A stretch of 64,000 nt of DNA from Alkalinema sp. FACHB-956. Its GTDB lineage: Bacteria > Cyanobacteriota > Cyanobacteriia > Leptolyngbyales > Leptolyngbyaceae. The notes beneath the pieces were generated by a model, which saw nothing but the letters and a program-made list of their open reading frames with translations, was not told where the DNA came from and did not search any database. The stretch covers positions 744,001 through 808,000 of the forward strand of contig NZ_JACJRC010000001.1 in NCBI RefSeq assembly GCF_014697025.1, read 5' to 3'. Of this stretch, positions 1 through 64,000 are shown one piece after another. Position numbers and translations under genes: made by a program. Numbering within the stretch: position 1 is the stretch's first letter; every line of letters starts with the position of its first letter.

Positions 1-1
1 A

Positions 2-580
2 TCGCTGGCGGGGTTGGTGCAGTGCCAAGGGTGCCAGTCGCCGATGACGGTGACGCGGGTGGTGCCGCCCAAGGTGGTGCGGAAAAATGCTAAGGAGGTG
101 AAGGAGTATCTCTACCTGCGGCCTACGGCTTGTCCTCTTCAGCCGAAATGTAAGGCGATTGCCTATGAAACAATTCTGCAACAGGCGATCGAACGGATTT
201 GTGAAGACTTACCCCGTGCGGTGGCGGCGTTGGAGTTGCCGGATTTGGAACAGGTGCAGCGGGGCATCAATGGGGCGATCGTGGGTAAGCAGAAGATTAT
301 TGAGCAATTGCCGGGGTTAATTGCCAGTGGTATTTTGGATGGGGAAACGGCGCAGTTACGGGAATACAAGTTACGCACGGAAATGGCTGCGTTACAAAGT
401 CGGTTGGCTCAGTTGCCGCCGGTGAATTTACCCGCGATCGCGCAAACGGTTTCGCTGCCGCAGTTTTGGTTGGATTTATCGGAGTCGGAGCGGCGGTTTT
501 ATTTTCGTGAGTTTCTGCGTTCGATCGAACTAGTGCGAGATGGTAAAAACTGGTCAATTAAACTGATTTTTATTTTTTGA
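2..580 (+). CDS. Large serine recombinase, C-terminal part (cut by window start)
   Basis: The reading frame is open to the left edge, so only the C-terminal ~190 residues are visible. It begins inside a zinc-ribbon-like segment (Cys-x2-Cys near the start, then CPLQPKC about 35 residues later), followed by a long helical, Leu/Gln-rich region and a conserved end with LSESERRFYFREFLRSIE. This order (zinc beta ribbon, coiled coil, C-terminal cap) is that of large serine recombinases, including the cyanobacterial XisF-type enzymes that excise or integrate mobile DNA. The catalytic serine domain lies outside the window, so activity cannot be judged. The next 500 bases to the right contain only a gene remnant, which fits the edge of a mobile element. 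Family-level call by recognition, not by search. Confidence 0.72.
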   Translation, partial: SLAGLVQCQGCQSPMTVTRVVPPKVVRKNAKEVKEYLYLRPTACPLQPKCKAIAYETILQQAIERICEDLPRAVAALELPDLEQVQRGINGAIVGKQKIIEQLPGLIASGILDGETAQLREYKLRTEMAALQSRLAQLPPVNLPAIAQTVSLPQFWLDLSESERRFYFREFLRSIELVRDGKNWSIKLIFIF

Positions 581-680
581 GCAGGTTTGGATTACCTGTG
601 CTGCGGCTAAGATTGAATACTCTACATATTCTACTCTGCCATGACTGATATCCAATGGTCTCTGAACTTCCTTTGTTCAT

Positions 681-706
681 AAAAAATTCCTACAGATTAT
701 GTAGGA
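681..706 (-). terminator. Intrinsic terminator of the PTPA-CTERM remnant
   Basis: Read on the minus strand, a 7-bp perfect stem (688-694 with 700-706, 5-nt loop) is followed by a run of six T (681-686). It lies 24 bases past the stop codon of the minus-strand remnant at 730, so it still marks the original 3' end of that gene. Confidence 0.6.
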
Positions 707-729
707 GGGAAAAACAGAGGTTAGACGAA

Positions 730-915
730 TTAAACTTCGATCTCGTCTGTCAACTGAGGTTCTTCACTATTGCGTTTCTTCCTGAACGCTGCGACACCTA
801 GCCCAACTAGACCAGGGAGGAGCGCTGGTGTGGGTATAGGGGTAGGGGATATCGAACTCACTTTCAAGTCAGCGTACGTATTGCCACATTGGTAGAAGTG
901 CCGAGGACAATAATT
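730..915 (-). pseudogene. Remnant of a PTPA-CTERM sorted exported protein
   Basis: The minus-strand frame from 915 to a TAA at 730 encodes a C-terminal tail with PTPIPTPALLPGLVGLGVAA followed by a basic FRKKR stretch and a short acidic end. This is the cyanobacterial PTPA-CTERM signal: a Pro-Thr motif, one hydrophobic helix and a positive cluster, used for exosortase-type sorting of secreted proteins. The frame is closed by a stop at 916-918 and no plausible body or start codon precedes it, so only the last ~60 residues survive. The neighbouring recombinase suggests that the 5' part was lost by insertion or deletion. It was probably a surface protein; nothing is left that shows its specific role. 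Confidence 0.6.
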
Positions 916-1078
916 TCACGTCGTATAGTCCATTCAAAGTGAATGACTGCCAGTAGAGCCGATAATGAAGGTTTTTTAACCTAAAATGCTTAATTTATGC
1001 GGATCTCTAGTCTACACAAACCAATCCTGATTGGCTTTTCAGCTTTTTGGATTGACATTGTCTAGCTCAGAGTTTACA

Positions 1079-2959
1079 TCAGACGGCATTTGATGACTCA
1101 GTACTATTTAATCCACTCGTACCTACAGTACTCAAGTGGTAGCTTTTCTCCATTAAATTCTTGAACTCAAAATCTGACTGAATTGTAATAAAGCCTATCT
1201 CTCTGCTTGCCCATTTGATATATTTCTCGTCTTGTGAGATAGCTTGAACTAAATCTTGAATGGCTCTATTTTTATCGTTTGCTAGTGCATAGCAAATAGC
1301 CCGTTCATAGAAGAAATCACCTTTCTCGATATCATGATTTTTGTGGTTCCTGGAAAATCTATGATGTTTATCAGTCACCTTGTGAAGAGCGATATTTCGA
1401 TCTGAAAGCACTTTTTGTTCGTATTCGTCTTTTTCTTCCTCAGAAAGTACGTCTAATTTCAGAATTTGCTCGTTAGCATAGGCTCGACAAGCCCATAGTC
1501 GAAAAGATTCACTTTTAAGACTGACTGCTTCATCATAGTGACGTACTGCATCAAAGTATTCTCCTAATCGGAGATACGTGTCTCCGATTTTTCTATGAAT
1601 TTCATAGTCACCAACACCATCTTCAGATGCAATTTCTGATGCACGTTCATATTTCTCGAGAGCTTTTTCATAACTTAAATGTCCACCCATAAGGTATAAA
1701 ACATCACCCAACGCTCTCCAAGTTTGATACTGACGTGGATTAGCAGCTAGAGCTTCTTCATATTTTTCAACTGCTTGTTCATATTCCTCTAAACTGGTGA
1801 GTGAATCGCCTAAGCTATGTAAAACCCAACTATTTTTAGGGTTGAATTTTAACGAATCCTCATAACAATTCTTTGCCTGATGATACTTAAGTTGTTTGGC
1901 ATAAGTAATTCCCTTTTTGTAAAGAGTCTCAGCATACCAAGTTTCAGGAATTTTAGAAACTTTGAGAGCTTCATTGTATTTACGAATTGCCTCTTCATAT
2001 TCTCCTAAGGAGGAGCGTGCATCTCCCTGAGAATGAATAGCCCAATAACAATCTTGATTAATTGCTAGTGCATCTCTATAATCTGCGATTGCTCGGTTAT
2101 ACTCCCCCAAACCTGCAAAAGAATTTCCTCTTTTACAGAAAACTTCAGCCCAGAATCTTCGATCTATTGGTGCTATTTCTTTGGGCTTACTATTAATAGC
2201 TTCATCATAAGCACTTATTGCATTATTAAACTTTTGCATTGCTTCTTCTCTGGCATCTTCATCATGGTTCGAATCTGCTTCTATTAATTGATACCTTCCT
2301 AATAAAGAGAGTACATCTCCTAGCTTGACATGAAACCCTGCTGGAAGAGTTTGTAGCTTGAAATGCTCTTTAAAGTTTTTGAGGACATCAGGGTAATGCT
2401 CAATTGCTTGGCGTGACTCTGTAGAAATTGGATTAAATGATAGATCAGACAGAAACTTGATATTTTCCATGGAAACAACAAGCCCTAATAGTCCTGATGT
2501 AGCATCTGTTAACTTCAGCGACTTATCATGAAATTCTACTTGAAATTCAGACTTCATCTCTTCCTTAACTAATTGAAGCTGTTCTTTCATTGTTTTCCTT
2601 GCCCAATAGGTTCCTGCAAGAACTACAAGGGCACCGGATAACCCCAAAATAGCTGTAAAGCGGTCAAGGGAATCCGCTACTTCATCTTGTACAATGTCAT
2701 GGACTGTATTACTGTGTTGCAGGAAATTCTCAATCTCAGTCTTTTCTTCATTGGTTAATCTTTTAGAGGAGTCTGGTATGGGCGATGCTAGGGGAGAAGA
2801 TATTGGGGAGGTTAAAGAAGTGGAAGAACTCAAGTAAGACCAAGATGACTGACTTACAACCAATAATGTAATAACAATTGTAGGTGTAAAGCGAAAAAGA
2901 GAGACTATAAACTTTTTGGCTGAAGTAAGTGTTAGTATATCCTGATTATTGAGAGACAT
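1079..2959 (-). CDS. Membrane-anchored TPR-repeat protein
   Basis: 626 residues. An N-terminal hydrophobic segment (about 18-45) acts as signal or anchor; a Ser/Pro-rich stretch follows and then a second membrane segment (about 100-120, ILGLSGALVVLAGTYWA). From about residue 235 to 520 there are at least seven tetratricopeptide repeats of the form Y-x-A-I-x-x-Y-x-x-A-L. TPR proteins act as scaffolds, so the function is protein binding near the membrane; the partner is not visible. The gene is clearly more AT-rich than the housekeeping genes to its right, which suggests horizontal origin. It stands alone: a remnant on one side, a 600-base non-coding stretch on the other. Start at 2959 places the first hydrophobic segment correctly. 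Confidence 0.75.
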   Translation of the reverse strand: MSLNNQDILTLTSAKKFIVSLFRFTPTIVITLLVVSQSSWSYLSSSTSLTSPISSPLASPIPDSSKRLTNEEKTEIENFLQHSNTVHDIVQDEVADSLDRFTAILGLSGALVVLAGTYWARKTMKEQLQLVKEEMKSEFQVEFHDKSLKLTDATSGLLGLVVSMENIKFLSDLSFNPISTESRQAIEHYPDVLKNFKEHFKLQTLPAGFHVKLGDVLSLLGRYQLIEADSNHDEDAREEAMQKFNNAISAYDEAINSKPKEIAPIDRRFWAEVFCKRGNSFAGLGEYNRAIADYRDALAINQDCYWAIHSQGDARSSLGEYEEAIRKYNEALKVSKIPETWYAETLYKKGITYAKQLKYHQAKNCYEDSLKFNPKNSWVLHSLGDSLTSLEEYEQAVEKYEEALAANPRQYQTWRALGDVLYLMGGHLSYEKALEKYERASEIASEDGVGDYEIHRKIGDTYLRLGEYFDAVRHYDEAVSLKSESFRLWACRAYANEQILKLDVLSEEEKDEYEQKVLSDRNIALHKVTDKHHRFSRNHKNHDIEKGDFFYERAICYALANDKNRAIQDLVQAISQDEKYIKWASREIGFITIQSDFEFKNLMEKSYHLSTVGTSGLNSTESSNAV

Positions 2960-3588
2960 AAAACTACCTCTTGTATTACGTTAGTTAATTACAACAATTC
3001 AATAATTATGTGACTAGATGTCTTGAATGCAGAAAACAATGTAGGTAGGATGGTTGTAATCGTACTTACCATAATTACCTCTCCTTCTATTTTTAGGTTG
3101 ATTAGGGGGTGACACTCTACAAAAGAGCCTTTTTCTATCCGAAATTTCAGTTTTTGGCTGTACTACTTGTTGATAACAACTACAAGAAAGAAATGAGGAG
3201 TTATTATCTTTCATCTGCTTATGCAGAAGTAGTTTGATTAATGCCGCTTGAAAGTAACTTAGAGACTAGTTGTATTACATATATGCGACTGAGTTTATAG
3301 AACCCATGTAGAATGTTTGTTGCGATTGGCTAGTTGACTAGATGAAGTTTAGTTGCCAGCCTCAATAGTTGGGATTGTAGGAAGCAGGACTATTATCTAG
3401 CCTCCAAAAATAAGTATCAGGCATCTGAGATGTCTATCTATCATCTGATGTTTACATCATAGATAAACTGATTTCAGTATAACTATCTCCTCAGAGTCAA
3501 ACCTTCGGTTTATGAAAATTTACAGAGTAGCCGAGGTGCCCACAGACCGAAAAAACAATGCCATCTGCGGGGCACCTAAGCTTGACCA
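2960..3588. other. Gene-poor AT-rich stretch
   Basis: This stretch is the upstream region of the TPR gene and the downstream region of small-protein cassette 1. A 66-codon minus-strand frame at 3014-3214 has no recognisable domain and no clear ribosome site, so it is not annotated as a gene. The only structure seen is the hairpin at 3534-3577. Confidence 0.4.
3534..3577 (-). terminator. Hairpin downstream of small-protein gene 1
   Basis: Arms AGGTGCC(C) at 3534-3541 and GGGCACCT at 3570-3577 pair perfectly, and the stem continues inward with CAGA/TCTG after one mismatch. It starts 12 bases past the stop codon of the small protein at 3589. No T run follows, so it may stabilise the 3' end rather than terminate. 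Confidence 0.4.
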
Positions 3589-3807
3589 TTACCGCAGCCG
3601 TTCGCGACTGAGGATGCTGATGTATTGCCCGTCGGAATGCACGATCTTCATCGGTTGACTCCAGTGAATCCTGTCCGCAATCCGATGGGCATGGAATTGA
3701 TTAATCGTATCCTGCACGAACTCCTTGTGACCGATTAAGTGGATCTGTAAGCGTTGTTTCTCAGGTTGAACTTCACGATCGCTCCGATCGCTAGAACCTT
3801 TCGCCAT
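3589..3807 (-). CDS. Small protein of a three-copy family, copy 1
   Basis: 72 residues, no known domain recognised. It aligns over most of its length with the products at 14771-14986 and 39727-39945: LIG/LFG/LLG, then a charged V-Q-x-x-I-N-Q-(L/F) helix, then a (D/E)RI-W-(S/G)-x-P turn and a C-terminal stretch with S-x-L/M-x-R. It looks like a compact alpha/beta protein with one central helix. The start at 3807 has an AGGAGAAG ribosome site 7-8 bases upstream, as in copy 2. Its N-terminus is more basic and Ser/Asp-rich than the other two. The gene sits behind a long leader with an intrinsic terminator (3911-4134), so its expression is probably set by attenuation. Function unknown. Confidence 0.72.
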   Translation of the reverse strand: MAKGSSDRSDREVQPEKQRLQIHLIGHKEFVQDTINQFHAHRIADRIHWSQPMKIVHSDGQYISILSRERLR

Positions 3808-3910
3808 AATGTGAGCTTCTCCTTGTTGAAGTGAATCTCATCCCTGCTACAATCTTGCTCCCTTCTCCTACGTTTGGAAGAAGGGCCGGGGATGAGGGTC
3901 TAAAGAAGCC

Positions 3911-3957
3911 CAAAAATTTAGAGCCACCCCGTTTGACATCACAAACAAGAGTGGCTC
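3911..3957 (-). terminator. Attenuator terminator of leader copy 1
   Basis: Minus strand: GAGCCACTC (3949-3957) pairs with GGGTGGCTC (3921-3929, one G-U pair), followed by TAAATTTTTG. It lies about 105 bases upstream of the small-protein start codon, between promoter and gene. Confidence 0.65.
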
Positions 3958-4134
3958 GGTCAGATGCTAAAATCCTCATCAAGCCTCCTTGCTGCTGTTT
4001 CAGCGAGGGGGAATAGCTACCCGGAGTTGCGGTAACAACAAAGGGTAGTGCCCTAAATTTTCAGGATCCCAGCGGCCCCATGCTTCCTACCAAACCGTCT
4101 CGCGAAAGAAGGATGTCCATGGCAACCGCTATGA
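3911..4134 (-). ncRNA. Conserved leader RNA with terminator, copy 1 (riboswitch-like)
   Basis: Read on the minus strand. Blocks shared with copies 2 and 3 in the same order: a start region with TTTTTCATAGC, a CCATG...CTTC / GAAGCATGG pairing, a hairpin with stem CTACCC/GGGTAG (4017-4048) extended by GTTG/CAAC, a CCCCC-x-x-GCTG block, an ATTTTA-x-CAT block, and finally a terminator hairpin. The order promoter, structured RNA, terminator, ribosome site, short gene is that of a transcriptional attenuator. I do not match it to a known riboswitch class. The transcript start is placed about 7 bases after the -10 box by inference. Confidence 0.6.
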
Positions 4135-4140
4135 AAAACC

Positions 4141-4169
4141 AGCCTACGAACAAACCCCTTCCAAGTCAA
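4141..4169 (-). promoter_or_regulatory. Promoter of small-protein cassette 1
   Basis: Minus strand: TTGACT at 4164-4169, 17-bp spacer, TAGGCT at 4141-4146. The same two boxes with the same 17-bp spacing occur in front of copies 2 and 3. Confidence 0.6.
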
Positions 4170-4214
4170 CCCCGTAACATCAAAAAATATTAACCTTGCT
4201 CTGTCTGGATAATA

Positions 4215-4763
4215 TTAGGAAGGTTTCGCTGATTTGCGAATCGCCAACCGCACCACAAACGCCATCAAAACAAACAAACTGCCCGCCCCGATAAAAATTA
4301 AACCAAACAAATTACTCTGGGGCCGATCGTCCTCCACGATCGTCAGATCAACCTGGCGACGATCGGCAATGAAATCATTAATCGCCTCCGCCGTGTCTTC
4401 CTTCTCATTCTTATCCGATCGAAACTGGTCAGTTAACGGAATCCTTCCCGAAGGCGTTTCCAACACAACGCGATAGGCATTTCTAAACTTACGTCCCGTC
4501 TGTTCTACCTTCGCCTCCGTCAGAGATTTCACCATCACCTTCATAGGCGCTGTCTTAACCGATTCCGTCGTCTTTTCACAATTGATACTCGTCTTCGATC
4601 GTTGGCATCTCAGCGTCGTAATCCGACCAAATCCCATTTCCAAGATCCCAAACCCGATCGTCATCGCCCCCAACGACCCACAAATCATCATCGGCAACCA
4701 ACCCTTGGGCAGATTGGTGTCAGGTCTGCGGCGCGTTTCAGGAATCCAGGAATCTTTGTTCAT
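4215..4763 (-). CDS. Two-span membrane protein with a central non-cytoplasmic domain
   Basis: 182 residues, no named function recognised. A hydrophobic helix near residues 22-45 and a second near 152-174 flank a polar domain of about 105 residues that begins TTLRCQR and contains a second Cys 11 residues on. The protein at 47110-47898 has the same plan: helix, V-T-L-H-C at the start of the soluble part, a T-I-Q-D-D block before the second helix. They look like distant members of one cyanobacterial family. The region just before the second helix (LTIVEDDRPQSN) is the best matching block. It stands alone between the cassette-1 promoter and the MFS gene. Role unknown, possibly envelope-related. 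Confidence 0.6.
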   Translation of the reverse strand: MNKDSWIPETRRRPDTNLPKGWLPMMICGSLGAMTIGFGILEMGFGRITTLRCQRSKTSINCEKTTESVKTAPMKVMVKSLTEAKVEQTGRKFRNAYRVVLETPSGRIPLTDQFRSDKNEKEDTAEAINDFIADRRQVDLTIVEDDRPQSNLFGLIFIGAGSLFVLMAFVVRLAIRKSAKPS

Positions 4764-4858
4764 AGCAATTGGGTGAGAGGATTGTTTTAGACAGGTTGAT
4801 GGCGGGTGGGAGAGTAGAAGTGATGATGCATCTCACCTCCACTGCCTACCCTATTAAT

Positions 4859-6052
4859 TTACTGCCTCACCATCGCGGTTGGGGTATATTGCTTCCGGGT
4901 TTTCACCGCTAGCCACAGAATCCCTAAATTCAGAAAGCCCGCTAAAAATAACGGATAGCTATAGGTGATTGGATGTTGTTCATTCACCATTGACCCTGCA
5001 ATAATCGGCCCAATGCCATTGGCAATACTTAAATAAGAAGCATTCAACCCAGAAGAAATGCCCTGTTCCTCTGCTTTGACATTCAACGAAATTAACGTGC
5101 TAATCATCGGCTGCACCATGGCGTTGAACATGGCAAACACAATGCTCACTTCCACAAAATAAAGAATATCCGGCCACAGCGGCATACACAAAAACGCCAA
5201 CGCCCGCACCAGAATCCCCGCAAACAAAATTCGAGTTAACGTCGTTCGCTGAGTTAGCCAACTGACCCCCTTCGTCTGCGCCAAAACGCCCAGAACTCCA
5301 ATCATGCAAAACAGCAACGTCAACGATCGGTTGTCCTGCTTCAACACATTGATGTAATAGGGCTGGAAGCCAAAGGTGAAGATCGTAAACGTTGTGCCAA
5401 TGAGAAAATTCAGTAGCAACAGAAGGCCAATTTTCGGCAGCGTAAAGCCCCGAATCAGTTCAGAAAACCCTAGGTCAAACAAATTAATTTGACGACTCCG
5501 ACCCTCCGGTGCGAGGGTTTCCGGTAGCAGCGTAATCGTCAGCAAAAGCGCGATAGCCGCCATCCCCGAAGACGCCAAAAACGAAGCCCCCAGCGAAATC
5601 TGTTGCGCCAACAAGCTAATCACCGGGCCTAGAATAAATCCCAAACCAAACGCCGCCCCAAAAATCCCAAACCCCTTGGCGCGCTCCTCCGGTTTCGTCA
5701 CGTCGGAAATAATCGCCTGGGCCACGGACACATTCCCCCCGGTAATCCCATCCAGCCCCCGCGCCAAAAACAGGACGATCGCATTGGGAGCCGTCCCCGC
5801 CAGAAAATTCGCAATCACCGTCCCCGTCAAACTAATCATCAACAACGGCTTACGGCCAAACCGATCGGACAGCTTTCCAATCACCGGCGTTGCAAAAAAC
5901 TGCGCCACCGCAAACATTGACAACAGACAACCTGCCTGAAAATCCGTCAGATGAAATTGCTTGGCGTATAGGTAGATGGTCGGAATCAGGATCGTCGCAC
6001 TTAATGCATTGATAAAAGTAATCAGTGCAGCAATCCAAAACTTACGGTTCAT
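4859..6052 (-). CDS. MFS transporter, drug-efflux (TetA-like) type
   Basis: 397 residues with about twelve hydrophobic segments, the usual size of a 12-helix major facilitator. The loop between helices 2 and 3 carries the family A motif (GKLSDRFGRKPLLM, about residues 58-71), and the end of helix 5 has the antiporter-like G-x8-G-x3-GPxxG motif (GFGLGFILGPV). These point to a proton-driven exporter of the DHA1 group. Substrate cannot be told from sequence. The start ATG at 6052 sits directly before the first helix (FWIAALITFINAL). It is divergent from nothing: the next gene left is on the same strand, about 100 bases away, and the SUI1 gene lies 146 bases upstream on the same strand. Confidence 0.85.
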   Translation of the reverse strand: MNRKFWIAALITFINALSATILIPTIYLYAKQFHLTDFQAGCLLSMFAVAQFFATPVIGKLSDRFGRKPLLMISLTGTVIANFLAGTAPNAIVLFLARGLDGITGGNVSVAQAIISDVTKPEERAKGFGIFGAAFGLGFILGPVISLLAQQISLGASFLASSGMAAIALLLTITLLPETLAPEGRSRQINLFDLGFSELIRGFTLPKIGLLLLLNFLIGTTFTIFTFGFQPYYINVLKQDNRSLTLLFCMIGVLGVLAQTKGVSWLTQRTTLTRILFAGILVRALAFLCMPLWPDILYFVEVSIVFAMFNAMVQPMISTLISLNVKAEEQGISSGLNASYLSIANGIGPIIAGSMVNEQHPITYSYPLFLAGFLNLGILWLAVKTRKQYTPTAMVRQ

Positions 6053-6198
6053 CGCGATCGAGAGTGAGAGAACAGACCATCAGCCTACTAGAGAATGACC
6101 CGCGTTTGGCGATCCCCAGGCCACTTTGCGGGTCTACGTTTGCGGGTCTCCGATCGTGCGTTCCTGATCACGACACAACGGCCAACCATCAGTGCCTA

Positions 6199-6540
6199 TT
6201 AGCCACCACTAATTTTGGCCTTATAGCCCAACTTGACGAGAATTTCCAATAGCTTTTCTTTGTGATCGCCTTGGATCTCGATCGTCTCTTCCCGTACCGT
6301 GCCGCCGGTGCCGCATTGGGCCTTCAGCTTTTTGGCTAATTCTGTCAATTTGTCCGGCGAATGTTGCCACCCACTAATCACCGTCACCGTTTTGCCCCCG
6401 CGCCCCTTGCGAGACGCTTGAATGCGCAAATTTTGCTGATTGGGTGGCAGATCCGGCACCGCCCGTTCAAAGGCCGCTTCGTTATCGTTGCCAAACTCGC
6501 GATACACCGTGCGATTATTCTGATCCTTCGCCTTGCCCAT
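6199..6540 (-). CDS. SUI1/eIF1-family translation factor (YciH-like)
   Basis: 113 residues. The C-terminal ~70 residues are a SUI1 domain: GGKTVTVISGW, then an L-x-x-L-A-K-x-L-K-x-x-C-G-T-G-G-T core, an EIQGDHKEKL block and a GYKAK end. In bacteria such proteins (YciH) influence start-codon selection at the 30S subunit. The N-terminal ~40 residues are polar and poorly conserved, as usual. The gene is divergent from trpB, with about 140 bases between the two start codons that hold the trpB promoter. Function of the cyanobacterial member is known only by analogy. Confidence 0.85.
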   Translation of the reverse strand: MGKAKDQNNRTVYREFGNDNEAAFERAVPDLPPNQQNLRIQASRKGRGGKTVTVISGWQHSPDKLTELAKKLKAQCGTGGTVREETIEIQGDHKEKLLEILVKLGYKAKISGG

Positions 6541-6643
6541 GGCCTCACCTTTCCAGATTTACCCACTTCCTGATTCATCTTACTGATTCTTGGGCGGCAT
6601 TCCTGTGGAGAATCGATCGCCAACGGCCACCATCCCCGCATCC

Positions 6644-6649
6644 TATAAT
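6644..6649 (+). promoter_or_regulatory. trpB -10 element
   Basis: A perfect TATAAT lies at 6644-6649, 31 bases before the GTG start at 6680. A transcript starting about 7 bases later would lack the in-frame ATG at 6650, which supports GTG as the real start. No good -35 box is seen at 17 bp. Confidence 0.5.
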
Positions 6650-6679
6650 ATGGATTGTTCTCTACATAGACATGGGCCT

Positions 6680-7939
6680 GTGACTACGACTCCGCTTCCC
6701 ACTAATTCAAACCCAACGGCCTCAAACCCAACCGCGATCGAACATCGTCCTGACTCCCTAGGTCGCTTTGGCAAATTTGGGGGAAAGTACGTCCCCGAAA
6801 CCCTCATGCCAGCCCTGTTTGAGCTAGAGGAAGCCTATCGTCGCTATAGCCAAGATGCCGACTTCCAAGCGGAACTGGAGCAACTGCTCAAGGATTACGT
6901 TGGTCGTCCCAGCCCGCTGTATTTTGCAGAACGGTTGACGGAGTACTACGCCCGTCCCGATGGCAGCGGCCCCCAGATTTACCTCAAACGGGAAGACCTC
7001 AACCACACGGGTGCCCACAAAATTAACAACGCCCTGGCCCAAGCCCTCCTGGCAAAACGCATGGGCAAACAGCGGATTATTGCCGAAACCGGAGCCGGTC
7101 AGCACGGTGTAGCCACGGCAACGGTGTGCGCCCGCTTTGGCCTCAAATGCATCATCTACATGGGGGTGCATGACATGGAACGCCAAGCCCTCAACGTCTT
7201 TCGGATGCGGCTGATGGGTGCGGAAGTGGTGCCCGTGGAAGCCGGAACCGGAACCCTCAAGGATGCAACTTCCGAAGCGATTCGCGACTGGGTCACCAAC
7301 GTGGAAACCACCCACTACATTCTCGGCTCTGTGGCTGGCCCCCACCCCTATCCCATGATGGTGCGGGACTTCCATGCGGTGATCGGCCAGGAAACCCGGC
7401 GGCAATGCCAGGAAAAATGGGGCGGGCTGCCGGATATTTTGATGGCCTGTGTGGGTGGCGGTTCCAATGCTATGGGGCTGTTCCATGAATTTATCGAAGA
7501 CGCTTCAATCCGCATCATTGGCGTGGAAGCAGCGGGCTTTGGTGTGGAGTCGGGTAAGCACGCCGCCACGTTGACCAAGGGGCGGGTGGGCGTCCTACAT
7601 GGGGCCATGAGCTACCTGCTCCAGGATGAGGATGGCCAAGTGATTGAACCCCACTCTGTCAGTGCTGGGTTGGACTATCCCGGTGTTGGCCCTGAGCACA
7701 GCTACCTGATGGACATTGGCCGTGCCGAATACTACGCCGTCACCGATCAGCAGGCGCTGGATGCGTTCCAACGCTTATCGCAACTGGAAGGCATCATTCC
7801 GGCGCTGGAAACCTCCCACGCGATCGCCTATCTGGAAACCCTCTGTCCGCAACTGGAAGGCAGTCCCCGCATTGTCATCAACTGTTCTGGCCGTGGGGAT
7901 AAGGATGTATTAAGCGTGTCGAAACTGTTGAATCCCTAA
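6680..7939 (+). CDS. trpB: Tryptophan synthase beta subunit
   Basis: 419 residues from the GTG at 6680. It catalyses the last step of tryptophan synthesis, condensing indole with serine through pyridoxal phosphate. The PLP lysine is in [11 protein letters not shown] (about residue 114), the phosphate-binding glycine run is [10 protein letters not shown], and the conserved opening [17 protein letters not shown] is present. The frame extends upstream to 6590, but the TATAAT at 6644-6649 and the usual cyanobacterial start (V/M-T-T-T-P-L) favour 6680. The N-terminal tail holds a 15-bp duplication ([10 protein letters not shown]). TrpA is not adjacent, which is common in cyanobacteria. Confidence 0.95.
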
Positions 7940-7998
7940 CTGGGTATTTGCAAGTGGGACTTTTAACGATTAACCCTGCATAGCGTGGGTTCATGGGG

Positions 7999-8095
7999 GG
8001 CGCGATCGTCGGGGCTGCTCCGCAGCGAAGATCGGGGAACTTCTCCCCGCCCCCCTGCGACGTCAGGGGACTCTACTCCCCCGACACCCCCCGAA
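7999..8095. repeat. GC-rich intergenic repeat-like block
   Basis: In the 330-base gap between trpB and pheS this block is rich in G and C runs with several small inverted arms (for example GGGGA..TCCCC and CAGGGG..CCCC). It resembles the dispersed intergenic repeats of cyanobacterial genomes, but no second copy is seen in this window. Confidence 0.3.
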
Positions 8096-8183
8096 AGTAA
8101 ATTCTGCGTTTTAAGGACAGGGGATTTGTGAGGGACACTTGTGTTGTTGAGATCACGTTCAAAATAGACAAACCTGAATAGCC

Positions 8184-8229
8184 AAAAAGAGGGAATTCAA
8201 GCCAATGATGCTTCGATTCCCTCTTTATT
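8184..8229. terminator. Bidirectional terminator, mainly for pheS
   Basis: Perfect 11-bp stem AAAGAGGGAAT (8186-8196) with ATTCCCTCTTT (8216-8226), 19-nt loop. Minus-strand reading from pheS ends in a T run; plus-strand reading also ends in TTTATTAT, so it may serve trpB too. Confidence 0.75.
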
Positions 8230-8268
8230 ATGTTTTGGTCTTTTTATGTTCTGGTCTGTGATGACGAA

Positions 8269-9276
8269 CTAGAACTGGCGGAGAAAGCGTAGATCGCTGT
8301 TGTAAAGCCGACGAATATCGTCGATCTGGTGCATGACCATCGCCAGCCGCTCCACGCCGAACCCAGCCGCAAAGCCTGTATAAACTTCCGGGTCATACCC
8401 CACGGCTTTCAGCACATTGGGATCCACCATGCCGCAGCCCAGAATTTCCAACCAGCGGCCCTTCCACTTCACATCCACCTCTGCCGACGGTTCCGTGAAG
8501 GGGAAGAAGCTAGGCCGGAACCGCACTTCGAGGTCATCCCCCAGCAATTGCTGCAAGAACACCTTGATCGTGCCCTTCAGATCCGTAAAGGTCAGCCCCT
8601 CATCCACTGCCAAAATTTCCACCTGGTGGAACACGGCGGAGTGGGTTGCGTCCACCGTATCGCGGCGATAGACCCGTCCCGGCACCACAATCCGCACGGG
8701 TGGCTCGTTGTTCTCCATGTAACGCACTTGCACCGTAGAGGTGTGGGTGCGCAGTAGGTTGCCATCGGGGAGGTACAGCGTGTCCTGCATGTCCCGCGCG
8801 GGGTGATCCGGCAGGAAGTTGAGGGCTTCAAAGTTGTAGTAGTCGGTTTCCATTTCCGGGCCTTCCGCTACGGCATAGCCCATGCCCACAAAAATGTCTA
8901 AAACCGTGTCGATCGTGCCATGGAGCGGGTGGATACGACCTTGGGGGCGATAGGTCCCCGGCATCGTCACATCCAGGGTTTCCGCTTCTAATCGAGCTTG
9001 GATGGCCGCCGCTTGCAGTTCCGTCCGGCGGTTGTCCAAGTCCGTTTGGATGGCTTCCTTGACCTCATTGGCCCGCGCACCGATTTTAGGCCGATCGGCG
9101 GGATCCAATTTGCCCATACCTCCCAACACCTGCGGAATCGGGCCTTTTTTGCCCATGTATTTCACACGCAGTTGTTCCAGTTGATCTAAGTCAGTGGCAG
9201 CGGCGATCGTGGCCTGCGCCTCCTGTTTGATCAACTCCAATTGGGCTTCAAGATCGGAAATTTGCACCGTCGTCAT
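8269..9276 (-). CDS. pheS: Phenylalanyl-tRNA synthetase alpha subunit
   Basis: 335 residues, normal length. It is the catalytic subunit of the alpha2-beta2 enzyme that charges tRNA-Phe. The N-terminal ~85 residues form the antiparallel coiled coil that contacts tRNA. The class II core follows: motif 1 region around [20 protein letters not shown], motif 2 with VFHQVE, and motif 3 with [13 protein letters not shown] near the C-terminus. PheT is not in the window; in cyanobacteria the two subunits are often unlinked. The gene is divergent from surE (190 bases apart) and ends at a strong hairpin. Start ATG at 9276. Confidence 0.96.
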
Positions 9277-9466
9277 ACCAGGAATGGAACGCCTTAGGAC
9301 TTATAGCTTTGAACTATACCAGTGTAGAGGAAAGTCGTCGGGATTCGTTGAAGGATTCGCTGGGGATTGACTCGCGATCGCCCCCCGATCAGCCCAAAGT
9401 TCTGTACCCTAGAAACTCTGGGACTCACTTGGGACTCACTACCTTCAGTTTTGTGCGGCAAGTTTT

Positions 9467-10252
9467 ATGCGGCTTTTGATTAGTAATGACGATGGCATTT
9501 TTGCGATCGGGGTGCGGACGTTGGCGAATACCTTGGCGGCGGCAGGCCATGAGGTGACGGTTGTGTGCCCCGATCGGGAGCGATCGGCCACGGGCCATGG
9601 CTTGACCCTGCACCAACCGATTCGTGCCAATCCTGTGGAAGGCATTTTCCATCCCCAGGTGACGGCTTGGTCTTGCTCGGGGACGCCGTCGGACTGCGTC
9701 AAACTGGCGCTGTGGTCTTTGCTGGATCACCCGCCGGATTTTGTGGTGTCCGGGATTAACCACGGGGCGAATTTAGGAACGGATGTGCTGTATTCCGGCA
9801 CCGTCTCGGCGGCGATGGAGGGCGTGATCGAAGGGATTCCCAGCATTGCCATGAGCTTGACCAGTTTCGCTGCGAAGGATTTTCAGCCCGCCGCTGATTA
9901 TGCCAAAACGCTGTTGGGGCAATTGGCCCAAACGCCCCTCTCGGAAATGATTCTCCTCAATGTCAACGTTCCGGCAGTGGCCGCCGAGGAAATTAAGGGC
10001 GCGATCGTCACCCGCCAAGGCATTCGGCGCTATATCGAAGTGTTTGAAAAACGGCAGGATCCACGGGGTAAGACCTACTACTGGCTGGCCGGGGAAGCGA
10101 TCGAGGAGGTGGATGATCCCGAGGCAGATCATGAAATCCCCTCCGATGTCGAGGCCATTCGCCAAAACTTCATCACGATCACGCCGCTCCAGTACAACTT
10201 AACGTCCCACAAAACTTTGAAGTCCCTCGAAAATTGGCTAGAGCAGCCCTAG
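9467..10252 (+). CDS. surE: 5'/3'-nucleotidase SurE
   Basis: 261 residues. SurE is a metal-dependent phosphatase acting on nucleoside monophosphates and short polyphosphate. The metal ligands are visible: Asp8-Asp9 in LLISNDDG, and the [10 protein letters not shown] and [11 protein letters not shown] motifs that build the active site. Length and order match the family. The pair surE-ribF, transcribed in the same direction, recurs in cyanobacteria; here they are separated by about 200 bases. Start ATG at 9467, immediately before the first beta strand (RLLISND), leaves no room for an N-terminal extension. Confidence 0.95.
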
Positions 10253-10454
10253 CGGGGGCGGGAAAAGGCGGACTTAATGGGTGGATTTACCTATTTAGGT
10301 GGAATGGAGGTCACCCGATGCTGTTTTGGGGCAAGCTAATTGTTGAATTCACCTAGATACCGTATCTTTACAGTCTTTTCAGCCATCTGGAGGATGAGCT
10401 ATGGGTGGGGGCATCGGTAACAATAGGGAAAGTCATTATGTCAAAATGTAAAGC

Positions 10455-11405
10455 GTGCGGATTTCGTCATCTATAAAGACTGTGCTTAAGCCAACTGTTG
10501 CTGCCTTGGGCAACTTCGATGGCCTGCATTGCGGACATCGACAGGTTATCCAGCCAATTTTGACCCAGTCGGTCGGGCAAACGCTTGCCCATGGGTCTGA
10601 GCGTATTTACTCGACGGTGGTGAGTTTTTCGCCCCATCCTGTGGAGTTTTTCTCGGGAAAAACGGTGCCTACGTTGACGCCGGGGAACGAGAAAGCCTAC
10701 CAACTCCAACAGATGGGGGTCGATCAACTGGTTCTGTTGCCTTTTGACCATGCCTTGGCGCGGTTAACGCCTGAGGAGTTTGTGCAGGAGATTTTAGTCC
10801 AGAATTTGCAGGCGCGGTTTGTCAGCGTTGGGGAGGATTTCCGGTTTGGTTGTCGCCGATCGGGGACGGCGGAAGACCTGCGGGCGATCGCGGCGACCTA
10901 TGGCATTGAGGTGGTTTTGGTGGCGCTGGAAACGTTCCAGGGGGAGCGGATCAGCAGCACTGCGATTCGCAAGGCGTTGCAAACGGGAGATTTGGCCACT
11001 GCCAACCGGATGCTGGGGCGTTCCTACAGTTTGGTGGGCGAGGTGGTGAAGGGGCAGCAGTTGGGTCGCACGATCGGGTTTCCAACGGCGAATTTGGCGT
11101 TGCCTGCGCGGAAGTTGATTCCCCATCAAGGGGTTTATGCGGTGCGGGTGTCGGGGATTGTGGGGACGTCTCATCCGGTGTTAGGGGTGATGAATATTGG
11201 CAATCGTCCGACGGTGGATGGGGTGCAGCAAACGATCGAGGTGCATTTGCTGGATTGGAGTGGGGATCTGTACGGCCAAACGCTGACGGTGGAACTCCTG
11301 GAATTTATCCGCATGGAGCAGAAATTCTTGTCTTTGGATGATCTGAAGGCGCAAATCACGACGGATTGCGCGATCGCTCGTCAACGTCTGGCGCTTTGCA
11401 AGTAA
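10455..11405 (+). CDS. ribF: Bifunctional riboflavin kinase / FAD synthetase
   Basis: 316 residues, GTG start. The enzyme turns riboflavin into FMN and then FAD. The N-terminal nucleotidyltransferase half has ALGNFDGLHCGHRQVI (about residues 17-31) and the ISSTAIRKAL signature. The C-terminal flavokinase half has GRTIGFPTANL (about 205) and the GVMNIGNRPT motif. Both halves look complete. The last eleven codons and the following 36 bases are repeated at 14657-14727 as one half of a 71-bp direct repeat, so the 3' end of this gene marks a recombination junction. Confidence 0.95.
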   Translation: MRISSSIKTVLKPTVAALGNFDGLHCGHRQVIQPILTQSVGQTLAHGSERIYSTVVSFSPHPVEFFSGKTVPTLTPGNEKAYQLQQMGVDQLVLLPFDHALARLTPEEFVQEILVQNLQARFVSVGEDFRFGCRRSGTAEDLRAIAATYGIEVVLVALETFQGERISSTAIRKALQTGDLATANRMLGRSYSLVGEVVKGQQLGRTIGFPTANLALPARKLIPHQGVYAVRVSGIVGTSHPVLGVMNIGNRPTVDGVQQTIEVHLLDWSGDLYGQTLTVELLEFIRMEQKFLSLDDLKAQITTDCAIARQRLALCK

Positions 11406-11438
11406 GTTGCCTTGAGGCATTGGGTCAGGTTCTGCCAG
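11368..11438 (+). repeat. 71-bp direct repeat, left copy (ribF 3' end)
   Basis: Identical to 14657-14727 except one base (T at 11431, G at 14720). It covers the last eleven ribF codons, the stop and 33-36 bases beyond. The two copies bracket the DUF2283, DUF4258, STAND and small membrane genes. Confidence 0.9.
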
Positions 11439-11469
11439 TAGTTACATCACTGGATAGTTCAAGGACTTC

Positions 11470-11670
11470 CTATGTGGAAATGGTCAGGTTCATTTCGGCA
11501 GGGTTAAAGAGCTGGCGTTTGGAGGCGTTAAGGAATTCGATGCTGACGGGTTCGTTGGTGTCGCTGTAGCTGACGATGATGCCGCCGGGTTCGGCGATCG
11601 CGTTGGCGGGTGGCTGGTCGAGTAGAACGAAGATGAGGATGTCGGCTTCAGCATCGTATTTAACTTTCAT
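11470..11670 (-). CDS. DUF2283 small protein (antitoxin-like partner)
   Basis: 66 residues. The MKVKYDAEADIL opening, followed by an E-x-G-G-I-I-V-x-Y turn and an I-E-x-L-N-A-S-x-R end, is that of DUF2283. These short proteins are often encoded directly after a DUF4258 gene, and the pair is treated as a candidate toxin-antitoxin or RNA-linked module. Here its start overlaps the end of the DUF4258 gene by 11 bases, so the two are translationally coupled. The ribosome site GAGG lies 7 bases before the ATG. A 22-bp copy of exactly this start region appears at 14732-14753. A longer in-frame extension to 11805 would lie entirely inside the DUF4258 gene and is rejected. Confidence 0.75.
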   Translation of the reverse strand: MKVKYDAEADILIFVLLDQPPANAIAEPGGIIVSYSDTNEPVSIEFLNASKRQLFNPAEMNLTIST

Positions 11671-11926
11671 GGGGTTCCTCCTGCCAATAGCGGTTGATTT
11701 GGTTTGTCCAGTAGAGGGTGATGATGCGGCGGGTGTTGCCGATATCGGTGAAGACGACTCTGAGTAGTCCGTCGCCTCGCAGGGATTGGGCGATGCGGAC
11801 TTCATCTTCGGTGACGATTTGTTGGGGTTGAGTAAGGACGGTTTCGATTTCCTCGCGGGTAATTTCGAGTCGTTGTTGCCATTGTTGTTGACGCTCCTCT
11901 GCGTGCTTTGTCCAAACGATTTGCAT
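11660..11926 (-). CDS. DUF4258 protein (toxin-like partner)
   Basis: 88 residues. The start W-T-x-H-A-E-E-R (residues 5-12), I-T-x-E-E-I-E-x-V-L in the middle, and a C-terminal I-I-T-L-Y-W strand match DUF4258, a small family related in shape to RelE/HigB-like RNases and commonly found next to DUF2283. Here it is the first gene of the pair. Toxicity is not shown; the call as toxin-like rests on gene pairing and size. The pair sits between ribF and the STAND gene, inside the segment flanked by 71-bp repeats. Confidence 0.7.
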   Translation of the reverse strand: MQIVWTKHAEERQQQWQQRLEITREEIETVLTQPQQIVTEDEVRIAQSLRGDGLLRVVFTDIGNTRRIITLYWTNQINRYWQEEPHES

Positions 11927-11970
11927 TGCTGTCAGCCAAGTTTTATATAAGGATAGTGAAGGCGGGTAGA

Positions 11971-14310
11971 TTATCCCGACAAGATTGAGATGCTACTGGT
12001 AATGCTTTCCTGCAATTTTTCGCATTCTTCTGCCAGCGGAATGCCCAACTCTGTCGCTAATTCCAACGCTTGCTGACAATACTGCTGTGCCATTTCGACT
12101 TTGCCTAAAGCTTGATGCAGTTCGGCCAACTGTTTGAGGGCTTCGGCTTCACCAAATCGAAAGCCAATCTCTTGAAAAATCTTCAGTGCTGTCTGCGTGT
12201 TGGTCAATGATTCTGGATACTGCTTTAGTTTGAGTTGGGTTGCGCCCATGTTGCCCAATGCAATGCCTTCGCTCCAACGATCTCTAATCTTCTGCGCGAT
12301 CTTTCGGTGTTGCTGACAGAAGTCGATCGCTTGTTCATATTGCCCTAAATCGTAGAACACAACTCCTAGATTACCTAGGGCAGCACCTTCGCTTTGGTGA
12401 TCTCCAATCTTCTGCGCGATCTTTCGGTGTTGCTGATAGAAGTCGATCGCTTGTTCATACTGTCTCAACTTCTTGTATACATTTCCCAGCCCGTTCAAAG
12501 CCGCGCCTTCGACCTGACAATCTCTAATCTCCCGCGCGATCTTCAAGGCTTGCTCATAATAGTCAAGTGCTTTTGAGTAATTATCCAAATGTAAGTAGTA
12601 GTTGCCTAACATACCAACAAGGCAGATAATATCTGTGCCAAAAGTAAATTTCTTTAAAATCTTTTGACAGACCTGGATACCTTCCTGATGTAGACTCCAG
12701 AATGCTAATTGTTGGAGAATATGCATCTTACTAACAGAATCTAGAGGTGTTAAAAGAATCTCTTTAGCTGCTTTCCAATTCCCCGCCTCATAGTAGTGCT
12801 CAACTGCTTCCAGGTAGCCACGCACTATTTCCAGATTTGGGGTCTCAAAGCCCAATGCATAAGCCGTCAGCCAAAGGTGAGCCGCTTGCCGTTCCGATTG
12901 ATGCCAAAGGTGAGTATCAGCCTTGAGCAAATCATAGGCAACTGCCCGCACAAGATTATGTTGGCGAATCAAAAACTGATTTTGATGAATTCCTTCTCGT
13001 TCCACAAAAGCCCGTTCATTCAAAATCTGGTAAGCCTGCTGCCGTTGCTGAGAGGTCTTCTCTTCAAGCATCGATAGCCAAAACGTTTCAGGAACAGGAC
13101 GACGATAGACCGAACTCCGACAGAGCAACTCCAACGCATCAGTAGGCAACTGCTTCAGCGACAGTTCCACCCGACGACGAACTCGCTTTTGTAGGGCTTG
13201 ATTATAGAGTTCTGGGCTAACCCGTTCCGCTTGTAGTTCCCGTGCAACCTGTTCAAACTCATTGCCATAGCGATCCCAATACATCAACCCGTTGCCATTA
13301 AACGGTGCAGCCAGAATTTCTTTAGCAATTACCTGCAACACCAAAGGATGACCTTCATAGATTTGCCCAATGCGTCGCAAATGGCTTGCACTACTGTTAT
13401 CTACACTCAAGCCATTCTTAGCGAATAGCGCTAGATGTTCATTCGATTGCTGATCATCTGACTGATGCGCTAACAACCCCTGTAACGTAATGGCCTGCCA
13501 ACAATTGGGATAGCGCTCTTCCAATTCCGCCAACGAACTCGGCAACGCTTGCGCCGTCAACACCAACCGACTGGCAAAATTTGGTTCCGTCAAACACTGC
13601 TGAAGAAAAGTCACCCAGTGCCGATCGACAAATTCTGTCTCAGTCAGCTTTTCAGAACTGAGCAATCGTTCTAACGAATCCACCTGAAGCCAATAGCGAC
13701 TGACTTTCAGCTTGCGCAATAGCCGCTCTATCAGACGTTTCGGGTCATTCCGTTCCTGCGAATCTAGATCGACATCTCCCAACTTCGCCAGCAGATCCGC
13801 CGCAACCGAGATGAATTCCGGACTTTGTCCCTCCAAAATCTCTAGATACAGCCATTGGAAGGTCGGATTGCTCTCCCATGCTTGGCTAGCGAGACATTCT
13901 CCCAATGCCGTTTTCCCGATCCCGGAAATACCCGTAATCCATAGGATTCTGGCTTGTCCTTGTAGTTTAGGCAGACACTTATCAATAATTGTCTTGCGCC
14001 CCACCCAAGTTTGCGGATTGTAAATCGACAGCATCGGCGGCGTGGGGGGCAGCTTGCCTAACTTCCAACGTTTCTCTAACGCGCCTCTAAAACTGGTTTT
14101 GCTGACTTTCTCCTCTAAAGCGTGGGAAAGCAAGTCCCACAGTTTCTTGCCCTCATTTTTGATGTGTTGAGTATCGTAGCCAACCATGTCCCCGTAGCCT
14201 TTACCAGCTAGGGAATCTCGCAAAATCATGCGCTGGATATCCGTTAAAGGAGTGCCAGCATGAGCAAGCAGTACTTCATCGGCAACCTGGATGGCTTCTT
14301 CTGGGGGCAT
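11971..14310 (-). CDS. STAND NTPase with N-terminal helical domain and C-terminal TPRs
   Basis: 779 residues. Residues 1-82 form the helical N-domain seen in many cyanobacterial NB-ARC proteins (VMAP/EAD-like; ending EEKVSKTSFRGALEKRW). The NTPase has its P-loop at 127-134 (GISGIGKT), a Walker-B-like WLQVDSLE stretch near 220, and a winged-helix region with R-x-R-R-x-E-L-S-L-K-Q-L-P near 395. Residues 570-770 are five to six TPRs. STAND proteins are signal switches in which TPRs sense and the N-domain recruits an effector; many act in defence or programmed death. No effector is encoded next to it. Two adjacent TPR units are almost identical at DNA level (12281-12345 and 12401-12465), a recent repeat duplication. 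Confidence 0.8.
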   Translation of the reverse strand: MPPEEAIQVADEVLLAHAGTPLTDIQRMILRDSLAGKGYGDMVGYDTQHIKNEGKKLWDLLSHALEEKVSKTSFRGALEKRWKLGKLPPTPPMLSIYNPQTWVGRKTIIDKCLPKLQGQARILWITGISGIGKTALGECLASQAWESNPTFQWLYLEILEGQSPEFISVAADLLAKLGDVDLDSQERNDPKRLIERLLRKLKVSRYWLQVDSLERLLSSEKLTETEFVDRHWVTFLQQCLTEPNFASRLVLTAQALPSSLAELEERYPNCWQAITLQGLLAHQSDDQQSNEHLALFAKNGLSVDNSSASHLRRIGQIYEGHPLVLQVIAKEILAAPFNGNGLMYWDRYGNEFEQVARELQAERVSPELYNQALQKRVRRRVELSLKQLPTDALELLCRSSVYRRPVPETFWLSMLEEKTSQQRQQAYQILNERAFVEREGIHQNQFLIRQHNLVRAVAYDLLKADTHLWHQSERQAAHLWLTAYALGFETPNLEIVRGYLEAVEHYYEAGNWKAAKEILLTPLDSVSKMHILQQLAFWSLHQEGIQVCQKILKKFTFGTDIICLVGMLGNYYLHLDNYSKALDYYEQALKIAREIRDCQVEGAALNGLGNVYKKLRQYEQAIDFYQQHRKIAQKIGDHQSEGAALGNLGVVFYDLGQYEQAIDFCQQHRKIAQKIRDRWSEGIALGNMGATQLKLKQYPESLTNTQTALKIFQEIGFRFGEAEALKQLAELHQALGKVEMAQQYCQQALELATELGIPLAEECEKLQESITSSISILSG

Positions 14311-14437
14311 GGCTCACTGCAAGACGTGAGAAAGGAAAATCATCTCGATCATAACCTTACTTTTTCGGAATTTCTCGTAACGACAGGGCTGAAGCGGGTT
14401 GCGAGAATTGGAACATCAAATTCAAAAGGTCATTCCA

Positions 14438-14626
14438 ATGAATCAACAACAGCCCACATCAACCCATCAAGCTACTTCGCAGATTGCTCCGATCGATCCC
14501 ACCCCGATCGCCCAATCTGAATCTCCAACAGCAGTGATTTTAGCGATCGCCATTCTGATTTCTACGTTTACCGCTAGCCTCACGGGATTGGTGCAGGTGA
14601 TTATGAATGCTCGATCGTATCGTTAG
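14438..14626 (+). CDS. Small single-span membrane peptide
   Basis: 62 residues from the ATG at 14438: a Gln/Thr/Pro-rich polar head, one hydrophobic helix (about 35-55, ending LTGLVQVI), and a short MNARSYR tail. No domain recognised. It is divergent from the STAND gene, with 127 bases between the start codons. STAND systems sometimes come with small membrane proteins, but that link is only an inference here. An upstream in-frame extension to 14399 is possible. Confidence is moderate because the gene is short and alone. Confidence 0.4.
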   Translation: MNQQQPTSTHQATSQIAPIDPTPIAQSESPTAVILAIAILISTFTASLTGLVQVIMNARSYR

Positions 14627-14656
14627 GTAGATTAGAGCGATCGTGCTTTGGCAGAG

Positions 14657-14727
14657 GCGCGATCGCTCGTCAACGTCTGGCGCTTTGCAAGTAAGTTGCC
14701 TTGAGGCATTGGGTCAGGTGCTGCCAG
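14657..14727 (+). repeat. 71-bp direct repeat, right copy, fused to a DUF2283 start remnant
   Basis: Matches 11368-11438 at 70 of 71 positions and still contains the ribF C-terminal codons and stop, without the rest of ribF. Four bases later, 14732-14753 match 11659-11680 at 21 of 22 positions, the ribosome site and first codons of the DUF2283 gene. Confidence 0.9.
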
Positions 14728-14770
14728 GGTCTTTAACCTTCATGGGGTTCCTCGCCATGGTTGACGGTAT

Positions 14771-14986
14771 TTATGACCAGCGGCGGTGTAGGACGCTGAC
14801 CCATTCGCCTTCGACGCCGGGGACGGGCATGGGTTTGCCCCAGTAGACACGATCGACGAAGCCGAGGGCGTGGAGTTGGTTGATGATGGATTGGACGGTT
14901 TCTTGGGTGCCGAAGAGTTGTAGGCGGAAGTAGGGGCGAAACCGTTCGATCGAGCGATCGTGATCGTCGCTAGAACCTGTAAACAT
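14771..14986 (-). CDS. Small protein of a three-copy family, copy 2
   Basis: 71 residues. Compared with copies 1 and 3 it shares L-x-L-F/L-G-T-x-E-x-V-Q-S-x-I-N-Q-L, the following (F/R)-(V/S)-(D/E)-R-(V/I)-x-W turn, and the K/P-P-M/V-P-V-P-G loop. It is closest to copy 3 in the central block and to copy 1 in its ribosome site (AGGAGAAG). The ATG at 14986 is chosen because it follows that site; the frame continues upstream into the terminator hairpin and that extension is rejected. The N-terminus MFTGSSDDHDRSI resembles copy 3 (MFIGFDDLDRAI). Function unknown. It lies just right of the right 71-bp repeat. Confidence 0.75.
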   Translation of the reverse strand: MFTGSSDDHDRSIERFRPYFRLQLFGTQETVQSIINQLHALGFVDRVYWGKPMPVPGVEGEWVSVLHRRWS

Positions 14987-15011
14987 ATTGAGCTTCTCCT
15001 GGGGTGTAGAG

Positions 15012-15066
15012 GGAAAAAGCCCAAAATTAGAGCCACCCCGGTTGACATCACAACGAAGGGTGGCTC
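15012..15066 (-). terminator. Attenuator terminator of leader copy 2
   Basis: Minus strand: GAGCCACCC (15058-15066) pairs with GGGTGGCTC (15030-15038), then TAATTTTGGGCTTTTT. It lies 26-44 bases before the small-protein start codon at 14986. Confidence 0.7.
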
Positions 15067-15254
15067 GATCGAATGTTAAAATTCTCAACAAGCCTCCCAG
15101 CTGCTGTTCCAGCTTGGGGGGATAGCTACCCGGAGTTGTTTGCAGCAACAACGGGTAGTGCTCTAATTTTTGGGTGAACCCAGCGCTTCCATGCTTCATG
15201 CCGTATCGTCAATTAGGTCAATTGTGAGAAGGATGTCTCATGGAGTCGCTATGA
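15012..15254 (-). ncRNA. Conserved leader RNA with terminator, copy 2 (riboswitch-like)
   Basis: Read on the minus strand. The blocks follow the same order as in copy 1: TTTTGTCATAGC, CCATGAGACATCCTTC paired with GAAGCATGG, hairpin stem CTACCC/GGGTAG (15126-15158) extended by GTTGTT/AACAAC, CCCCCCAAGCTGG, ATTTTAACATTCGATCG, and the terminator. Identity to copy 1 is high in these blocks and low between them, the pattern of a constrained RNA. The arm GAGCACTACCC of the leader hairpin resembles the terminator arm GAGCCACCC, so the two could exchange partners; that switching is an inference. Confidence 0.62.
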
Positions 15255-15260
15255 CAAAAT

Positions 15261-15289
15261 AGCCTACGAAGAAACCTAGGGTCTGTCAA
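15261..15289 (-). promoter_or_regulatory. Promoter of small-protein cassette 2
   Basis: Minus strand: TTGACA at 15284-15289, 17-bp spacer, TAGGCT at 15261-15266, as in copies 1 and 3. Confidence 0.62.
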
Positions 15290-15359
15290 TCGTATTTTAG
15301 GAATTTGTTTCAGGTATCATTTGATACCCGTCGGGCTTAAGTAGAATGGTTGGGACGAG

Positions 15360-15581
15360 TTAGGGAAGAAGTTCGTTGCGATAGGATTCGAAGGCGGGAA
15401 ATTCTGGATCGCCTGGGTAGTTGAGAATGCTATCGGGCCATTGGCAAACTGGTTTGGTTTGCGTTTGAATAAATTGGTGCAGTGCTTGGAGCACTAGGGT
15501 TTGCAGTGAAATGTTGGATTGTTCGGCCTGTTGAAGTAGATGTTGTTCGAGATCTTGAGGAAGGTCGATCGTGATATGCAT
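15360..15581 (-). CDS. Orphan ribbon-helix-helix antitoxin-like protein
   Basis: 73 residues from the ATG at 15581, which follows a GGGAGT ribosome site. The opening MHITIDLPQDLEQHLLQQA and the following N-I-S-L-Q-T-L-V-L-Q-A-L form a beta strand and two helices, the ribbon-helix-helix DNA-binding fold of many antitoxins. The C-terminal half (WPDSILNYPGDPEF) would normally wrap a toxin. No toxin gene follows: the next 70 bases on its downstream side are non-coding and cassette 2 starts there. It may be an orphan or control a distant partner. It is 34 bases downstream of the KAP NTPase gene on the same strand, so the two may be co-transcribed. Confidence 0.6.
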   Translation of the reverse strand: MHITIDLPQDLEQHLLQQAEQSNISLQTLVLQALHQFIQTQTKPVCQWPDSILNYPGDPEFPAFESYRNELLP

Positions 15582-15614
15582 GATTACTCCCAAAAGTTTT
15601 TTGAATAGATAAGT

Positions 15615-17684
15615 TTAGTCAGATGAGTGAATTGATTCAATAATCGGCTCGAAAGAACCTTTGACATATCTCTTAAGCCACCAACCTGAAAGAGTGCCAT
15701 ACTTCAATGTTACCTGCTGCTCAAAAAGTTCTTTTACAGTTTTAATCCATTCTGCTTCATCTTTTAACTTGTTATTGAGGGAGCCTGACTGATATCTTTC
15801 TTTCAATGCATCAAAGATTATTCCTGCTGTCTTCCTTGGCATTGCTACGACTTTATCAACAAATTCTTGGGAATCAATAAGATGTAAAATAGGGATGGTT
15901 GCATAGTTTTCTAATGTCTCAAAGTTACTTCCCCCAATACTGGGATTAGGTATGGTGACTTCAGAAAAAAACTGTCTTGGGTCTGTCTGAACGAGTTTCA
16001 GAAGATATTGAGCATAACTAATTTTGTCATGCTCATACTTTGCTATTTCATATTGATTCGCAGCAGCTATAAGATCTTTAAAATCATCAGAATTCTCGCA
16101 AAGATATGCATACCTGGCATAGGATCTATTTTCGCCGCGATTTAATTGCCCTACTGGACGTTCAGATAGTTTCCATCCATCTCTTGCATCTTGCAGAATT
16201 GATCTAGCTTGATCTACAACAATTTTTGCTTCAGGAAACGGTGAATTGATTCCTTCTTGAATGCAAAAAAGAAATACTCCAGCTACATGCAATAGCTCTC
16301 CAACATTTTCAAAGCCAAAATCAGAATCAAAATCAGATTTTAAAAAACGCTTCTCGATCGAAGTCAGAAGTTCACAAAACCTGTTATCTTCCAGATTAGA
16401 TAAATCTAGTATTTCTAACCAATCGGGAACTTCTTCTTTATAAAAGTAAGATGTCTTTCTTATTGACTGATTAATCAAATCACACGAGATTTTCCCATCG
16501 TAAATTATTTCTTTCCACAGGTAGTCATCAATTAAATGTTCCTGTCTACGAAAATGTTCTTCGTATTTTTTCGCCAGTTGAGATACACTACTTTTGGAGT
16601 TGTCATCGACAAAAGAATGTAAAGCCTTTATAAATTCCTGGAGTTGCTCCCTGTGTAACCCACTTCGAGATTCGTAAATAAGAATGATATGGAGTTTTGC
16701 TAGATAACTGATGACTTTCTGTTTCTGTTCCTCTTTATTTTCCTTGTGTAAGTCTTTCAAGAGTTCTTGAAGCTTAATTTCATGATATAAACGTTCAAAT
16801 TCGCGAATTGCCTGTTTTAGGTGTCGGAGGTTCTGTGATTTTGACTTCTCGTGCAATTGTAAAATATCATTTTTCATTTTTTTCAACAAAGCGCGAACTT
16901 CCCCACAAGAGATTTGGCTGATGAAATTATCTAGTGCTTGTGAAGCACATGATTCAAATCTTAATGTATGTCCAACAAGCTTTTCTTTAATCGATGTATA
17001 TGTTGTGGGTGATTGAGCCTGTAAAGGATTCAGAGCTTCTTTTAATTCTTTTTCTTGTGACCTGCTTACTCGAGTTGGTTGGAGATATGGTGTCGTTTGC
17101 GACTCTTTTTCTTGTGGTTGGATATCACTAAGCTGAGACTGTCTTTGTAAATCTTCTCGTTTTTTAAGCTCTTCTTCGTTCGCAATGAGAATGACTCGAC
17201 ACATTTCATGTTCAACTAGCTCATTGATGTAACCAAAAAGCTCAGCTTGATCAATTTTGCATCTTTCTAAATCATCGAAAACAATAATCTTATTAGTCAA
17301 ATTTGTCAGCAATTCTTTAATTCCTAAGGATGCATGAGTCGGCTTAACAGAAAACGACAAATCAGGAGACTGTCGAACTGTTAAGCTAATCAGATTACTC
17401 ATTAGTCCACTGACCAAACGGACTCCTGGAGAATTCAAAGATGGAAAGAGTTCAGTAAAAAATATATTTTCAATCTCTTCTTTCTTTGAAATGCCAAATA
17501 AGCTGGCATAGATATATTGATCCTTAACATTTTTGTTTGTCTTCAGATACTCCTTCACAAGATAGGTTTTTCCACAGCCCCATGGCCCTGTCAATAGAAC
17601 GGCATAACCTGGGTTGTCCAGCTTGACATAGTAGTCCAGGAACTTTAGAACATCCTCATTCGTTGTGGTCATGTGATTCATCAT
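15615..17684 (-). CDS. KAP-family P-loop NTPase
   Basis: 689 residues. The P-loop is GPWGCGKT (residues 33-40) and the Walker B region is IIVFDDLERC (about 133-142), followed by a GYINELVEHEMCRVILIANE stretch; this arrangement is that of KAP NTPases. Between about 200 and 330 the protein is very polar and coiled-coil-like. KAP proteins are often membrane-linked and several serve in phage defence, but no membrane helix is evident here. The gene is strongly AT-rich compared with the neighbours, suggesting horizontal gain. Two ATGs (17684 and 17681) and a third at 17672 are possible starts. Role in defence is inferred from family and from the company of STAND and TA-like genes. Confidence 0.78.
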   Translation of the reverse strand: MMNHMTTTNEDVLKFLDYYVKLDNPGYAVLLTGPWGCGKTYLVKEYLKTNKNVKDQYIYASLFGISKKEEIENIFFTELFPSLNSPGVRLVSGLMSNLISLTVRQSPDLSFSVKPTHASLGIKELLTNLTNKIIVFDDLERCKIDQAELFGYINELVEHEMCRVILIANEEELKKREDLQRQSQLSDIQPQEKESQTTPYLQPTRVSRSQEKELKEALNPLQAQSPTTYTSIKEKLVGHTLRFESCASQALDNFISQISCGEVRALLKKMKNDILQLHEKSKSQNLRHLKQAIREFERLYHEIKLQELLKDLHKENKEEQKQKVISYLAKLHIILIYESRSGLHREQLQEFIKALHSFVDDNSKSSVSQLAKKYEEHFRRQEHLIDDYLWKEIIYDGKISCDLINQSIRKTSYFYKEEVPDWLEILDLSNLEDNRFCELLTSIEKRFLKSDFDSDFGFENVGELLHVAGVFLFCIQEGINSPFPEAKIVVDQARSILQDARDGWKLSERPVGQLNRGENRSYARYAYLCENSDDFKDLIAAANQYEIAKYEHDKISYAQYLLKLVQTDPRQFFSEVTIPNPSIGGSNFETLENYATIPILHLIDSQEFVDKVVAMPRKTAGIIFDALKERYQSGSLNNKLKDEAEWIKTVKELFEQQVTLKYGTLSGWWLKRYVKGSFEPIIESIHSSD

Positions 17685-17732
17685 CTCTTGTATGGATTGA
17701 TGTATTGCTCACTCAATCTTTATCTCTGAAAA

Positions 17733-18218
17733 TTAATCCCACCAATCGCGGGTTCCTGGTTGGCTTAAATCCACCACCTCCCGATCGGGACACTGATCAA
17801 CCCCCTCCGGCACCCCATAGGGATGCATCCCACACACCAGCAAATTCCCCCCATACACCTGCCCGTGGAAATGCTTGCACCCCCGACACACCGGATGCAA
17901 ATCCTCACTCAAATCAAACTGAATCAACCCCTCCCCCACCGTCGCCGCATCCGACCCCGGCGGCTCCAACAAATCCGCGATCGACAACCCAAACAACGGA
18001 TTCAAAATCCCATTCAAAAACGGCTCCAACTCCGTATCCAGAACCGCCTCCACCTGCCCCTTCACCTGCGACTGCAACTGACTCACCGCATCCTCCGACA
18101 GATCCAGCAGCTCATCCACCGTCTCCGCCATCTCCTGCGACACCTCCAACACCAACTCCGTCACCTGCTCCGTAATGCCCTCGATCGCCGCCGCCAAATC
18201 CCGTTGCCAGTCACTCAT
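17733..18218 (-). CDS. Hypothetical protein with C-terminal four-cysteine cluster
   Basis: 161 residues from the ATG at 18218. The first ~75 residues are an acidic amphipathic helix (repeated E/D with V, L, A), then a short hydrophobic hinge, and finally a Cys-rich end: C-R-G-C-K-H-F-H, then C-G-M-H-P-Y-G, then Q-C-P-D. The Cys and His spacing suggests a small zinc or iron site. I recognise it as a conserved cyanobacterial protein without known function. An in-frame extension up to 18287 lacks a ribosome site. Third codon positions are extremely C-rich, unlike the AT-rich KAP gene just downstream on the same strand. Confidence 0.6.
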   Translation of the reverse strand: MSDWQRDLAAAIEGITEQVTELVLEVSQEMAETVDELLDLSEDAVSQLQSQVKGQVEAVLDTELEPFLNGILNPLFGLSIADLLEPPGSDAATVGEGLIQFDLSEDLHPVCRGCKHFHGQVYGGNLLVCGMHPYGVPEGVDQCPDREVVDLSQPGTRDWWD

Positions 18219-18657
18219 ATCCCTACCCTTCGATCGGAATGACCCATAAAAATTCAAACCCCAGCCCCCCCGCAGCCATCCAGGCAAACCTCACCCACCC
18301 AGACCCAGCCACCGAAGAACTTGGACAGATCATAGCGTTTTCCTCCCAGAAGCGTTAACCCAGCGATCCCTTCCCCCAGAACCCTGCATTCCCGGTTCAC
18401 TTTGAGGGGATACTAGATAAGGTTCATTGCAACCTCAGTAGATCGCCAAGTGGATTGAGATCCCCCTATCTGCCGTAAAATTCGATCCCCCCTAACTCCC
18501 CTTAAAAAAGGGGGAATTAGAACAAGGGAAACAAAAGCTTCAAAGTCCCCCTTATTAAGGGGGATTTAGGGGGATCCAACCCACCCTAGCGACGAACTAT
18601 TCGACCTACTGACCCTCACTCCCATTGACGTAATTCGTGCGATCGCAGACAAACTCC
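18219..18657. repeat. Intergenic region with palindromic CCCCCT/AGGGGG repeats
   Basis: From about 18466 to 18583 the region contains two nested inverted repeats: CTCCCCTT/AAGGGGGA around 18502 and CCCCCTT/AAGGGGG around 18556, each flanked by GATCCCCC or GGGGGATC. A related block follows the nitrilase gene at 19475-19665. These are typical cyanobacterial REP/MITE-like palindromes. The rest of the region shows nothing recognisable. Confidence 0.6.
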
Positions 18658-19470
18658 ATGAAATCCTACCTAGCGGCTGCCATTCAAATGACCAGTGTGC
18701 CCGATCTGAAAAAGAATCTGGCCCAGGCTGAAGAACTCATCGACCTCGCAGTGCGACGCGGCGCAGAACTCATTGGCCTCCCCGAAAACTTTTCCTTCCT
18801 CGGAGACGAAGCCGCCAAAATCGACCAAGCCGAAGCGATCGCCACCGAAAGCGAAAAATTCCTCAAAATCATGGCGCAGCGCTACCAAGTCACCATCCTT
18901 GGCGGCGGCTACCCCGTTTCCGCAGGCGACGGCAAAGTCTACAACACCGCCCTCCTCGTTGATATCGACGGCCAAGAAGCTGCCCGCTACGAAAAAGCCC
19001 ACCTCTTCGACGTCAACGTCCCCGACGGCAACACCTACCTCGAATCCGCCACCGTCGTCCCCGGCACCAAATTGCCCGCCATCTACCCCTCCAAAGACTT
19101 CGGCAACCTCGGCCTCTCCATCTGCTACGACGTTCGCTTCCCAGAACTCTTCCGCCACCTCTCCCAAAAAGGCGCAGATGTCATCTTCGTCCCCGCCGCC
19201 TTCACCGCCTACACCGGAAAAGACCACTGGCAAGTCCTGCTACAAGCCCGCGCGATCGAAAACACCTGCTACATCATCGCCCCCGCCCAAACCGGCTGGC
19301 ACAACAGCATCCGCCAATCCCACGGCCACGCCCTCATCATCGACCCCTGGGGCACCGTCCTCTCCGACGCAGGCACCGAACCCGGCTTCGCGATCGCGGA
19401 AATCAACCCCACCCGCATCCAGCAAGTCCGCCGACAAATGCCCTCCCTACAACACCGCGTCTTCGTGTAA
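18658..19470 (+). CDS. Nit1-type carbon-nitrogen hydrolase (deaminated glutathione amidase-like)
   Basis: 270 residues from ATG 18658. The nitrilase triad is visible: Glu43 in GLPENFSF, Lys113 in YEKAHLFD, Cys156 in LSICYDVRFPEL. The stretch DHWQVLLQARAIENTCYIIA, the SHGHALIIDPWG motif and the FQ/LQHR end match the Nit1 branch, which removes the amide from deaminated glutathione, a metabolite-repair step in the cytosol. Exact substrate is an inference from branch similarity. A GTG at 18637 is an alternative start. The gene is flanked on both sides by related palindromic repeats and has strong C preference in third positions. Confidence 0.85.
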   Translation: MKSYLAAAIQMTSVPDLKKNLAQAEELIDLAVRRGAELIGLPENFSFLGDEAAKIDQAEAIATESEKFLKIMAQRYQVTILGGGYPVSAGDGKVYNTALLVDIDGQEAARYEKAHLFDVNVPDGNTYLESATVVPGTKLPAIYPSKDFGNLGLSICYDVRFPELFRHLSQKGADVIFVPAAFTAYTGKDHWQVLLQARAIENTCYIIAPAQTGWHNSIRQSHGHALIIDPWGTVLSDAGTEPGFAIAEINPTRIQQVRRQMPSLQHRVFV

Positions 19471-19474
19471 GTCG

Positions 19475-19665
19475 ATCCCCCTAAATCCCCCTACCCTTCG
19501 GGAAGCAGAGCTACAAAAGAGGGACTTTGAGAGAATGGTTGATTTTTGAACCAATATCATCGTTTTTCGCCCCTTTTCCAGTTCCCCCCTTTTTAAGGGG
19601 GGGTAGGGGGGATCTGCCTTGTTAAGGCGGATCTTGAAAGAGGCCAAGGGGGGATCTGCCCTCTT
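19475..19665. repeat. Palindromic CCCCCT/AGGGGG repeats after the nitrilase gene
   Basis: Starts five bases past the stop codon with GATCCCCCTAAATCCCCCT and includes a CCCCCCTTTTTAAGGGGGG palindrome near 19587-19605 and two GGGGGGATCTGCC copies. Same family as the block at 18466-18583. The palindrome may act as a terminator. Confidence 0.6.
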
Positions 19666-19737
19666 TAAATTTGTTCCCACCCCAAAATTTAGCCATACTA
19701 GGGTGTTCAGACTCGGTTGTGTGACATTGGTGTGATC

Positions 19738-21213
19738 ATGCCAACAGCAAGTCCTTTATTGAATCTCCTTAGTCAACCTTCAAGTCAACCCACACTGGGT
19801 TTTGCGCAAGTGGGTTTTGCGCAAGATGGGTTACCCTCGTCCCTGCTGGCCGCCGTGCAATCCACCGCACCAGCCCTCGCGGAAACCGTGACTGAATCTG
19901 CCTCTGCGGATCCCTCCTTAGTCCTGGCAGCCGTTTTACTGAGCCTCGTGGTCATCTATCTGGCCAGCAAACTCGGCGGCGAAATCTGCGATCGCATTAA
20001 CCTGCCACCCGTCCTCGGCGAATTAGTCGCTGGAGTGCTCGTGGGCATCTCCGCCCTGCATTTGCTGATCTTCCCCGGCCAAGGCATCGACGCCAGCATG
20101 TCGCTGATCATGCAACTGCTCCAAGGCTCTACGGCAATGAGCCTGCCGGAACTGCAAGCCACCTTCGAAGCCCAAAGCGAAGTCATTTCCGTCCTGTCGG
20201 AACTGGGCGTCGTCATCCTACTTTTCGAAATTGGCCTCGAATCTAACCTCAAGGAACTGCTCAAGGTCGGGGTTCAGGCCACGATCGTCGCGGTCGTCGG
20301 CGTTGTCGTCCCCTTTGGCCTCGGCACCGCAGGCTTGATGAGCTTCTTCGGCGTCGCGGCCATTCCCGCCATCTTTGCCGGAGCCGCCCTCACCGCCACC
20401 AGCATCGGCATCACCGCCAAAGTGCTATCCGAACTGGGGCGTCTCACCTCGCGGGAAGGCCAAATCATCGTCGGTGCGGCAGTCATGGATGATGTCCTCG
20501 GCATTATCGTCCTAGCCGTCGTTGGCGGTCTGGTCAAAACGGGCGAAATTCAAATCAGCAACGTTATCTATCTGATCGTCAGTGCCGCCGTTTTCCTGGT
20601 GGGTGGCGTCTGGGCCGGACGGCTGTTCATGCCCTTCTTCCTGTCCCTCGTAGCCAACCTCAAGACCCGAGGCCAACTGCTGATCAGTTCTCTCATCTTT
20701 GCCTTCACCCTGTCCTACATTGGCGCAGTCATCCAACTGGAAGCCATCCTAGGCGCGTTCATCGCCGGGTTGATTCTGGCCGAAACCGATCGCCGCAAGG
20801 AATTGGAAGAACAGGTCATCCCGATCGCCGATATGCTGGTGCCCGTCTTCTTCGTTGTCGTCGGAGCCAGAACCGATGTCAGCGTCCTGAATCCCTTTAA
20901 CCCCAGCAACCGAGAAGGCTTAATTATTGCCGCCTTTCTGATCGTCGTCGCGATCGTCGGTAAGGTTGTCACCGGCTTTACCGTCTTTGGGCAACCGGGC
21001 ATCAATCGACTGGCGATCGGCGTCGGCATGATTCCCCGAGGCGAAGTGGGCCTAGTCTTTGCCGCCTACGGGGCCAGCAGCGGCGTCCTGAATGCGTCCT
21101 TACAAGCGGCTATCATCGTCATGGTGATTTTGACCACCTTCCTGGCTCCGCCCCTGTTGCGCCTCGTGTTTGCCAGCAGCCTAACGCCAGAACTCACCAG
21201 TCAAGCTGACTAG
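19738..21213 (+). CDS. Cation:proton antiporter, CPA2 family
   Basis: About 491 residues from ATG 19738 (GTG at 19717 is possible). A Gln/Ala-rich N-terminal tail containing a duplicated GFAQ unit precedes 12-13 hydrophobic segments. The CPA2 signature is visible: LPPVLGELVAGVLVG near residue 90, LLFEIGLESNLKEL near 155, and the later AFIAGLILAETDRRKELE stretch. Such proteins exchange Na+ or K+ for protons across the plasma or thylakoid membrane. There is no C-terminal TrkA-N domain, so the NapA-like rather than the KefB-like form is favoured. A strong intrinsic terminator follows at 21254. Confidence 0.88.
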   Translation: MPTASPLLNLLSQPSSQPTLGFAQVGFAQDGLPSSLLAAVQSTAPALAETVTESASADPSLVLAAVLLSLVVIYLASKLGGEICDRINLPPVLGELVAGVLVGISALHLLIFPGQGIDASMSLIMQLLQGSTAMSLPELQATFEAQSEVISVLSELGVVILLFEIGLESNLKELLKVGVQATIVAVVGVVVPFGLGTAGLMSFFGVAAIPAIFAGAALTATSIGITAKVLSELGRLTSREGQIIVGAAVMDDVLGIIVLAVVGGLVKTGEIQISNVIYLIVSAAVFLVGGVWAGRLFMPFFLSLVANLKTRGQLLISSLIFAFTLSYIGAVIQLEAILGAFIAGLILAETDRRKELEEQVIPIADMLVPVFFVVVGARTDVSVLNPFNPSNREGLIIAAFLIVVAIVGKVVTGFTVFGQPGINRLAIGVGMIPRGEVGLVFAAYGASSGVLNASLQAAIIVMVILTTFLAPPLLRLVFASSLTPELTSQAD

Positions 21214-21253
21214 CCCAATCTTTATCCCAACTTTGGAAACATCAATTTCTACG

Positions 21254-21295
21254 ATCGCGTCGCAGAGCCATGAGTGCATTCGACGCGATTTTTTT
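21254..21295 (+). terminator. Intrinsic terminator of the antiporter gene
   Basis: Perfect 9-bp stem ATCGCGTCG (21254-21262) with CGACGCGAT (21281-21289), 18-nt loop, then seven T. The rest of the 385-base gap to the amidase gene (21296-21598) shows no gene I can support. Confidence 0.85.
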
Positions 21296-21598
21296 AGGAC
21301 GTTTTCGGCCCATTCCTCCGGACGAACCGTCCAGAAAGCTCGATTTGGTTGGGAAAGAGGATAGCGAGCTGGGCGCAAACCTGGCTGGTTGGCAACGGGC
21401 GATTCTTCAGAAATTGTGATAACGTGTACCACGGTTTTGATCCCTCGTGATACCTGCTAGGGGGTACACCCAGACCATCGATCATCCCAGCCATCTACTA
21501 AGTTTCGCTATTCTCCTATTGCTTTTCATCATTCGTCATTCAATCTTTCCCGTTTTCTCTCGTGTTGGTTTTCTCCGCAGACCTCTGCTCGAAGCACC

Positions 21599-23419
21599 AT
21601 GAAGCGTAAGATCTCTTTCTACTTTTTGCTAGCAGTCTTCTCTTTTCTGATCTCAGCCCTCCCAGCCCAGGCCGGACGGCTTTTGCAATGGCGGTTTGAT
21701 GTTCGCAGCAGCCAACTGGAGTTTAGTACTGAGGATGGCGTGCAGCCCCGTGCGCAATTTATTACCAACCCAGGCCGCTTGGTGATCGATCTCCCAGGGA
21801 CGGTGTTTGGTCGCAAGCAATTAATCGAACCCGTGACGGGCCAACAGGGAGTCCAGTCCCTGCGGGTCGGCCAGTTTGATCCTCAGACCGCGCGGATTGT
21901 CTTGGAATTGGTTCCTGGCTATTCGATCGATCCCACCCAGGTCATTTTTGAAGGCGTGACACCGCGCCAATGGCGGGTGAAGCTGCCTCCAGTGAGATTT
22001 GTCGGCACCGAAGCTTCCAATACGATTAACCTGCCGCCGACCCAAAGCAGCCCACCCAGCCAGTCTCCCTTGCCCAGCATTGCCCGCACCCAGGTGCAAT
22101 CGGTACGCATCACGGGCGATGGCTTTTACCTGCGCACCACGGGCACACCGCCCCTGCCCCAGGTCACCCGCAGCAACGATCGTCGGCAAGTCTATGTCGA
22201 TCTGCCCGCCACGAGTCTGTCCCCCAGCCTCAGCCCTCGGGATCTGATCGTCAATCAGCGGGGCGTCAGTCGCGCCCAGATCAGCCAACTGTCCGGCAAT
22301 CCCCCGATCGCTCGCTTGGTGCTGAATGTGCAGCCCGATGGAGCCGATTGGCAGGCCAGCTACAGCAACTTGGGCGGGGTGGTCGTGATTCCCAAACTAC
22401 CGGACAGTGGGCCAATCGGTACCAATAATCCCCGACCCCGCGACGAAGCCCAGGAACCCCGATCCACCAGCCTCGCGACGATTCAGGCCGTGGATTTAGA
22501 AGGCGATCGCATCGTTGTTCGGGCCAACCAGCGCCTGACCTATACGGGAACCTGGGATCGCCTCACCGGAGCCTACCGCATTCTCATTCCCAGCAGCCAG
22601 TTCGATCGCAATGTGCGGGGGCCACGATTAGCGGTCAACAGCCCTGTCATGCAGATTAGACTGCGGCAGGACAACGCCCAGACGAGTTCCATTTTGGTTA
22701 CCCCAGCGGCTGGCATCCAGATTGGTGAACTGAACCAGCCCAACGCCCAAACCGTGACGTTACAACTGCGGCGTGGCCTGTCCACGGTGCCCCCCATGCC
22801 CTCCAATCCCGGCACCCAAATCCCCGTCCCGCCCCCGAAGCAAGTGCCCACCCCCACCATTCCTCGGGTTCCGGCAGGGCAAGTGGTGGTGGTCATTGAT
22901 CCCGGCCATGGCGGCCCCGATCCCGGTGCCGTTGGCATCGGCGGCATCCAGGAAAAGGAAATCGTCCTGGATATTAGTCGTCAGGTGGCGGGCATCCTAC
23001 AGCAACAGGGTGTCTCGGTGGTGATGACCCGCCAGGATGATATTGACTTGGATTTGCAACCTCGGGTGGACATTGCGGAGCAGGTTCGCGCCACGGTGTT
23101 TGTCAGCATCCACGCCAATGCCATCAGCATGAGCCGCCCCGATATCAGTGGTTTGGAAACCTACTACTACGACAGTGGGCTGGGGCTAGCGCAGTCGATT
23201 CACCGCAGTGTGATCGAGGTCACGGGCGCGCGCGATCGCGGCGTGCGGAAGGCGCGTTTCTACGTGATTCGCAGGACCAGTATGCCTTCGGTGTTGGTGG
23301 AAACGGGATTTGTCACCGGGCAGGAGGATGCCTCCCGCTTGGCCACTTCGGGCTATCGGCGGCAGATGGCAGAAGGAATTGCCCGTGGTATTCTGCTCTA
23401 CATTCGAGGTGGTGGCTAG
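21599..23419 (+). CDS. amiC: N-acetylmuramoyl-L-alanine amidase with AMIN domains (AmiC-like)
   Basis: 606 residues. A signal peptide (1-25, ending ALPAQA) exports it to the periplasm. Residues ~27-125 are an AMIN domain that localises the enzyme to the septal cell wall; related AMIN-like segments follow around 165-270 and 295-395, then a Pro-rich linker. The Amidase_3 domain (about 428-605) has all zinc and catalytic residues: His437 (DPGHGG), Glu452 (IQEKE), His505 (SIHAN), Glu568 (VETGF). It cleaves the bond between muramic acid and the stem peptide during cell separation; in filamentous cyanobacteria such amidases drill the septal nanopores. murI follows after 64 bases on the same strand, probably one operon. 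Confidence 0.92.
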   Translation: MKRKISFYFLLAVFSFLISALPAQAGRLLQWRFDVRSSQLEFSTEDGVQPRAQFITNPGRLVIDLPGTVFGRKQLIEPVTGQQGVQSLRVGQFDPQTARIVLELVPGYSIDPTQVIFEGVTPRQWRVKLPPVRFVGTEASNTINLPPTQSSPPSQSPLPSIARTQVQSVRITGDGFYLRTTGTPPLPQVTRSNDRRQVYVDLPATSLSPSLSPRDLIVNQRGVSRAQISQLSGNPPIARLVLNVQPDGADWQASYSNLGGVVVIPKLPDSGPIGTNNPRPRDEAQEPRSTSLATIQAVDLEGDRIVVRANQRLTYTGTWDRLTGAYRILIPSSQFDRNVRGPRLAVNSPVMQIRLRQDNAQTSSILVTPAAGIQIGELNQPNAQTVTLQLRRGLSTVPPMPSNPGTQIPVPPPKQVPTPTIPRVPAGQVVVVIDPGHGGPDPGAVGIGGIQEKEIVLDISRQVAGILQQQGVSVVMTRQDDIDLDLQPRVDIAEQVRATVFVSIHANAISMSRPDISGLETYYYDSGLGLAQSIHRSVIEVTGARDRGVRKARFYVIRRTSMPSVLVETGFVTGQEDASRLATSGYRRQMAEGIARGILLYIRGGG

Positions 23420-23483
23420 GGATGGGTTCGCCATTTTCAAGAAACCATTCCCCTGATATAACTATCGGTACCGTGTGTGAGGA

Positions 23484-24362
23484 TTGTGTGTGAGGAGCCT
23501 GAATTCAGCCTTTGACCCTGCGGCATCTCTGTTAGCGCTGGGCCACCAGAGCAACCTGCCGATCGGGGTGTTTGACAGTGGTGTGGGGGGCTTGACGGTT
23601 TTGCGGGAGATTTACCGTCAGTTACCCCATGAGTCGGTTTTGTACTTTGGGGATACGGCCCGTTTGCCCTACGGCACCCGCAGCCGAGAGGAAATTCTCC
23701 AGTTTGTCCATGAAATTTTGAACTGGATGCTGGGGCGTGGGGTCAAGATGGTGATCATGGCCTGCAATACCAGTTCGGCGCTGGCTTTGCAGGAAGTGCG
23801 ATCGCAGTACAACATTCCCATCCTGGGGGTGATCCAGCCCGGTGCCCAAGCCGCCGCGCAGGTGGGACAGCGCATTGGGGTGATTGCAACGCCCGCCACT
23901 GCGAAAAGTAATGCCTATCGATCGGCGATCGTGGATGCCGATCCCAACGCAGCAGTGTGGCAGGTGGGCTGTCCGGAGTTTGTGCCGCTGATTGAGGCCA
24001 ACCGAGTCCAGGATCCGGAAACCTATGCCGTGGCCCAGGGTTACCTAGAACCCTTGATTCAAAACCAGATTGATACCCTGGTCTATGGTTGCACCCACTA
24101 CCCCCACCTTGCGCCGGTGCTGCGATCGATCCTGCCCAGTACCGTGCAGTTGGTTGATCCAGCGGTGCATACGGCCAAAGTTGCCGGGGAAGAACTCGAA
24201 CGCTTGAACCTGCGCAATCTCCATGCGGCGTTGCCCACGCAGTTCTATGTCAGTGGCGATCCCGCTCCGTTTGTGAGACTATCGCGCCAGTGGCTAGGCT
24301 TTACGCCGACGGTGCAGCATGTTTCCCTCCCGGAACTTATGGAAGCGGCCCAAGCGGCCTAG
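23484..24362 (+). CDS. murI: Glutamate racemase
   Basis: 292 residues. It makes D-glutamate for peptidoglycan. Both catalytic cysteines are present: Cys94 in IMACNTSSAL and Cys203 in YGCTHYPHL; the FDSGVGGLTVLREI motif begins near residue 30. The N-terminal ~24 residues before LPIGVFDSG are longer than usual, so a later start is possible, but no ATG lies there; the GTG at 23484 is used. It follows the amidase gene, a grouping of cell-wall genes common in cyanobacteria. Confidence 0.94.
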   Translation: MCVRSLNSAFDPAASLLALGHQSNLPIGVFDSGVGGLTVLREIYRQLPHESVLYFGDTARLPYGTRSREEILQFVHEILNWMLGRGVKMVIMACNTSSALALQEVRSQYNIPILGVIQPGAQAAAQVGQRIGVIATPATAKSNAYRSAIVDADPNAAVWQVGCPEFVPLIEANRVQDPETYAVAQGYLEPLIQNQIDTLVYGCTHYPHLAPVLRSILPSTVQLVDPAVHTAKVAGEELERLNLRNLHAALPTQFYVSGDPAPFVRLSRQWLGFTPTVQHVSLPELMEAAQAA

Positions 24363-24418
24363 TCCCGTGCCCCTCAACCTAATCAGGGGGATTTCAACCC
24401 AGGAATCTCCCCCTCTGA

Positions 24419-24454
24419 TTGATGTACTCGTTGATGTACCCGTTGATGTACCCG
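24419..24454 (+). repeat. 12-bp tandem repeat, three copies
   Basis: TTGATGTACYCG recurs at 24419, 24431 and 24443, between murI and the convergent FHA-CHAT gene. A CAGGGGGA/TCCCCCTCTG hairpin lies just before it (about 24382-24418) and may terminate one or both genes. Confidence 0.55.
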
Positions 24455-24460
24455 CTGGAT

Positions 24461-27400
24461 TTACCAAGGATTCCCCACGAGGGTGAAGGCCGCCCAATAG
24501 TAAGGATGCTTGAAGGTGCGATCGACCCCTTGCCCCACATTGGGGGGTAGCGGAATCGGTTTATCAAACACAGGCGTATACAATGCGCCTTGGTTAATCC
24601 GCACATCGCCCCGAATCAACGCCATTTGGGATTGCCGGAGGGCTTCGGCTTTAATCTTGACCTGCGGCTGTTCCAATTGCCGATAGACTTCCGTCATCAA
24701 GGCTAAGGTGCCTTCATCATCTACATACCAGAGGCTAGCCAGGGCGGATTTCACCCCTGCTTGGGTCGCCAGTCCCGCAAAGCCTAATTCTGCTTCATCA
24801 TCGCCAACAGCCATGCGACAGGCACTCAGCACCAATAATTCCAAGGGTGGGTCATGGAGTTTCAGATCGCGAATTTGGTTAAGTTGTAATTTATGATTCC
24901 AGAATTGGATATAGGATTGCTGGGGTTGTCCGGGACGAAATTCTCCATGGGTGGCTAAATGCAAGATGCCAAAGGCGTTGCGGCTCCGTTGTTCCATCAG
25001 ATTGGAGATCGTAAACTGATCGTTCAGTGCCACTTGGCCGTTTTGCCATTCCTGACTAATTAAACTGAGTTCTACAGGTACCGCAGGCAAGGCCGGTTGA
25101 TCGGTAAATTGGGATGCCCCCATGGCAAACAGCTTGCTGCCTTTAATATCCCGATAGCGCGTATCCATGAGGGAGAGGCTAGGCGTCATGCCAACGCTGT
25201 AGCGTTCCACCAAGAACCCTTTGCCGTCGTACAGGGCTGAGAGGGGGAGCGATCGCAGCCCAGAATCCATCATGAACAGGAGGTTGTTAATGTTCCGCTG
25301 CTGGAACTCCGCTTCCATTGGAGCCACAAACCATTGGTATAACTGTTGTCCGGGTTTGAGGTAATCGTTGCTATCCCGATCGGTCACAGTGGATCTGAAA
25401 GCTTTGGCAACCTGGAGGACTTCCTGACGGGTCACGTTGTAAAGAACTTTGCGGATAGGATTTCCCTTGGCGGTTACAGCAATGATTTCTAAGTTATCCG
25501 TTTCCTGTTTTCCAGAGCATTGTTCACTTCCCCCTAAATTTGTGCAATGACTGAGATCCGGTAGAAAACTAATGTAAACAAAAGCAGGCTTGGCCCCCGT
25601 TTCCTTCTCAATGTTTTGGGCGAGGCTTTGCATATCATCGAGATTCTGAAAATTCGGCTTGCTGGCTTGGCCGTAGTAATTCTGCACCGCTCGGCTAAAC
25701 CGTGCTTCCAGGTTGCCAATGCCCGGATCTAAATACATCGGTGGTGGGGTGGCATCCATGGGCCGTTGAACAAACTCTGGGGGCTTGGGTGGACGCTCTA
25801 AGAGCGGTAAGGAGAAGTTGTTGGGGGGATTCAGGTTGGGTTGGGGGGATTCGATCGGGATCACGATCGGGGCATTGGCAGTAATGAGTTGAATCAGATT
25901 GCTGCCCACACCCTGGGTATAGAAATAGGGGAAAGACTGGCCAATTTCTAACCGATTATCCAGCCCCATCGTAATTTCGCCTGCGGTGCCGTTAATGGCC
26001 GGATTACCAATCTCAAACGGTGTGCTGACATAGCCGCCGTAGTGGCGCAGGGTGATGGTGCCGGGAAGGGTGTCAGCGGCGGTGGAAATGCTGGCGGTAA
26101 ACCCATTACGATCGACAAAGCTATCCGTCGCCCTAAAAAATCGCCCGGTGGTAATGTCTACCGTCCCGCCGTTCTGCTGGCCTTGGGCATTGATGAATCT
26201 CACTACCACATCATTAATCGGATCGAGGAGGACATTGCCGCCATTGCCGAAGTCGGAGTGAGTGTCGATCGCGCCTAGGCTCATGCTAGTCCGGGCATTC
26301 ACCGTAACGTTGCCCCCAGTGACTGCCCCCGTGGCAGTTAAATCACCGCTAGTAATGATGCCATTGGCACTGGTTACCTGAATATTACCTGCCGTTGCAT
26401 TGGCACTGGTTTGAATATTTCCGGTAGTAATATCGCCGGGAGCATTTAATGTGACATTACCTCCACTTCCAAAGCTGGGTGTTGTGTTTAAAGTTCCGGC
26501 TTGTGTGTTAATTGTACTTCCACTGTTGATGAGAATATTTCCACCGTTGGTGGTAATGTCGCGGGTGGTCACTTGACTCCCGGCTAGGTTGACCTCTCCC
26601 CCGGTGGTGACGATCGATTGTCCAAGGTTGAGAGACTGACCTGCGAGTAATGTCACCGATCGTAGTGGACTGATGCCGCCCAGACTTCCTGCAAAACTTA
26701 GACTTCCGTTGGGAGCCTGGGCAGTGAAGATCGCAGGTGCTCTCTGGCCGAATCGCCCATCGATCGTACTCCCAAAAGTCAAGGAACCATTGAGGGATTG
26801 AAGATTGACGGCGGGGAGTCCAATTTGCAAGGTATCGCCGTAGAGTTGGTTTTGGGTCGTGGTGACATCGCTGTAGAGTTGTGTGACGCCAGCGCTATCC
26901 GTGGTGAGACTCCTGGCATTCACCGTTCCGAAGAATTTACTGTTACCACCCGTGTTAACGGTGAGATCCCCGATCGCTTGGACATTGACATCAAAACTAA
27001 TGTCCCCGTTATTGGTACTAGTCAAGATGAGATTGGGATTGCTAATCTGGACAGTTTCTGAATAGGTTTGGGAATTGGTCGTGGTGATATTACCGTTAAT
27101 TTCCGTACTACCGCTGCCTTGGGTGATGAGGCTTTCAGCGCGAATCGTGTTGTTCAGTTGCGTCAGTCCGCTAGTTTGCAAGACCAATTGGCCCAGGGAA
27201 GTTGTTGCACCGATCGGTTGATTAATCGTAATCGGTGCACTGCCTGCATCGATCGTCAAACTATTGGTATCTGGTGTCTGTCCTTCGATCGTACCGTTGA
27301 ATAAAATGGCATTACTGTTACTGTTAAGAAATGAGTTGCCCTGGACAACTACATTACTGCGCAACGTCAGGGGAGCGTTCGTGGTAATGCTGCCGTTGAG

Positions 27401-30313
27401 TAATGTTGTTGCTCCACCGACTAAGTCCAGACTGCCAATTTGGTGATTGCCGTAAAAGGCCGTGGACTGCCGATCGTTGACTTTCAAACTAGCGAGGTTC
27501 AAATCGCCATTGAATGTCACTGTGCCTGCGCTGGAAGAGACTTCCATAAACTCTACGCCGGAGCCTAGATTGCCGGTCATCGTTACCGCATTGCTAGACA
27601 GGGGATTGCTGAGGGGAAACGGAATTTCGGTGCTGGTGTCACGATTGATTTGGGTGGGGGCATTGAAGCGTAGGGGATTGCCGGGGGTAGCGGCACCGGG
27701 CGCAATGCCGATCGTGGGCGCAGACAGTGCGATCGTTCCGCCACTCCCAGCACTCAGATTGCCAGAAGAGAGTGCGGTAATGGCATTGGGGGTGACTGCG
27801 GTTAATTGCAGTAAATTACCAGCGCTAACATTAATATTGCCGCCATTACCTGCGGTGCCTACGGGGGTGACGGATTCGCTGCGGAACTGCCCAGGCAAAG
27901 TGGCGGTATTGCTTGCATTGACAGTAATATTACCGCCATTGCCTGTGTTCCCAGAGGTGAGTGTCGATCGTCGTTGAATTTCCGACCCACTGAGTAATCC
28001 AACCCCTTGAATGGTGACATTGTTGCCAGAAAGCGTGATATTACCGCCATTGCCAGCGCTGACCCCCGAACCGTTTTCAACCGCTGCATGACTGGCAACC
28101 TGTCCCGCTACCCCTGGATCAATCACCACATCCCCATTGCCAGCGGCGATATTAATCGCACCCCCGGAACCAGCGGAACCGGCAAACGATCGAGCTACCG
28201 AAAGTACTGAATTCCCCACAATCGCAATATTGCCATTGCTGTTCGTTGCAGTGATTATGCCACCATTACTAGCAGTTCCGGTTCCTGCACTGGCCGATCG
28301 GGTATTAATTCCACCGCTATCTATCGTAATTGAATTGAATGCATTTAAAGTGATTGCGCCACCATTCCCTGCATTTCCATTAGTTGTTTCAGAAAAGGAG
28401 TCTAGTCCTGAAGTGAAAATGAATCCATTGGCAGCATTAATACTGATAGTCCCGCCATTGCTAGAATTACCGCTCCCGACATTGCGGGAAAAGGCTTGAA
28501 TCTGGTTGGCGGTGATGTTACCCGTGGTGGCTGTTAGGTTGACCGATCCGCCAGGGCCAACGAGTCCAACACTGCCCGTGGCCGAGGCGCGTAGCAGTCC
28601 CAGGTTCAGATCGCCGCTGGTGGCTGTGAGGTTGATATTGCCACTAGCATTGCCAGCATTGGTCGTATCGTAGGGCGCGCTGGCGGTGATAGAGGCCCCG
28701 GATAGGGTGATGCTGCCGCCTTTACTATTAATGCCTTGGGTGGAGATGACCCCTGTGGCTTGGAAATCAACGAGGAGATTATTTAAGGTGGTCGTGACTA
28801 ACCCCGTTCCCGCGATCGTGCCGCCTGCATTGAGGAAGAAAGCAGGGTTGGTGGGATGAACGCTGGGATCGATCGCGTTAATGGTGACGTTGTTATAGGT
28901 AATATCGCCACCCGCAGTCACTTGCAGAGAGGCTCCGATGTAATCCCCAACGCCATAACTCCCGCCCACATTGATAATGGGATCATTCAAACTCAGAAAA
29001 TTGGCTAAGGAACTATCTAGCCTGCGAATTGAGAAGTCTTTCCCCGCTTGGAAATGGGCATCGGTGGAAATGATGCCATCACTGACTAAATTAAGATTAC
29101 CGCCACTTTGAATGGGGAATTGATTATTTCCGGAGGAGTTCAGCACCCAGAGATCGACGCCCCGATCGCCCTGAATCGTTAAATCCCCCCCCGCATTAGC
29201 GAGAAAGGAATAGGGGGCCGTATCTCTGGCTACTACGCTGTTTTTTGCGTGAAGAATTAAGTCCCCACTCGTGTGTAATTGGCTATCCGGAAGCGTTAAC
29301 TGATTCGTTGCCGTAACCGTTGCTTGACCAGCGTTAAGTTGTTTGACAACCACATCACCGGGCGCGATCGCTTGATTGAGATGACTCAGTTTAACCGACC
29401 CATCGGCTTGCAGCGTGACGCCCGTGGCCTGCTGGATATCACCGCCCGTGAGTAACTGCGGTAGGGTGGCTGGGGTGAAGGCGATCGGGGTTGATGCGAG
29501 GGGTTGTAGCTCGAAACCCAACAAACTGCCCGGAGCATTGAGCCGCAGTACCTGATTGCCCGCTACAGAGGCGATCGTCACTTGGCCGCCCGGAGCCGAA
29601 AGCGTGCCACTGCTGAAGACCGTTCCGCCGATTAGCCCGAGGGCTTGTCCCGCATTGACCGCCAGATTCCCCGCATTGACGATCGCGCCCGGTTGACTAA
29701 TGCTGAAGATCAAGCTGCTAGGGTTGCCGTTGAGGTTGGCGTAATCGTTAGTTTGTAAGCTTTTAAATTCAGGATTAAATCCGGCATTCAATCCCGTATT
29801 GCCAAACCCGATTCCCGTCGCGGTGGTGGCTGTAAATGCGCCAGGAACATCTAAGCGTGCATTGGAGCCGAAGACAATCCCCGCTGGATTAATCAGAAAC
29901 AGATTGGCATTGCCCCCGGTGACCTTGAGTAAGCCATCGATGCGGGAGGGATCGCCCCCAGTCACACGGGTCAGGATGTTATGCAGGGTGGGATTGGCGA
30001 GAAAATTGGCAGTTTCGCTGGCATTTAAACCAAAGCGCTGGAAGCTATGGAAAAGGTTGGTGCCATCTCCCGACAGTTGACCCCCCGTGATGTCAATGCG
30101 ATCGCCCTGCCGTTGAAGGATCGTGCCTGTGCCATCATTTGCAGGAACCATGCGGGGAGCGATCGTCTGTCCCTGGGCCGCTTCTTGCAGCGGGGATACC
30201 TGACAGGCCGCGATCGTCAGAGCCATTACCAGAATGCGCCGGGGCACCCCTGTACTGAACCTAAAGACTGTTCGTGAACTAACCTCTGACGTCATAAAAA
30301 TGGCTCTCTGCAA
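24461..30313 (-). CDS. Giant FHA (two-partner secretion) protein fused to a C-terminal CHAT protease domain
   Basis: 1950 residues. A signal-like segment (about 20-50) is followed by a filamentous-haemagglutinin TPS domain (about 55-275, with NLFHSFQRFGL, NILTRVTGG and LINPAGIVFG). The middle, about 280-1480, is Gly/Asn/Thr-rich beta-helix repeat. The last ~300 residues are a CHAT domain, a caspase-like cysteine protease fold: catalytic His about 1789 (HLATHGEF) and Cys about 1832 (VLSACRM). Such fusions are widespread in cyanobacteria with DUF928 and CHASE2-cyclase genes, as here. The TPS domain implies export by a TpsB pore, but no tpsB is in the window. An ATG at 30295 is an alternative start. 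Whether the CHAT part acts outside the cell is not known. Confidence 0.88.
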   Translation of the reverse strand: MQRAIFMTSEVSSRTVFRFSTGVPRRILVMALTIAACQVSPLQEAAQGQTIAPRMVPANDGTGTILQRQGDRIDITGGQLSGDGTNLFHSFQRFGLNASETANFLANPTLHNILTRVTGGDPSRIDGLLKVTGGNANLFLINPAGIVFGSNARLDVPGAFTATTATGIGFGNTGLNAGFNPEFKSLQTNDYANLNGNPSSLIFSISQPGAIVNAGNLAVNAGQALGLIGGTVFSSGTLSAPGGQVTIASVAGNQVLRLNAPGSLLGFELQPLASTPIAFTPATLPQLLTGGDIQQATGVTLQADGSVKLSHLNQAIAPGDVVVKQLNAGQATVTATNQLTLPDSQLHTSGDLILHAKNSVVARDTAPYSFLANAGGDLTIQGDRGVDLWVLNSSGNNQFPIQSGGNLNLVSDGIISTDAHFQAGKDFSIRRLDSSLANFLSLNDPIINVGGSYGVGDYIGASLQVTAGGDITYNNVTINAIDPSVHPTNPAFFLNAGGTIAGTGLVTTTLNNLLVDFQATGVISTQGINSKGGSITLSGASITASAPYDTTNAGNASGNINLTATSGDLNLGLLRASATGSVGLVGPGGSVNLTATTGNITANQIQAFSRNVGSGNSSNGGTISINAANGFIFTSGLDSFSETTNGNAGNGGAITLNAFNSITIDSGGINTRSASAGTGTASNGGIITATNSNGNIAIVGNSVLSVARSFAGSAGSGGAINIAAGNGDVVIDPGVAGQVASHAAVENGSGVSAGNGGNITLSGNNVTIQGVGLLSGSEIQRRSTLTSGNTGNGGNITVNASNTATLPGQFRSESVTPVGTAGNGGNINVSAGNLLQLTAVTPNAITALSSGNLSAGSGGTIALSAPTIGIAPGAATPGNPLRFNAPTQINRDTSTEIPFPLSNPLSSNAVTMTGNLGSGVEFMEVSSSAGTVTFNGDLNLASLKVNDRQSTAFYGNHQIGSLDLVGGATTLLNGSITTNAPLTLRSNVVVQGNSFLNSNSNAILFNGTIEGQTPDTNSLTIDAGSAPITINQPIGATTSLGQLVLQTSGLTQLNNTIRAESLITQGSGSTEINGNITTTNSQTYSETVQISNPNLILTSTNNGDISFDVNVQAIGDLTVNTGGNSKFFGTVNARSLTTDSAGVTQLYSDVTTTQNQLYGDTLQIGLPAVNLQSLNGSLTFGSTIDGRFGQRAPAIFTAQAPNGSLSFAGSLGGISPLRSVTLLAGQSLNLGQSIVTTGGEVNLAGSQVTTRDITTNGGNILINSGSTINTQAGTLNTTPSFGSGGNVTLNAPGDITTGNIQTSANATAGNIQVTSANGIITSGDLTATGAVTGGNVTVNARTSMSLGAIDTHSDFGNGGNVLLDPINDVVVRFINAQGQQNGGTVDITTGRFFRATDSFVDRNGFTASISTAADTLPGTITLRHYGGYVSTPFEIGNPAINGTAGEITMGLDNRLEIGQSFPYFYTQGVGSNLIQLITANAPIVIPIESPQPNLNPPNNFSLPLLERPPKPPEFVQRPMDATPPPMYLDPGIGNLEARFSRAVQNYYGQASKPNFQNLDDMQSLAQNIEKETGAKPAFVYISFLPDLSHCTNLGGSEQCSGKQETDNLEIIAVTAKGNPIRKVLYNVTRQEVLQVAKAFRSTVTDRDSNDYLKPGQQLYQWFVAPMEAEFQQRNINNLLFMMDSGLRSLPLSALYDGKGFLVERYSVGMTPSLSLMDTRYRDIKGSKLFAMGASQFTDQPALPAVPVELSLISQEWQNGQVALNDQFTISNLMEQRSRNAFGILHLATHGEFRPGQPQQSYIQFWNHKLQLNQIRDLKLHDPPLELLVLSACRMAVGDDEAELGFAGLATQAGVKSALASLWYVDDEGTLALMTEVYRQLEQPQVKIKAEALRQSQMALIRGDVRINQGALYTPVFDKPIPLPPNVGQGVDRTFKHPYYWAAFTLVGNPW

Positions 30314-30645
30314 GGATCCGGGTTTGGGTAGATGGCGGTGGCACTAGGGGCATCTCTAGAGACGATCGCTCCTTTAGAATGCCTCGATCGACCTTGGGAG
30401 TAACGCGGTGTCCGGGGGCGGATTTCGGAGCCCCGTGGGAGGGCTAGGCTTGATCCAAGATTTTCCTGGGTTTGTCAACGATAGAGATCACGGAAACTGA
30501 GTAATCTTCCCCGTGAAATTGTTGAAAAGGGGTCGAAATTTACCGATGTTGCTGCTTTGTTCCCAGGGTCAAAACCGTGGGAATACTGGTTTGGCGATAC
30601 GTCTCAACCGCTACCGTGGAAGGGTCGCTCTCCTCCGTTGTTGCA

Positions 30646-31440
30646 ATGTTTGATCCTATGAATTCATCCCCGCTCCGCCAAACCCGATTCCGCCAAACCC
30701 GATTCTGCCCAAGCCGACTCTACCGAACCACCCGTTTTGCGATCGCGGCGCTGTCTACCCTGGCTCTCCTGGGCGTCAGTACGCCCCTTCCCCTCCATGC
30801 CTCGCCCCTGACCTTCAAAGCTCCCCGCCGGGGCACGCCTCCGGTCACCAACGGTGCGGCTAGCCGGGGCAATAGCTGCGTCAGTCAACCCAAGGAGACT
30901 TTGGCGGCGCTGATGCCTACGGGCAACTTTGGCATGACCACAGCGGCGCAACCGACGCTGTTTGTCTATGTGCCTGCGTCTACAGCTAAGACGATCGAAC
31001 TGATGGTTGAAACCCAAGACGGCAACAAGCGCCTTTACAAACAGGTGTTTCCCGCTCCGGCGACGGCAGGGGTTGTGCGCTTGCAACCGATCGGCGCAGA
31101 TATCCCGGAACTGGCCGTGAATCAGACCTATCGCTGGAAGGTGTCACTGGTGTGCGATCAAGAGGATCGATCGGCGGATATCACAGCGCTCGGCTGGGTA
31201 GAACGGGTGAATCTGCCAACTCAGTTAACGACGAATTTGCCCCAGGCCAATCCCCAACGGCGACCCTATCTCTATGCGGAAGCGGGGCTGTGGCAGGAAA
31301 CGCTCACCAGTCTGGCAGAACTGCAACAGCAACAACCCAATAATGCAGAACTGCGCACGCAATGGGAAAGTGTCTTGCGATCGGCGGGGCTAGAAAAGTT
31401 GAGCCAAGCGCCCTTTGCCCAATGCTGTCAGGCACAGTAG
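30646..31440 (+). CDS. DUF928 exported protein
   Basis: About 264 residues from ATG 30646 (30658 or 30577 are alternatives). A basic N-terminus with a duplicated RQTRF unit leads into a hydrophobic signal segment (FAIAALSTLALLGVSTPLPL), so the protein is probably exported. The body has the DUF928 pattern: LFVYVPA, a YKQVF turn, L-x-x-N-x-x-Y-R-W-K-V-S-L-V-C-D, W-V-E-R-V, and a helical tail with Y-A-E-x-G-L-W-x-E-T-L. DUF928 has no known activity but nearly always lies next to CHAT, FHA or CHASE2 genes in cyanobacteria. It is divergent from the FHA-CHAT gene across about 330 bases that must hold both promoters. Confidence 0.8.
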   Translation: MFDPMNSSPLRQTRFRQTRFCPSRLYRTTRFAIAALSTLALLGVSTPLPLHASPLTFKAPRRGTPPVTNGAASRGNSCVSQPKETLAALMPTGNFGMTTAAQPTLFVYVPASTAKTIELMVETQDGNKRLYKQVFPAPATAGVVRLQPIGADIPELAVNQTYRWKVSLVCDQEDRSADITALGWVERVNLPTQLTTNLPQANPQRRPYLYAEAGLWQETLTSLAELQQQQPNNAELRTQWESVLRSAGLEKLSQAPFAQCCQAQ

Positions 31441-31533
31441 AGGAAGTCTGTGGCAAAGGGAGTCTGTGACAGAGGAAGTCTGTGACAGAGGAAGTCTGTG
31501 ACAGAGGAAGTCTGTGGCAGAAGAAGTCTGTAG
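31441..31533 (+). repeat. 16-bp tandem repeat, six copies
   Basis: AGTCTGTGACAGAGGA and close variants recur every 16 bases at 31445, 31461, 31477, 31493, 31509 and 31525, starting at the DUF928 stop codon. Confidence 0.85.
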
Positions 31534-31614
31534 TGACGCGATCGCAATAGAAATCTATATCAAAACGGTGCTATCCCAGGGAATTGACTCTACTTTTGCT
31601 GGTAATGAGGATTT

Positions 31615-34140
31615 ATGAAGTGTAAGTGGTTGTTAGGGGGCATCCGTTGGAGTGCGATCGGGGGGAGTGCGATCGGACTGGCCGTCGTGGGAACCGTTGT
31701 TGAAACCGTTCTGCCCAACAGTTTGCAGGTCGCGCCCGTCCACGCTCAGGCGGTGGTGTCCGATGGTACGGTGAACACCCTGGTGACGCGATCGGGGAAT
31801 CGTTTCACGATCGACAACGGCACCCCTTCCGGCAACAACCTCTTCCACAGCTTCCAGGAATTCTCCCTGCCCACGGGGGGATCTGTAATTTTCAACAATG
31901 CCCCGACGGTTCAAAACATCTTCAGCCGCGTCACTGGGGGCACGGTTTCCACCATTGATGGCATCATTCAGGCCAATGGCAGCGCTAATCTGTTTCTGCT
32001 CAATCCGGCGGGGATTTTGTTCGGGCCCAATGCGGCGTTAAATATTGGCGGTTCCTTTGTCGGCACCACGGCGCAGTCGATCCAGTTTGCCGATGGTGCA
32101 GTCTTTAGCGCGGGGAATCCTAGCAATCCGCCTTTGCTAACCATGAGTGCACCGATCGGGGTGCAGTTGGGCAGTGACCCTGGTGCCATACAAGTTCAAG
32201 GTAACGGCCATACCCTCACCGCCAAAAACCCCATTTCTGCACCAATTATTGGTGGCCCATCCTCCTCTGGTTTACAAGTTCAATCCGGCAAGACCTTAGC
32301 CCTAGTTGGGGGTTCCCTGGTCTTCACCGGCGGCATTCTCACGGCTCCCCAGGGGCAAATTGAGCTAGGTAGTGTGCGTGACACTCAGGTCAACCTAGTG
32401 CCCAGTGCATCCGGATTCACCTTCACCTATCCCACCAACGCCAAGTTTCAAGATATTCAACTCTCCCAACGATCGCTCATCAATGTCAGCGGAGCCAGTG
32501 CGGGGGCGGTGCAGGTGCAAGGGCAGCACATCCGTTTCGATGGCGGATCATTCATTTGGAGCCAAAATCGGGGTCCCCAGGCCGCTGGAACGATCCGCAT
32601 TCAGGCGTCTGAGGCGTTGCAACTGCAAGGGACAACCCCAAATCTACAAATTCGCAGTGGCCTCGTGGCGGAAACGTTAAGTGCAGGTTCCAGTAGCAAC
32701 CTGTTCATTGCCACGCCCCAACTTGGGATTGAAGGAGGGGCTGTTCTGGTCAGTAGAACCTTTAGCTCTGCGGCAGCGGGGAATGTTCAGGTTCAGGCCC
32801 GCGAGTTAATTCAGGTGAGTGGCGTGTCCTTGCTGGATGCAAGGGTTTTCTCAACGTTGGGATCCCTCACCTTTGGCCATGGTAACTCTGGCAACGTGAC
32901 GCTTTCCTCTCAAAAAGTGGCCGTGCTCGATGGTGCTAATGTCGCTGTTGCAACCTTTGGCCGTGGAACGGGCGGCAATTTAATGGTGAATGCGGACACC
33001 GTTGAAGTGATCGGGATGACGACGGGTGTCCCTAGTTTTCTGGCGAGTGCGTTATCGGCGTCCAGTAATGGCCCAGGGGCGGCGGGCAGCATTCTGATCA
33101 ACACTCGCACTTTAGCCGTAAAAGCGGGAGGACTGCTCTCGGTGGTGGGTCGGGGGACGGGCAATGCGGGGAGTATTGTGGTGAATGCCTCGGAATCTAT
33201 CCATGTCAATGGACAAGGGGCCAATGCACCGAACCCGACTGAGATTCGATCGGCGATCACGGATGATAAAGCGATCAAACAATTTTTGGGATTACCGCTG
33301 AATCTCCTGTCGCAAGGGGAGTCGGGTAGCGTAATTCTCAATACCCCTAGCCTGAGAATTACGGATGGCGCAACTGTGACGGTACGCAATGAGGGCAATG
33401 GCAAAGCCGGTAGTTTGGAAGTCAATGCGGGAGAGATTTGGCTGAATCATCAAGGGAATCTCATCGCGACTACGTTAACGGGAAAAGGTGGGGATATTGT
33501 TCTGAAAACCCATACGTTAGTCCTGCGGCAGGGGAGTGTGATTGCAGCGACAGCCGGGGGCGGTGGCGATGGTGGTAACGTGACGATCCAAGCACCGATT
33601 ATGGTTGGGTTAGACAATAGTGACATCATTGCTAATGCCTTTAAAGGTCGGGGGGGAAATATCACGATCGCAACTCAAGGAATCATCGGGTTAGAATTTC
33701 GCGATACGTTGGTTCCGAGAACGGATCTAACGAATGACATCACGGCAAGCTCACAATTCAATGTCAATGGAACCGTGCAAATTAACAATATTGGGGTTGA
33801 TCCCAATGCTGGCTTAGTTGAACTCCCCGCAACCCTGACCGATGCGAGTCAGACCATTGCAGCGGGATGTCCGACGAATGCAAGCAGTCGTTTTGTGATC
33901 ACGGGACGCGGCGGTGTGCCCGTCAATCCGATGCAGCGCATGCCCAGTCCCATTCATCCTTGGGTTGATCTCCGATCGCCCTCCCCGTCAGGCACGATCG
34001 CGCAAACGCCGACCCCGACCCCCGCGATCGTGCAAGCGACGGCTTGGTATCGCAATCCCCAAACAGGGACGGTTGAATTGGTCGCTGCCAACTCATCCCC
34101 TTCTGCGATACCAGCTTCTTGTGCCCTCGCGTCGAGATAG
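31615..34140 (+). CDS. FHA-domain two-partner secretion exoprotein
   Basis: 841 residues. A signal segment (about 15-45, ending HAQA) precedes a TPS haemagglutination domain (about 47-275: NNLFHSFQEFSL, NIFSRVTGG, LLNPAGILFGP). The rest is a beta-helix of Gly/Ser/Asn-rich repeats. A Pro/Thr-rich tail ends in CALASR. It lacks the CHAT domain of the minus-strand protein at 24461. It would be an adhesin or surface filament, exported by a TpsB partner encoded elsewhere. A GAGG ribosome site lies 4 bases before the ATG. A 15-bp duplication in the signal region encodes SAIGGSAIG. Confidence 0.87.
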   Translation: MKCKWLLGGIRWSAIGGSAIGLAVVGTVVETVLPNSLQVAPVHAQAVVSDGTVNTLVTRSGNRFTIDNGTPSGNNLFHSFQEFSLPTGGSVIFNNAPTVQNIFSRVTGGTVSTIDGIIQANGSANLFLLNPAGILFGPNAALNIGGSFVGTTAQSIQFADGAVFSAGNPSNPPLLTMSAPIGVQLGSDPGAIQVQGNGHTLTAKNPISAPIIGGPSSSGLQVQSGKTLALVGGSLVFTGGILTAPQGQIELGSVRDTQVNLVPSASGFTFTYPTNAKFQDIQLSQRSLINVSGASAGAVQVQGQHIRFDGGSFIWSQNRGPQAAGTIRIQASEALQLQGTTPNLQIRSGLVAETLSAGSSSNLFIATPQLGIEGGAVLVSRTFSSAAAGNVQVQARELIQVSGVSLLDARVFSTLGSLTFGHGNSGNVTLSSQKVAVLDGANVAVATFGRGTGGNLMVNADTVEVIGMTTGVPSFLASALSASSNGPGAAGSILINTRTLAVKAGGLLSVVGRGTGNAGSIVVNASESIHVNGQGANAPNPTEIRSAITDDKAIKQFLGLPLNLLSQGESGSVILNTPSLRITDGATVTVRNEGNGKAGSLEVNAGEIWLNHQGNLIATTLTGKGGDIVLKTHTLVLRQGSVIAATAGGGGDGGNVTIQAPIMVGLDNSDIIANAFKGRGGNITIATQGIIGLEFRDTLVPRTDLTNDITASSQFNVNGTVQINNIGVDPNAGLVELPATLTDASQTIAAGCPTNASSRFVITGRGGVPVNPMQRMPSPIHPWVDLRSPSPSGTIAQTPTPTPAIVQATAWYRNPQTGTVELVAANSSPSAIPASCALASR

Positions 34141-34154
34141 CTTGCGTCATGTGC

Positions 34155-34218
34155 TGAAGTGAGTTTTGACTAAAGTGAGTTTTGACTAAAGTGAGTTTTG
34201 ACTGAAGTGAGTTTTGAC
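34155..34218 (+). repeat. 16-bp tandem repeat, four copies
   Basis: GTGAGTTTTGACTAAA recurs every 16 bases at 34159, 34175, 34191 and 34207, in the 114 bases between the FHA exoprotein and the CHASE2 cyclase. Confidence 0.85.
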
Positions 34219-34254
34219 GGTTTCTTATTGATCCTTTACTGAGTAATATCCACC

Positions 34255-36834
34255 ATGGGAACGCTGTGGAAATTCGGACGATCGACCCTATCACAATCAT
34301 CGTGGAAGCAGCGATTGTGGAAGTGGCGGGGTGTGCTGATTGCGGCTCCCAGCGTGACCGGCGTGGTGATTGCAGTACGGCTGACGGGGTTGATGCAGGG
34401 GCTGGAATGGGCCGCCTTTGACCAATACATGCGCATGCGTACTCCCGAACCCCCGGACGATCGCATTGTGATTGTCGGCATTCAGGAATCGGATTTACAG
34501 AAATATGGTTGGCCGCTGCCCGATGACGTGTTGGCCAAGGTGCTCGATCGAGTACGGCAACAGCAACCTCGGGCGATCGGTTTGGACTTATACCGCGATT
34601 TACCCGTGGGCCAGGGCTACGCCCAATTGACGAAGGTGTTTGAATCGACGCCGAATCTCGTGGGGATTCAGAAAATTGGTGGCACCGATCCCCTGGGTGC
34701 GGTCGCCCCTCCACCCACGTTGAAAAAGCTGGGCCAAGTGGCGGCCAATGATGTGGTGATGGATAGTGATGGCAAGCTGCGGCGCGGCCTGCTGTTCCTG
34801 GAAGATCGCGAGCAGAATAATGTGCCCACGTTGTCCATGGCCATGGCGATGTTTTACCTCGATCGCGAAGGCATTGCCCCCCAAGCCACACCGGACGATC
34901 GCATTCAACTGGGTCAGGCGCTGTTGACGCCCGTGGAAGCCAATGACGGTGGCTATGTGCGAGCCAATGCCCAGGGGTTTCAAACACTCATTAACTACCG
35001 GGGGCCGCGCGGCAATTTTTCTACCCTGTCGGTGGAGCAGGTGCTAGACGGCCAAATGCCTGCCCAATGGGGCCGCGATCGCATTATCCTAGTCGGCCCG
35101 ATGGCGGAAAGTTTGCGGGACACGTTTTACACGCCCTACAGTGTGCAGCTCATGCAACTGACCAAACCCACACCGGGGGTCGAAATCCACGCCAATCTTA
35201 CCAGTCAACTCCTCAGTTCCGCCCTGAACCAACGCCCGCTGTTTAAAACCTGGTCGGAACTGGGGGAAATGCTGTGGATTGCGGGGTGGGCGATCGTCGG
35301 GGCGCTGCTGGTCTGGCAACAGCGATCGTTGCAAGCGTCCCAAACCCTCGCCAGCCTCCACAGTCCCCTCAGCCAAGCGTGGCAATCCCTCAAAATTCCG
35401 GTGAGCTTGGTGGTGATGGCGGCGGGCTTGGTGGTGGGCACCTATGGTGCGTTTACCTTGGGGTGGTGGATTCCGGTGGCTCCGGCGCTGCTGAGTTTGG
35501 GCTGGTCGGCGATCGTAGTGACGGGCTATCTGGCACAAACGGCGGCGGAAATGCGAAAAACCCTAGGCCGCTATTTGACCGATGAGGTGGTGGCGAGTTT
35601 GCTGGAAACGCCCGAGGGATTGACCCTGGTGGGGGAAAAGCGCAAAGTGACGACGCTGATGTCCGATATTCGGGGTTTTACCAGCCTCTCGGAGCAGTTG
35701 CCGCCGGAACAGGTGGTCAAGTTGCTCAACCTGTACCTGGGTTTTATGACCAAGATTATCCAGCGCTACGGGGGCACGATTAACGATCTGACGGGGGATG
35801 GGATTGTCGTGTTTTTTGGAGCCCCGATCCAGCGACCCGATGATGGGGAACGGGCAGTGGCCTGTGCGTTGGCGATGCAGTTGGCTATGGATGCGGTGAA
35901 TCAGCAGAGCCAAACCCTGAATTTGCCGCCGCTGCAAATGGGCATTGGGGTGAATACCGGGGAAGTGGTGGTCGGCAATATTGGCTCGGAGGAACATACG
36001 AAATACACCGCGATCGGGAGTCATGTGAACGTAGCGGCGCGGATTGAGTCGTTTACGGTGGGGGGACAGATTTTAATTTCCGAAAGTACGTGGGCCGAGG
36101 TACAGGCGATCGCGACTTTAAATGGTCAATCCCAAGCGCAGATGAAGGGCGTCTCGGCTCCGGTGACGCTGTATGAGGTGAGTGGGTTGGCGGGGCCGTA
36201 CAATTTGAAGCTACGGGAAGAGCAGGAAAGTTTTATTGAATTGAAGCATCCGTTGCCCTTGCAGTATGCGGTGTTGGAAGGGAAGCATTTGTCGGAGGAA
36301 CAGTTTTGGGGCAAATTAGTGCGGTTGTCGGCGAATGGGGCGGAAATTCTCTGTGACCATCGCCCTGCGCCGTTGACGAATTTGAAACTGTTGCTCTGGT
36401 TCCCCAAGACAAACGATCGCCGGAGGGATGATCGTAGAGCCGACGATCGCCGAGCGGAGGATCACCATCGTCAATTGCCAGATGATCAACCCGATCGCAG
36501 GGTAGCCAATCGTAGAGCAGACGATCGTAAAACCGACGATCATCGGTCAGACGATCAACCAGTCTCTTCCGCTATGGTGGAATCGGCAATGGAAATACCA
36601 TCCGCAGCGATCGTGGTAGAGGGAATGGGTGAACCCCAGGAAATTTATGCGAAGGTCATTCAAAAACCGAACGGGAGTGAAGTGGGTTTCTACCTCCGAT
36701 TTACCCGCGTCCCCCCCACGGCTGAAACTTTGCTACAAGCACTCCGCAGCGATCGCCGTGCCCGGAAGTATCCCTCAGAAGCAGCCGCTATCCCGATCTC
36801 TTCTGATCCAACGACCTCTGCGCCCTCTGCTTAG
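34255..36834 (+). CDS. CHASE2-domain adenylate/guanylate cyclase with split PilZ-like tail
   Basis: 859 residues. A first helix (about 25-45) leads to an extracytoplasmic CHASE2 sensor (about 50-335), then three closely spaced helices (about 340-430). The class III cyclase domain (about 455-640) has both metal aspartates: MSDIRGFT (Asp about 471) and LTGDGIVVFFG (about 515). The EEHTKYTAIGSHVNVAARI region carries the transition-state Asn. Residues ~655-820 look like a PilZ-type domain cut by a ~50-residue Asp/Arg-rich insert encoded by GA(C/T)GATCG repeats (about 36405-36560). Product (cAMP or cGMP) cannot be decided with certainty. It is likely the signalling partner of the adjacent FHA and DUF928 genes. 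Confidence 0.87.
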   Translation: MGTLWKFGRSTLSQSSWKQRLWKWRGVLIAAPSVTGVVIAVRLTGLMQGLEWAAFDQYMRMRTPEPPDDRIVIVGIQESDLQKYGWPLPDDVLAKVLDRVRQQQPRAIGLDLYRDLPVGQGYAQLTKVFESTPNLVGIQKIGGTDPLGAVAPPPTLKKLGQVAANDVVMDSDGKLRRGLLFLEDREQNNVPTLSMAMAMFYLDREGIAPQATPDDRIQLGQALLTPVEANDGGYVRANAQGFQTLINYRGPRGNFSTLSVEQVLDGQMPAQWGRDRIILVGPMAESLRDTFYTPYSVQLMQLTKPTPGVEIHANLTSQLLSSALNQRPLFKTWSELGEMLWIAGWAIVGALLVWQQRSLQASQTLASLHSPLSQAWQSLKIPVSLVVMAAGLVVGTYGAFTLGWWIPVAPALLSLGWSAIVVTGYLAQTAAEMRKTLGRYLTDEVVASLLETPEGLTLVGEKRKVTTLMSDIRGFTSLSEQLPPEQVVKLLNLYLGFMTKIIQRYGGTINDLTGDGIVVFFGAPIQRPDDGERAVACALAMQLAMDAVNQQSQTLNLPPLQMGIGVNTGEVVVGNIGSEEHTKYTAIGSHVNVAARIESFTVGGQILISESTWAEVQAIATLNGQSQAQMKGVSAPVTLYEVSGLAGPYNLKLREEQESFIELKHPLPLQYAVLEGKHLSEEQFWGKLVRLSANGAEILCDHRPAPLTNLKLLLWFPKTNDRRRDDRRADDRRAEDHHRQLPDDQPDRRVANRRADDRKTDDHRSDDQPVSSAMVESAMEIPSAAIVVEGMGEPQEIYAKVIQKPNGSEVGFYLRFTRVPPTAETLLQALRSDRRARKYPSEAAAIPISSDPTTSAPSA
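36405..36560 (+). repeat. CGATCG-rich low-complexity repeat inside the cyclase gene
   Basis: Degenerate GACGATCGC-like units (HIP1 core) repeat about ten times in frame and encode alternating Asp-Asp and Arg-Arg pairs. Absent from typical PilZ domains. Confidence 0.7.
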
Positions 36835-36891
36835 GAGATTGGCTAATCAGAAATCACTCTGACTCCTCCACCCACCTACCCATCTACCCAT

Positions 36892-37386
36892 CTAGCTGCT
36901 AGGGGGAATCACTTCCAGGCCATAGCGTGGCGCGATCGCGAGTACCTTTTCAATATCCGCAGGCGTGACTTCCGGGGGTTGATTTTTGTCCACTGGGACG
37001 CCAATTTCTACCCAGAATTTTTCTAAACCGCCGGGAGTGACCCAACAGAGGCAAGTGGCAGGCTCGGAACCCACGTTACTAAATTGGTGGACTTGCCCCT
37101 TGGGGAGATGGACAAAGGTACCAGTGGGAGCGGCAATCACTCGATCGCCCAAACGGAACTCCATGGCCCCCGAGAGCACGTAGAAGGATTCGTCTTCGTG
37201 GCTGTGGCAATGGGGCGGGACGGCGCTGTGGGGCTGCATGGTGATTTCCAGCAGGGCGTAGGCGTGGTTGGTGTCTTCGCTGCGGGCCTTGTAGCGATAT
37301 AAGTCGCCTAAAACCCAGTAGGCATCGCCTTGGTCAGGTTGTTGAACGATCTCTTGTTGAACGATCGCTTGCAAGTGGGGGGCCAT
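36892..37386 (-). CDS. Cupin-domain protein
   Basis: 164 residues. A single cupin barrel: motif 1 with HCHSHEDESFYVLSGAMEF (metal ligands His-x-His-x4-Glu) and motif 2 with P-K-G-Q-V-H-Q-F-S-N-V-G. It may bind a metal and act as an enzyme or sensor; substrate unknown. The N-terminus has a duplicated IVQQE unit from a 15-bp DNA repeat. The gene is followed by a separate SDR gene on the same strand upstream (160 bases), possibly co-transcribed. Confidence 0.78.
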   Translation of the reverse strand: MAPHLQAIVQQEIVQQPDQGDAYWVLGDLYRYKARSEDTNHAYALLEITMQPHSAVPPHCHSHEDESFYVLSGAMEFRLGDRVIAAPTGTFVHLPKGQVHQFSNVGSEPATCLCWVTPGGLEKFWVEIGVPVDKNQPPEVTPADIEKVLAIAPRYGLEVIPPSS

Positions 37387-37546
37387 GGGGTATTCTCCTG
37401 GGACGTAAAACTGTAAGGAACGTATGCCAGCGGGGAATCGGAGTTATGCAGAGGATTGGACTCCCCACAATTAACCCATGGGAAAATGATAGCCACCTGA
37501 GAATGGACTGAAGGAGCAATCAATAAAATCATGAATGATGCAGGGC

Positions 37547-38317
37547 TTAATGTTCTTGGTAATGCCGCAGTAAGCCACCATCAACGACAAAAGTACTGCC
37601 TGTAATGTAATTGGCTTCGTCGGAGGCTAGAAATGCGACTAAAGATGCGACATCCTGGGGGTGGCCCACCCGCCCGATCGGAATATTTTGGTGCAGGGCT
37701 TGGGCTTTTTCGGGATCCTTCAGTGTCGCTTCGTTGATGGGTGTGGCGATCGCGCCGGGGGCTACGTTGTTAATGGTGATACCGTGGGGGCCGAGTTCCG
37801 TCGCTAGGGTGCGGGTTAACATGCGTAGGCCGCCTTTGCTGGCGCAGTAGGGAGCGTAATTGGGAAAGGAAAGCTCTTCGTGAACGGAACTAATGTTGAT
37901 AATTTTACCGGGACGTTGGGTGGTGAGTAAATGTTTGACAACCGCTTGGGTTGTAAAGAAAACACCTTTGAGATTGGTATTAAGGACAGCATCATAATCA
38001 GATTCAGTGACTTCCCAAAAAGCAGCTTGGCGTTCAATGCCCGCATTGTTAACGAGAATATCCAGCTTGCCAAAATGGTCAACGCTTTCGGCAACCATCC
38101 GATCGATGTCGGCTAGTTTACTGACATCAGCTTGCACGAGATGGGCGGGGGGATGGCCCAGGGCTGCGATTTGAGCCAGGATTTTCTCAGCATCCTCTGG
38201 ATCGGAACGGTAGTCGATGACCACATTAGCGCCTTCTGCGGCGAGTCGAAGCACGATCGCTTGACCAATGCCCTGATCGCCACCCGTGACTAATGCAACT
38301 TTGCCCGCGAGTTTCAT
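37547..38317 (-). CDS. Short-chain dehydrogenase/reductase (glucose 1-dehydrogenase-like)
   Basis: 256 residues. The Rossmann motif TGGDQGIG (11-18), the NNAG motif, and the catalytic Ser-Tyr-Lys with YCASKGG are all present, as is the GP-H-G-I-T-I-N-N-V-A-P-G-A loop. An AGGAGA ribosome site lies 6 bases before the ATG. The closest familiar enzymes are glucose 1-dehydrogenase and 3-oxoacyl reductase types; substrate cannot be read from sequence. It lies upstream of the cupin gene on the same strand. Confidence 0.85.
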   Translation of the reverse strand: MKLAGKVALVTGGDQGIGQAIVLRLAAEGANVVIDYRSDPEDAEKILAQIAALGHPPAHLVQADVSKLADIDRMVAESVDHFGKLDILVNNAGIERQAAFWEVTESDYDAVLNTNLKGVFFTTQAVVKHLLTTQRPGKIINISSVHEELSFPNYAPYCASKGGLRMLTRTLATELGPHGITINNVAPGAIATPINEATLKDPEKAQALHQNIPIGRVGHPQDVASLVAFLASDEANYITGSTFVVDGGLLRHYQEH

Positions 38318-38334
38318 GGGAATCTCCTAGCTTG

Positions 38335-38388
38335 AATGTCTTGCACAACTGCAATGTCTTGCATAACTGCAATGTCTTGCACAACTGC
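38335..38388. repeat. 18-bp tandem repeat, three copies
   Basis: AATGTCTTGCAYAACTGC recurs at 38335, 38353 and 38371, directly upstream of the SDR ribosome site. Confidence 0.8.
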
Positions 38389-38549
38389 ATGGATATGTGC
38401 GATCGAACAACAGTTAGGACGCTAAAGAAATGACCTAAAGGCAGGCAAAACGCAGACGAAAGATCTCTATAAAGGATGAATAGGAGCGGTAATCCTGGAT
38501 TCCTTGTAATTCCAGATGAGGAAGCTGTAACAGATGCTGTGAGGACAAT

Positions 38550-39095
38550 TTACCCAGGAGTGAGTTGAGCGACGCCAAAGGTTGCATTGAATTTACGACA
38601 CCAAATCACGATCGATGAATAGTCTGCGAGATTAATGTTGTTAGGAATGGCGTATTGTTGAGAACCGGAAAATTTTTGTAAGGGTGCAAGGACAACGTAG
38701 TCGCCTTCTTTCAGTGGGTAGGCGGGCGGTTTGGTGGAGCCGAGGACGTTGTTAGAGCGATGGAATGCCACGACGAGATCGGGGCCTAGTTCTGAAGTTT
38801 TAAAGGTCTGATCTAAAACTAAGGTGCTCTGCCCGTTCTGCTTCAGGATTTGAAGGCTGCCTTTCGTTTCATGTTCCCCGGAAACGAAACTCCCGGATTT
38901 AATCGGTTTTGTGGCAGCGGGTTGTGCTGTGGTTTTAGTCGAGGGGGTTGGGGTTGCTGGGGCTGAAGTTGCCCCATCGATCGGGCTGGCTTCGCTACGA
39001 TTTTGGGGCGAGGTTGTGCTGGTGGGGCTTTGGCTGGTGCAACCTAGGATGAGTAAGGGCGTGAGGCACAGAATTGCTAAAAGTGTAGATTTCAT
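38550..39095 (-). CDS. DM13-domain lipoprotein
   Basis: 181 residues from ATG 39095. A lipoprotein signal (LLAILCLTPLLILGC, lipid Cys near residue 19) is followed by a Thr/Ser/Pro/Ala-rich linker and a DM13 domain (about 75-181): G-S-F-V-S-G-E-H-E-T-K-G, L-V-L-D-x-x-F-K-T-S-x-G-P-D-L, and W-C-R-K-F-N-A-T-F-G at the end. DM13 has been proposed to carry a redox-active cysteine; here the Cys of the VIWCRKF motif is present. The protein would sit on the outer face of the plasma membrane or the periplasmic face. An in-frame extension to 39140 is rejected because the signal would then be internal. Confidence 0.8.
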   Translation of the reverse strand: MKSTLLAILCLTPLLILGCTSQSPTSTTSPQNRSEASPIDGATSAPATPTPSTKTTAQPAATKPIKSGSFVSGEHETKGSLQILKQNGQSTLVLDQTFKTSELGPDLVVAFHRSNNVLGSTKPPAYPLKEGDYVVLAPLQKFSGSQQYAIPNNINLADYSSIVIWCRKFNATFGVAQLTPG

Positions 39096-39427
39096 GATCA
39101 CGGTGTCTTTGGCTGTAATGGAAAATATGTAACTAATCATGGAAGGTCAACCATTACTAAAATAATTCATTGCAGCAATGGATAACAGGAAATCTTCAGC
39201 ATGAAACTTATCAGGAGGATGCATTGATTATGATGGCTAGGAAAACTGGAAAAATGATGGCAGCCTAAGGAATCGCCATCCTATTTTTCATATTTTCACT
39301 GGAAAAATTTATGAGGTTCTCAGGGAATTCTCATCGAGAGCGCGTTGCCTCGATCGCTGGCTGGAGAGAAGCAAGCTGTAGAAAATAATGTTGCCGATTT
39401 ACACCATTGCGAAATGTCTGACTACGG

Positions 39428-39456
39428 TTGACAGAACCCGAGTTTATTTGTAGGGT
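39428..39456 (+). promoter_or_regulatory. Promoter of small-protein cassette 3
   Basis: TTGACA at 39428-39433, 17-bp spacer, TAGGGT at 39451-39456. Same boxes and spacing as copies 1 and 2. The 330 bases between the DM13 gene and this promoter (39096-39427) show no other feature. Confidence 0.6.
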
Positions 39457-39462
39457 TGTTTC

Positions 39463-39688
39463 TCATAGCTGAGTACCACCGTGTTTCAACACCCCGTTGG
39501 TCAAAGATCGACCGTAGGTCAATCAATCAGCTTATCTCCCGAAAATTAAGGCGCTGCCCCAGTTGCGACCAACAACGTAAGGCAGCTAAACCCCCAAGCT
39601 GACGAGACCAGCAAGGCGGTCTGACACGGATTGTAACATTCGATCGGGCCACCCTACTTGTCCTGCAAAGAGGGTGGCTTTAATTTTT
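39463..39688 (+). ncRNA. Conserved leader RNA with terminator, copy 3 (riboswitch-like)
   Basis: The most diverged copy, and so the most informative. It keeps TTTCTCATAGC at the start, a hairpin at 39554-39585 in the place of the CTACCC/GGGTAG stem, CCCCCAAGCTG, GTAACATTCGATCG, and the terminator. The hairpin stem is CTGCC/GGCAG: the A-U pair of copies 1 and 2 is replaced by G-C, one compensatory change. The inner GTTG/CAAC pairing is also possible. The CCATG/CATGG pairing of the other copies is not obvious here. Confidence 0.58.
39647..39688 (+). terminator. Attenuator terminator of leader copy 3
   Basis: GCCACCCT (39648-39655) pairs with AGGGTGGC (39671-39678), followed by TTTAATTTTT. It lies 39 bases before the start codon at 39727. 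Confidence 0.7.
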
Positions 39689-39726
39689 GGGATTTCTTCC
39701 CGACTCTACAACCAGGAGAAATCCCC

Positions 39727-39945
39727 ATGTTTATTGGTTTTGACGATCTCGATCGCGCGATCGAGGACTCCCGTAAACCGCTGCAATTCTACCTCCTCGG
39801 CACCCGCGAGGAAGTCCAGTCCACCATTAACCAGTTGCAGGTGTTGCGTTTTTCTGAACGAATTCGCTGGAGTCCCCCGGTGCCGGTGCCCGGTTCGGAT
39901 TGGCAATACGTCAGCAAGATGCAGCGCGATCGGGCGTTGGAGTAA
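39727..39945 (+). CDS. Small protein of a three-copy family, copy 3
   Basis: 72 residues. L-L-G-T-R-E-E-V-Q-S-T-I-N-Q-L forms the family core, followed by the F-S-E-R-I-R-W-S-x-P-V-P-V-P-G stretch and an S-K-M-Q-R end. The ATG at 39727 follows an AGGAGAA site 6 bases upstream; the frame continues upstream through the terminator but that part cannot be translated sensibly from the proposed start. The protein lies far from copies 1 and 2 and in the opposite orientation, with its own promoter and leader, so the cassette moves or duplicates as a unit. A 15-bp perfect hairpin follows at 39977. Function unknown. Confidence 0.75.
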   Translation: MFIGFDDLDRAIEDSRKPLQFYLLGTREEVQSTINQLQVLRFSERIRWSPPVPVPGSDWQYVSKMQRDRALE

Positions 39946-39976
39946 GTGCGATCGATCGGTGATCCCGAGGGTTAAC

Positions 39977-40009
39977 AAAAACCGGGATTTTCTAAAAATC
40001 CCGGTTTTT
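39977..40009. terminator. Strong bidirectional terminator
   Basis: A perfect 15-bp stem (39977-39991 with 39995-40009) with a 3-nt loop, A run on one side and T run on the other. It ends cassette 3 from the left and the acidic protein gene (40026-40454) from the right. Confidence 0.9.
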
Positions 40010-40025
40010 AGCCGAGACGATGAGC

Positions 40026-40454
40026 TTAGGGAATCAAAATCTCTGGGGCAATGCCATTGGCCTGCGCGATCGCGGTTAATTTTTGTACTTGCTCTGCATC
40101 ACTTAGCGTACTAGTAGCCATTACATCTGCAATAATCTTTTGTAATTGCAATGCAGGTTGGCTTGTATTGATGTCCGCGTTCGTGATAACGGTTTCCTCC
40201 CCTGCTTCACATTCATACACAACATAGGTCCAAATCCCAGGACTTCCCTCCTCGGCACTTTCGCCCTCATAGAAAGTTGTTGTCTCATCCTCATCACAAT
40301 CGTAATAAGCAGAATAGATATCATCCCACTCACAATCCGACTCTTCCAATACGTCACGAATTTCGCTGAGAACGCCTGCAATATGATGCGGCTGCGTTTC
40401 TACCTGCACCAACCGCACTTGTTCCCACTCAAAATTATGTAAGCTAATTGCCAT
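40026..40454 (-). CDS. Acidic hypothetical protein
   Basis: 142 residues, strongly acidic in the middle (DCEWDDIYSAYYDCDEDET), with a C-terminal helical stretch (ALQLQKIIADVM, DAEQVQKLTAIAQ). No domain recognised. The acidic block might bind calcium or a basic partner, but nothing shows this directly. Base composition is normal for the window. The gene stands alone between a strong terminator and another minus-strand gene at 40608. Start ATG at 40454. Confidence 0.6.
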   Translation of the reverse strand: MAISLHNFEWEQVRLVQVETQPHHIAGVLSEIRDVLEESDCEWDDIYSAYYDCDEDETTTFYEGESAEEGSPGIWTYVVYECEAGEETVITNADINTSQPALQLQKIIADVMATSTLSDAEQVQKLTAIAQANGIAPEILIP

Positions 40455-40607
40455 CAGTTCGGCCTCCCAAGATGTTATGCGGCAGATGTTATTCAGGGTG
40501 AATTCAACCCATGCCTCAATTCTAATCTCTCTTTAAGGTTAAATGCTAACTCTGCGATCGATGCCTCTCTACTTCTCTCCTGACTTTCTTGATCATCGCT
40601 AAACCGT

Positions 40608-41129
40608 CTAGCCCCGCCCTTCTAAATACCCCTTGACCAACTGCGCGATCGCTAATACCTCCAACATGCCATAGGTAAAGGCATTGGCTAGCCAAAAGGA
40701 ACGGCGTATCATTTTGCGATCGAGACGATCGATTTTTTTGAGACTCAACGACCCAACCCAACCTTCCACCACTGCCGAAAAAACATACATCGGAATCAGC
40801 GTCACCATAATTTCCAATGGCAGGAAGGGAAAGGCTCCCGGTTGCACGGGCACCGAAGATCCCAATAGGCTCTGGCCTAAAAATGCACCAAACGGAATGA
40901 TCACCAGGATTCCTCCGAGCAATGTAGAAATAATATTGGTATAAAATGCTAGCCAAGCAGATCTGCGAATGCTGATAGAAAGTTTCTGGTGATGGATGAA
41001 TGCCTCGATCGCGATGATTGGAATCAACAGAAAAACTTGGTAAAAAACACTCTGACTAAACAGCGGAATGCCAGAATTTGCAATCAAAATACCATGGTGG
41101 CTAACATAGGTCACGATCGAAGTCAGCAT
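40608..41129 (-). CDS. Integral membrane protein, four to five spans
   Basis: 173 residues with hydrophobic segments near 22-42, 58-82, 100-122 and 148-166. The C-terminal part holds a conserved-looking K-K-I-D-R-L-D-R-K-M-I-R-R-S-F-W-L-A-N-A-F-T-Y loop and helix. I do not recognise the family; small proteins of this shape occur in cyanobacteria without known role. It is divergent from the fructosamine kinase gene, 119 bases away. The overlapping 136-residue frame at 40546-40956 is a shadow. Confidence 0.6.
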   Translation of the reverse strand: MLTSIVTYVSHHGILIANSGIPLFSQSVFYQVFLLIPIIAIEAFIHHQKLSISIRRSAWLAFYTNIISTLLGGILVIIPFGAFLGQSLLGSSVPVQPGAFPFLPLEIMVTLIPMYVFSAVVEGWVGSLSLKKIDRLDRKMIRRSFWLANAFTYGMLEVLAIAQLVKGYLEGRG

Positions 41130-41248
41130 AGATCAATCGGGTAGGCAGGAGATCTGCCAAAATCCTACCATCGTTTGATTCTCCAGTTGCCAGGAAGCGC
41201 TAATCTAGTAACTGCGGGTAAAAGGAGACGAGGAAGGAGTCCGATCGC

Positions 41249-42112
41249 ATGTGGGAACCCATCTGCCAGCACATTCATCAAGTCACGGGCCAACCCTTTG
41301 AACTGGTCGATCTGCGATCGGTGGGGGGCGGATGTATCAACCAAGGCTATCGATTGGTTAGCCGCGATCGTTCCTACTTTGTCAAGTTGAACCGTGCTGA
41401 GCAAATAGCGATGTTTGAGGCGGAAGCCCTCGGCCTGCAACAGATGTTCGAAACCCATACCATTCGTGTTCCTAAACCCATTTGTTCTGGCGTTGCAGAA
41501 TCCGCTTGCTACCTCGTTTTGGAATGGTTAGATCTAGGGCGCAGCAGTCGGTCTGCCGATCGGGAAATGGGGCGGCAGTTAGCCCGCTTACATCAATTCC
41601 GCCAAGCCACGGCCTTTGGCTGGGAACGCGACAACACGATTGGCTCCACTCCTCAAAAAAATCCCTGGACCACAGATTGGATTACCTTTTGGCAACAGTA
41701 CCGCATTGGCTACCAATTAGAACTGGGGCGGCGGCGGGGCGGCTATTTTTCCCAGGGCGATCGCCTGCTAGACCGAATTCCTGCAATCCTAGCCGACCAT
41801 CATCCCCATCCATCCCTCGTCCATGGTGATCTCTGGGGCGGCAACGCCGCTGTCACCGCTGAAGGCGAACCGGTGATTTTTGATCCCGCAACCTACTGGG
41901 GCGATCGGGAAGTGGACTTGGCCATGACCGAACTGTTTGGCGGGTTCTCAGCGGAATTTTACCAGGGCTACCACGAAGTTTATCCCCTGGACTCCGGTTA
42001 TGAATCTCGCAAAATTCTCTATAACCTTTACCATGTGCTGAACCATTTCAATTTGTTCGGTGGAAGCTATGCTGGGCAAGCCGATCGTATGATTGCGCAA
42101 CTGATTCGCTAA
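41249..42112 (+). CDS. Fructosamine-3-kinase family protein
   Basis: 287 residues, usual size. Fructosamine kinases phosphorylate sugar adducts on protein amines so that they fall off, a protein-repair step. The kinase-like fold is visible: a G-G-G-C-I-N-Q-G-Y nucleotide loop (about 30), Lys in Y-F-V-K-L-N, the catalytic block V-H-G-D-L-W-G-G-N, and the metal block F-D-P-A-T-Y-W-G-D-R-E-V-D-L-A-M. An AAGGAG ribosome site lies 11 bases before the ATG. Alone on its strand; a 350-base gap separates it from the photoreceptor operon. Confidence 0.9.
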   Translation: MWEPICQHIHQVTGQPFELVDLRSVGGGCINQGYRLVSRDRSYFVKLNRAEQIAMFEAEALGLQQMFETHTIRVPKPICSGVAESACYLVLEWLDLGRSSRSADREMGRQLARLHQFRQATAFGWERDNTIGSTPQKNPWTTDWITFWQQYRIGYQLELGRRRGGYFSQGDRLLDRIPAILADHHPHPSLVHGDLWGGNAAVTAEGEPVIFDPATYWGDREVDLAMTELFGGFSAEFYQGYHEVYPLDSGYESRKILYNLYHVLNHFNLFGGSYAGQADRMIAQLIR

Positions 42113-42461
42113 AGACCCCATCCCGTCCTAGATAGTCCGTTCGCCCCTGAGTCAACTAGTCGATCGAGTACCACGATCGAAGACCTGATGTAAAAGCTAT
42201 TTTAAAAACTATTTAAGAATGGCTTGAGGAGAGTTAGAGATACTTTACGATCAATGTGTGCAAATACTCACCGATCATCCTGCGAATAATCAACGATTAT
42301 TGCGGAATGTAATAAGTATTATTGCGATATGTAACCAATCTCTGTTAAATCACATTAAAGTCCACCTATGGCCAACCTCTCGTAAAAGGTAAGAATTAAT
42401 TGTCGCTCACTGACGACAGGTTCTCAGCGAACAAGCATACAGGATAGGAGTTGGATGGTAC
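42113..42461 (+). promoter_or_regulatory. AT-rich upstream region of the photoreceptor operon
   Basis: No gene here. An inverted repeat AATAATC-AAC-GATTATT (42285-42301) is a possible operator, and A/T-rich tracts around 42310-42360 may contain the promoter, but no clear -35/-10 pair is seen. Confidence 0.35.
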
Positions 42462-43931
42462 ATGGATGCAGCCTTCTGGGACAAAATCCGCACTTACTGC
42501 CGAGATGAGGCAGCATTTGAAAACTGTCAACAAATGCTGCTCCAAGAACTGCACCCCCTGGAGGAAGCTGCGAGAAATGCTGATTTTCAACTAGAGCGTC
42601 ACAAGGCTCTCTTGCATGTCATTACTCGGTTGCGGGAACCGATCGACCTAGAAGAAATTTTCCAAGCCACCGCGATCGAAATTCGCCAATTGCTAGCCGT
42701 CGATCGGGTCGGCATGTTTCGCTTCCATCCTGACTCCGGCTGGGATGATGGTGAATTTGTGTCAGAGGATGTGGATCCGGAATTTTCTTCGGCGATCGCG
42801 GAACCCGTGCATGACCATTGCTTTGGGGATCAGTTTGCGGTTCACTATCAAGCCGGACGCATCCAAGCCGTTGCCGATATTTACGATGCCGGATTGAGTG
42901 ATTGTCATATTCAAGTCCTCGCGCAATTTCAGGTGCGGGCCAATTTAGTGGTGCCGCTTTTGCTAGGACAGAATTTGTGGGGACTGCTTTGTATTCATCA
43001 CTGCCGTGGGCCACGCCAATGGGATCCGACGGAAATTGAATTTGTGACCCAAATTGCGGGCCATTTAGGGGTCGCACTGTACCACGCAGAATTAATGGTT
43101 GAGTTGCGCAGGGAAATCCTCGATCGGCAACAGGCGGAACAACGCGCCCACAATCTGAATCAAGAATTGCGCCAAGCCATTGTCGAACTCAAGGCCGTCA
43201 ACAAAGAATTGGAAGCCTTTAGCTATTCTGTTTCCCACGACCTGCGCGCCCCCCTGCGCAGCATTGATGGATTCAGCCAAGCCTTACTCGAAGATTGTTT
43301 AGAGCACTTGGACTCCAATGGGCGGGACTATTTGCAGCGGATTCGTGCAGCTAGCCAACGCATGGGGCAGTTGATTGATGATCTCCTGATGCTATCGCGC
43401 GTTACCCGCAGTGATCTGCGCCGGGATGCCGTAGACCTGAGTTACTTAGCCAATCAGCTCTGTTGGGACTTGCAGCAGATTGATCCGTCACGATCGATCA
43501 ACTGTGTGATTCAATCCAATGTGGTGACGCAGGGAGATCCTCTATTACTACGGGTGATGATGGAAAACCTGTTGAGTAATGCCTGGAAATTTACCTCCAA
43601 GCAACCCCAAGCTCTCATCGAATTTGGGGCAATGCGCCTTGCAGAGGTCAATCGTCCTGAGTTGAATTGGGCAATTGACTCAACTTCCCCCGAACAACTG
43701 GTCTATTTCGTGCGGGACAATGGGGTTGGGTTTGATATGGTATACGTGGATAAGTTATTTCAACCCTTTCAACGGCTGCACAGAATCAATGAATTTCCGG
43801 GGAATGGGGTCGGATTGGCGACGGTTCAGCGAGTGGTGCGTCGCCATGGCGGTAGGGTCTGGGCCGAAGGACACCTCAATCAAGGCGCGACTTTTTATTT
43901 CACCTTAATGGAAGGGATCGAGGAATCATGA
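42462..43931 (+). CDS. Cyanobacteriochrome-like sensor histidine kinase (DXCF GAF)
   Basis: 489 residues: a short N-terminal helix (1-45), one GAF domain (about 58-212), a coiled coil, HisKA (phospho-His259 in YSVSHDLRAPL), and an HATPase (about 360-485). The GAF has Cys148-His149, the position of the bilin-binding Cys in cyanobacteriochromes, and Asp118-His119-Cys120-Phe121, the DXCF motif whose Cys forms a second thioether in blue/green sensors such as TePixJ. The two Cys are 28 residues apart, the spacing of TePixJ Cys494 and Cys522. So a light-sensing kinase is likely, though chromophore binding is unproven. AGGAG precedes the ATG. The next gene overlaps by 4 bases. Confidence 0.82.
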   Translation: MDAAFWDKIRTYCRDEAAFENCQQMLLQELHPLEEAARNADFQLERHKALLHVITRLREPIDLEEIFQATAIEIRQLLAVDRVGMFRFHPDSGWDDGEFVSEDVDPEFSSAIAEPVHDHCFGDQFAVHYQAGRIQAVADIYDAGLSDCHIQVLAQFQVRANLVVPLLLGQNLWGLLCIHHCRGPRQWDPTEIEFVTQIAGHLGVALYHAELMVELRREILDRQQAEQRAHNLNQELRQAIVELKAVNKELEAFSYSVSHDLRAPLRSIDGFSQALLEDCLEHLDSNGRDYLQRIRAASQRMGQLIDDLLMLSRVTRSDLRRDAVDLSYLANQLCWDLQQIDPSRSINCVIQSNVVTQGDPLLLRVMMENLLSNAWKFTSKQPQALIEFGAMRLAEVNRPELNWAIDSTSPEQLVYFVRDNGVGFDMVYVDKLFQPFQRLHRINEFPGNGVGLATVQRVVRRHGGRVWAEGHLNQGATFYFTLMEGIEES

Positions 43932-44377
43932 GTGGTGGTGCAGGACAGAAAGTAATTCTACTGGTGGAAGACAACCCTGATGATGAAGCTTTAGCAATCC
44001 GTGCCTTAAAGCGTCACCATATCAGTAATGAAATTGTTGTGGCCCATGATGGTGTAGAGGCCCTGGATTATTTGTTTGGGACGGGCCTCTATGAAGGCCG
44101 GGATGTTAATATCAAACCCACCGTCATTTTGCTGGATCTCAAATTGCCCCGCATTAATGGATTAGAAGTCCTCCGGCGGTTGCGCGAGGACGATCGCACC
44201 AAACTGTTACCCGTTGTTGTTCTAACGACCTCCAGCGAAGAGCAAGACTTACTCAATAGCTATAGCTTGGGCTGCAATAGTTACATCCGAAAACCTGTGG
44301 ATTTTGTGCAATTTTCCGAGGCTATTCGGCAATTGGGCATGTACTGGTTGCTAATGAATGAGCCGCCACCTAATTAG
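43928..44377 (+). CDS. Rcp1-like response regulator
   Basis: 149 residues, a single receiver domain. Acidic pocket in ILLVEDNPDDEALAI, phospho-acceptor Asp in V-I-L-L-D-L-K-L-P-R-I-N-G, conserved Thr in V-V-L-T-T-S-S-E-E, Lys in Y-I-R-K-P-V-D-F. The F-(G)-x-G-x-Y insert after the second strand and the C-terminal Y-W-L-L-M-N-E-P-P are typical of Rcp1, the regulator paired with cyanobacterial phytochromes. The ATGA overlap with the kinase stop means translational coupling, so this is its direct phosphate acceptor. Confidence 0.92.
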   Translation: MSGGAGQKVILLVEDNPDDEALAIRALKRHHISNEIVVAHDGVEALDYLFGTGLYEGRDVNIKPTVILLDLKLPRINGLEVLRRLREDDRTKLLPVVVLTTSSEEQDLLNSYSLGCNSYIRKPVDFVQFSEAIRQLGMYWLLMNEPPPN

Positions 44378-44403
44378 AATGAGCCAAGGAGAGGTCGTTC
44401 ATC

Positions 44404-46347
44404 ATGAGTTCCCACTTGCGGGTTCTGGTCGTCGAGGATTCAGAGGATGATACCGTATTGCTCCTGCGTGAGTTGCGACGGGGTGGGTATAGGGTAGATT
44501 CTGTGCGGGTGGAGACTGCGGAAGAGATGCAGACTATCCTGGATCTACAGCCTTGGGATCTCGTGATTGCGGACTATACCCTACCGCAGTTTAGTGCCCC
44601 CGATGCCCTCAAGCTGTTGCAACAACGCCAGCAGGATTTACCCTTCATTATCGTCTCCGGCACCATTGGAGAAGAAACGGCGGTGGCGGCCATGAAGGCA
44701 GGAGCCCACGATTACATCACGAAGGGCAACTTAGCTCGCCTGATTCCAGCTGTAGAGCGGGAACTGCGGGAAGCCGTAGAACGGCAGAAACGCCACAGTG
44801 CAGAACAGGCGCTGCGAGAAAGTGAAGAGCGATTTCGGCAATTGGCAGAGAATATTGTCGAAAGTGTCTTTTGGATGGCTGATCCTGTGGGACAGCAATT
44901 TCTCTATGTCAGTCCTAATTATCGTCGGATTTGGGGAAAACCCTGTCAGCCAGATGGGGGCGTAGACTTTTTGGACTGGTTAGCGGCTATCCATCCGGAA
45001 GATCGCTATCGGATTCAAACCCAGTTTTTTACTCGATCCCTTGCGGGTACCTACGATGAGGAATATCGGATTCTGCATCCCGATGGTACGATTCACTGGA
45101 TTCGCGATCGCGGTTTTCCCATTAATAATGCCCACGGGGAAGCCTATCGTCTGGTGGGCATTGCCGAAGATATCACCGATCGTAAGCTCGCCGAAGAAGC
45201 CCTGCGCCGTTCTCAACGGTTAGAAAGTTTAGGCACCTTAGCCAGTGGCATTGCCCATGACTTTAATAACATTCTGACGCCCATTTTAGCGATCGCGCAG
45301 TTGTTGCATTTAAAATTTCCTAACCTTGATGAACGAACGCAGCAACTCTTGGATATTGTGGAAGACAGTGCAAGGCGGGGTGCGGATTTAGTCCGGCAGG
45401 TGCTTGCCTTTGCTCGAGGGGAAGAAGGGGTACGGGTGCCGCTGCAATTACGTCATCTGTTAACCGAGATTAGCCGAGTTATTCGCCAAACCTTTCCCAA
45501 AAACCTTGAACTTCAGATTGAACTTCTGGCAGATCACCTCTGGTTAGTTTCTGCGGACGTCACCCAAATCCACCAGGTTTTGATGAATCTCTGTGTCAAT
45601 GCTCGGGATAGTATGCCCCAGGGCGGGAGACTGACCTTAGTGGTCGATAATGTTGAAATTGATGAAGCCTTTGTGCGATCTAACCTAGAGGCTCATCCGG
45701 GTGCCTATGTCATGATTCAGATAATCGATACGGGGGTGGGAATTCCCCCAGAGTTGCTAGAGCGTATTTTTGATCCGTTTTTTACGACCAAAGAAGTGGG
45801 CAAAGGCACCGGCTTAGGACTCTCGATCGTGTTGGGCATTGTTAAAAGTCACGGGGGCTTTATCCAAGTCCAAAGCCAAGTAGGGCAAGGATCACAATTT
45901 TCCGTCTATTTACCTGCGATTAAGGAAACCGTGACGCTTGGCAGTACGACCCCTCAGGAATGGGCAACCTTAGAAGGCAATGGAAAGCTAATTTTAGTTG
46001 TAGAAGACGAACCGCTGATTCGCCAAGTCACGAAAACCACATTGGAAGATTCCCATTACCGTACTTTAATTGCACAGGATGGAATGGAAGCGATCGCGCT
46101 CTATGAAAAACATCAACAGGAAATTCAGTTGGTCTTAATGGATATTATGATGCCAGTCATGGATGGGTTGACTGCAATTCGTATGCTGCATGCCATCAAT
46201 CCCAATGTGAATGTGATTGCAATGAGTGGTTTGGTTCCGGACAGCCAAATTGCTGAATTAAATCAACTGGGTGTTAAGGCATTTTTATCCAAACCCTATA
46301 CAGCTCAGGAATTGCTAAAGACTATACAAAAATGTATTGCAAGTTAA
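44404..46347 (+). CDS. Hybrid histidine kinase (REC-PAS-HK-REC)
   Basis: 647 residues. Receiver 1 (1-120: [15 protein letters not shown], Asp in VIADYTLP), PAS/PAC (about 140-262), HisKA (H-box [15 protein letters not shown], about 280-295), HATPase (about 385-505, with G-x-G-I-P-P and G-T-G-L-G-L-S motifs), and receiver 2 (about 525-645: [26 protein letters not shown]). It belongs to the group of kinases with an F-N-N H-box, often sensor kinases fed by another regulator. It is third in the operon, 26 bases after the Rcp1-like gene, so a relay kinase-Rcp1-hybrid kinase is plausible. AAGGAGAG precedes the ATG. Confidence 0.9.
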
Positions 46348-46390
46348 TTGCTGAACTTTCCATATCCTCTAATGCTTTTATTTCTAGGAT

Positions 46391-46472
46391 TTCTATCTGT
46401 AAAACTTCTATCTCCAAGACTTCTATCTGTAAAACTTCTATCTCCAAGACTTCTATCGGCAAAACTTCTATG
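46391..46472 (+). repeat. 15-bp tandem repeat, six copies, upstream of NADAR
   Basis: TTCTATC with following AAAAC or CAAGA recurs every 15 bases at 46391, 46406, 46421, 46436, 46451 and 46466, with a 30-bp super-period (CTGTAAAA alternating with CTCCAAGA). It runs right up to the NADAR start codon. Confidence 0.85.
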
Positions 46473-47024
46473 CTCACAACTAAAGAACAACTGATAGCCG
46501 CGATCGAAAGCGGTCAATTCTACAAATACCTCTTCTTCTGGGGCCACCATCCTGCTGCCGATGGTAGCATTACCCAATCCTGCTTTAGCCAGTGGTGGGA
46601 GCAATCGCCGTTTGTCGTGGATGATGTTACCTACGCGACCGCTGAGCATTACATGATGGCCGAAAAAGCGCGCCTCTTTGGGGATGATGTAACTGCTGAA
46701 TTGATTATTGCGGCAACCCATCCCAAGCAAGCAAAAGACCTGGGTCGTAACGCGAAAGGATTCAATGACGATCTCTGGAAACAGCACCGAAGTGCGATCG
46801 TCATACGCGGTAACTATCACAAATTCAGCCAGCATGATGCGTTAAAAACGTTCCTCTTGCAAACGGGCGATCGTATTCTGGTCGAAGCCAGTCCATTGGA
46901 TGCGATTTGGGGTATTGGCCTCGATCGTCATTCCCCCGATGCCTCCCATCCTGGCAAGTGGCCGGGACTCAATCTGTTGGGGTTCGCGCTCATGCAAGTT
47001 CGGGAGCAACTTCGGGCATCCTAA
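46470..47024 (+). CDS. NADAR-domain protein (YbiA-like N-glycosidase)
   Basis: 184 residues from ATG 46470. NADAR proteins cleave the N-glycosidic bond of toxic riboflavin-pathway intermediates (YbiA) or act on ADP-ribose-type nucleotides. Visible features: F-F-W-G-H at the start, W-W-E-Q-S-P-F-x-V-D-x-x-x-Y-x-T-A-E-H-Y-M-M-A-x-K-A, K-x-L-G-R in the middle, W-G-I-G-L at the end. The frame extends upstream to 46332 across the tandem repeat and into the hybrid kinase gene; this extension is low-complexity and rejected. Confidence 0.85.
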   Translation: MLTTKEQLIAAIESGQFYKYLFFWGHHPAADGSITQSCFSQWWEQSPFVVDDVTYATAEHYMMAEKARLFGDDVTAELIIAATHPKQAKDLGRNAKGFNDDLWKQHRSAIVIRGNYHKFSQHDALKTFLLQTGDRILVEASPLDAIWGIGLDRHSPDASHPGKWPGLNLLGFALMQVREQLRAS

Positions 47025-47109
47025 GGCGTCGATCGCGGTTCACCCCAGATCTTGTTTCACCCCAGATCGCGATTCCCCCCACTGAGTAGACACGCTTCCC
47101 TAAGTGATT

Positions 47110-47898
47110 ATGGCTTTTTTGCAACGCCCCTCTAAGCAACTAACCCTATGGTTTATCCCTTGGGGATCGATGCTATTTGCGGCCTTAATTCTCGCGCTGG
47201 GGCTGATGTTTGGGATATTGCTAGAAGGGCCATGGGTTACCTTGCACTGCACCCGTAACCTGAGCCAACCGACCCAGGGATCATGTGTATCCACCTATCA
47301 CAGCTTTGAAGCCGATCGACAAAACCATTGGCTTCTAGCCCAAATTCAAGGGGCCAGTTTTACCCAGTCCGGTACCGTGAAAGGTGCACCGATTTACCAA
47401 ATTTACTTAATTACGCAGTCAGATCCCCAAGCATTTTTGTCCTTAAGTTCAACGGATACCGCGTATTTAGAAAAGCAGGTCAACCAAATTCAGTCATTTT
47501 TGCACCATTCAACTCAGTCCAACCTGACGATACAGGACGATCAGCGACTCCAGTTCCGGATCGGGGGTCTTCTCTTTTTGGCCTTGGGGAGTGGCGTTGT
47601 GGCGATCTTTGGTCGGCTGGAACGGTTGCATCTCGATCGCCGGACAGGACGCCTGACGCTGAAAAAATATAGTGTGTTTGGGGTTCAAACCTTCGATCGG
47701 GCCCTCAATCAAATTCGCCATGTGCACGTACAGGAAATGGGCGTTACCTGGGGCAATCAAAAGCATTGGGTCATGATTACGTTGCAGGGGGGAGGATGTG
47801 TGCGCTTTTGCCCCTTGTACCCGATGTTCAGTTTTCGCTACTCCCGTCAGCGTTGGGCCAAAAAAATTCTGCAATTCATCGAGTCTGAGCCTCGATAG
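47110..47898 (+). CDS. Membrane protein with central non-cytoplasmic domain
   Basis: 262 residues from ATG 47110 (GTG 47104 possible). First helix about 15-38, soluble part about 40-150 starting V-T-L-H-C-T-R with a second Cys 14 residues on, second helix about 154-172, then a cytoplasmic ~85-residue beta-rich C-domain containing W-G-N-Q-K-H-W-V and F-S-F-R-Y-S-R-Q-R. The helix-C-helix plan matches the protein at 4215-4763, which lacks the C-domain. Family name not recognised. Function unknown. Confidence 0.6.
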   Translation: MAFLQRPSKQLTLWFIPWGSMLFAALILALGLMFGILLEGPWVTLHCTRNLSQPTQGSCVSTYHSFEADRQNHWLLAQIQGASFTQSGTVKGAPIYQIYLITQSDPQAFLSLSSTDTAYLEKQVNQIQSFLHHSTQSNLTIQDDQRLQFRIGGLLFLALGSGVVAIFGRLERLHLDRRTGRLTLKKYSVFGVQTFDRALNQIRHVHVQEMGVTWGNQKHWVMITLQGGGCVRFCPLYPMFSFRYSRQRWAKKILQFIESEPR

Positions 47899-48014
47899 CC
47901 GAGTGTTGATTGCTCATGATGGCCTCTCACGGTAGTCGCCTCACTGAAAGCGATCGCTTACAATCAAGTGAAGCTCTGCAATGCCTGCTCAGCGGTCTAC
48001 CCTGGTGCCCAATC

Positions 48015-48590
48015 ATGGTTTCCAACACGGTTCCTAATGCGCTCAAGTGGACAACTCGTGACCTCACCATCATGCCCGATGACGGTGGCTGGGTACGCCA
48101 TGAAATCATTGATGGAGAACTCTACGTGACCCGTGCTCCCCACATTCAGCATCAAGGTGCTAGCGGAAATTTTCACTTTGAGTTAGAAGCTTGGTCGCGT
48201 AAAACCCAATTGGGAAAACCCTATCAAGTTCCAGGGGTGATTTTTACTCCGACCGATGCTGTGATTCCAGATGTGGTATGGATCAGTCACGATCGCTTAG
48301 CCAACGGATTAGACGAGTCTGGACACCTCATCGTTGCCCCGGAATTGATCATCGAAATTCTCTCCCCCGGTGAACAAAATCAGCAGCGCGATCGGGAACT
48401 GAAACTGAAACTCTATTCCCGCCATGGAGTACAGGAATATTGGATTGCGGACTGGCAGCAGCAGGCGATCGCAGTTTACCGTCACCGTGAGGGAATGCTG
48501 CAACTGGAGACGACCCTGTTAGCGAACGATACGTTGACATCTCCCCTGTTGCCAGGATTTAGTACGAGTGTTGCTATGCTGTTCCAGTAA
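48015..48590 (+). CDS. Uma2-family (DUF820) endonuclease-like protein
   Basis: 191 residues from ATG 48015. The Uma2 restriction-nuclease fold is visible: G-E-L-Y-V-T-R-A-P near 30, then H-F-E-L, P-x-V-I-F-T-P-T-D-A-V-I-P-D-V-V-W-I-S (Asp about 73), and A-P-E-L-I-I-E-I-L-S-P (Glu about 100), followed by K-x-K-L-Y-x-x-x-G-V-x-E-Y-W. Cyanobacterial genomes carry dozens of these, role unclear. A longer frame from 47910 has a poor N-terminus; the MVSNT-x start is usual for the family. Confidence 0.85.
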   Translation: MVSNTVPNALKWTTRDLTIMPDDGGWVRHEIIDGELYVTRAPHIQHQGASGNFHFELEAWSRKTQLGKPYQVPGVIFTPTDAVIPDVVWISHDRLANGLDESGHLIVAPELIIEILSPGEQNQQRDRELKLKLYSRHGVQEYWIADWQQQAIAVYRHREGMLQLETTLLANDTLTSPLLPGFSTSVAMLFQ

Positions 48591-48610
48591 ATGCGGCTAG
48601 ACGTTGAAAC

Positions 48611-49807
48611 TTAGGATTTGGGTAGCTTGTACTGGGCGACAATACGCTTGGCAAACTCGGGCACATGCTGGTCTAGCTTTTTAGGATAGTTCCGTTTGAC
48701 AAATAGGTAATTGCGGGTGAAGTGAGAGTCGATCGAAAAGCGGGCATATTCCAAACCCTTCGGCCCCACTTTTTCAATCACGACGCCCATTAACTTGGCG
48801 ACCCACATCGGCAATGTCATCGCTTGGTCATAGGCGGAAATGCCTTGCTGGACGGCAGCTTTACGATCGCCCTTGGAAATGACGGGTTTGGTTTCAATGT
48901 GGTTTTGCACCATATCCAGCATTTCCTGTCCCGTTTCATTTCTGACCACAATCCATTGCCACCCAAATTCCCCACCCATATACCCCACAACTAAATCAGC
49001 AAGGGCATTGGTATAGTCAAAGCAGCTTAAACAGGAGGGCGCAAAGACATCCTTTAACTCCTTCGTGTTCAGTCCAAAGAACGGCACCAATTCCGTGGAA
49101 CCATCTTCGTATTTGAAATGGACATTGAAATCCTGCATGAATTCGTAATACACCACCGTTTGGGGCGATCGGCTGGTGGTTTCCAAAAATTTCTGCAACC
49201 CTGCCCGACTCACGTTATCGGTGCAAGGCGTTCCCAGAACGTACAATTTTTCCAGGCCAATCTTATCCTGAACGGCTCGCAATGCCTGAATTTGGCAGCC
49301 CACACCAATGACGAGTAAGCGTTTTAATCCCGATTGCTCTACCAAATCCAGAATGTTTAAATTGGGCGATAGGGTTGGTTTATTCACCCGTGCCGCTAGA
49401 ATTTCCTCTGGTGTTTTGGCAATGATGGGGACGGGGGTAAACCGATCGTCCGGTGAACTCTGCACACAGACCACCCCTTCCACCTTGCCTTGGGTCAACA
49501 TTTCGATCGCGATCGTGCTGACAATGCCCGTCCACTGCGCCCCAGGAATGGGTTCCGTTTTCCGCGCCTGCATCATGTCCTGATGCACCCCAAAGTACAA
49601 CTCACGATCGGACTCGAGGTTGCGACTGCGCCCATGCACCAAGGCTTCCAAACGATCGAACTGCTGGTTCAAAAAGGCACAGGCATCCTTAACATAGTGA
49701 ATGTATGAGGTATCGCATAGACCACACTCACTACATAAATCCTTGGCAGGACGGCGGCTATTGGGTTTGAGAGCCTTTGCTTTTTTGTGAGGTTGCGCCA
49801 GGGTCAT
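48611..49807 (-). CDS. bciB: 3,8-divinyl (proto)chlorophyllide reductase, BciB type
   Basis: 398 residues, F420-dehydrogenase beta-subunit family. The N-terminal iron-sulfur motif is C-S-E-C-G-L-C (about 24-30), and later Cys residues include those in GTPCTDNVS and PSCLSCFDY. The cyanobacterial members (slr1923 group) reduce the 8-vinyl group of divinyl chlorophyllide using ferredoxin; the related plant HCAR acts on 7-hydroxymethyl chlorophyll. Length and the F-G-L-N-T-K-E-L-K-D region match the reductase. Necessary for normal chlorophyll a. The 150 bases upstream hold a tandem repeat and the gene of a DUF6930-like protein. Confidence 0.85.
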   Translation of the reverse strand: MTLAQPHKKAKALKPNSRRPAKDLCSECGLCDTSYIHYVKDACAFLNQQFDRLEALVHGRSRNLESDRELYFGVHQDMMQARKTEPIPGAQWTGIVSTIAIEMLTQGKVEGVVCVQSSPDDRFTPVPIIAKTPEEILAARVNKPTLSPNLNILDLVEQSGLKRLLVIGVGCQIQALRAVQDKIGLEKLYVLGTPCTDNVSRAGLQKFLETTSRSPQTVVYYEFMQDFNVHFKYEDGSTELVPFFGLNTKELKDVFAPSCLSCFDYTNALADLVVGYMGGEFGWQWIVVRNETGQEMLDMVQNHIETKPVISKGDRKAAVQQGISAYDQAMTLPMWVAKLMGVVIEKVGPKGLEYARFSIDSHFTRNYLFVKRNYPKKLDQHVPEFAKRIVAQYKLPKS

Positions 49808-49927
49808 GGGAAAACGGGGCTAGAAACAGCAGTGAAATTGACAATACATGTTTCACAATACCGTAAAACCCGTCCTCCCTGGCATTCCTACCGGCTTGTC
49901 TCCACTCAATGGGGCTACAATCAATCC

Positions 49928-49970
49928 GCGTCTACAAGCATCGCGTCTACAAGCATCGCGTCTACAACCA
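49928..49970. repeat. 15-bp tandem repeat, three copies, containing a stop codon
   Basis: GCGTCTACAAGCATC recurs at 49928, 49943 and 49958. The stop codon (49962-49964) of the DUF6930-like gene lies inside the third copy, so the repeat has grown from the gene's 3' end. Confidence 0.75.
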
Positions 49971-51584
49971 ATCCGCCAAAAATTGCCGTTCCAGCACGCC
50001 CAGCCCCAGATCACTAGCGGAAAGGGCATGGACTTCGAACAAACCGACCATATCCGTAATTTTGGGTTGGCCTTTGCTGCTGCCTGTGACCCCCTTAGCA
50101 ACCAATAGGCCGCAGTATCCTTTGGTTTTCTTGCACCGTTGATCCCACTTTTTGCGGGCTTGGATATGGACTGGATCGCTGTCACCAAACTCACCAAACA
50201 GGAACAGCGTCTCATCTTCAGTTTGTAGTAGTCCTAAGTCATACTGCTCCCCCATCATGGAATCGGCACCGGGGTTAAAGCCAATCCCTCGCAATCCGCC
50301 GGAGGTTTGCAGTTCCTGAATCAGGGCCTTGGCCTTGGGCTGGGAAGTTTGCACCAACACGACGGGTAACCCTTCCCCCGCTTCTGGAATGTCTGCCATT
50401 TGGTGATACTTCACCTGCGATCGCACCATTTTCAGCGTATCCCAGGGCATCACCCCCAGACTCAAAAAGGCATTTTCGGGGATTAAATCATCACGAATCA
50501 TGGGTAGATCCGATTCATCCTCAGCCATCGCAAACAGTTCTTCTGCGAGATCCGGCAAGGTGGATACTTGGATCGACAGGGGGCTCTCGGGTACCCCTGG
50601 GACGGGAATGTCATAGCGACTGGAGACTTCTGGGAACTGCCCATCCGCAAATTTGGAGTGATGTTGCTCAAAAAAGCAATGCAGGGCCTCTAGCACAACG
50701 GCAAAGGCTTGGGCTTCTTCCTCATAGAGGGCCGATCGCAAGCCTTCCAGGGGATGGAGGCTGCCAAAGACGGGTTCGTAATCTTCCACCGGGGGCAAGA
50801 CGCGCAGCATGGTTGGGGGTGAAAAATCCCGTCCGCCTTCCGCTTCGTAGGTGAGGAATAGGCAATCTTGACTGAGAAAGGCTTCCTCCATCCGTTCCAT
50901 GGAGTCATCATCCAGAACCCGCTGCCGAAAGCGTTGCAGAGAATCCAACGATCGATAGAGCAAAATGCCAAACTCCATGCCCAGCATCCCCATGATGGAG
51001 GCATAGACGGTGCCCAAATCCCAATGGTTCAGTTCGATCGCGAGGATTTGGTGATCGCCCAGCAAGCTCCAAGGGGCATCGTTCCACAGCTGTTGGGCTT
51101 TGTTGACTAATTCCTCGGCAAATTGTGGCGGTAAGTTGGGGGGCTTGCCCACCATGGCTGTTTGGAAGCTTTGGAAGATTTCATCGATCAGCGGTAAGTC
51201 AGGCACATATTCCAAAGCAATGTCGAGTTCCTGCAAAATTCCCCGAAGATAGAATTGCATTTCCCGATCGCGCACCACAATTTTTTGAGGCCGTGCGGGT
51301 TGGGCGGGACTGTGGGGATATTCGATCGCCCGTAGTAGCGTGCGGACAACGGTTTCAGGCCCTGCTGTGGGGGCAACCATATCCATCGCCCGAACAATGC
51401 CTTGGGATCCATCCACCCAAAGCACACAATCTCCCTCGGCACGGCCACCACCCATCGAAGCGCTGTCCGAGGAGAGTAGACTCAATTCTGCTGTGCTCAG
51501 TGAACGACGATCGCCTTCCCAGACGCTTGGAATCTGCGGCAAATTGAGCAGCCGTCGTTGAGTGGCATGATTCAAAGCAGTCAT
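49962..51584 (-). CDS. Conserved cyanobacterial protein (DUF6930-like)
   Basis: 540 residues from ATG 51584 (51599 possible). No catalytic motif that I recognise. The N-terminal third contains G-D-C-V-L-W-V-D-G-S-Q-G-I-V-R and a P-Q-K-I-V-V-R-D-R-E-M-Q-F-Y-L-R-G block; the middle is rich in aromatic and acidic residues; a long C-terminal part ends A-S-D-L-G-L-G-V-L-E-R-Q-F-L-A-D-W-L. I recall such proteins as DUF6930 members, recognised from memory only. Probably cytoplasmic: no signal or membrane helix. It may share a transcript with bciB downstream. Confidence 0.55.
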   Translation of the reverse strand: MTALNHATQRRLLNLPQIPSVWEGDRRSLSTAELSLLSSDSASMGGGRAEGDCVLWVDGSQGIVRAMDMVAPTAGPETVVRTLLRAIEYPHSPAQPARPQKIVVRDREMQFYLRGILQELDIALEYVPDLPLIDEIFQSFQTAMVGKPPNLPPQFAEELVNKAQQLWNDAPWSLLGDHQILAIELNHWDLGTVYASIMGMLGMEFGILLYRSLDSLQRFRQRVLDDDSMERMEEAFLSQDCLFLTYEAEGGRDFSPPTMLRVLPPVEDYEPVFGSLHPLEGLRSALYEEEAQAFAVVLEALHCFFEQHHSKFADGQFPEVSSRYDIPVPGVPESPLSIQVSTLPDLAEELFAMAEDESDLPMIRDDLIPENAFLSLGVMPWDTLKMVRSQVKYHQMADIPEAGEGLPVVLVQTSQPKAKALIQELQTSGGLRGIGFNPGADSMMGEQYDLGLLQTEDETLFLFGEFGDSDPVHIQARKKWDQRCKKTKGYCGLLVAKGVTGSSKGQPKITDMVGLFEVHALSASDLGLGVLERQFLADWL

Positions 51585-51599
51585 AGAGTCCAAATCCAA

Positions 51600-52040
51600 G
51601 GAATATACAAGGGATCAAACAGTGGCGGGAACACAATCATCACAACAACACGATCCTTAACAGGTCTGTTGGCGGATGCCTCTTCACTCAACCATGCTTT
51701 TCTGAGATCGGGACTCAGAAAAGATAGACAGTAGCCTATATCTTACTTCTTGGCCCCTCGGCTGGTACATTTCATTCTAGGAATAGAAAGATTTCATAAC
51801 AGATTGGAACAATGCCCTCGACCCAAATCACGCAATTTTCTGGGTATCATTCCATCTTTCGCTTGCCTCGATAGAGAATGCGAATCGACGATCGACTAAA
51901 TCCCTAGGATAGAATGCTAGCAAGGCCCGAGTACTTGGCACTCGCAAGGAGACAATTCCAAGCCAGGAAGTTTAGTTTCCAGGTGCAAGCTCAAGCTGCG
52001 ATCGGGCCAGTTAGAGACCGCTAAGGGAGCAAAATAGCCC
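51600..52040 (+). promoter_or_regulatory. Upstream region of the IscA gene with candidate promoter
   Basis: 440 bases between divergent genes. A weak -10-like TAGAAT at about 51910-51915 precedes the structured leader. No open frame worth annotating is seen in 51600-51900. Confidence 0.35.
51924..52008 (+). ncRNA. Structured leader of the IscA gene
   Basis: Closing stem GGCCCGA (51924-51930) with TCGGGCC (52002-52008). Inside lie a CTTGG/CCAAG helix (about 51933-51963) and a GGAAG/TTTCC hairpin (about 51966-51980). Together these make a multi-branched fold of about 85 nt, 33 bases before the start codon. Not matched to a known class; the structure is drawn by eye only. Confidence 0.4.
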
Positions 52041-52394
52041 ATGACACAAGCGACACAATCCCAAAAGGGCATTCAGATGACTGAATCTGCCATCAATCAA
52101 GTCAAAATGCTGCGGGATCAACAGGGAAAAGACCTTTGCCTGCGGGTTGGTGTGCGGGGAGGCGGCTGTTCGGGCATGTCCTACACCATGGACTTTGAAG
52201 AGGTGGGTAATATCCGCCCCGAGGATGAGGTTTACGACTACGACGGCTTCAAAGTGGTTTGTGATCCCAAGAGCTTGCTCTATATCTACGGCCTTGTGCT
52301 GGATTACAGCAATGCCTTGATTGGCGGTGGGTTCCAGTTTACGAATCCAAATGCAAACCAGACCTGTGGGTGTGGCAAATCCTTCTCGGCTTAA
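52041..52394 (+). CDS. Iron-sulfur cluster assembly protein, IscA/SufA type
   Basis: 117 residues. A-type carriers hold and pass on iron-sulfur clusters. The three conserved cysteines are present: Cys43 in [10 protein letters not shown], and Cys109 and Cys111 in Q-T-C-G-C-G-K-S-F at the end. Length is normal. In cyanobacteria such genes (for example the slr1565/slr1417 group) are single and not part of an isc operon; here as well. The long structured leader upstream suggests regulation, perhaps by iron or redox, but that is an inference. Confidence 0.93.
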
Positions 52395-52615
52395 GGCGAT
52401 CGCTTCAGCGTGCGGCCTGCTCTGGCGAATCTTCGAGAGTTCGCTAGAGTTCGATCGCTTCCCAAAAGTCCATTGATCCCGGATCCCGTCCCAAGCTAAT
52501 ATCTACAGGTTGACTCTCAGATTGCATGGGGAACTGGATTGTGTGGGGAACCGTCGCGATTGTGGTCATTACTCCCAGAGGACTGAACTAGAAAGGGTTA
52601 GACGACGCTGAATTT

Positions 52616-53035
52616 ATGACTCAAACCGTTGAAGAACTGTTCGATAGTGGCTTGGAACGATACAAAGCGGGTGAATCGGTAGAAACGCTGATTCCGGTGT
52701 TCCAAGAAGTCTGCGATCGCTCCAAAAAAGCGAGTGCTGCTTGGACTTGTCTGTCCTGGTTGTATCTCTTGGCAGATAAACCCGCCGCTGCCCTGACCAC
52801 TGCCCAAAAGGCTGTGAAGCTCAATCCCCAGGATCCCCAAGCACGAATTAACTTGGCCCTAGCGATGCTGGACACGAAGAAGGCAGGTGTGCGGCCCCAC
52901 GTGGAAATTGCCCAGCAAATCTGTATGGCGGTTTCAGAGTTGCAGGACGAGGTCATGAACAACATTGAGGATGGTCTGACCCGCAAGCCTAACTGGAAAA
53001 GTATGGAGCGCGTCAAGCAGTGGCTGACGGAATAG
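52616..53035 (+). CDS. Small TPR protein
   Basis: 139 residues. Two to three TPR units (about 5-75: LERYKAGESVETLIPVFQE, then A-W-T-C-L-S-W-L-Y-L-L-A-D-K-P-A-A-A-L-T, then A-V-K-L-N-P-Q-D-P-Q-A-R-I-N-L-A), then a helical tail ending VKQWLTE. A conserved cyanobacterial protein, cytoplasmic, partner unknown. It follows the IscA gene by 221 bases on the same strand. The stop codon falls in the first unit of a 20-bp duplication (53027 and 53047). Confidence 0.75.
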   Translation: MTQTVEELFDSGLERYKAGESVETLIPVFQEVCDRSKKASAAWTCLSWLYLLADKPAAALTTAQKAVKLNPQDPQARINLALAMLDTKKAGVRPHVEIAQQICMAVSELQDEVMNNIEDGLTRKPNWKSMERVKQWLTE

Positions 53036-53161
53036 TCGTCCTTCAAACGGAATAGTCGTCCTTCAATCCGTTGCAGGATTGTGAATAGGACAGCGTTCGA
53101 GGAGAGCGATCGGGGGCGACGGGTAGAGTTGCCCTCTAATTTTTTTGAGAATTTGCTGGAT

Positions 53162-56100
53162 TTATGTGAACAAACCGTGGTGGGTGTAGAGGGTGGCAAG
53201 GGCTGAATTTCGGGCCAAGGCGTCTGCCCGCCGCACGGCGGCCTCTGCGTCCAGCATACCAGCCCCATATTCATTGACGTTATAGGCCGTAAACTGCCGA
53301 TAGGCCGTGGCCTGCAAAATATCTCGCACGGTTGCAGCGGTTAGCCCATTGTTCACGCTCCAAACCAGCGATGCCACACCCGCAGCGCTGGGGGTGGCAA
53401 AGGAGGTCCCCCACACGGTTTCTTGGCTACCGTTAATGTTAGTTGCCAGAATGCCGGAAGTCGCGACTAAGGTAAGTTCCGGCCCGTACTGCGAATACCA
53501 ATGGCGATCGAGGCTTGTACCATTGCTGCCTCCTGCCGCCCCGATCGCCATCACATTGCCATAACTGCCTGCAAAAGTGGCTGGTTGCGAAACCTCACTG
53601 ACGGGATGATAGGCGGAATTCCCCGAAGCAATTACAAATAGCACCGTATCGGCATACTGTTGCATTAACTGTGCTAACTCTGTATCAATATAATTTTCAG
53701 TGTATTCCCCGCTGATGTTAATTACGAGCTTCTTGCCTTGGGCTTGGGCGTATTGGATTTGTTCCAGGGCCGCTTGGGCAAAGCCCATGGCATTGCTGCC
53801 AAAGACGCGAGAAATGTAAATTGCGCTATTCCAGTTGATTCCAGCAATCCCAACCCCATCATTGGTATCCGCTGCCAAAATGGTCGCAACCTTAGTTCCA
53901 TGGCCTTCCCAGTCTGCATCATAGTCATTGGAACTAGTTAGGGTTCGGCCTCCATTGAGATCATTATTGGTGGGATTGTTGTTGGTATCAATTGCTAATC
54001 CACTGTCCGCTACCCCTAATAAAATATCTGTTGAACCTGTCGTAAATCGCCAAGCGCCGGAAACATTCATCATTTGAAGGTTCCATTGTTGGCTAAAGGA
54101 TGGATCATTGGGGGTGATTCCTAGGGAAATGCTACGATCGCTAAATTGTAGGGTTTCATAGCCTTGGAAGTAGACTTCAGAGCCCGTGGAATTCACGCGT
54201 ATCCAGTCAAAGGTCGTCCCCCCAAAAATCGATCGGGTATTTGCGTGAAATGTCACATCGTTAGAACTAATATTCTGAAAACTCAAAGTATCTTTGCCGC
54301 CACGGCCTAGGAATACCGAACCCTTGGTCATTCCAGAAAAGCTGTGGGTATTGTTTTTAAAATCACCAAACACAACACTTTGGCTGTTAGCCGAACTAAA
54401 GGCAAGCAATTCTAGAAGGGATTCACTCGATCGGGTAAGACTGCCTGTGCTGTCGGTTCCTTCTGCATAGATCCAATAGTTCCCAGCGGCTAGGTTTATG
54501 CCATTCAGATTGAATAATCCCCCATTTGTGATGTTACCTAGCAAGATAGTGATTCCAGTCGCATTCGATCGGGCGTAGAGTTTCGTATTCGAAATGACTC
54601 CACTGCTATTCCAACTCACTTGTAAGGCTCCCTGCTGGAATACCACATTGGCAGACCCATCACCCGATGCATCGGTTACTGCAAAGTTGGTGAAGATAGA
54701 GGGCAGCGTAATATTGAGACTATCCCAATCCTGACCTTGGCCCTGGTTAGCATTATTCGTCTCGCGGGCTTCTGAGATGACATTGGTACTATCGATGATC
54801 ATCCCAAGGTAGTAGGTTCCACTAGTGAGCCAAACGGGATGAGTCGCACTGGGCAAGGTCAGGATCTGGCTCAACAGCCCCGTGCCTGTGAGGCTGCTGA
54901 GACTGGAAATTTCCTGGGAGCCCAATAGGTAATCACTAGCGGTTATTGTCGCATCGGTGGAGAGATAGAAGGAGGTGCGGAACGCCCCCGATCGCATCCG
55001 CTGGAGATTGGCAATTTGGAAATTCACCTGCACACTATTGCCTGCAATTCCACTCGTCGGTACAACATCGAAAGTTTGACCCCGTAAATCGGGCAAGGCA
55101 TCAAATTCCTTCCCTTCTCCGCTTAGGTCATAGTCACTATCGTTGAGATAGCCATTAATAAAATCCTGTTCCGTACCTAGATCATTCGTCCCGGAAGCTA
55201 AATTACGGGCAAAGTGATAGGTCACGTAGGATTGGCCACTGGCATCGACATCGTAGTAGCGATCGATGTAGACTTTGCCCCGTTCTTGGGCGATCGCATT
55301 AAGACTACTGCCCACGAGGACAGCGTTGGTAATTTGATAGCGGCCATTGGCTCCGGTTTCATTCAAGCCAGGATTTGGATCGACAAAATTGCCAACGGTA
55401 TATTTCCCAGCATCTCCGTAAACCCATCCTGTATAGTAATCAGAACTGTTGCTAATTCCATTGTAAAAGTAGCTAAAACTATATTTGTAAATATTAGTTG
55501 TAGTGGTAAAAGTATTCGTTTGTGTGAATAAATTTGGATTGCTCAAACTGCTAATCCGAAGACGATAGATATTGCTAGTGGGTAGGTTGAAAGCAGGGAC
55601 CCAACTGTAAATACCATCGCTTTCCGTCAAGAGACTAACCGTGGTGTAGACTTGATCTTGACCTAGGGAATTCCGATATAGGAGTTCAACTTTAACATTG
55701 TCACTCAGGTTGTCGTCCCAAGTCAGAGTGTAAGCATTTCCTAAAAATATATTAGTTAGTCCACCCAACTGAGCGTTTCTTAAATAAGGAAAGTCAGCCA
55801 CATAGTAATCTTGACCAAATTTTTCTTCTGGCTTCATCGTGCTGGTGAGGTAACCACTCTCACTTCCCAGAAAATTGCTGCCACTGCCACTGAAGGGGGA
55901 GAGCGTTTGGTTGGTTTCCCGATCGTAATAGCTGGTGACAATGACTTTGCCTAAATCAGCAGCCGTTCCTTCAGTGATGGCGCTGGTAATGTAATACCGT
56001 CCGTTTGAAGCGATTTCGTTCGTTTGGGGTGTGAAATCGTAATAAGTATTGACTTGGTATTGATTGGAATAACCATATACATAGCCGCTATAGCTATCTG

Positions 56101-57616
56101 CGCTATTGTCAAACCCATTTGTGTAATAAATAAATGAGTATTGAGTAGCTGGCCGTTCCTGCGCCAATAGCACGAGGGTATAGGGGCTTGGCTTGTCGGT
56201 ATAACTGACCTTGAGGTAGTAGTTACCCACCGTTAATCGTTGGGCCCAAGTGGAGAGGTCGTTACTAGCAACCCTCGATCGTCCGATCGTATTGCCAGCT
56301 TGATCTAAAATTTCCAGGCCAACCTGGGAATTGATCGATAGATTCACATCCGTAACTTGGTTCAGACTGAAGCGATAGAAATCGATCCTGTCTGCTGCAT
56401 CTACCCGATCGCTGACTTGCCAGTGACCTTTTCCCGCTTCAGCATTAAAGCCTTGTAAGTTGCCTAGATCAAAAGCCGTACTCAGGGTATTTCCGGGTAG
56501 GTCAACGACGGTTGGATCGGCTCTGCGCTGGGTGACAGCGGCGATCTGCCATCCATTGTCCACCGTTGGCAGTAACGTTGAACCTGCGATCGCAGTTCCA
56601 TTCATGAACCAAATCTGATTGATGCCTGCCGTCCTGTGTCGCCAGAGGAGATCGGACTTTCCATCAGTATTAAAATCACCAATTCCTGCAATTCCCCAAT
56701 TACTATCGGCGACGGGCGCTAGATAAACACTATTCATCCACTTGGCATTATCCATCAACCAAACGGCATTGGTTCCACTCACAGAATGTCGCCACAATAA
56801 ATCCGTTCGACCATCAGTATTAAAATCGCCACCACCTGCAATTTGCCAGTTGAGATCGGCAACAGTGATTAAGTTTGCGCCTCCGATTGGTGTGGTTCCG
56901 TTCATGTACCAAACGGCATTGACACCCACATGCTTGTGTCGCCAAATAATGTCGGTTTCCCCATCGTTATTCAGATCGCAGAGAGTCGCAATTTGCCAGC
57001 CTGAATCGACGGTGGGCAACATCACATCAGTTTTCCCGTTAGCGCTCATCTGCCAAATGAGGGTCATTCCAGACACCTGATTTCGCCAGAGATAATCCAA
57101 TAGTCCATCGCGATTGAAATCACTTGATCCCACTAGTTGCCAGTTTGGATCTGCGATCGTCATTAAGGCAGTTCCCCCAACGACAGTGTTGCCTGCCATC
57201 TGCCATCCGACATTGGCTCCTACGGTTTGGTGTCGCCAGAGAATTTCAGTTTGAGGATTGCTATTGCTCCACAAATTCAGCGTATAGTTACTTTCCGTAT
57301 TGTCAGAGGCATTGGGGGTGACTTGTAAGTAGTAAGTACCAGGTTCTAAGGTAACGGTTAAGAGTTCTGCAGCCGTCTGACTATTACGACTCGATCGCAA
57401 AACAGTCCCGTCACTCTGGAGCAGGTCAAGATTGACATCTGCGGTGATGCTATTAATCGAAGCACTAATGCTAGTTCTAATGCTCAGTTGAAATTGGTAG
57501 TAATCAAATAAATCACTACTATCTACACGATCGCTAAGACTTTGACGATGGCTACCGCTGTTGACTGGGAGCACTCGCGCTGTGCTTAACGTATTGCCTG
57601 CGTTATCTGTCAACAT
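53162..57616 (-). CDS. Modular subtilisin-like protease with PPC, FG-GAP and CARDB domains
   Basis: 1484 residues. Order from the N-terminus: a PPC domain (about 8-115), five to six FG-GAP-like repeats of W-R-H-x-x-x-G-x-N-x-x-W-x-M-N-G with an N-x-D-G-x-x-D metal loop (about 120-370), a second PPC (about 375-480), two copies of a YSF-x-Y-x-Y-N-G domain (about 490-830), a CARDB-like domain (about 850-970), a linker, and the S8 peptidase at the C-terminal end (about 1160-1470). The catalytic triad is Asp about 1203 (GVADSGL), His about 1237 (EGHGTK), Ser about 1405 (GTSFATP). There is no classical signal peptide. Usually the peptidase comes first and PPC last; here the order is reversed. Probably secreted and multivalent; substrate unknown. 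Confidence 0.85.
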   Translation of the reverse strand: MLTDNAGNTLSTARVLPVNSGSHRQSLSDRVDSSDLFDYYQFQLSIRTSISASINSITADVNLDLLQSDGTVLRSSRNSQTAAELLTVTLEPGTYYLQVTPNASDNTESNYTLNLWSNSNPQTEILWRHQTVGANVGWQMAGNTVVGGTALMTIADPNWQLVGSSDFNRDGLLDYLWRNQVSGMTLIWQMSANGKTDVMLPTVDSGWQIATLCDLNNDGETDIIWRHKHVGVNAVWYMNGTTPIGGANLITVADLNWQIAGGGDFNTDGRTDLLWRHSVSGTNAVWLMDNAKWMNSVYLAPVADSNWGIAGIGDFNTDGKSDLLWRHRTAGINQIWFMNGTAIAGSTLLPTVDNGWQIAAVTQRRADPTVVDLPGNTLSTAFDLGNLQGFNAEAGKGHWQVSDRVDAADRIDFYRFSLNQVTDVNLSINSQVGLEILDQAGNTIGRSRVASNDLSTWAQRLTVGNYYLKVSYTDKPSPYTLVLLAQERPATQYSFIYYTNGFDNSADSYSGYVYGYSNQYQVNTYYDFTPQTNEIASNGRYYITSAITEGTAADLGKVIVTSYYDRETNQTLSPFSGSGSNFLGSESGYLTSTMKPEEKFGQDYYVADFPYLRNAQLGGLTNIFLGNAYTLTWDDNLSDNVKVELLYRNSLGQDQVYTTVSLLTESDGIYSWVPAFNLPTSNIYRLRISSLSNPNLFTQTNTFTTTTNIYKYSFSYFYNGISNSSDYYTGWVYGDAGKYTVGNFVDPNPGLNETGANGRYQITNAVLVGSSLNAIAQERGKVYIDRYYDVDASGQSYVTYHFARNLASGTNDLGTEQDFINGYLNDSDYDLSGEGKEFDALPDLRGQTFDVVPTSGIAGNSVQVNFQIANLQRMRSGAFRTSFYLSTDATITASDYLLGSQEISSLSSLTGTGLLSQILTLPSATHPVWLTSGTYYLGMIIDSTNVISEARETNNANQGQGQDWDSLNITLPSIFTNFAVTDASGDGSANVVFQQGALQVSWNSSGVISNTKLYARSNATGITILLGNITNGGLFNLNGINLAAGNYWIYAEGTDSTGSLTRSSESLLELLAFSSANSQSVVFGDFKNNTHSFSGMTKGSVFLGRGGKDTLSFQNISSNDVTFHANTRSIFGGTTFDWIRVNSTGSEVYFQGYETLQFSDRSISLGITPNDPSFSQQWNLQMMNVSGAWRFTTGSTDILLGVADSGLAIDTNNNPTNNDLNGGRTLTSSNDYDADWEGHGTKVATILAADTNDGVGIAGINWNSAIYISRVFGSNAMGFAQAALEQIQYAQAQGKKLVINISGEYTENYIDTELAQLMQQYADTVLFVIASGNSAYHPVSEVSQPATFAGSYGNVMAIGAAGGSNGTSLDRHWYSQYGPELTLVATSGILATNINGSQETVWGTSFATPSAAGVASLVWSVNNGLTAATVRDILQATAYRQFTAYNVNEYGAGMLDAEAAVRRADALARNSALATLYTHHGLFT

Positions 57617-57858
57617 ATCTCAACTGAGGCTAGAAAGGGCTACCTTAACTCTGAGCGAAATCAAGAGTCAGTTTCCGCAGTGCTTTTACTGAAACTCCCC
57701 AGGTGACGGTTCATGAAAACCAGGAATACTCATAGTAAAATAGGAGGAAAAATCACCACTTTTTCACGATTTTATGTTCCTGCTGTGAACTCAAGTTGTA
57801 AATTCCAGGATGAAAATTCTCCGACACGGCCTCATCGCAAACCGATCAAACCTACGCT

Positions 57859-58104
57859 ATGAAAGATCAACTGATTAGAAGCCTCAACTTTATCTTGATG
57901 TTAGATTTGTTTTTCGTGCTTTTCTGTTTCTTCTGGTTTGTCGTTGCCTTGATTGGTCGCAATAACCAAATCAACCTTGGCTTTGATCTCTGGTATTCCC
58001 TCTGGGAGCCAGTCATGCAACCTGCGCTGGGTTTACTGATGGCTGGGGCGATTCTGATCGGGGTGGTGAATTGGATTACCCACAAGCTGAAGCCAGACGC
58101 TTAG
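57859..58104 (+). CDS. Small two-span membrane protein
   Basis: 81 residues with two hydrophobic helices (about 11-35 and 52-72) joined by a polar R-N-N-Q-I-N loop. Short cytoplasmic ends, the second with K-L-K-P-D. No domain recognised. It is divergent from the subtilase gene and convergent with the epimerase gene. The coding frame is clean and flanked by normal spacing, so it is probably real. Function unknown. Confidence 0.6.
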   Translation: MKDQLIRSLNFILMLDLFFVLFCFFWFVVALIGRNNQINLGFDLWYSLWEPVMQPALGLLMAGAILIGVVNWITHKLKPDA

Positions 58105-58200
58105 CCCACTTGACCGATCGTACCCCTAGGGGAAACGCACGATCGGTCAAAATCACGCAAACAAGGACGCCGACCTATTCCACTGACCTACTTCATAGAT

Positions 58201-59127
58201 CTACCCCGCTGCTAACACCTGCTCCAGGGCGGGTTTCACTGTGGGATAGGTATATTGAAATCCACTGGCTAAGGTCTGCTTCGGCAAAACCTGCTGTCCT
58301 TCTAGAACAACCTTGGCCCCCTCTCCCAACATGGCTTCCAAGGCAAAACTGGGGACTGGTAACCAGGAGGGGCGCTGGAGTACCTGCCCTAGGGTCTGAC
58401 AGAGGTCTTCCATGCGTACAGGATTGGGGGCCGTTGCATTGTAAATGCCCTGCATTTCTGGCTGGGTTAATGCCTGCATGATGAGAGCTACCACATCATC
58501 CCGATGAATCCAGGAAAACCACTGCCGCCCCGACCCGATCGGTCCGCCTGCAAACATACGAAAGGGGGGCAGCATTTTGCCGAGAGCCCCACCCATGCCC
58601 AAGACGATACCGAGCCGTAAGATCACCAGCCGAGTGCCGCTCGCCGTCACCCCCTGCGCTGCTGCCTCCCACTTCTGGCAAATCTCTGCTAGAAAATCGT
58701 TACCCGCCGGACTGGTTTCATCAAAGCTGGCAGTTTCGCTCGTGCCATAGAACCCGATCGCCGAGGCATTTACCAACACCGATGGCTTAGAGGTTGCTTG
58801 GTGAATGGCGTCTACTAAATGCTGCGTCGTGAGGATACGGCTGTCTAACAGCAATTGCTTATGCTCCGGAGTCCAGCGATGTTCCGCGATCGGTTCTCCA
58901 GCCAAATTCACGATCCCATCGCAGCCAGAAATGACAGCTTGCCAGTCTCCGGCTTCCCTGGGGTTATAGGCCACCACGGTCACCCTGGTAAAAACCGAGT
59001 TAGGAAATCGTTGTTTGGCTTGCTCTGCATTGCGGGTTAAAACAATCACCTCATGGCCTTCCATGTGCAATTGTTCGACTAATCGACTGCCGACAAACCC
59101 CGTGGCACCCGTTACAGCTACTTTCAT
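58201..59127 (-). CDS. NAD-dependent epimerase/dehydratase, TIGR01777 family
   Basis: 308 residues from ATG 59127. Atypical short-chain dehydrogenase: T-G-A-T-G-F-V-G near the start, then N-L-A-G-E-P-I, the S-A-I-G-F-Y-G block and the W-I-H-R-D-D-V-V stretch typical of TIGR01777. In cyanobacteria and chloroplasts these proteins (SulA group) affect cell or chloroplast division, but the substrate is not known. An ATG at 59142 is the alternative start. It is divergent from the phytol kinase gene, 90 bases away. Confidence 0.88.
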   Translation of the reverse strand: MKVAVTGATGFVGSRLVEQLHMEGHEVIVLTRNAEQAKQRFPNSVFTRVTVVAYNPREAGDWQAVISGCDGIVNLAGEPIAEHRWTPEHKQLLLDSRILTTQHLVDAIHQATSKPSVLVNASAIGFYGTSETASFDETSPAGNDFLAEICQKWEAAAQGVTASGTRLVILRLGIVLGMGGALGKMLPPFRMFAGGPIGSGRQWFSWIHRDDVVALIMQALTQPEMQGIYNATAPNPVRMEDLCQTLGQVLQRPSWLPVPSFALEAMLGEGAKVVLEGQQVLPKQTLASGFQYTYPTVKPALEQVLAAG

Positions 59128-59217
59128 GGTGGTGTTGCTCAATCATCTCCACCGTTCATCTTACGGGATGAATTCCTGCGAACCGATCCAGTCTGTCTAG
59201 TATTGTGAAAAAGGATT

Positions 59218-59958
59218 GTGGAACAGATCATCCACCCAACTGGGAGCAAGGAGGTCAGAAACGCGGTGATTCAGTGGTTCGCATCAATTGAAACCCTGGG
59301 GGAAAAAGTCGCGATCGCAGCACTTTGGCTGGGTTTGGTGGGCATAGCTGCCACATTGGTGAAACAATTCACCCGTGCTGATAGTGAAATCGTGCGCAAG
59401 GTGGTTCACATTGGCACGGGCAACATTATTCTGCTGGCTTGGTGGATGGCGCTGCCCACCTGGGTGATTTTAGCGGCGGCGGTTCTGTTCGGCGCGATCG
59501 CCCTAGCCTCTTTTTTCTATCCGTTATTGCCTAGCATTGATAGCGTGGGGCGAAAAAGTTTGGGCACATTCTTCTATGCCACCAGTATTGGCCTCTTGGC
59601 CGCTTGGTTTTGGCCACAAAATTTGCCCGAGTTCGCTGTCCTCGGCATTCTCATCATGACCTGGGGCGATGGACTCGCAGGGTTAATCGGTCGCCAATTC
59701 GGCACCCACCCCTACAAACTTTGGGGAATGAAAAAAAGTTGGGAAGGATCCCTCACCATGGCGCTGATGAGTGCCGTTACGACCCTGCTCGTACTGGCTG
59801 CGGTGGGAACGCCCCTCAGTCCATTGCTCATTTCTGCTGTTTTAGTCGCGATCGTGGCCACAGGGTTAGAAGCCTTTTCCAAGCTGGGGCTGGATAATGT
59901 CACGGTTCCGATCGGCAGTGCTACCGTCGCCTATGCCATCAGTCTGATTTTGGGGTAA
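59218..59958 (+). CDS. Phytol kinase (VTE5-type, dolichol/phytol kinase family)
   Basis: 246 residues from GTG 59218. Six to seven membrane helices. The motif R-K-V-V-H-I near residue 60, then W-G-D-G-L-A-G-L-I-G-R-Q-F-G (about 145-158) and K-K-S-W-E-G-S (about 169-175) are the signature of the DGK1/SEC59/VTE5 kinases. VTE5 phosphorylates phytol from chlorophyll breakdown using CTP for tocopherol and chlorophyll resynthesis. Which alcohol is used here is inferred by homology with cyanobacterial slr1652. The divergent epimerase gene shares the upstream region. Confidence 0.85.
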   Translation: MEQIIHPTGSKEVRNAVIQWFASIETLGEKVAIAALWLGLVGIAATLVKQFTRADSEIVRKVVHIGTGNIILLAWWMALPTWVILAAAVLFGAIALASFFYPLLPSIDSVGRKSLGTFFYATSIGLLAAWFWPQNLPEFAVLGILIMTWGDGLAGLIGRQFGTHPYKLWGMKKSWEGSLTMALMSAVTTLLVLAAVGTPLSPLLISAVLVAIVATGLEAFSKLGLDNVTVPIGSATVAYAISLILG

Positions 59959-59992
59959 TTGCTGAGCTAATGCTGGACTCCTTGCTGGGCGG

Positions 59993-60048
59993 TTTGCTGG
60001 ACTAGCTTTGCTGGACTAATTTTGTTGGACTAATTTTGTTGGATTTCC
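59993..60048 (+). repeat. 14-bp tandem repeat, four copies
   Basis: TTTGYTGGACTAAT recurs at 59993, 60007, 60021 and 60035, downstream of the phytol kinase gene. Confidence 0.8.
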
Positions 60049-60266
60049 TTTGCCTGTCCCACGCGCAGCCTCGGAAATGATACCCTGAAGGCATTCCGGC
60101 GGAAGTCTGACGGAGTACCTGCTCCAATGGCCAACTCAGGGGCAAATTGAGGGGCTGGCTGGTTAGGCAGTCCAAGAATGAACGGTTCTTCAAGAAACTT
60201 TTCCACTGCGTCATGAGTCCACAACCTATCGACCCTGGGCATTCGAATGTGTATCCTGTGCCGCCT

Positions 60267-60890
60267 ATGAACTCCACCGTCATTCCCATCACCGCTGCCC
60301 CCTCCTTTGCAGAACTGTCTCTGCCCCAGCCCCCGGATCCAGAACAGCTTGACAATATTAAGGCCCAGTTGGATCTCGTGCTCTTGGCCCTCGAAGCGAT
60401 CGCTGGGATTGGCTCCGAAGCCATGCTGCAATCGGCGACCCAACTCGGCCTGGAATCTGTAGTGGCCGATCGGGTGGCTCTGTGGCGGCTGCGACAGGCC
60501 AGTCCCCTGCGCAAAGGCCAAGGTGGGCGCAAAAAGCTGGATGTCGAAGAAGCCCGTGCATTGGTTTTAATCAGTTGCCATCTCGCCAAACAACACCAAG
60601 AACTCATCCGCCGCGCCGTTGCTCTGTTAGAACAGTTGACTGAGCAAAATAAGCCCCCCCATCAGGCTTCTTTATTAGGCGACTACTTAGACACGTTCCA
60701 AAATACTTACCAGGAACGGATGGATGAGGGGGATGACGCCTCCCCAGAGATTCTGACGCACCTCGCCCTCAAGCTCCTGATTGATTTAATGTTTTACGGT
60801 GGCAACCAAGGGGCTCGCCGTCTGTGGTCGGCCTTGCTCGATCGCTCCCTGGTCCATCGTTCGACCCACCGTCCGACTTCAGCTTCCTAA
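60267..60890 (+). CDS. DUF3038 protein
   Basis: 207 residues from ATG 60267 (60213 possible). Cyanobacterial family without known function. The core contains P-D-P-E-Q-L-D-N-I-K-A-Q-L-D-L-V-L-L-A-L-E-A-I, then R-V-A-L-W-R-L-R-Q-x-x-P-L-R, A-R-A-L-V-L-I-S-C-H-L, and a C-terminal L-K-L-L-I-D-L-M-F-Y-x-G-x-x-G-A-x-R-L-W. It ends two bases before the DUF4335 gene, an adjacency kept in many cyanobacteria, so the two products probably work together. No membrane helix. Confidence 0.82.
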   Translation: MNSTVIPITAAPSFAELSLPQPPDPEQLDNIKAQLDLVLLALEAIAGIGSEAMLQSATQLGLESVVADRVALWRLRQASPLRKGQGGRKKLDVEEARALVLISCHLAKQHQELIRRAVALLEQLTEQNKPPHQASLLGDYLDTFQNTYQERMDEGDDASPEILTHLALKLLIDLMFYGGNQGARRLWSALLDRSLVHRSTHRPTSAS

Positions 60891-60892
60891 CC

Positions 60893-62278
60893 ATGATGAC
60901 CCAAGCCCCCCCTAACAGCACTGTTCTGCGCAAGTACACGCCGCCCACCTGTACGCTGGAAATTGCCGCGAAGACCTCGCCCCTGTCCCGGTGGATTGGC
61001 AATACCGCGTTGAAAAATGTGCGGTTTCAGTTGAGCTTCGATGATCCCCGCGTCAGTGAAGATCAGTGGGTCATTCTGCGGGGCGATCGGGTTCATCTGG
61101 AAGCCTTGGCCGATGTCGTAGCGACCTATGTACAGAATTTTCTGAACCAGTCCAGTGAGTTACTGCCCCAGGCGATCGGTTCCGGCGCAGGTCTGGTTGC
61201 CACGATCGAACCCCTCACTACGACCCTGGCTGCACCGACGAATTCCTACGGCATTGCCCTACAGCCTAAAGGACTCCTAGCCCATACGCTCAGCCTCGGG
61301 GTTTTGGCCAATGACCAATCTGGCCCGGAAATTCATCTCACCTCTACCCAATTGGCCGACTTAGCTACGGCCTTAGATGAATATGCCGCTGATGTTACCG
61401 CGCTGCCCACCCTCAATCAACCGGCTTGGGTGCAGTCTCCAGCGGCTTGGGGCCGAGTGGCTGCGGTTGCGCTCGTCACCGTGGGGCTGTCGGCCTCGCT
61501 GCTCAACGGGTTGAATCGATCGAACAATAATCCCCAGACCGCCAGCCAACCTGCTAGCAGTAGCGATCAGCGCCTCGCGCTGCAACCCCCACCCGCGTCT
61601 TCGCCTCTACTGTCTCCTCCAGGTGCTTTACCCCCTAATACAACCCTTAACCCCGGCTCCCCCCCTCCGCCAGTCATCACCTCCACCGCTCCCCCCACGG
61701 GTGCAACGGGAACCCCTCCAGGGAACTCTCCTAGTAACGTAGGAAATGGCAATAACCCGGCACCGGGACAGGTTATCGTCAGCCAAAATCCACCGGCCTC
61801 TGCGAATGCCAGATTAGAGAATGTGCCTAATGCAGGTCAGGCCGCAAAACAGCCACCCCAGGTGAAAGAAGCGCCAGTCCCGTCGCTTGTGGATCAAATT
61901 GGTTCTAATAACGCCACGGCTAGTGGTGACGAGGCTGCTGCGACCAGTCAACCGTCTGTGTCTGCGGCGCGCAAGTCGGCTCCATCGGCTCCGGTGTTGG
62001 ACACTTCCCAAGCGGAGGCTGTGGAAAAATATGTACAAAATCGCTGGAAGCCCCCCGAAGGATTATCCGAAGGCTTGGAATACGTTCTTGAGATCTATCC
62101 GTCGGGAGAACTGAAATCGGTGACCCCACGCAATGAAGCGGCTACAACCTATCGCGATCGCACAGGGTTGGTTGAAGGAGAACCGATTACCCCTGCATCG
62201 GCTGATGGGAAGAACAGTACTATTTTTCTGCGATTGGAGCCCAACGGCAAAGTTAGCGCGATCAAACAACAACCCTAA
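60893..62278 (+). CDS. DUF4335 protein with long Pro-rich region
   Basis: 461 residues from ATG 60893. The N-terminal 170 residues are the DUF4335 domain: R-K-Y-T-P-P-T-C-T-L-E-I, then a G-L-L-A-H-T-L block and L-T-S-T-Q-L-A-D-L-A-T-A-L-D-E-Y. A membrane helix (about 190-212, VAAVALVTVGLSASL) follows. The rest is a long Pro/Ser/Asn-rich linker and a C-terminal domain (about 370-461) with E-K-Y-V-Q-N-R-W-K-P-P-E-G-L and F-L-R-L-E-P-N-G-K-V. So it is a single-span protein with an ordered end outside the cytoplasm. Partner of DUF3038 by constant adjacency; role unknown. Confidence 0.82.
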   Translation: MMTQAPPNSTVLRKYTPPTCTLEIAAKTSPLSRWIGNTALKNVRFQLSFDDPRVSEDQWVILRGDRVHLEALADVVATYVQNFLNQSSELLPQAIGSGAGLVATIEPLTTTLAAPTNSYGIALQPKGLLAHTLSLGVLANDQSGPEIHLTSTQLADLATALDEYAADVTALPTLNQPAWVQSPAAWGRVAAVALVTVGLSASLLNGLNRSNNNPQTASQPASSSDQRLALQPPPASSPLLSPPGALPPNTTLNPGSPPPPVITSTAPPTGATGTPPGNSPSNVGNGNNPAPGQVIVSQNPPASANARLENVPNAGQAAKQPPQVKEAPVPSLVDQIGSNNATASGDEAAATSQPSVSAARKSAPSAPVLDTSQAEAVEKYVQNRWKPPEGLSEGLEYVLEIYPSGELKSVTPRNEAATTYRDRTGLVEGEPITPASADGKNSTIFLRLEPNGKVSAIKQQP

Positions 62279-62343
62279 TCCTAACAATTCTGATCCAGTC
62301 ATCAGGATTTGCGGAACAAGCAACCTTTGCGGAACAAGCAACC

Positions 62344-62835
62344 ATGGTGGACTTTGCTGCCAGCCAATGTTTTACGGTGCAAGGGACGATCGTGCCAGGT
62401 TATCAAGTGGCGTCTGGACGTTCTCCTACCAGTCCCTATCCCGCTGGAACCCTCCAGTTACAACTGCCGTTTTTTCAAGCACGGGGGTTGGACTTATCCA
62501 ATTGCTTTCTGGGGACGTTAAATGTGTCGATCGCGCCCCATACCTTTGAAATTCTGCAACCTATTTATACGTTTCCCAATGTGCAATGGGTTGAAGGTTT
62601 TGCCAGCGAAACCTTCTCCTTCTGCCATTGTGGGATTATGGCTGGAGACATGACTTATCTTGGCTGGGTTTACTATCCCCATCCCGAAACGAAGCTCGAT
62701 CACTTTCAGGATGCTTCTATTTTGGAGGTTGTGGCTCCATTGATCCCCGATTTGAGCTATGGCGATCGGGTGCAGCTCAGTCTTGATCCCCAAGCAATTG
62801 CGCTTAGGTGTCCCAAGCTAGCTGACGATGGTTGA
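62344..62835 (+). CDS. Conserved cyanobacterial protein, barrel-like
   Basis: 163 residues. No function assigned. Blocks G-T-I-V-P-G-Y-Q-V-A-S, P-Y-P-A-G-T-L-Q, G-T-L-N-V-S-I-A-P, S-F-C-H-C-G-I, and W-V-Y-Y-P-H-P-E-T-K-x-x-H-F stand out. The G-x-V-x-x-G and F-x-G-T-L-N-V pair recalls CTP-dependent riboflavin kinases of archaea (cradle-loop barrels), but the match is short and might be chance. The ATG at 62344 follows an 18-bp duplication that contains GGAACAAG. It is downstream of DUF4335 on the same strand, 66 bases apart. Confidence 0.65.
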   Translation: MVDFAASQCFTVQGTIVPGYQVASGRSPTSPYPAGTLQLQLPFFQARGLDLSNCFLGTLNVSIAPHTFEILQPIYTFPNVQWVEGFASETFSFCHCGIMAGDMTYLGWVYYPHPETKLDHFQDASILEVVAPLIPDLSYGDRVQLSLDPQAIALRCPKLADDG

Positions 62836-62980
62836 CTGAACGGTTGACTGAATGGAATCGCAGCGGACTCTAATGAAAGTTGACTTGAAAATTAGCTGAC
62901 TTGAACTTGAATATGCTGGGTTGACTGCGTATTGGTTGACTGCGTATTGGCTGATGGTGCAGTGAATGACGGTGTATTGG
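62832..62980. repeat. Degenerate 15-bp repeat region
   Basis: GTTGACTG and TTGACTGCGTATTGG units recur (clearest at 62921 and 62936), in the gap between convergent genes. Confidence 0.55.
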
Positions 62981-62996
62981 ATGATGATGCAGTTAA

Positions 62997-64000
62997 CTAC
63001 TGCGCGCCTAACCCAGGATTACGGTTTTGATCCAGGCTGCTTTGCTTGATAGCAACTTGTCTAACCGCCTGTTTTGTGCCAGTAGTTGGTTTGCCTTTTG
63101 GGGCGGTGTTGGTTGGATTCTTTTCTACAGAGCTTTTGGGAGCCGCCGCAGAATCCGATCGGGTTAAGGGTGTGATGGAAACATCGATCGCGTAGGATCC
63201 CGAACCTGTAATTTGCAGCTCGTATTCATCATCTAGGGGTAACTGGCCTGTCCAACTCCGCGTTTGCTGGGAGGCTCCATCGATCGGCTCTTGGTTCGAC
63301 TTCAGCAAATTCATCACCACGCCAGATCCATCCAAAATGACACTCATGATCTGTCCCTTGGCCGCTCTTAGGCGGTAGGTTTGGGTCGGCTTATCCTGGA
63401 GGGTGCCTTGAACCAACGCCGAAATCTCACCCGGTTTAAACAAAATGGTTTGGGTTCCATTGGCATTCAGCGCCAGATCGGCAGAAACGGTGGAAGCAAC
63501 GGCATTATCGGATTGGAGGGTATGGGTGGTTCCGCTGGGGATCGGTAGCCGAAAAATCCAAGTGCCGACGCCCAAAACTACTACCAGACTGGCCAAAATC
63601 GCCGACATTGAAGAAATTTGCGGCATCGCTAGCGGCACTTGCACCGTTGGGCGGCGTGATTTCGGGGTTGCTTGTGCGGCTGGCGCGGTTCTTGGGTTCG
63701 TGGATGTTGCTGGGGAGGTAGGGTGAGGATTCATGGCTGTAGGCGGAACCACCATTTGAGTCATGGGGAGTCCCGCTAACATCGGCTGTAGCGCCACCCA
63801 AACTTCCTGCGCCGATTGATAGCGATCGCCGGGATGCAAGGACAACATTTTGAGCAAAACCTGGGCCAAGCGATCGCTGATTTGCGTGTAGGGCTGCCAA
63901 CACCAGGTCAAGCTATGGCTATCTAACAAATCTTGGGGTTCCCGACCCGTTAACAAAACTAAACAAGTGGCAGCTAGAGCATAGAGATCACTGTGGGGAT
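62997..64000 (-). CDS. Serine/threonine protein kinase, C-terminal part (cut by window end)
   Basis: The frame is open to the right edge, so the ATP-binding and catalytic parts are outside. Visible are the end of the kinase domain (S-D-L-Y-A-L-A-A-T-C, L-L-T-G-R-E-P-Q-D-L, L-H-P-G-D-R-Y-Q-S-A-Q-E-V), a Pro/Thr-rich juxtamembrane stretch, one membrane helix (about I-L-A-S-L-V-V-V-L-G-V-G-T-W), and an outer PPC-like domain (G-Q-I-M-S-V-I-L-D-G-S-G, W-T-G-Q-L-P-L-D-D-E-Y). This is the standard layout of cyanobacterial Pkn2-type kinases. No Cys-rich or lectin sensor. No stop or frame error is seen in the visible part. Confidence 0.82.
   Translation of the reverse strand, partial: PHSDLYALAATCLVLLTGREPQDLLDSHSLTWCWQPYTQISDRLAQVLLKMLSLHPGDRYQSAQEVWVALQPMLAGLPMTQMVVPPTAMNPHPTSPATSTNPRTAPAAQATPKSRRPTVQVPLAMPQISSMSAILASLVVVLGVGTWIFRLPIPSGTTHTLQSDNAVASTVSADLALNANGTQTILFKPGEISALVQGTLQDKPTQTYRLRAAKGQIMSVILDGSGVVMNLLKSNQEPIDGASQQTRSWTGQLPLDDEYELQITGSGSYAIDVSITPLTRSDSAAAPKSSVEKNPTNTAPKGKPTTGTKQAVRQVAIKQSSLDQNRNPGLGAQ

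Follow-up and report, generated by a model that had tools for sequence, protein, structure and literature searches.

An uncatalogued cyanobacterial leader RNA, probably a translational switch, precedes a family of small proteins in dozens of copies per genome

What kind of element repeats a promoter, a long folded leader and a small open reading frame (ORF) three times within 64 kb of the Alkalinema sp. FACHB-956 genome, and how might its leader act? The window (the whole stretch of DNA that was analysed, 64,000 nucleotides) was described in an earlier note as containing three units with TTGAC(A/T), exactly 17 bp, TAGG(C/G)T, a structured leader and a paralogous product of 71–72 amino acids. 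All of these are present, and the likeness of the three units is far above chance (Table 1). Each unit consists of a promoter, a folded leader of about 150 nt, a ribosome site and a gene for a protein of 60–75 residues. The leader length of about 220–245 nt proposed earlier had to be corrected, as the distance from the −10 element to the start codon is 333, 274 and 270 nt in copies 1, 2 and 3, respectively. The extra length of copy 1 comes from a palindromic repeat, about 70 nt long, that is inserted between its RNA and ORF; in our alignment, this repeat is found in copy 1 and in about half or more of the type A copies. The count of three copies is valid for the window only, as the genome holds a dispersed family of about 77.

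Table 1. Positions of promoters, RNA helices and reading frames in the three units of the window
Feature	Positions	Strand	Basis or content
Copy 1 unit	3589-4169	-	promoter, leader and ORF
Copy 1 promoter, TTGACT (4164-4169), 17 bp, TAGGCT (4141-4146)	4141-4169	-	sequence; conserved in 65 genome copies
Copy 1 5' hairpin P0, GCGGUUGCCAUGG ... CAUGGGGCCGCU	4071-4129	-	MFE fold
Copy 1 RNA domain closed by P1	3909-4065	-	covariation, MFE fold
Copy 1 P1, 5' strand CCUGAAAAUUUAGGGC, 3' strand GCUCUAAAUUUUUGGG	4050-4065 with 3909-3924	-	
Copy 1 P2 hairpin, CUACCC...GGGUAG, hypervariable apex UUACCG	4016-4048	-	covariation, loop variability
Copy 1 P3 hairpin, GCUG-AAACAG-CAGC, hypervariable apex	3991-4004	-	97.5% paired across clades
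Copy 1 alternative helix around hairpin P4, GGAGGCUUG (3980-3988) / CGAGCCAC (3949-3958)	3949-3988	-	
Copy 1 hairpin P5, GAGCCACUC / GGGGUGGCUC (the terminator of the earlier note)	3921-3957	-	covariation
Copy 1 hairpin P6 over ribosome site, GGGCUUCUU (3903-3911) with AAGGAGAAGCUC (3813-3824)	3813-3911	-	MFE fold
Palindromic repeat between RNA and ORF of copy 1, kind CCCTCATCCCCGGCCCTTCTCCCACACGCGGGCGAAGGGAGCAAGATTGCAGCAGGGATGGG	3835-3905	-	alignment
Copy 1 ORF, 72 aa, subfamily A (24 near-identical copies)	3589-3807	-	own-genome protein search
Copy 2 unit	14771-15289	-	promoter, leader and ORF
Copy 2 upstream palindrome GGTATCAAATGATACC (GTA-N8-TAC)	15313-15328	-	10/65 copies at fixed distance
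Copy 2 promoter, TTGACA-17-TAGGCT	15261-15289	-	sequence
Copy 2 RNA domain, P1 = 15160-15174 with 15020-15033	15020-15174	-	R1 159 bits, MFE fold
Copy 2 hairpin P5, GAGCCACCC / GGGGUGGCUC	15030-15066	-	genome-copy covariation, sequence
Copy 2 hairpin P6 over ribosome site, GGGCUUUUUCC / GGAGAAGCUC	14990-15022	-	MFE fold
Copy 2 ORF, 71 aa, subfamily B	14771-14986	-	own-genome protein search
Copy 3 unit	39428-39945	+	promoter, leader and ORF
Copy 3 promoter, TTGACA-17-TAGGGT	39428-39456	+	sequence
Copy 3 5' stem, AGCUGA ... UCAGCU	39467-39532	+	sequence
Copy 3 RNA domain, P1 = 39538-39552 with 39677-39691	39538-39691	+	R1 150 bits, covariation
Copy 3 hairpin P5, GGGCCACCC / GGGUGGCUUU	39646-39681	+	covariation, sequence; formed in MFE fold
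Copy 3 hairpin P6 over ribosome site, GGGAUUUCUUCC / GGAGAAAUCCC	39689-39725	+	duplex test, MFE fold
Copy 3 ORF, 72 aa, subfamily C	39727-39945	+	start codon at 39727
Terminator-like perfect hairpin AAAAACCGGGATTTTCTAAAAATCCCGGTTTTT after copy 3	39977-40009	+	sequence

The family extends over many contigs of the genome, with 70 places matching the protein of copy 1 and about 77 RNA copies found by a covariance model of the leader. The protein copies sort into three subfamilies that are represented in the window, A (24 members) by copy 1, B by copy 2 and C by copy 3, and a fourth subfamily, D, comprises seven near-identical units (L195–L201) whose hairpin tips are all different. Three RNA copies lie at contig ends (L204, L205, L206), and two protein copies near contig ends (L050, L066) have a common foreign upstream stretch; thus, the family probably breaks the assembly, and the copy numbers are approximate. 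One locus (L072, C3:84598-84801) is likely a pseudogene, as its reading frame is interrupted by a stop codon and its leader is divergent. About 77 dispersed copies in unrelated surroundings could also be left by a non-autonomous mobile element that carries the gene about. However, the most similar pair of units is 94.7% identical and none exceeds 95%, the 5' flanks are of several unrelated types, no common ends were found in the twelve best pairs inspected, the copies have no common neighbour or transposase, and many units occupy orthologous positions between species of another genus. A mobile element with defined ends was rejected on these grounds, and we regard mobility of this kind as very improbable. 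The unrelated surroundings, the identity of at most 94.7% and the lack of common ends in the pairs inspected point instead to a gene family of old age, scattered over the genome, whose copies exchange sequence, and not to an active element.

The promoter is a constant part of the unit. Of 65 genome copies (L009, which was mis-assigned by the pattern, is included in the counts), 63 carry TTGACA or TTGACT as their −35 element and 40 carry TAGGCT as their −10 element; between the two, 46 copies have a 17-bp spacer and 18 copies an 18-bp spacer. The spacing is also kept in homologous loci of other genomes, where a promoter with 16–18 bp was found in 117 of 130 foreign units versus 2.8% of shuffled sequences. 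In 10 of the 65 copies (1.4 in shuffles), a GTA-N8-TAC palindrome, which we take to resemble an NtcA box, precedes the end of the −10 element by about 60 nt; this sequence hints at nitrogen control of those copies. The copies devoid of the palindrome carry other upstream types, so that different regulators may act on promoters of the same family.

The leader can fold in two mutually exclusive ways. Within the genome (alignment A3, 46 copies), helix P1 is formed by CC(U)AAAAUUUAGGGC with GCUCUAAAUUUUUGGG, or in type C by CCCGAAAAUUAAGGC with GCUUUAAUUUUUGGG; it is followed by P2, P3, a helix GGxGGCUUG/CGAGCCACC enclosing P4, and then P5, GAGCCACYC/GGGUGGCUC. As P5 takes letters from both P1 and the enclosing helix, it excludes these two and is excluded by them. 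In either fold, 97% of the alignment cells are paired overall, with two-sided changes; the alternative helix around P4 keeps its pairing through a U-A to C-G change in 22 genome copies, and P5 is paired in 100% of genome copies and in 96% across clades. The apex of the 5' hairpin P0 is variable in subfamily D.

Alignment across cyanobacteria (A8, 41 rows) gave the same helices, with pairing of 82–90% for P1, 97.5% for P3 and 96% for P5, and with two-sided changes in 6 of 6 outer pairs of P2. The P1 fold has 157 two-sided cells versus 59 in shuffled alignments and at most 56 in slid versions, and the exclusive P5 fold has 127 versus 46 shuffled, although both controls are somewhat flattering, since shuffling ignores kinship and the structures were drawn from the same sequences. 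Covariance model R1 scores the RNA of copy 1 at 163 bits, copy 1 itself being part of the model. In addition, the 3' part of the RNA is 96% identical among the 24 type A copies versus 63% at fourfold sites, i.e., the leader RNA is under stronger constraint than synonymous sites. The earlier view, by which the unit is ordered and folded like a cis-regulatory leader, is borne out by this covariation, both within the genome and across cyanobacteria.

P5 is the hairpin previously read as an intrinsic terminator before the ribosome site. The hairpin exists, but it is not followed directly by a U-run: the run begins 3–4 nt past the stem (UAAAUUUUU, UAAUUUUU), has shrunk to GUUUUCG in another genus (g92), and doubles as the 3' strand of P1, so that the terminator reading is weak. 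A terminator scan of copies 1 and 3 did not list P5, although the loop limit of the scan would by itself exclude this hairpin. In a transcription attenuator, P5 and the U-run would stop transcription, while P1 and the upstream helix would act as the antiterminator. An exclusive pairing of the antiterminator type is indeed present, both folds are conserved, and GGUUUUUGGG is retained after P5 in many relatives. Nevertheless, we consider attenuation unlikely given the displaced and, across genus g92, shortened run, which is fully accounted for by its role in P1, and the result of the scan. Moreover, the terminator-like perfect hairpin that follows copy 3, a type also present 3' of other type C copies, has a quite different look.

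The ribosome site, by comparison, can be paired with the sequence after P1 in every type. In types A and B this hairpin, P6, is GGGCUUCUU/AAGGAGAAGCUC, in type C GGGAUUUCUUCC/GGAGAAAUCCC, and in genus g92 UUCUGUCUUCC/GGAGACAGAA, so that other clades form P6 from different letters. The duplex of copy 3 has a dG of −16.9 versus −6.1 for shuffled sequences. For 44 short-linker units of the genome the values are −12.7 versus −5.4 (98% at p≤0.05), and for 53 units of genus g92, with their unrelated letters, −16.7 versus −7.3 (100%); in a mixed foreign set of 48 units, however, the duplex was significant in only 60%. Unconstrained MFE folds contain P1 plus P6 in copies 1 and 2, and P5 plus P6 in copy 3. 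A GGG is common to P1 and P6 in the window copies, whereas P6 of genus g92 begins after CG, and thus the overlap between the two helices is not universal. Hiding of the ribosome site is conserved, as expected of a translational cis-regulatory RNA. Since P6 is the best-conserved expression platform, control of translation appears likelier than termination attenuation and is, judged from the sequences, the best-supported mechanism.

The RNA is not restricted to this strain. With model R1 (E≤0.001), 84 of the 390 cyanobacterial genomes that were sampled were seen to carry it, nearly always at full length; seven candidates per genome were scored in this survey, so the copy numbers are lower bounds. 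One genus carries it in 20 of 26 genomes, with up to 12 copies each, and named carriers include Myxacorys californica WJT36-NPBG1 and Leptolyngbyaceae cyanobacterium SL_7_1. In 123 of 130 foreign loci, picked by RNA score alone, a protein of the family is encoded within 520 nt of the RNA, and this small protein is the only output seen. Searches of Rfam gave no match at the gathering threshold and, with permissive settings, nothing convincing, the glnA and Downstream-peptide families and known non-regulatory elements included. The earlier statement that the leader matches no known class thus agrees with the Rfam models, and neither outcome that the note had named as refuting its view was obtained. 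The RNA forms a genuine new family of cis-regulatory elements, and a single protein family is its output.

Two known cyanobacterial systems come close. The Downstream-peptide and glnA motifs (RF01704 and RF01739) are likewise leader RNAs found in many copies before short ORFs of unknown family (PMC2864571), but the RNA described here is about 150 nt long, has different helices, precedes one homologous protein family and gives no Rfam match. The gifB leader, a glutamine riboswitch that controls the small inhibitor protein IF17 (PMC7760959), also combines a leader RNA with a small protein; it differs from our RNA, which lacks an Rfam match and occurs in dozens of copies per genome.

The small protein has a core of a short strand, a helix and a strand (consensus LRVLLIGSPEGVRETIHDLHRRGFAEVGDWSPLLPAPNSGEVMSILTRRR). 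Among type A copies, protein identity is 96% versus 63% at fourfold sites, and thus the ORF is under purifying selection. As read from their sequences, the proteins are charged and have no long hydrophobic stretch. No Pfam or NCBIfam family scored above cut-off, sequence searches of PHROGs, PADLOC and PDB gave nothing convincing, phages and viral contigs gave no match, and a fold search with an AlphaFold2 model (pLDDT 77) returned only weak ACT- or KH-like matches (E≥0.9). On Nostocales plasmids (L184–L191), homologues of the protein occur with no detectable RNA, and in several cases a helix-turn-helix protein precedes or faces them and a tyrosine integrase lies nearby; the protein, therefore, does not need the RNA. 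In a genome of another family (G057), 15 matches were obtained; almost all of them cover only the first half of the profile (about residues 16–51), and they possibly represent a different, related family.

Taken together, we think it probable that this uncatalogued RNA acts as a translational switch that serves a single family of small, soluble proteins. The sequence shows a promoter-driven leader that comprises the P1-closed domain (P2, P3, P4 and P5), a second, exclusive set of pairings and P6 over the ribosome site. By default, the ribosome site would be hidden. A signal that shifts P1 against P5 would then change the access of ribosomes, in the window copies possibly through the GGG common to P1 and P6, and a partial stop of transcription at P5 may add to the effect. 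Because the RNA hardly occurs except in front of genes of this family, we think that the small protein, or the target on which it acts, is most likely what is sensed. Against this reading, a single switch repeated about 77 times in one genome is unusual for a metabolite sensor.

An unexpected property of the RNA, missed in the earlier note, is that the loop tips of P2 and P3 are hypervariable while the rest is almost fixed. In type A, the P3 tips are 36% identical, as compared to the 96% and 63% given above for the RNA 3' part and for fourfold sites. In subfamily D, identity is 96.7% over the promoter and the non-tip RNA and 74% at fourfold sites, while all seven P3 tips differ (CTGAAG, ATGATC, TTCGAG, CTGATA, CAGAGA, ATAACC, AACACA; 37% identity) and form the most variable spot of the unit in a sliding 6-nt window. 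Subfamily D is the younger one, and P3 tips look saturated whatever the age of the subfamily. The tips differ even between orthologs. Reciprocal flank matches joined 55 pairs of orthologous loci in genus g92, which are not independent; in 14 non-overlapping pairs (mean flank identity 90.7%), identity was 96.3% for the RNA core, 85% for ORF fourfold sites, 69% for P2 tips and 60% for P3 tips. The P2/P3 tip pair was unique within the genome in 41 of 41 parsed copies from six genomes, and loop sequences recur at several loci. The tips lie outside the core switch and look like either a copy-specific tag or a freely changing apex.

How the tips change bears on this choice. Exact reverse-complement P2 loops (e.g., TTCCAG/CTGGAA and CCGTTAA/TTAACGG) occur in 4 of the 25 ortholog pairs with differing loops of equal length, the four deriving from two sets of linked loci, and no loop was merely reversed or merely complemented. 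This fits template switching at hairpins, by which loops of RNA hairpins are inverted between close relatives (PMC8794818). In that study, a few dozen inversions were found among thousands of changes, whereas here a small number of loci yields several, and the P3 tips are replaced by unrelated letters and not inverted. The 7-nt P2 loop (YURSNAR) bears some resemblance to an anticodon loop, but position 2 is not always U and inversion symmetry also explains the pattern. Gene conversion between paralogs can account for the identity of the core and for tips recurring at several loci, yet it is expected to homogenise the tips too, and within genomes they are distinct. Despite this, and despite the replacements in P3, there is a good chance, somewhat short of even, that the tips are simply unconstrained and mutate fast by template switching and conversion on an otherwise ordinary switch. 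This explanation concerns the loops only and is compatible with translational switching.

Alternatively, a cognate RNA, e.g., an antisense or trans-acting one, could read the two tips of each copy, the tips being diversified against cross-talk. The tips would then be fast-diversifying, copy-specific addresses by which near-identical genes are controlled singly, with the switch present in dozens of copies per genome. Precedents are the type I toxin–antitoxin repeats (Zor-Orz, Ibs-Sib), near-identical RNAs that differ in a short stretch, where the variable V1 region of the OrzO and OrzP RNAs avoids cross-talk (PMC3919570). Unlike the small hydrophobic toxins of such systems, the present family consists of charged, soluble proteins, for which there is no known antisense RNA. 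Variable tips on a nearly fixed core, their divergence between orthologs and the unique tip pairs are all in line with such addressing. However, no partner was found: the single promoter-like site on the other strand of copy 1 is at chance level, complements of the loops in their own transcript (or avoidance of self-pairing) showed no excess, and P2–P3 kissing complementarity equals that of shuffled loops. Furthermore, the diversity of the promoter spacers comes close to that of the tips in types A and C. We therefore hold addressing by the loops, and with it the single control of near-identical genes, to be doubtful.

The finding adds a structured RNA class absent from Rfam, and a small-protein family that has no Pfam or NCBIfam model, to the biology of cyanobacteria, with the RNA present in about a fifth of the sampled genomes and at about 77 loci in Alkalinema sp. 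FACHB-956. With tens of copies in each genome, tests of expression and of ligands are easy to perform. The loop tips are a natural system in which to ask if the apices of hairpins can become specificity tags through evolution or simply undergo mutation by template switching.
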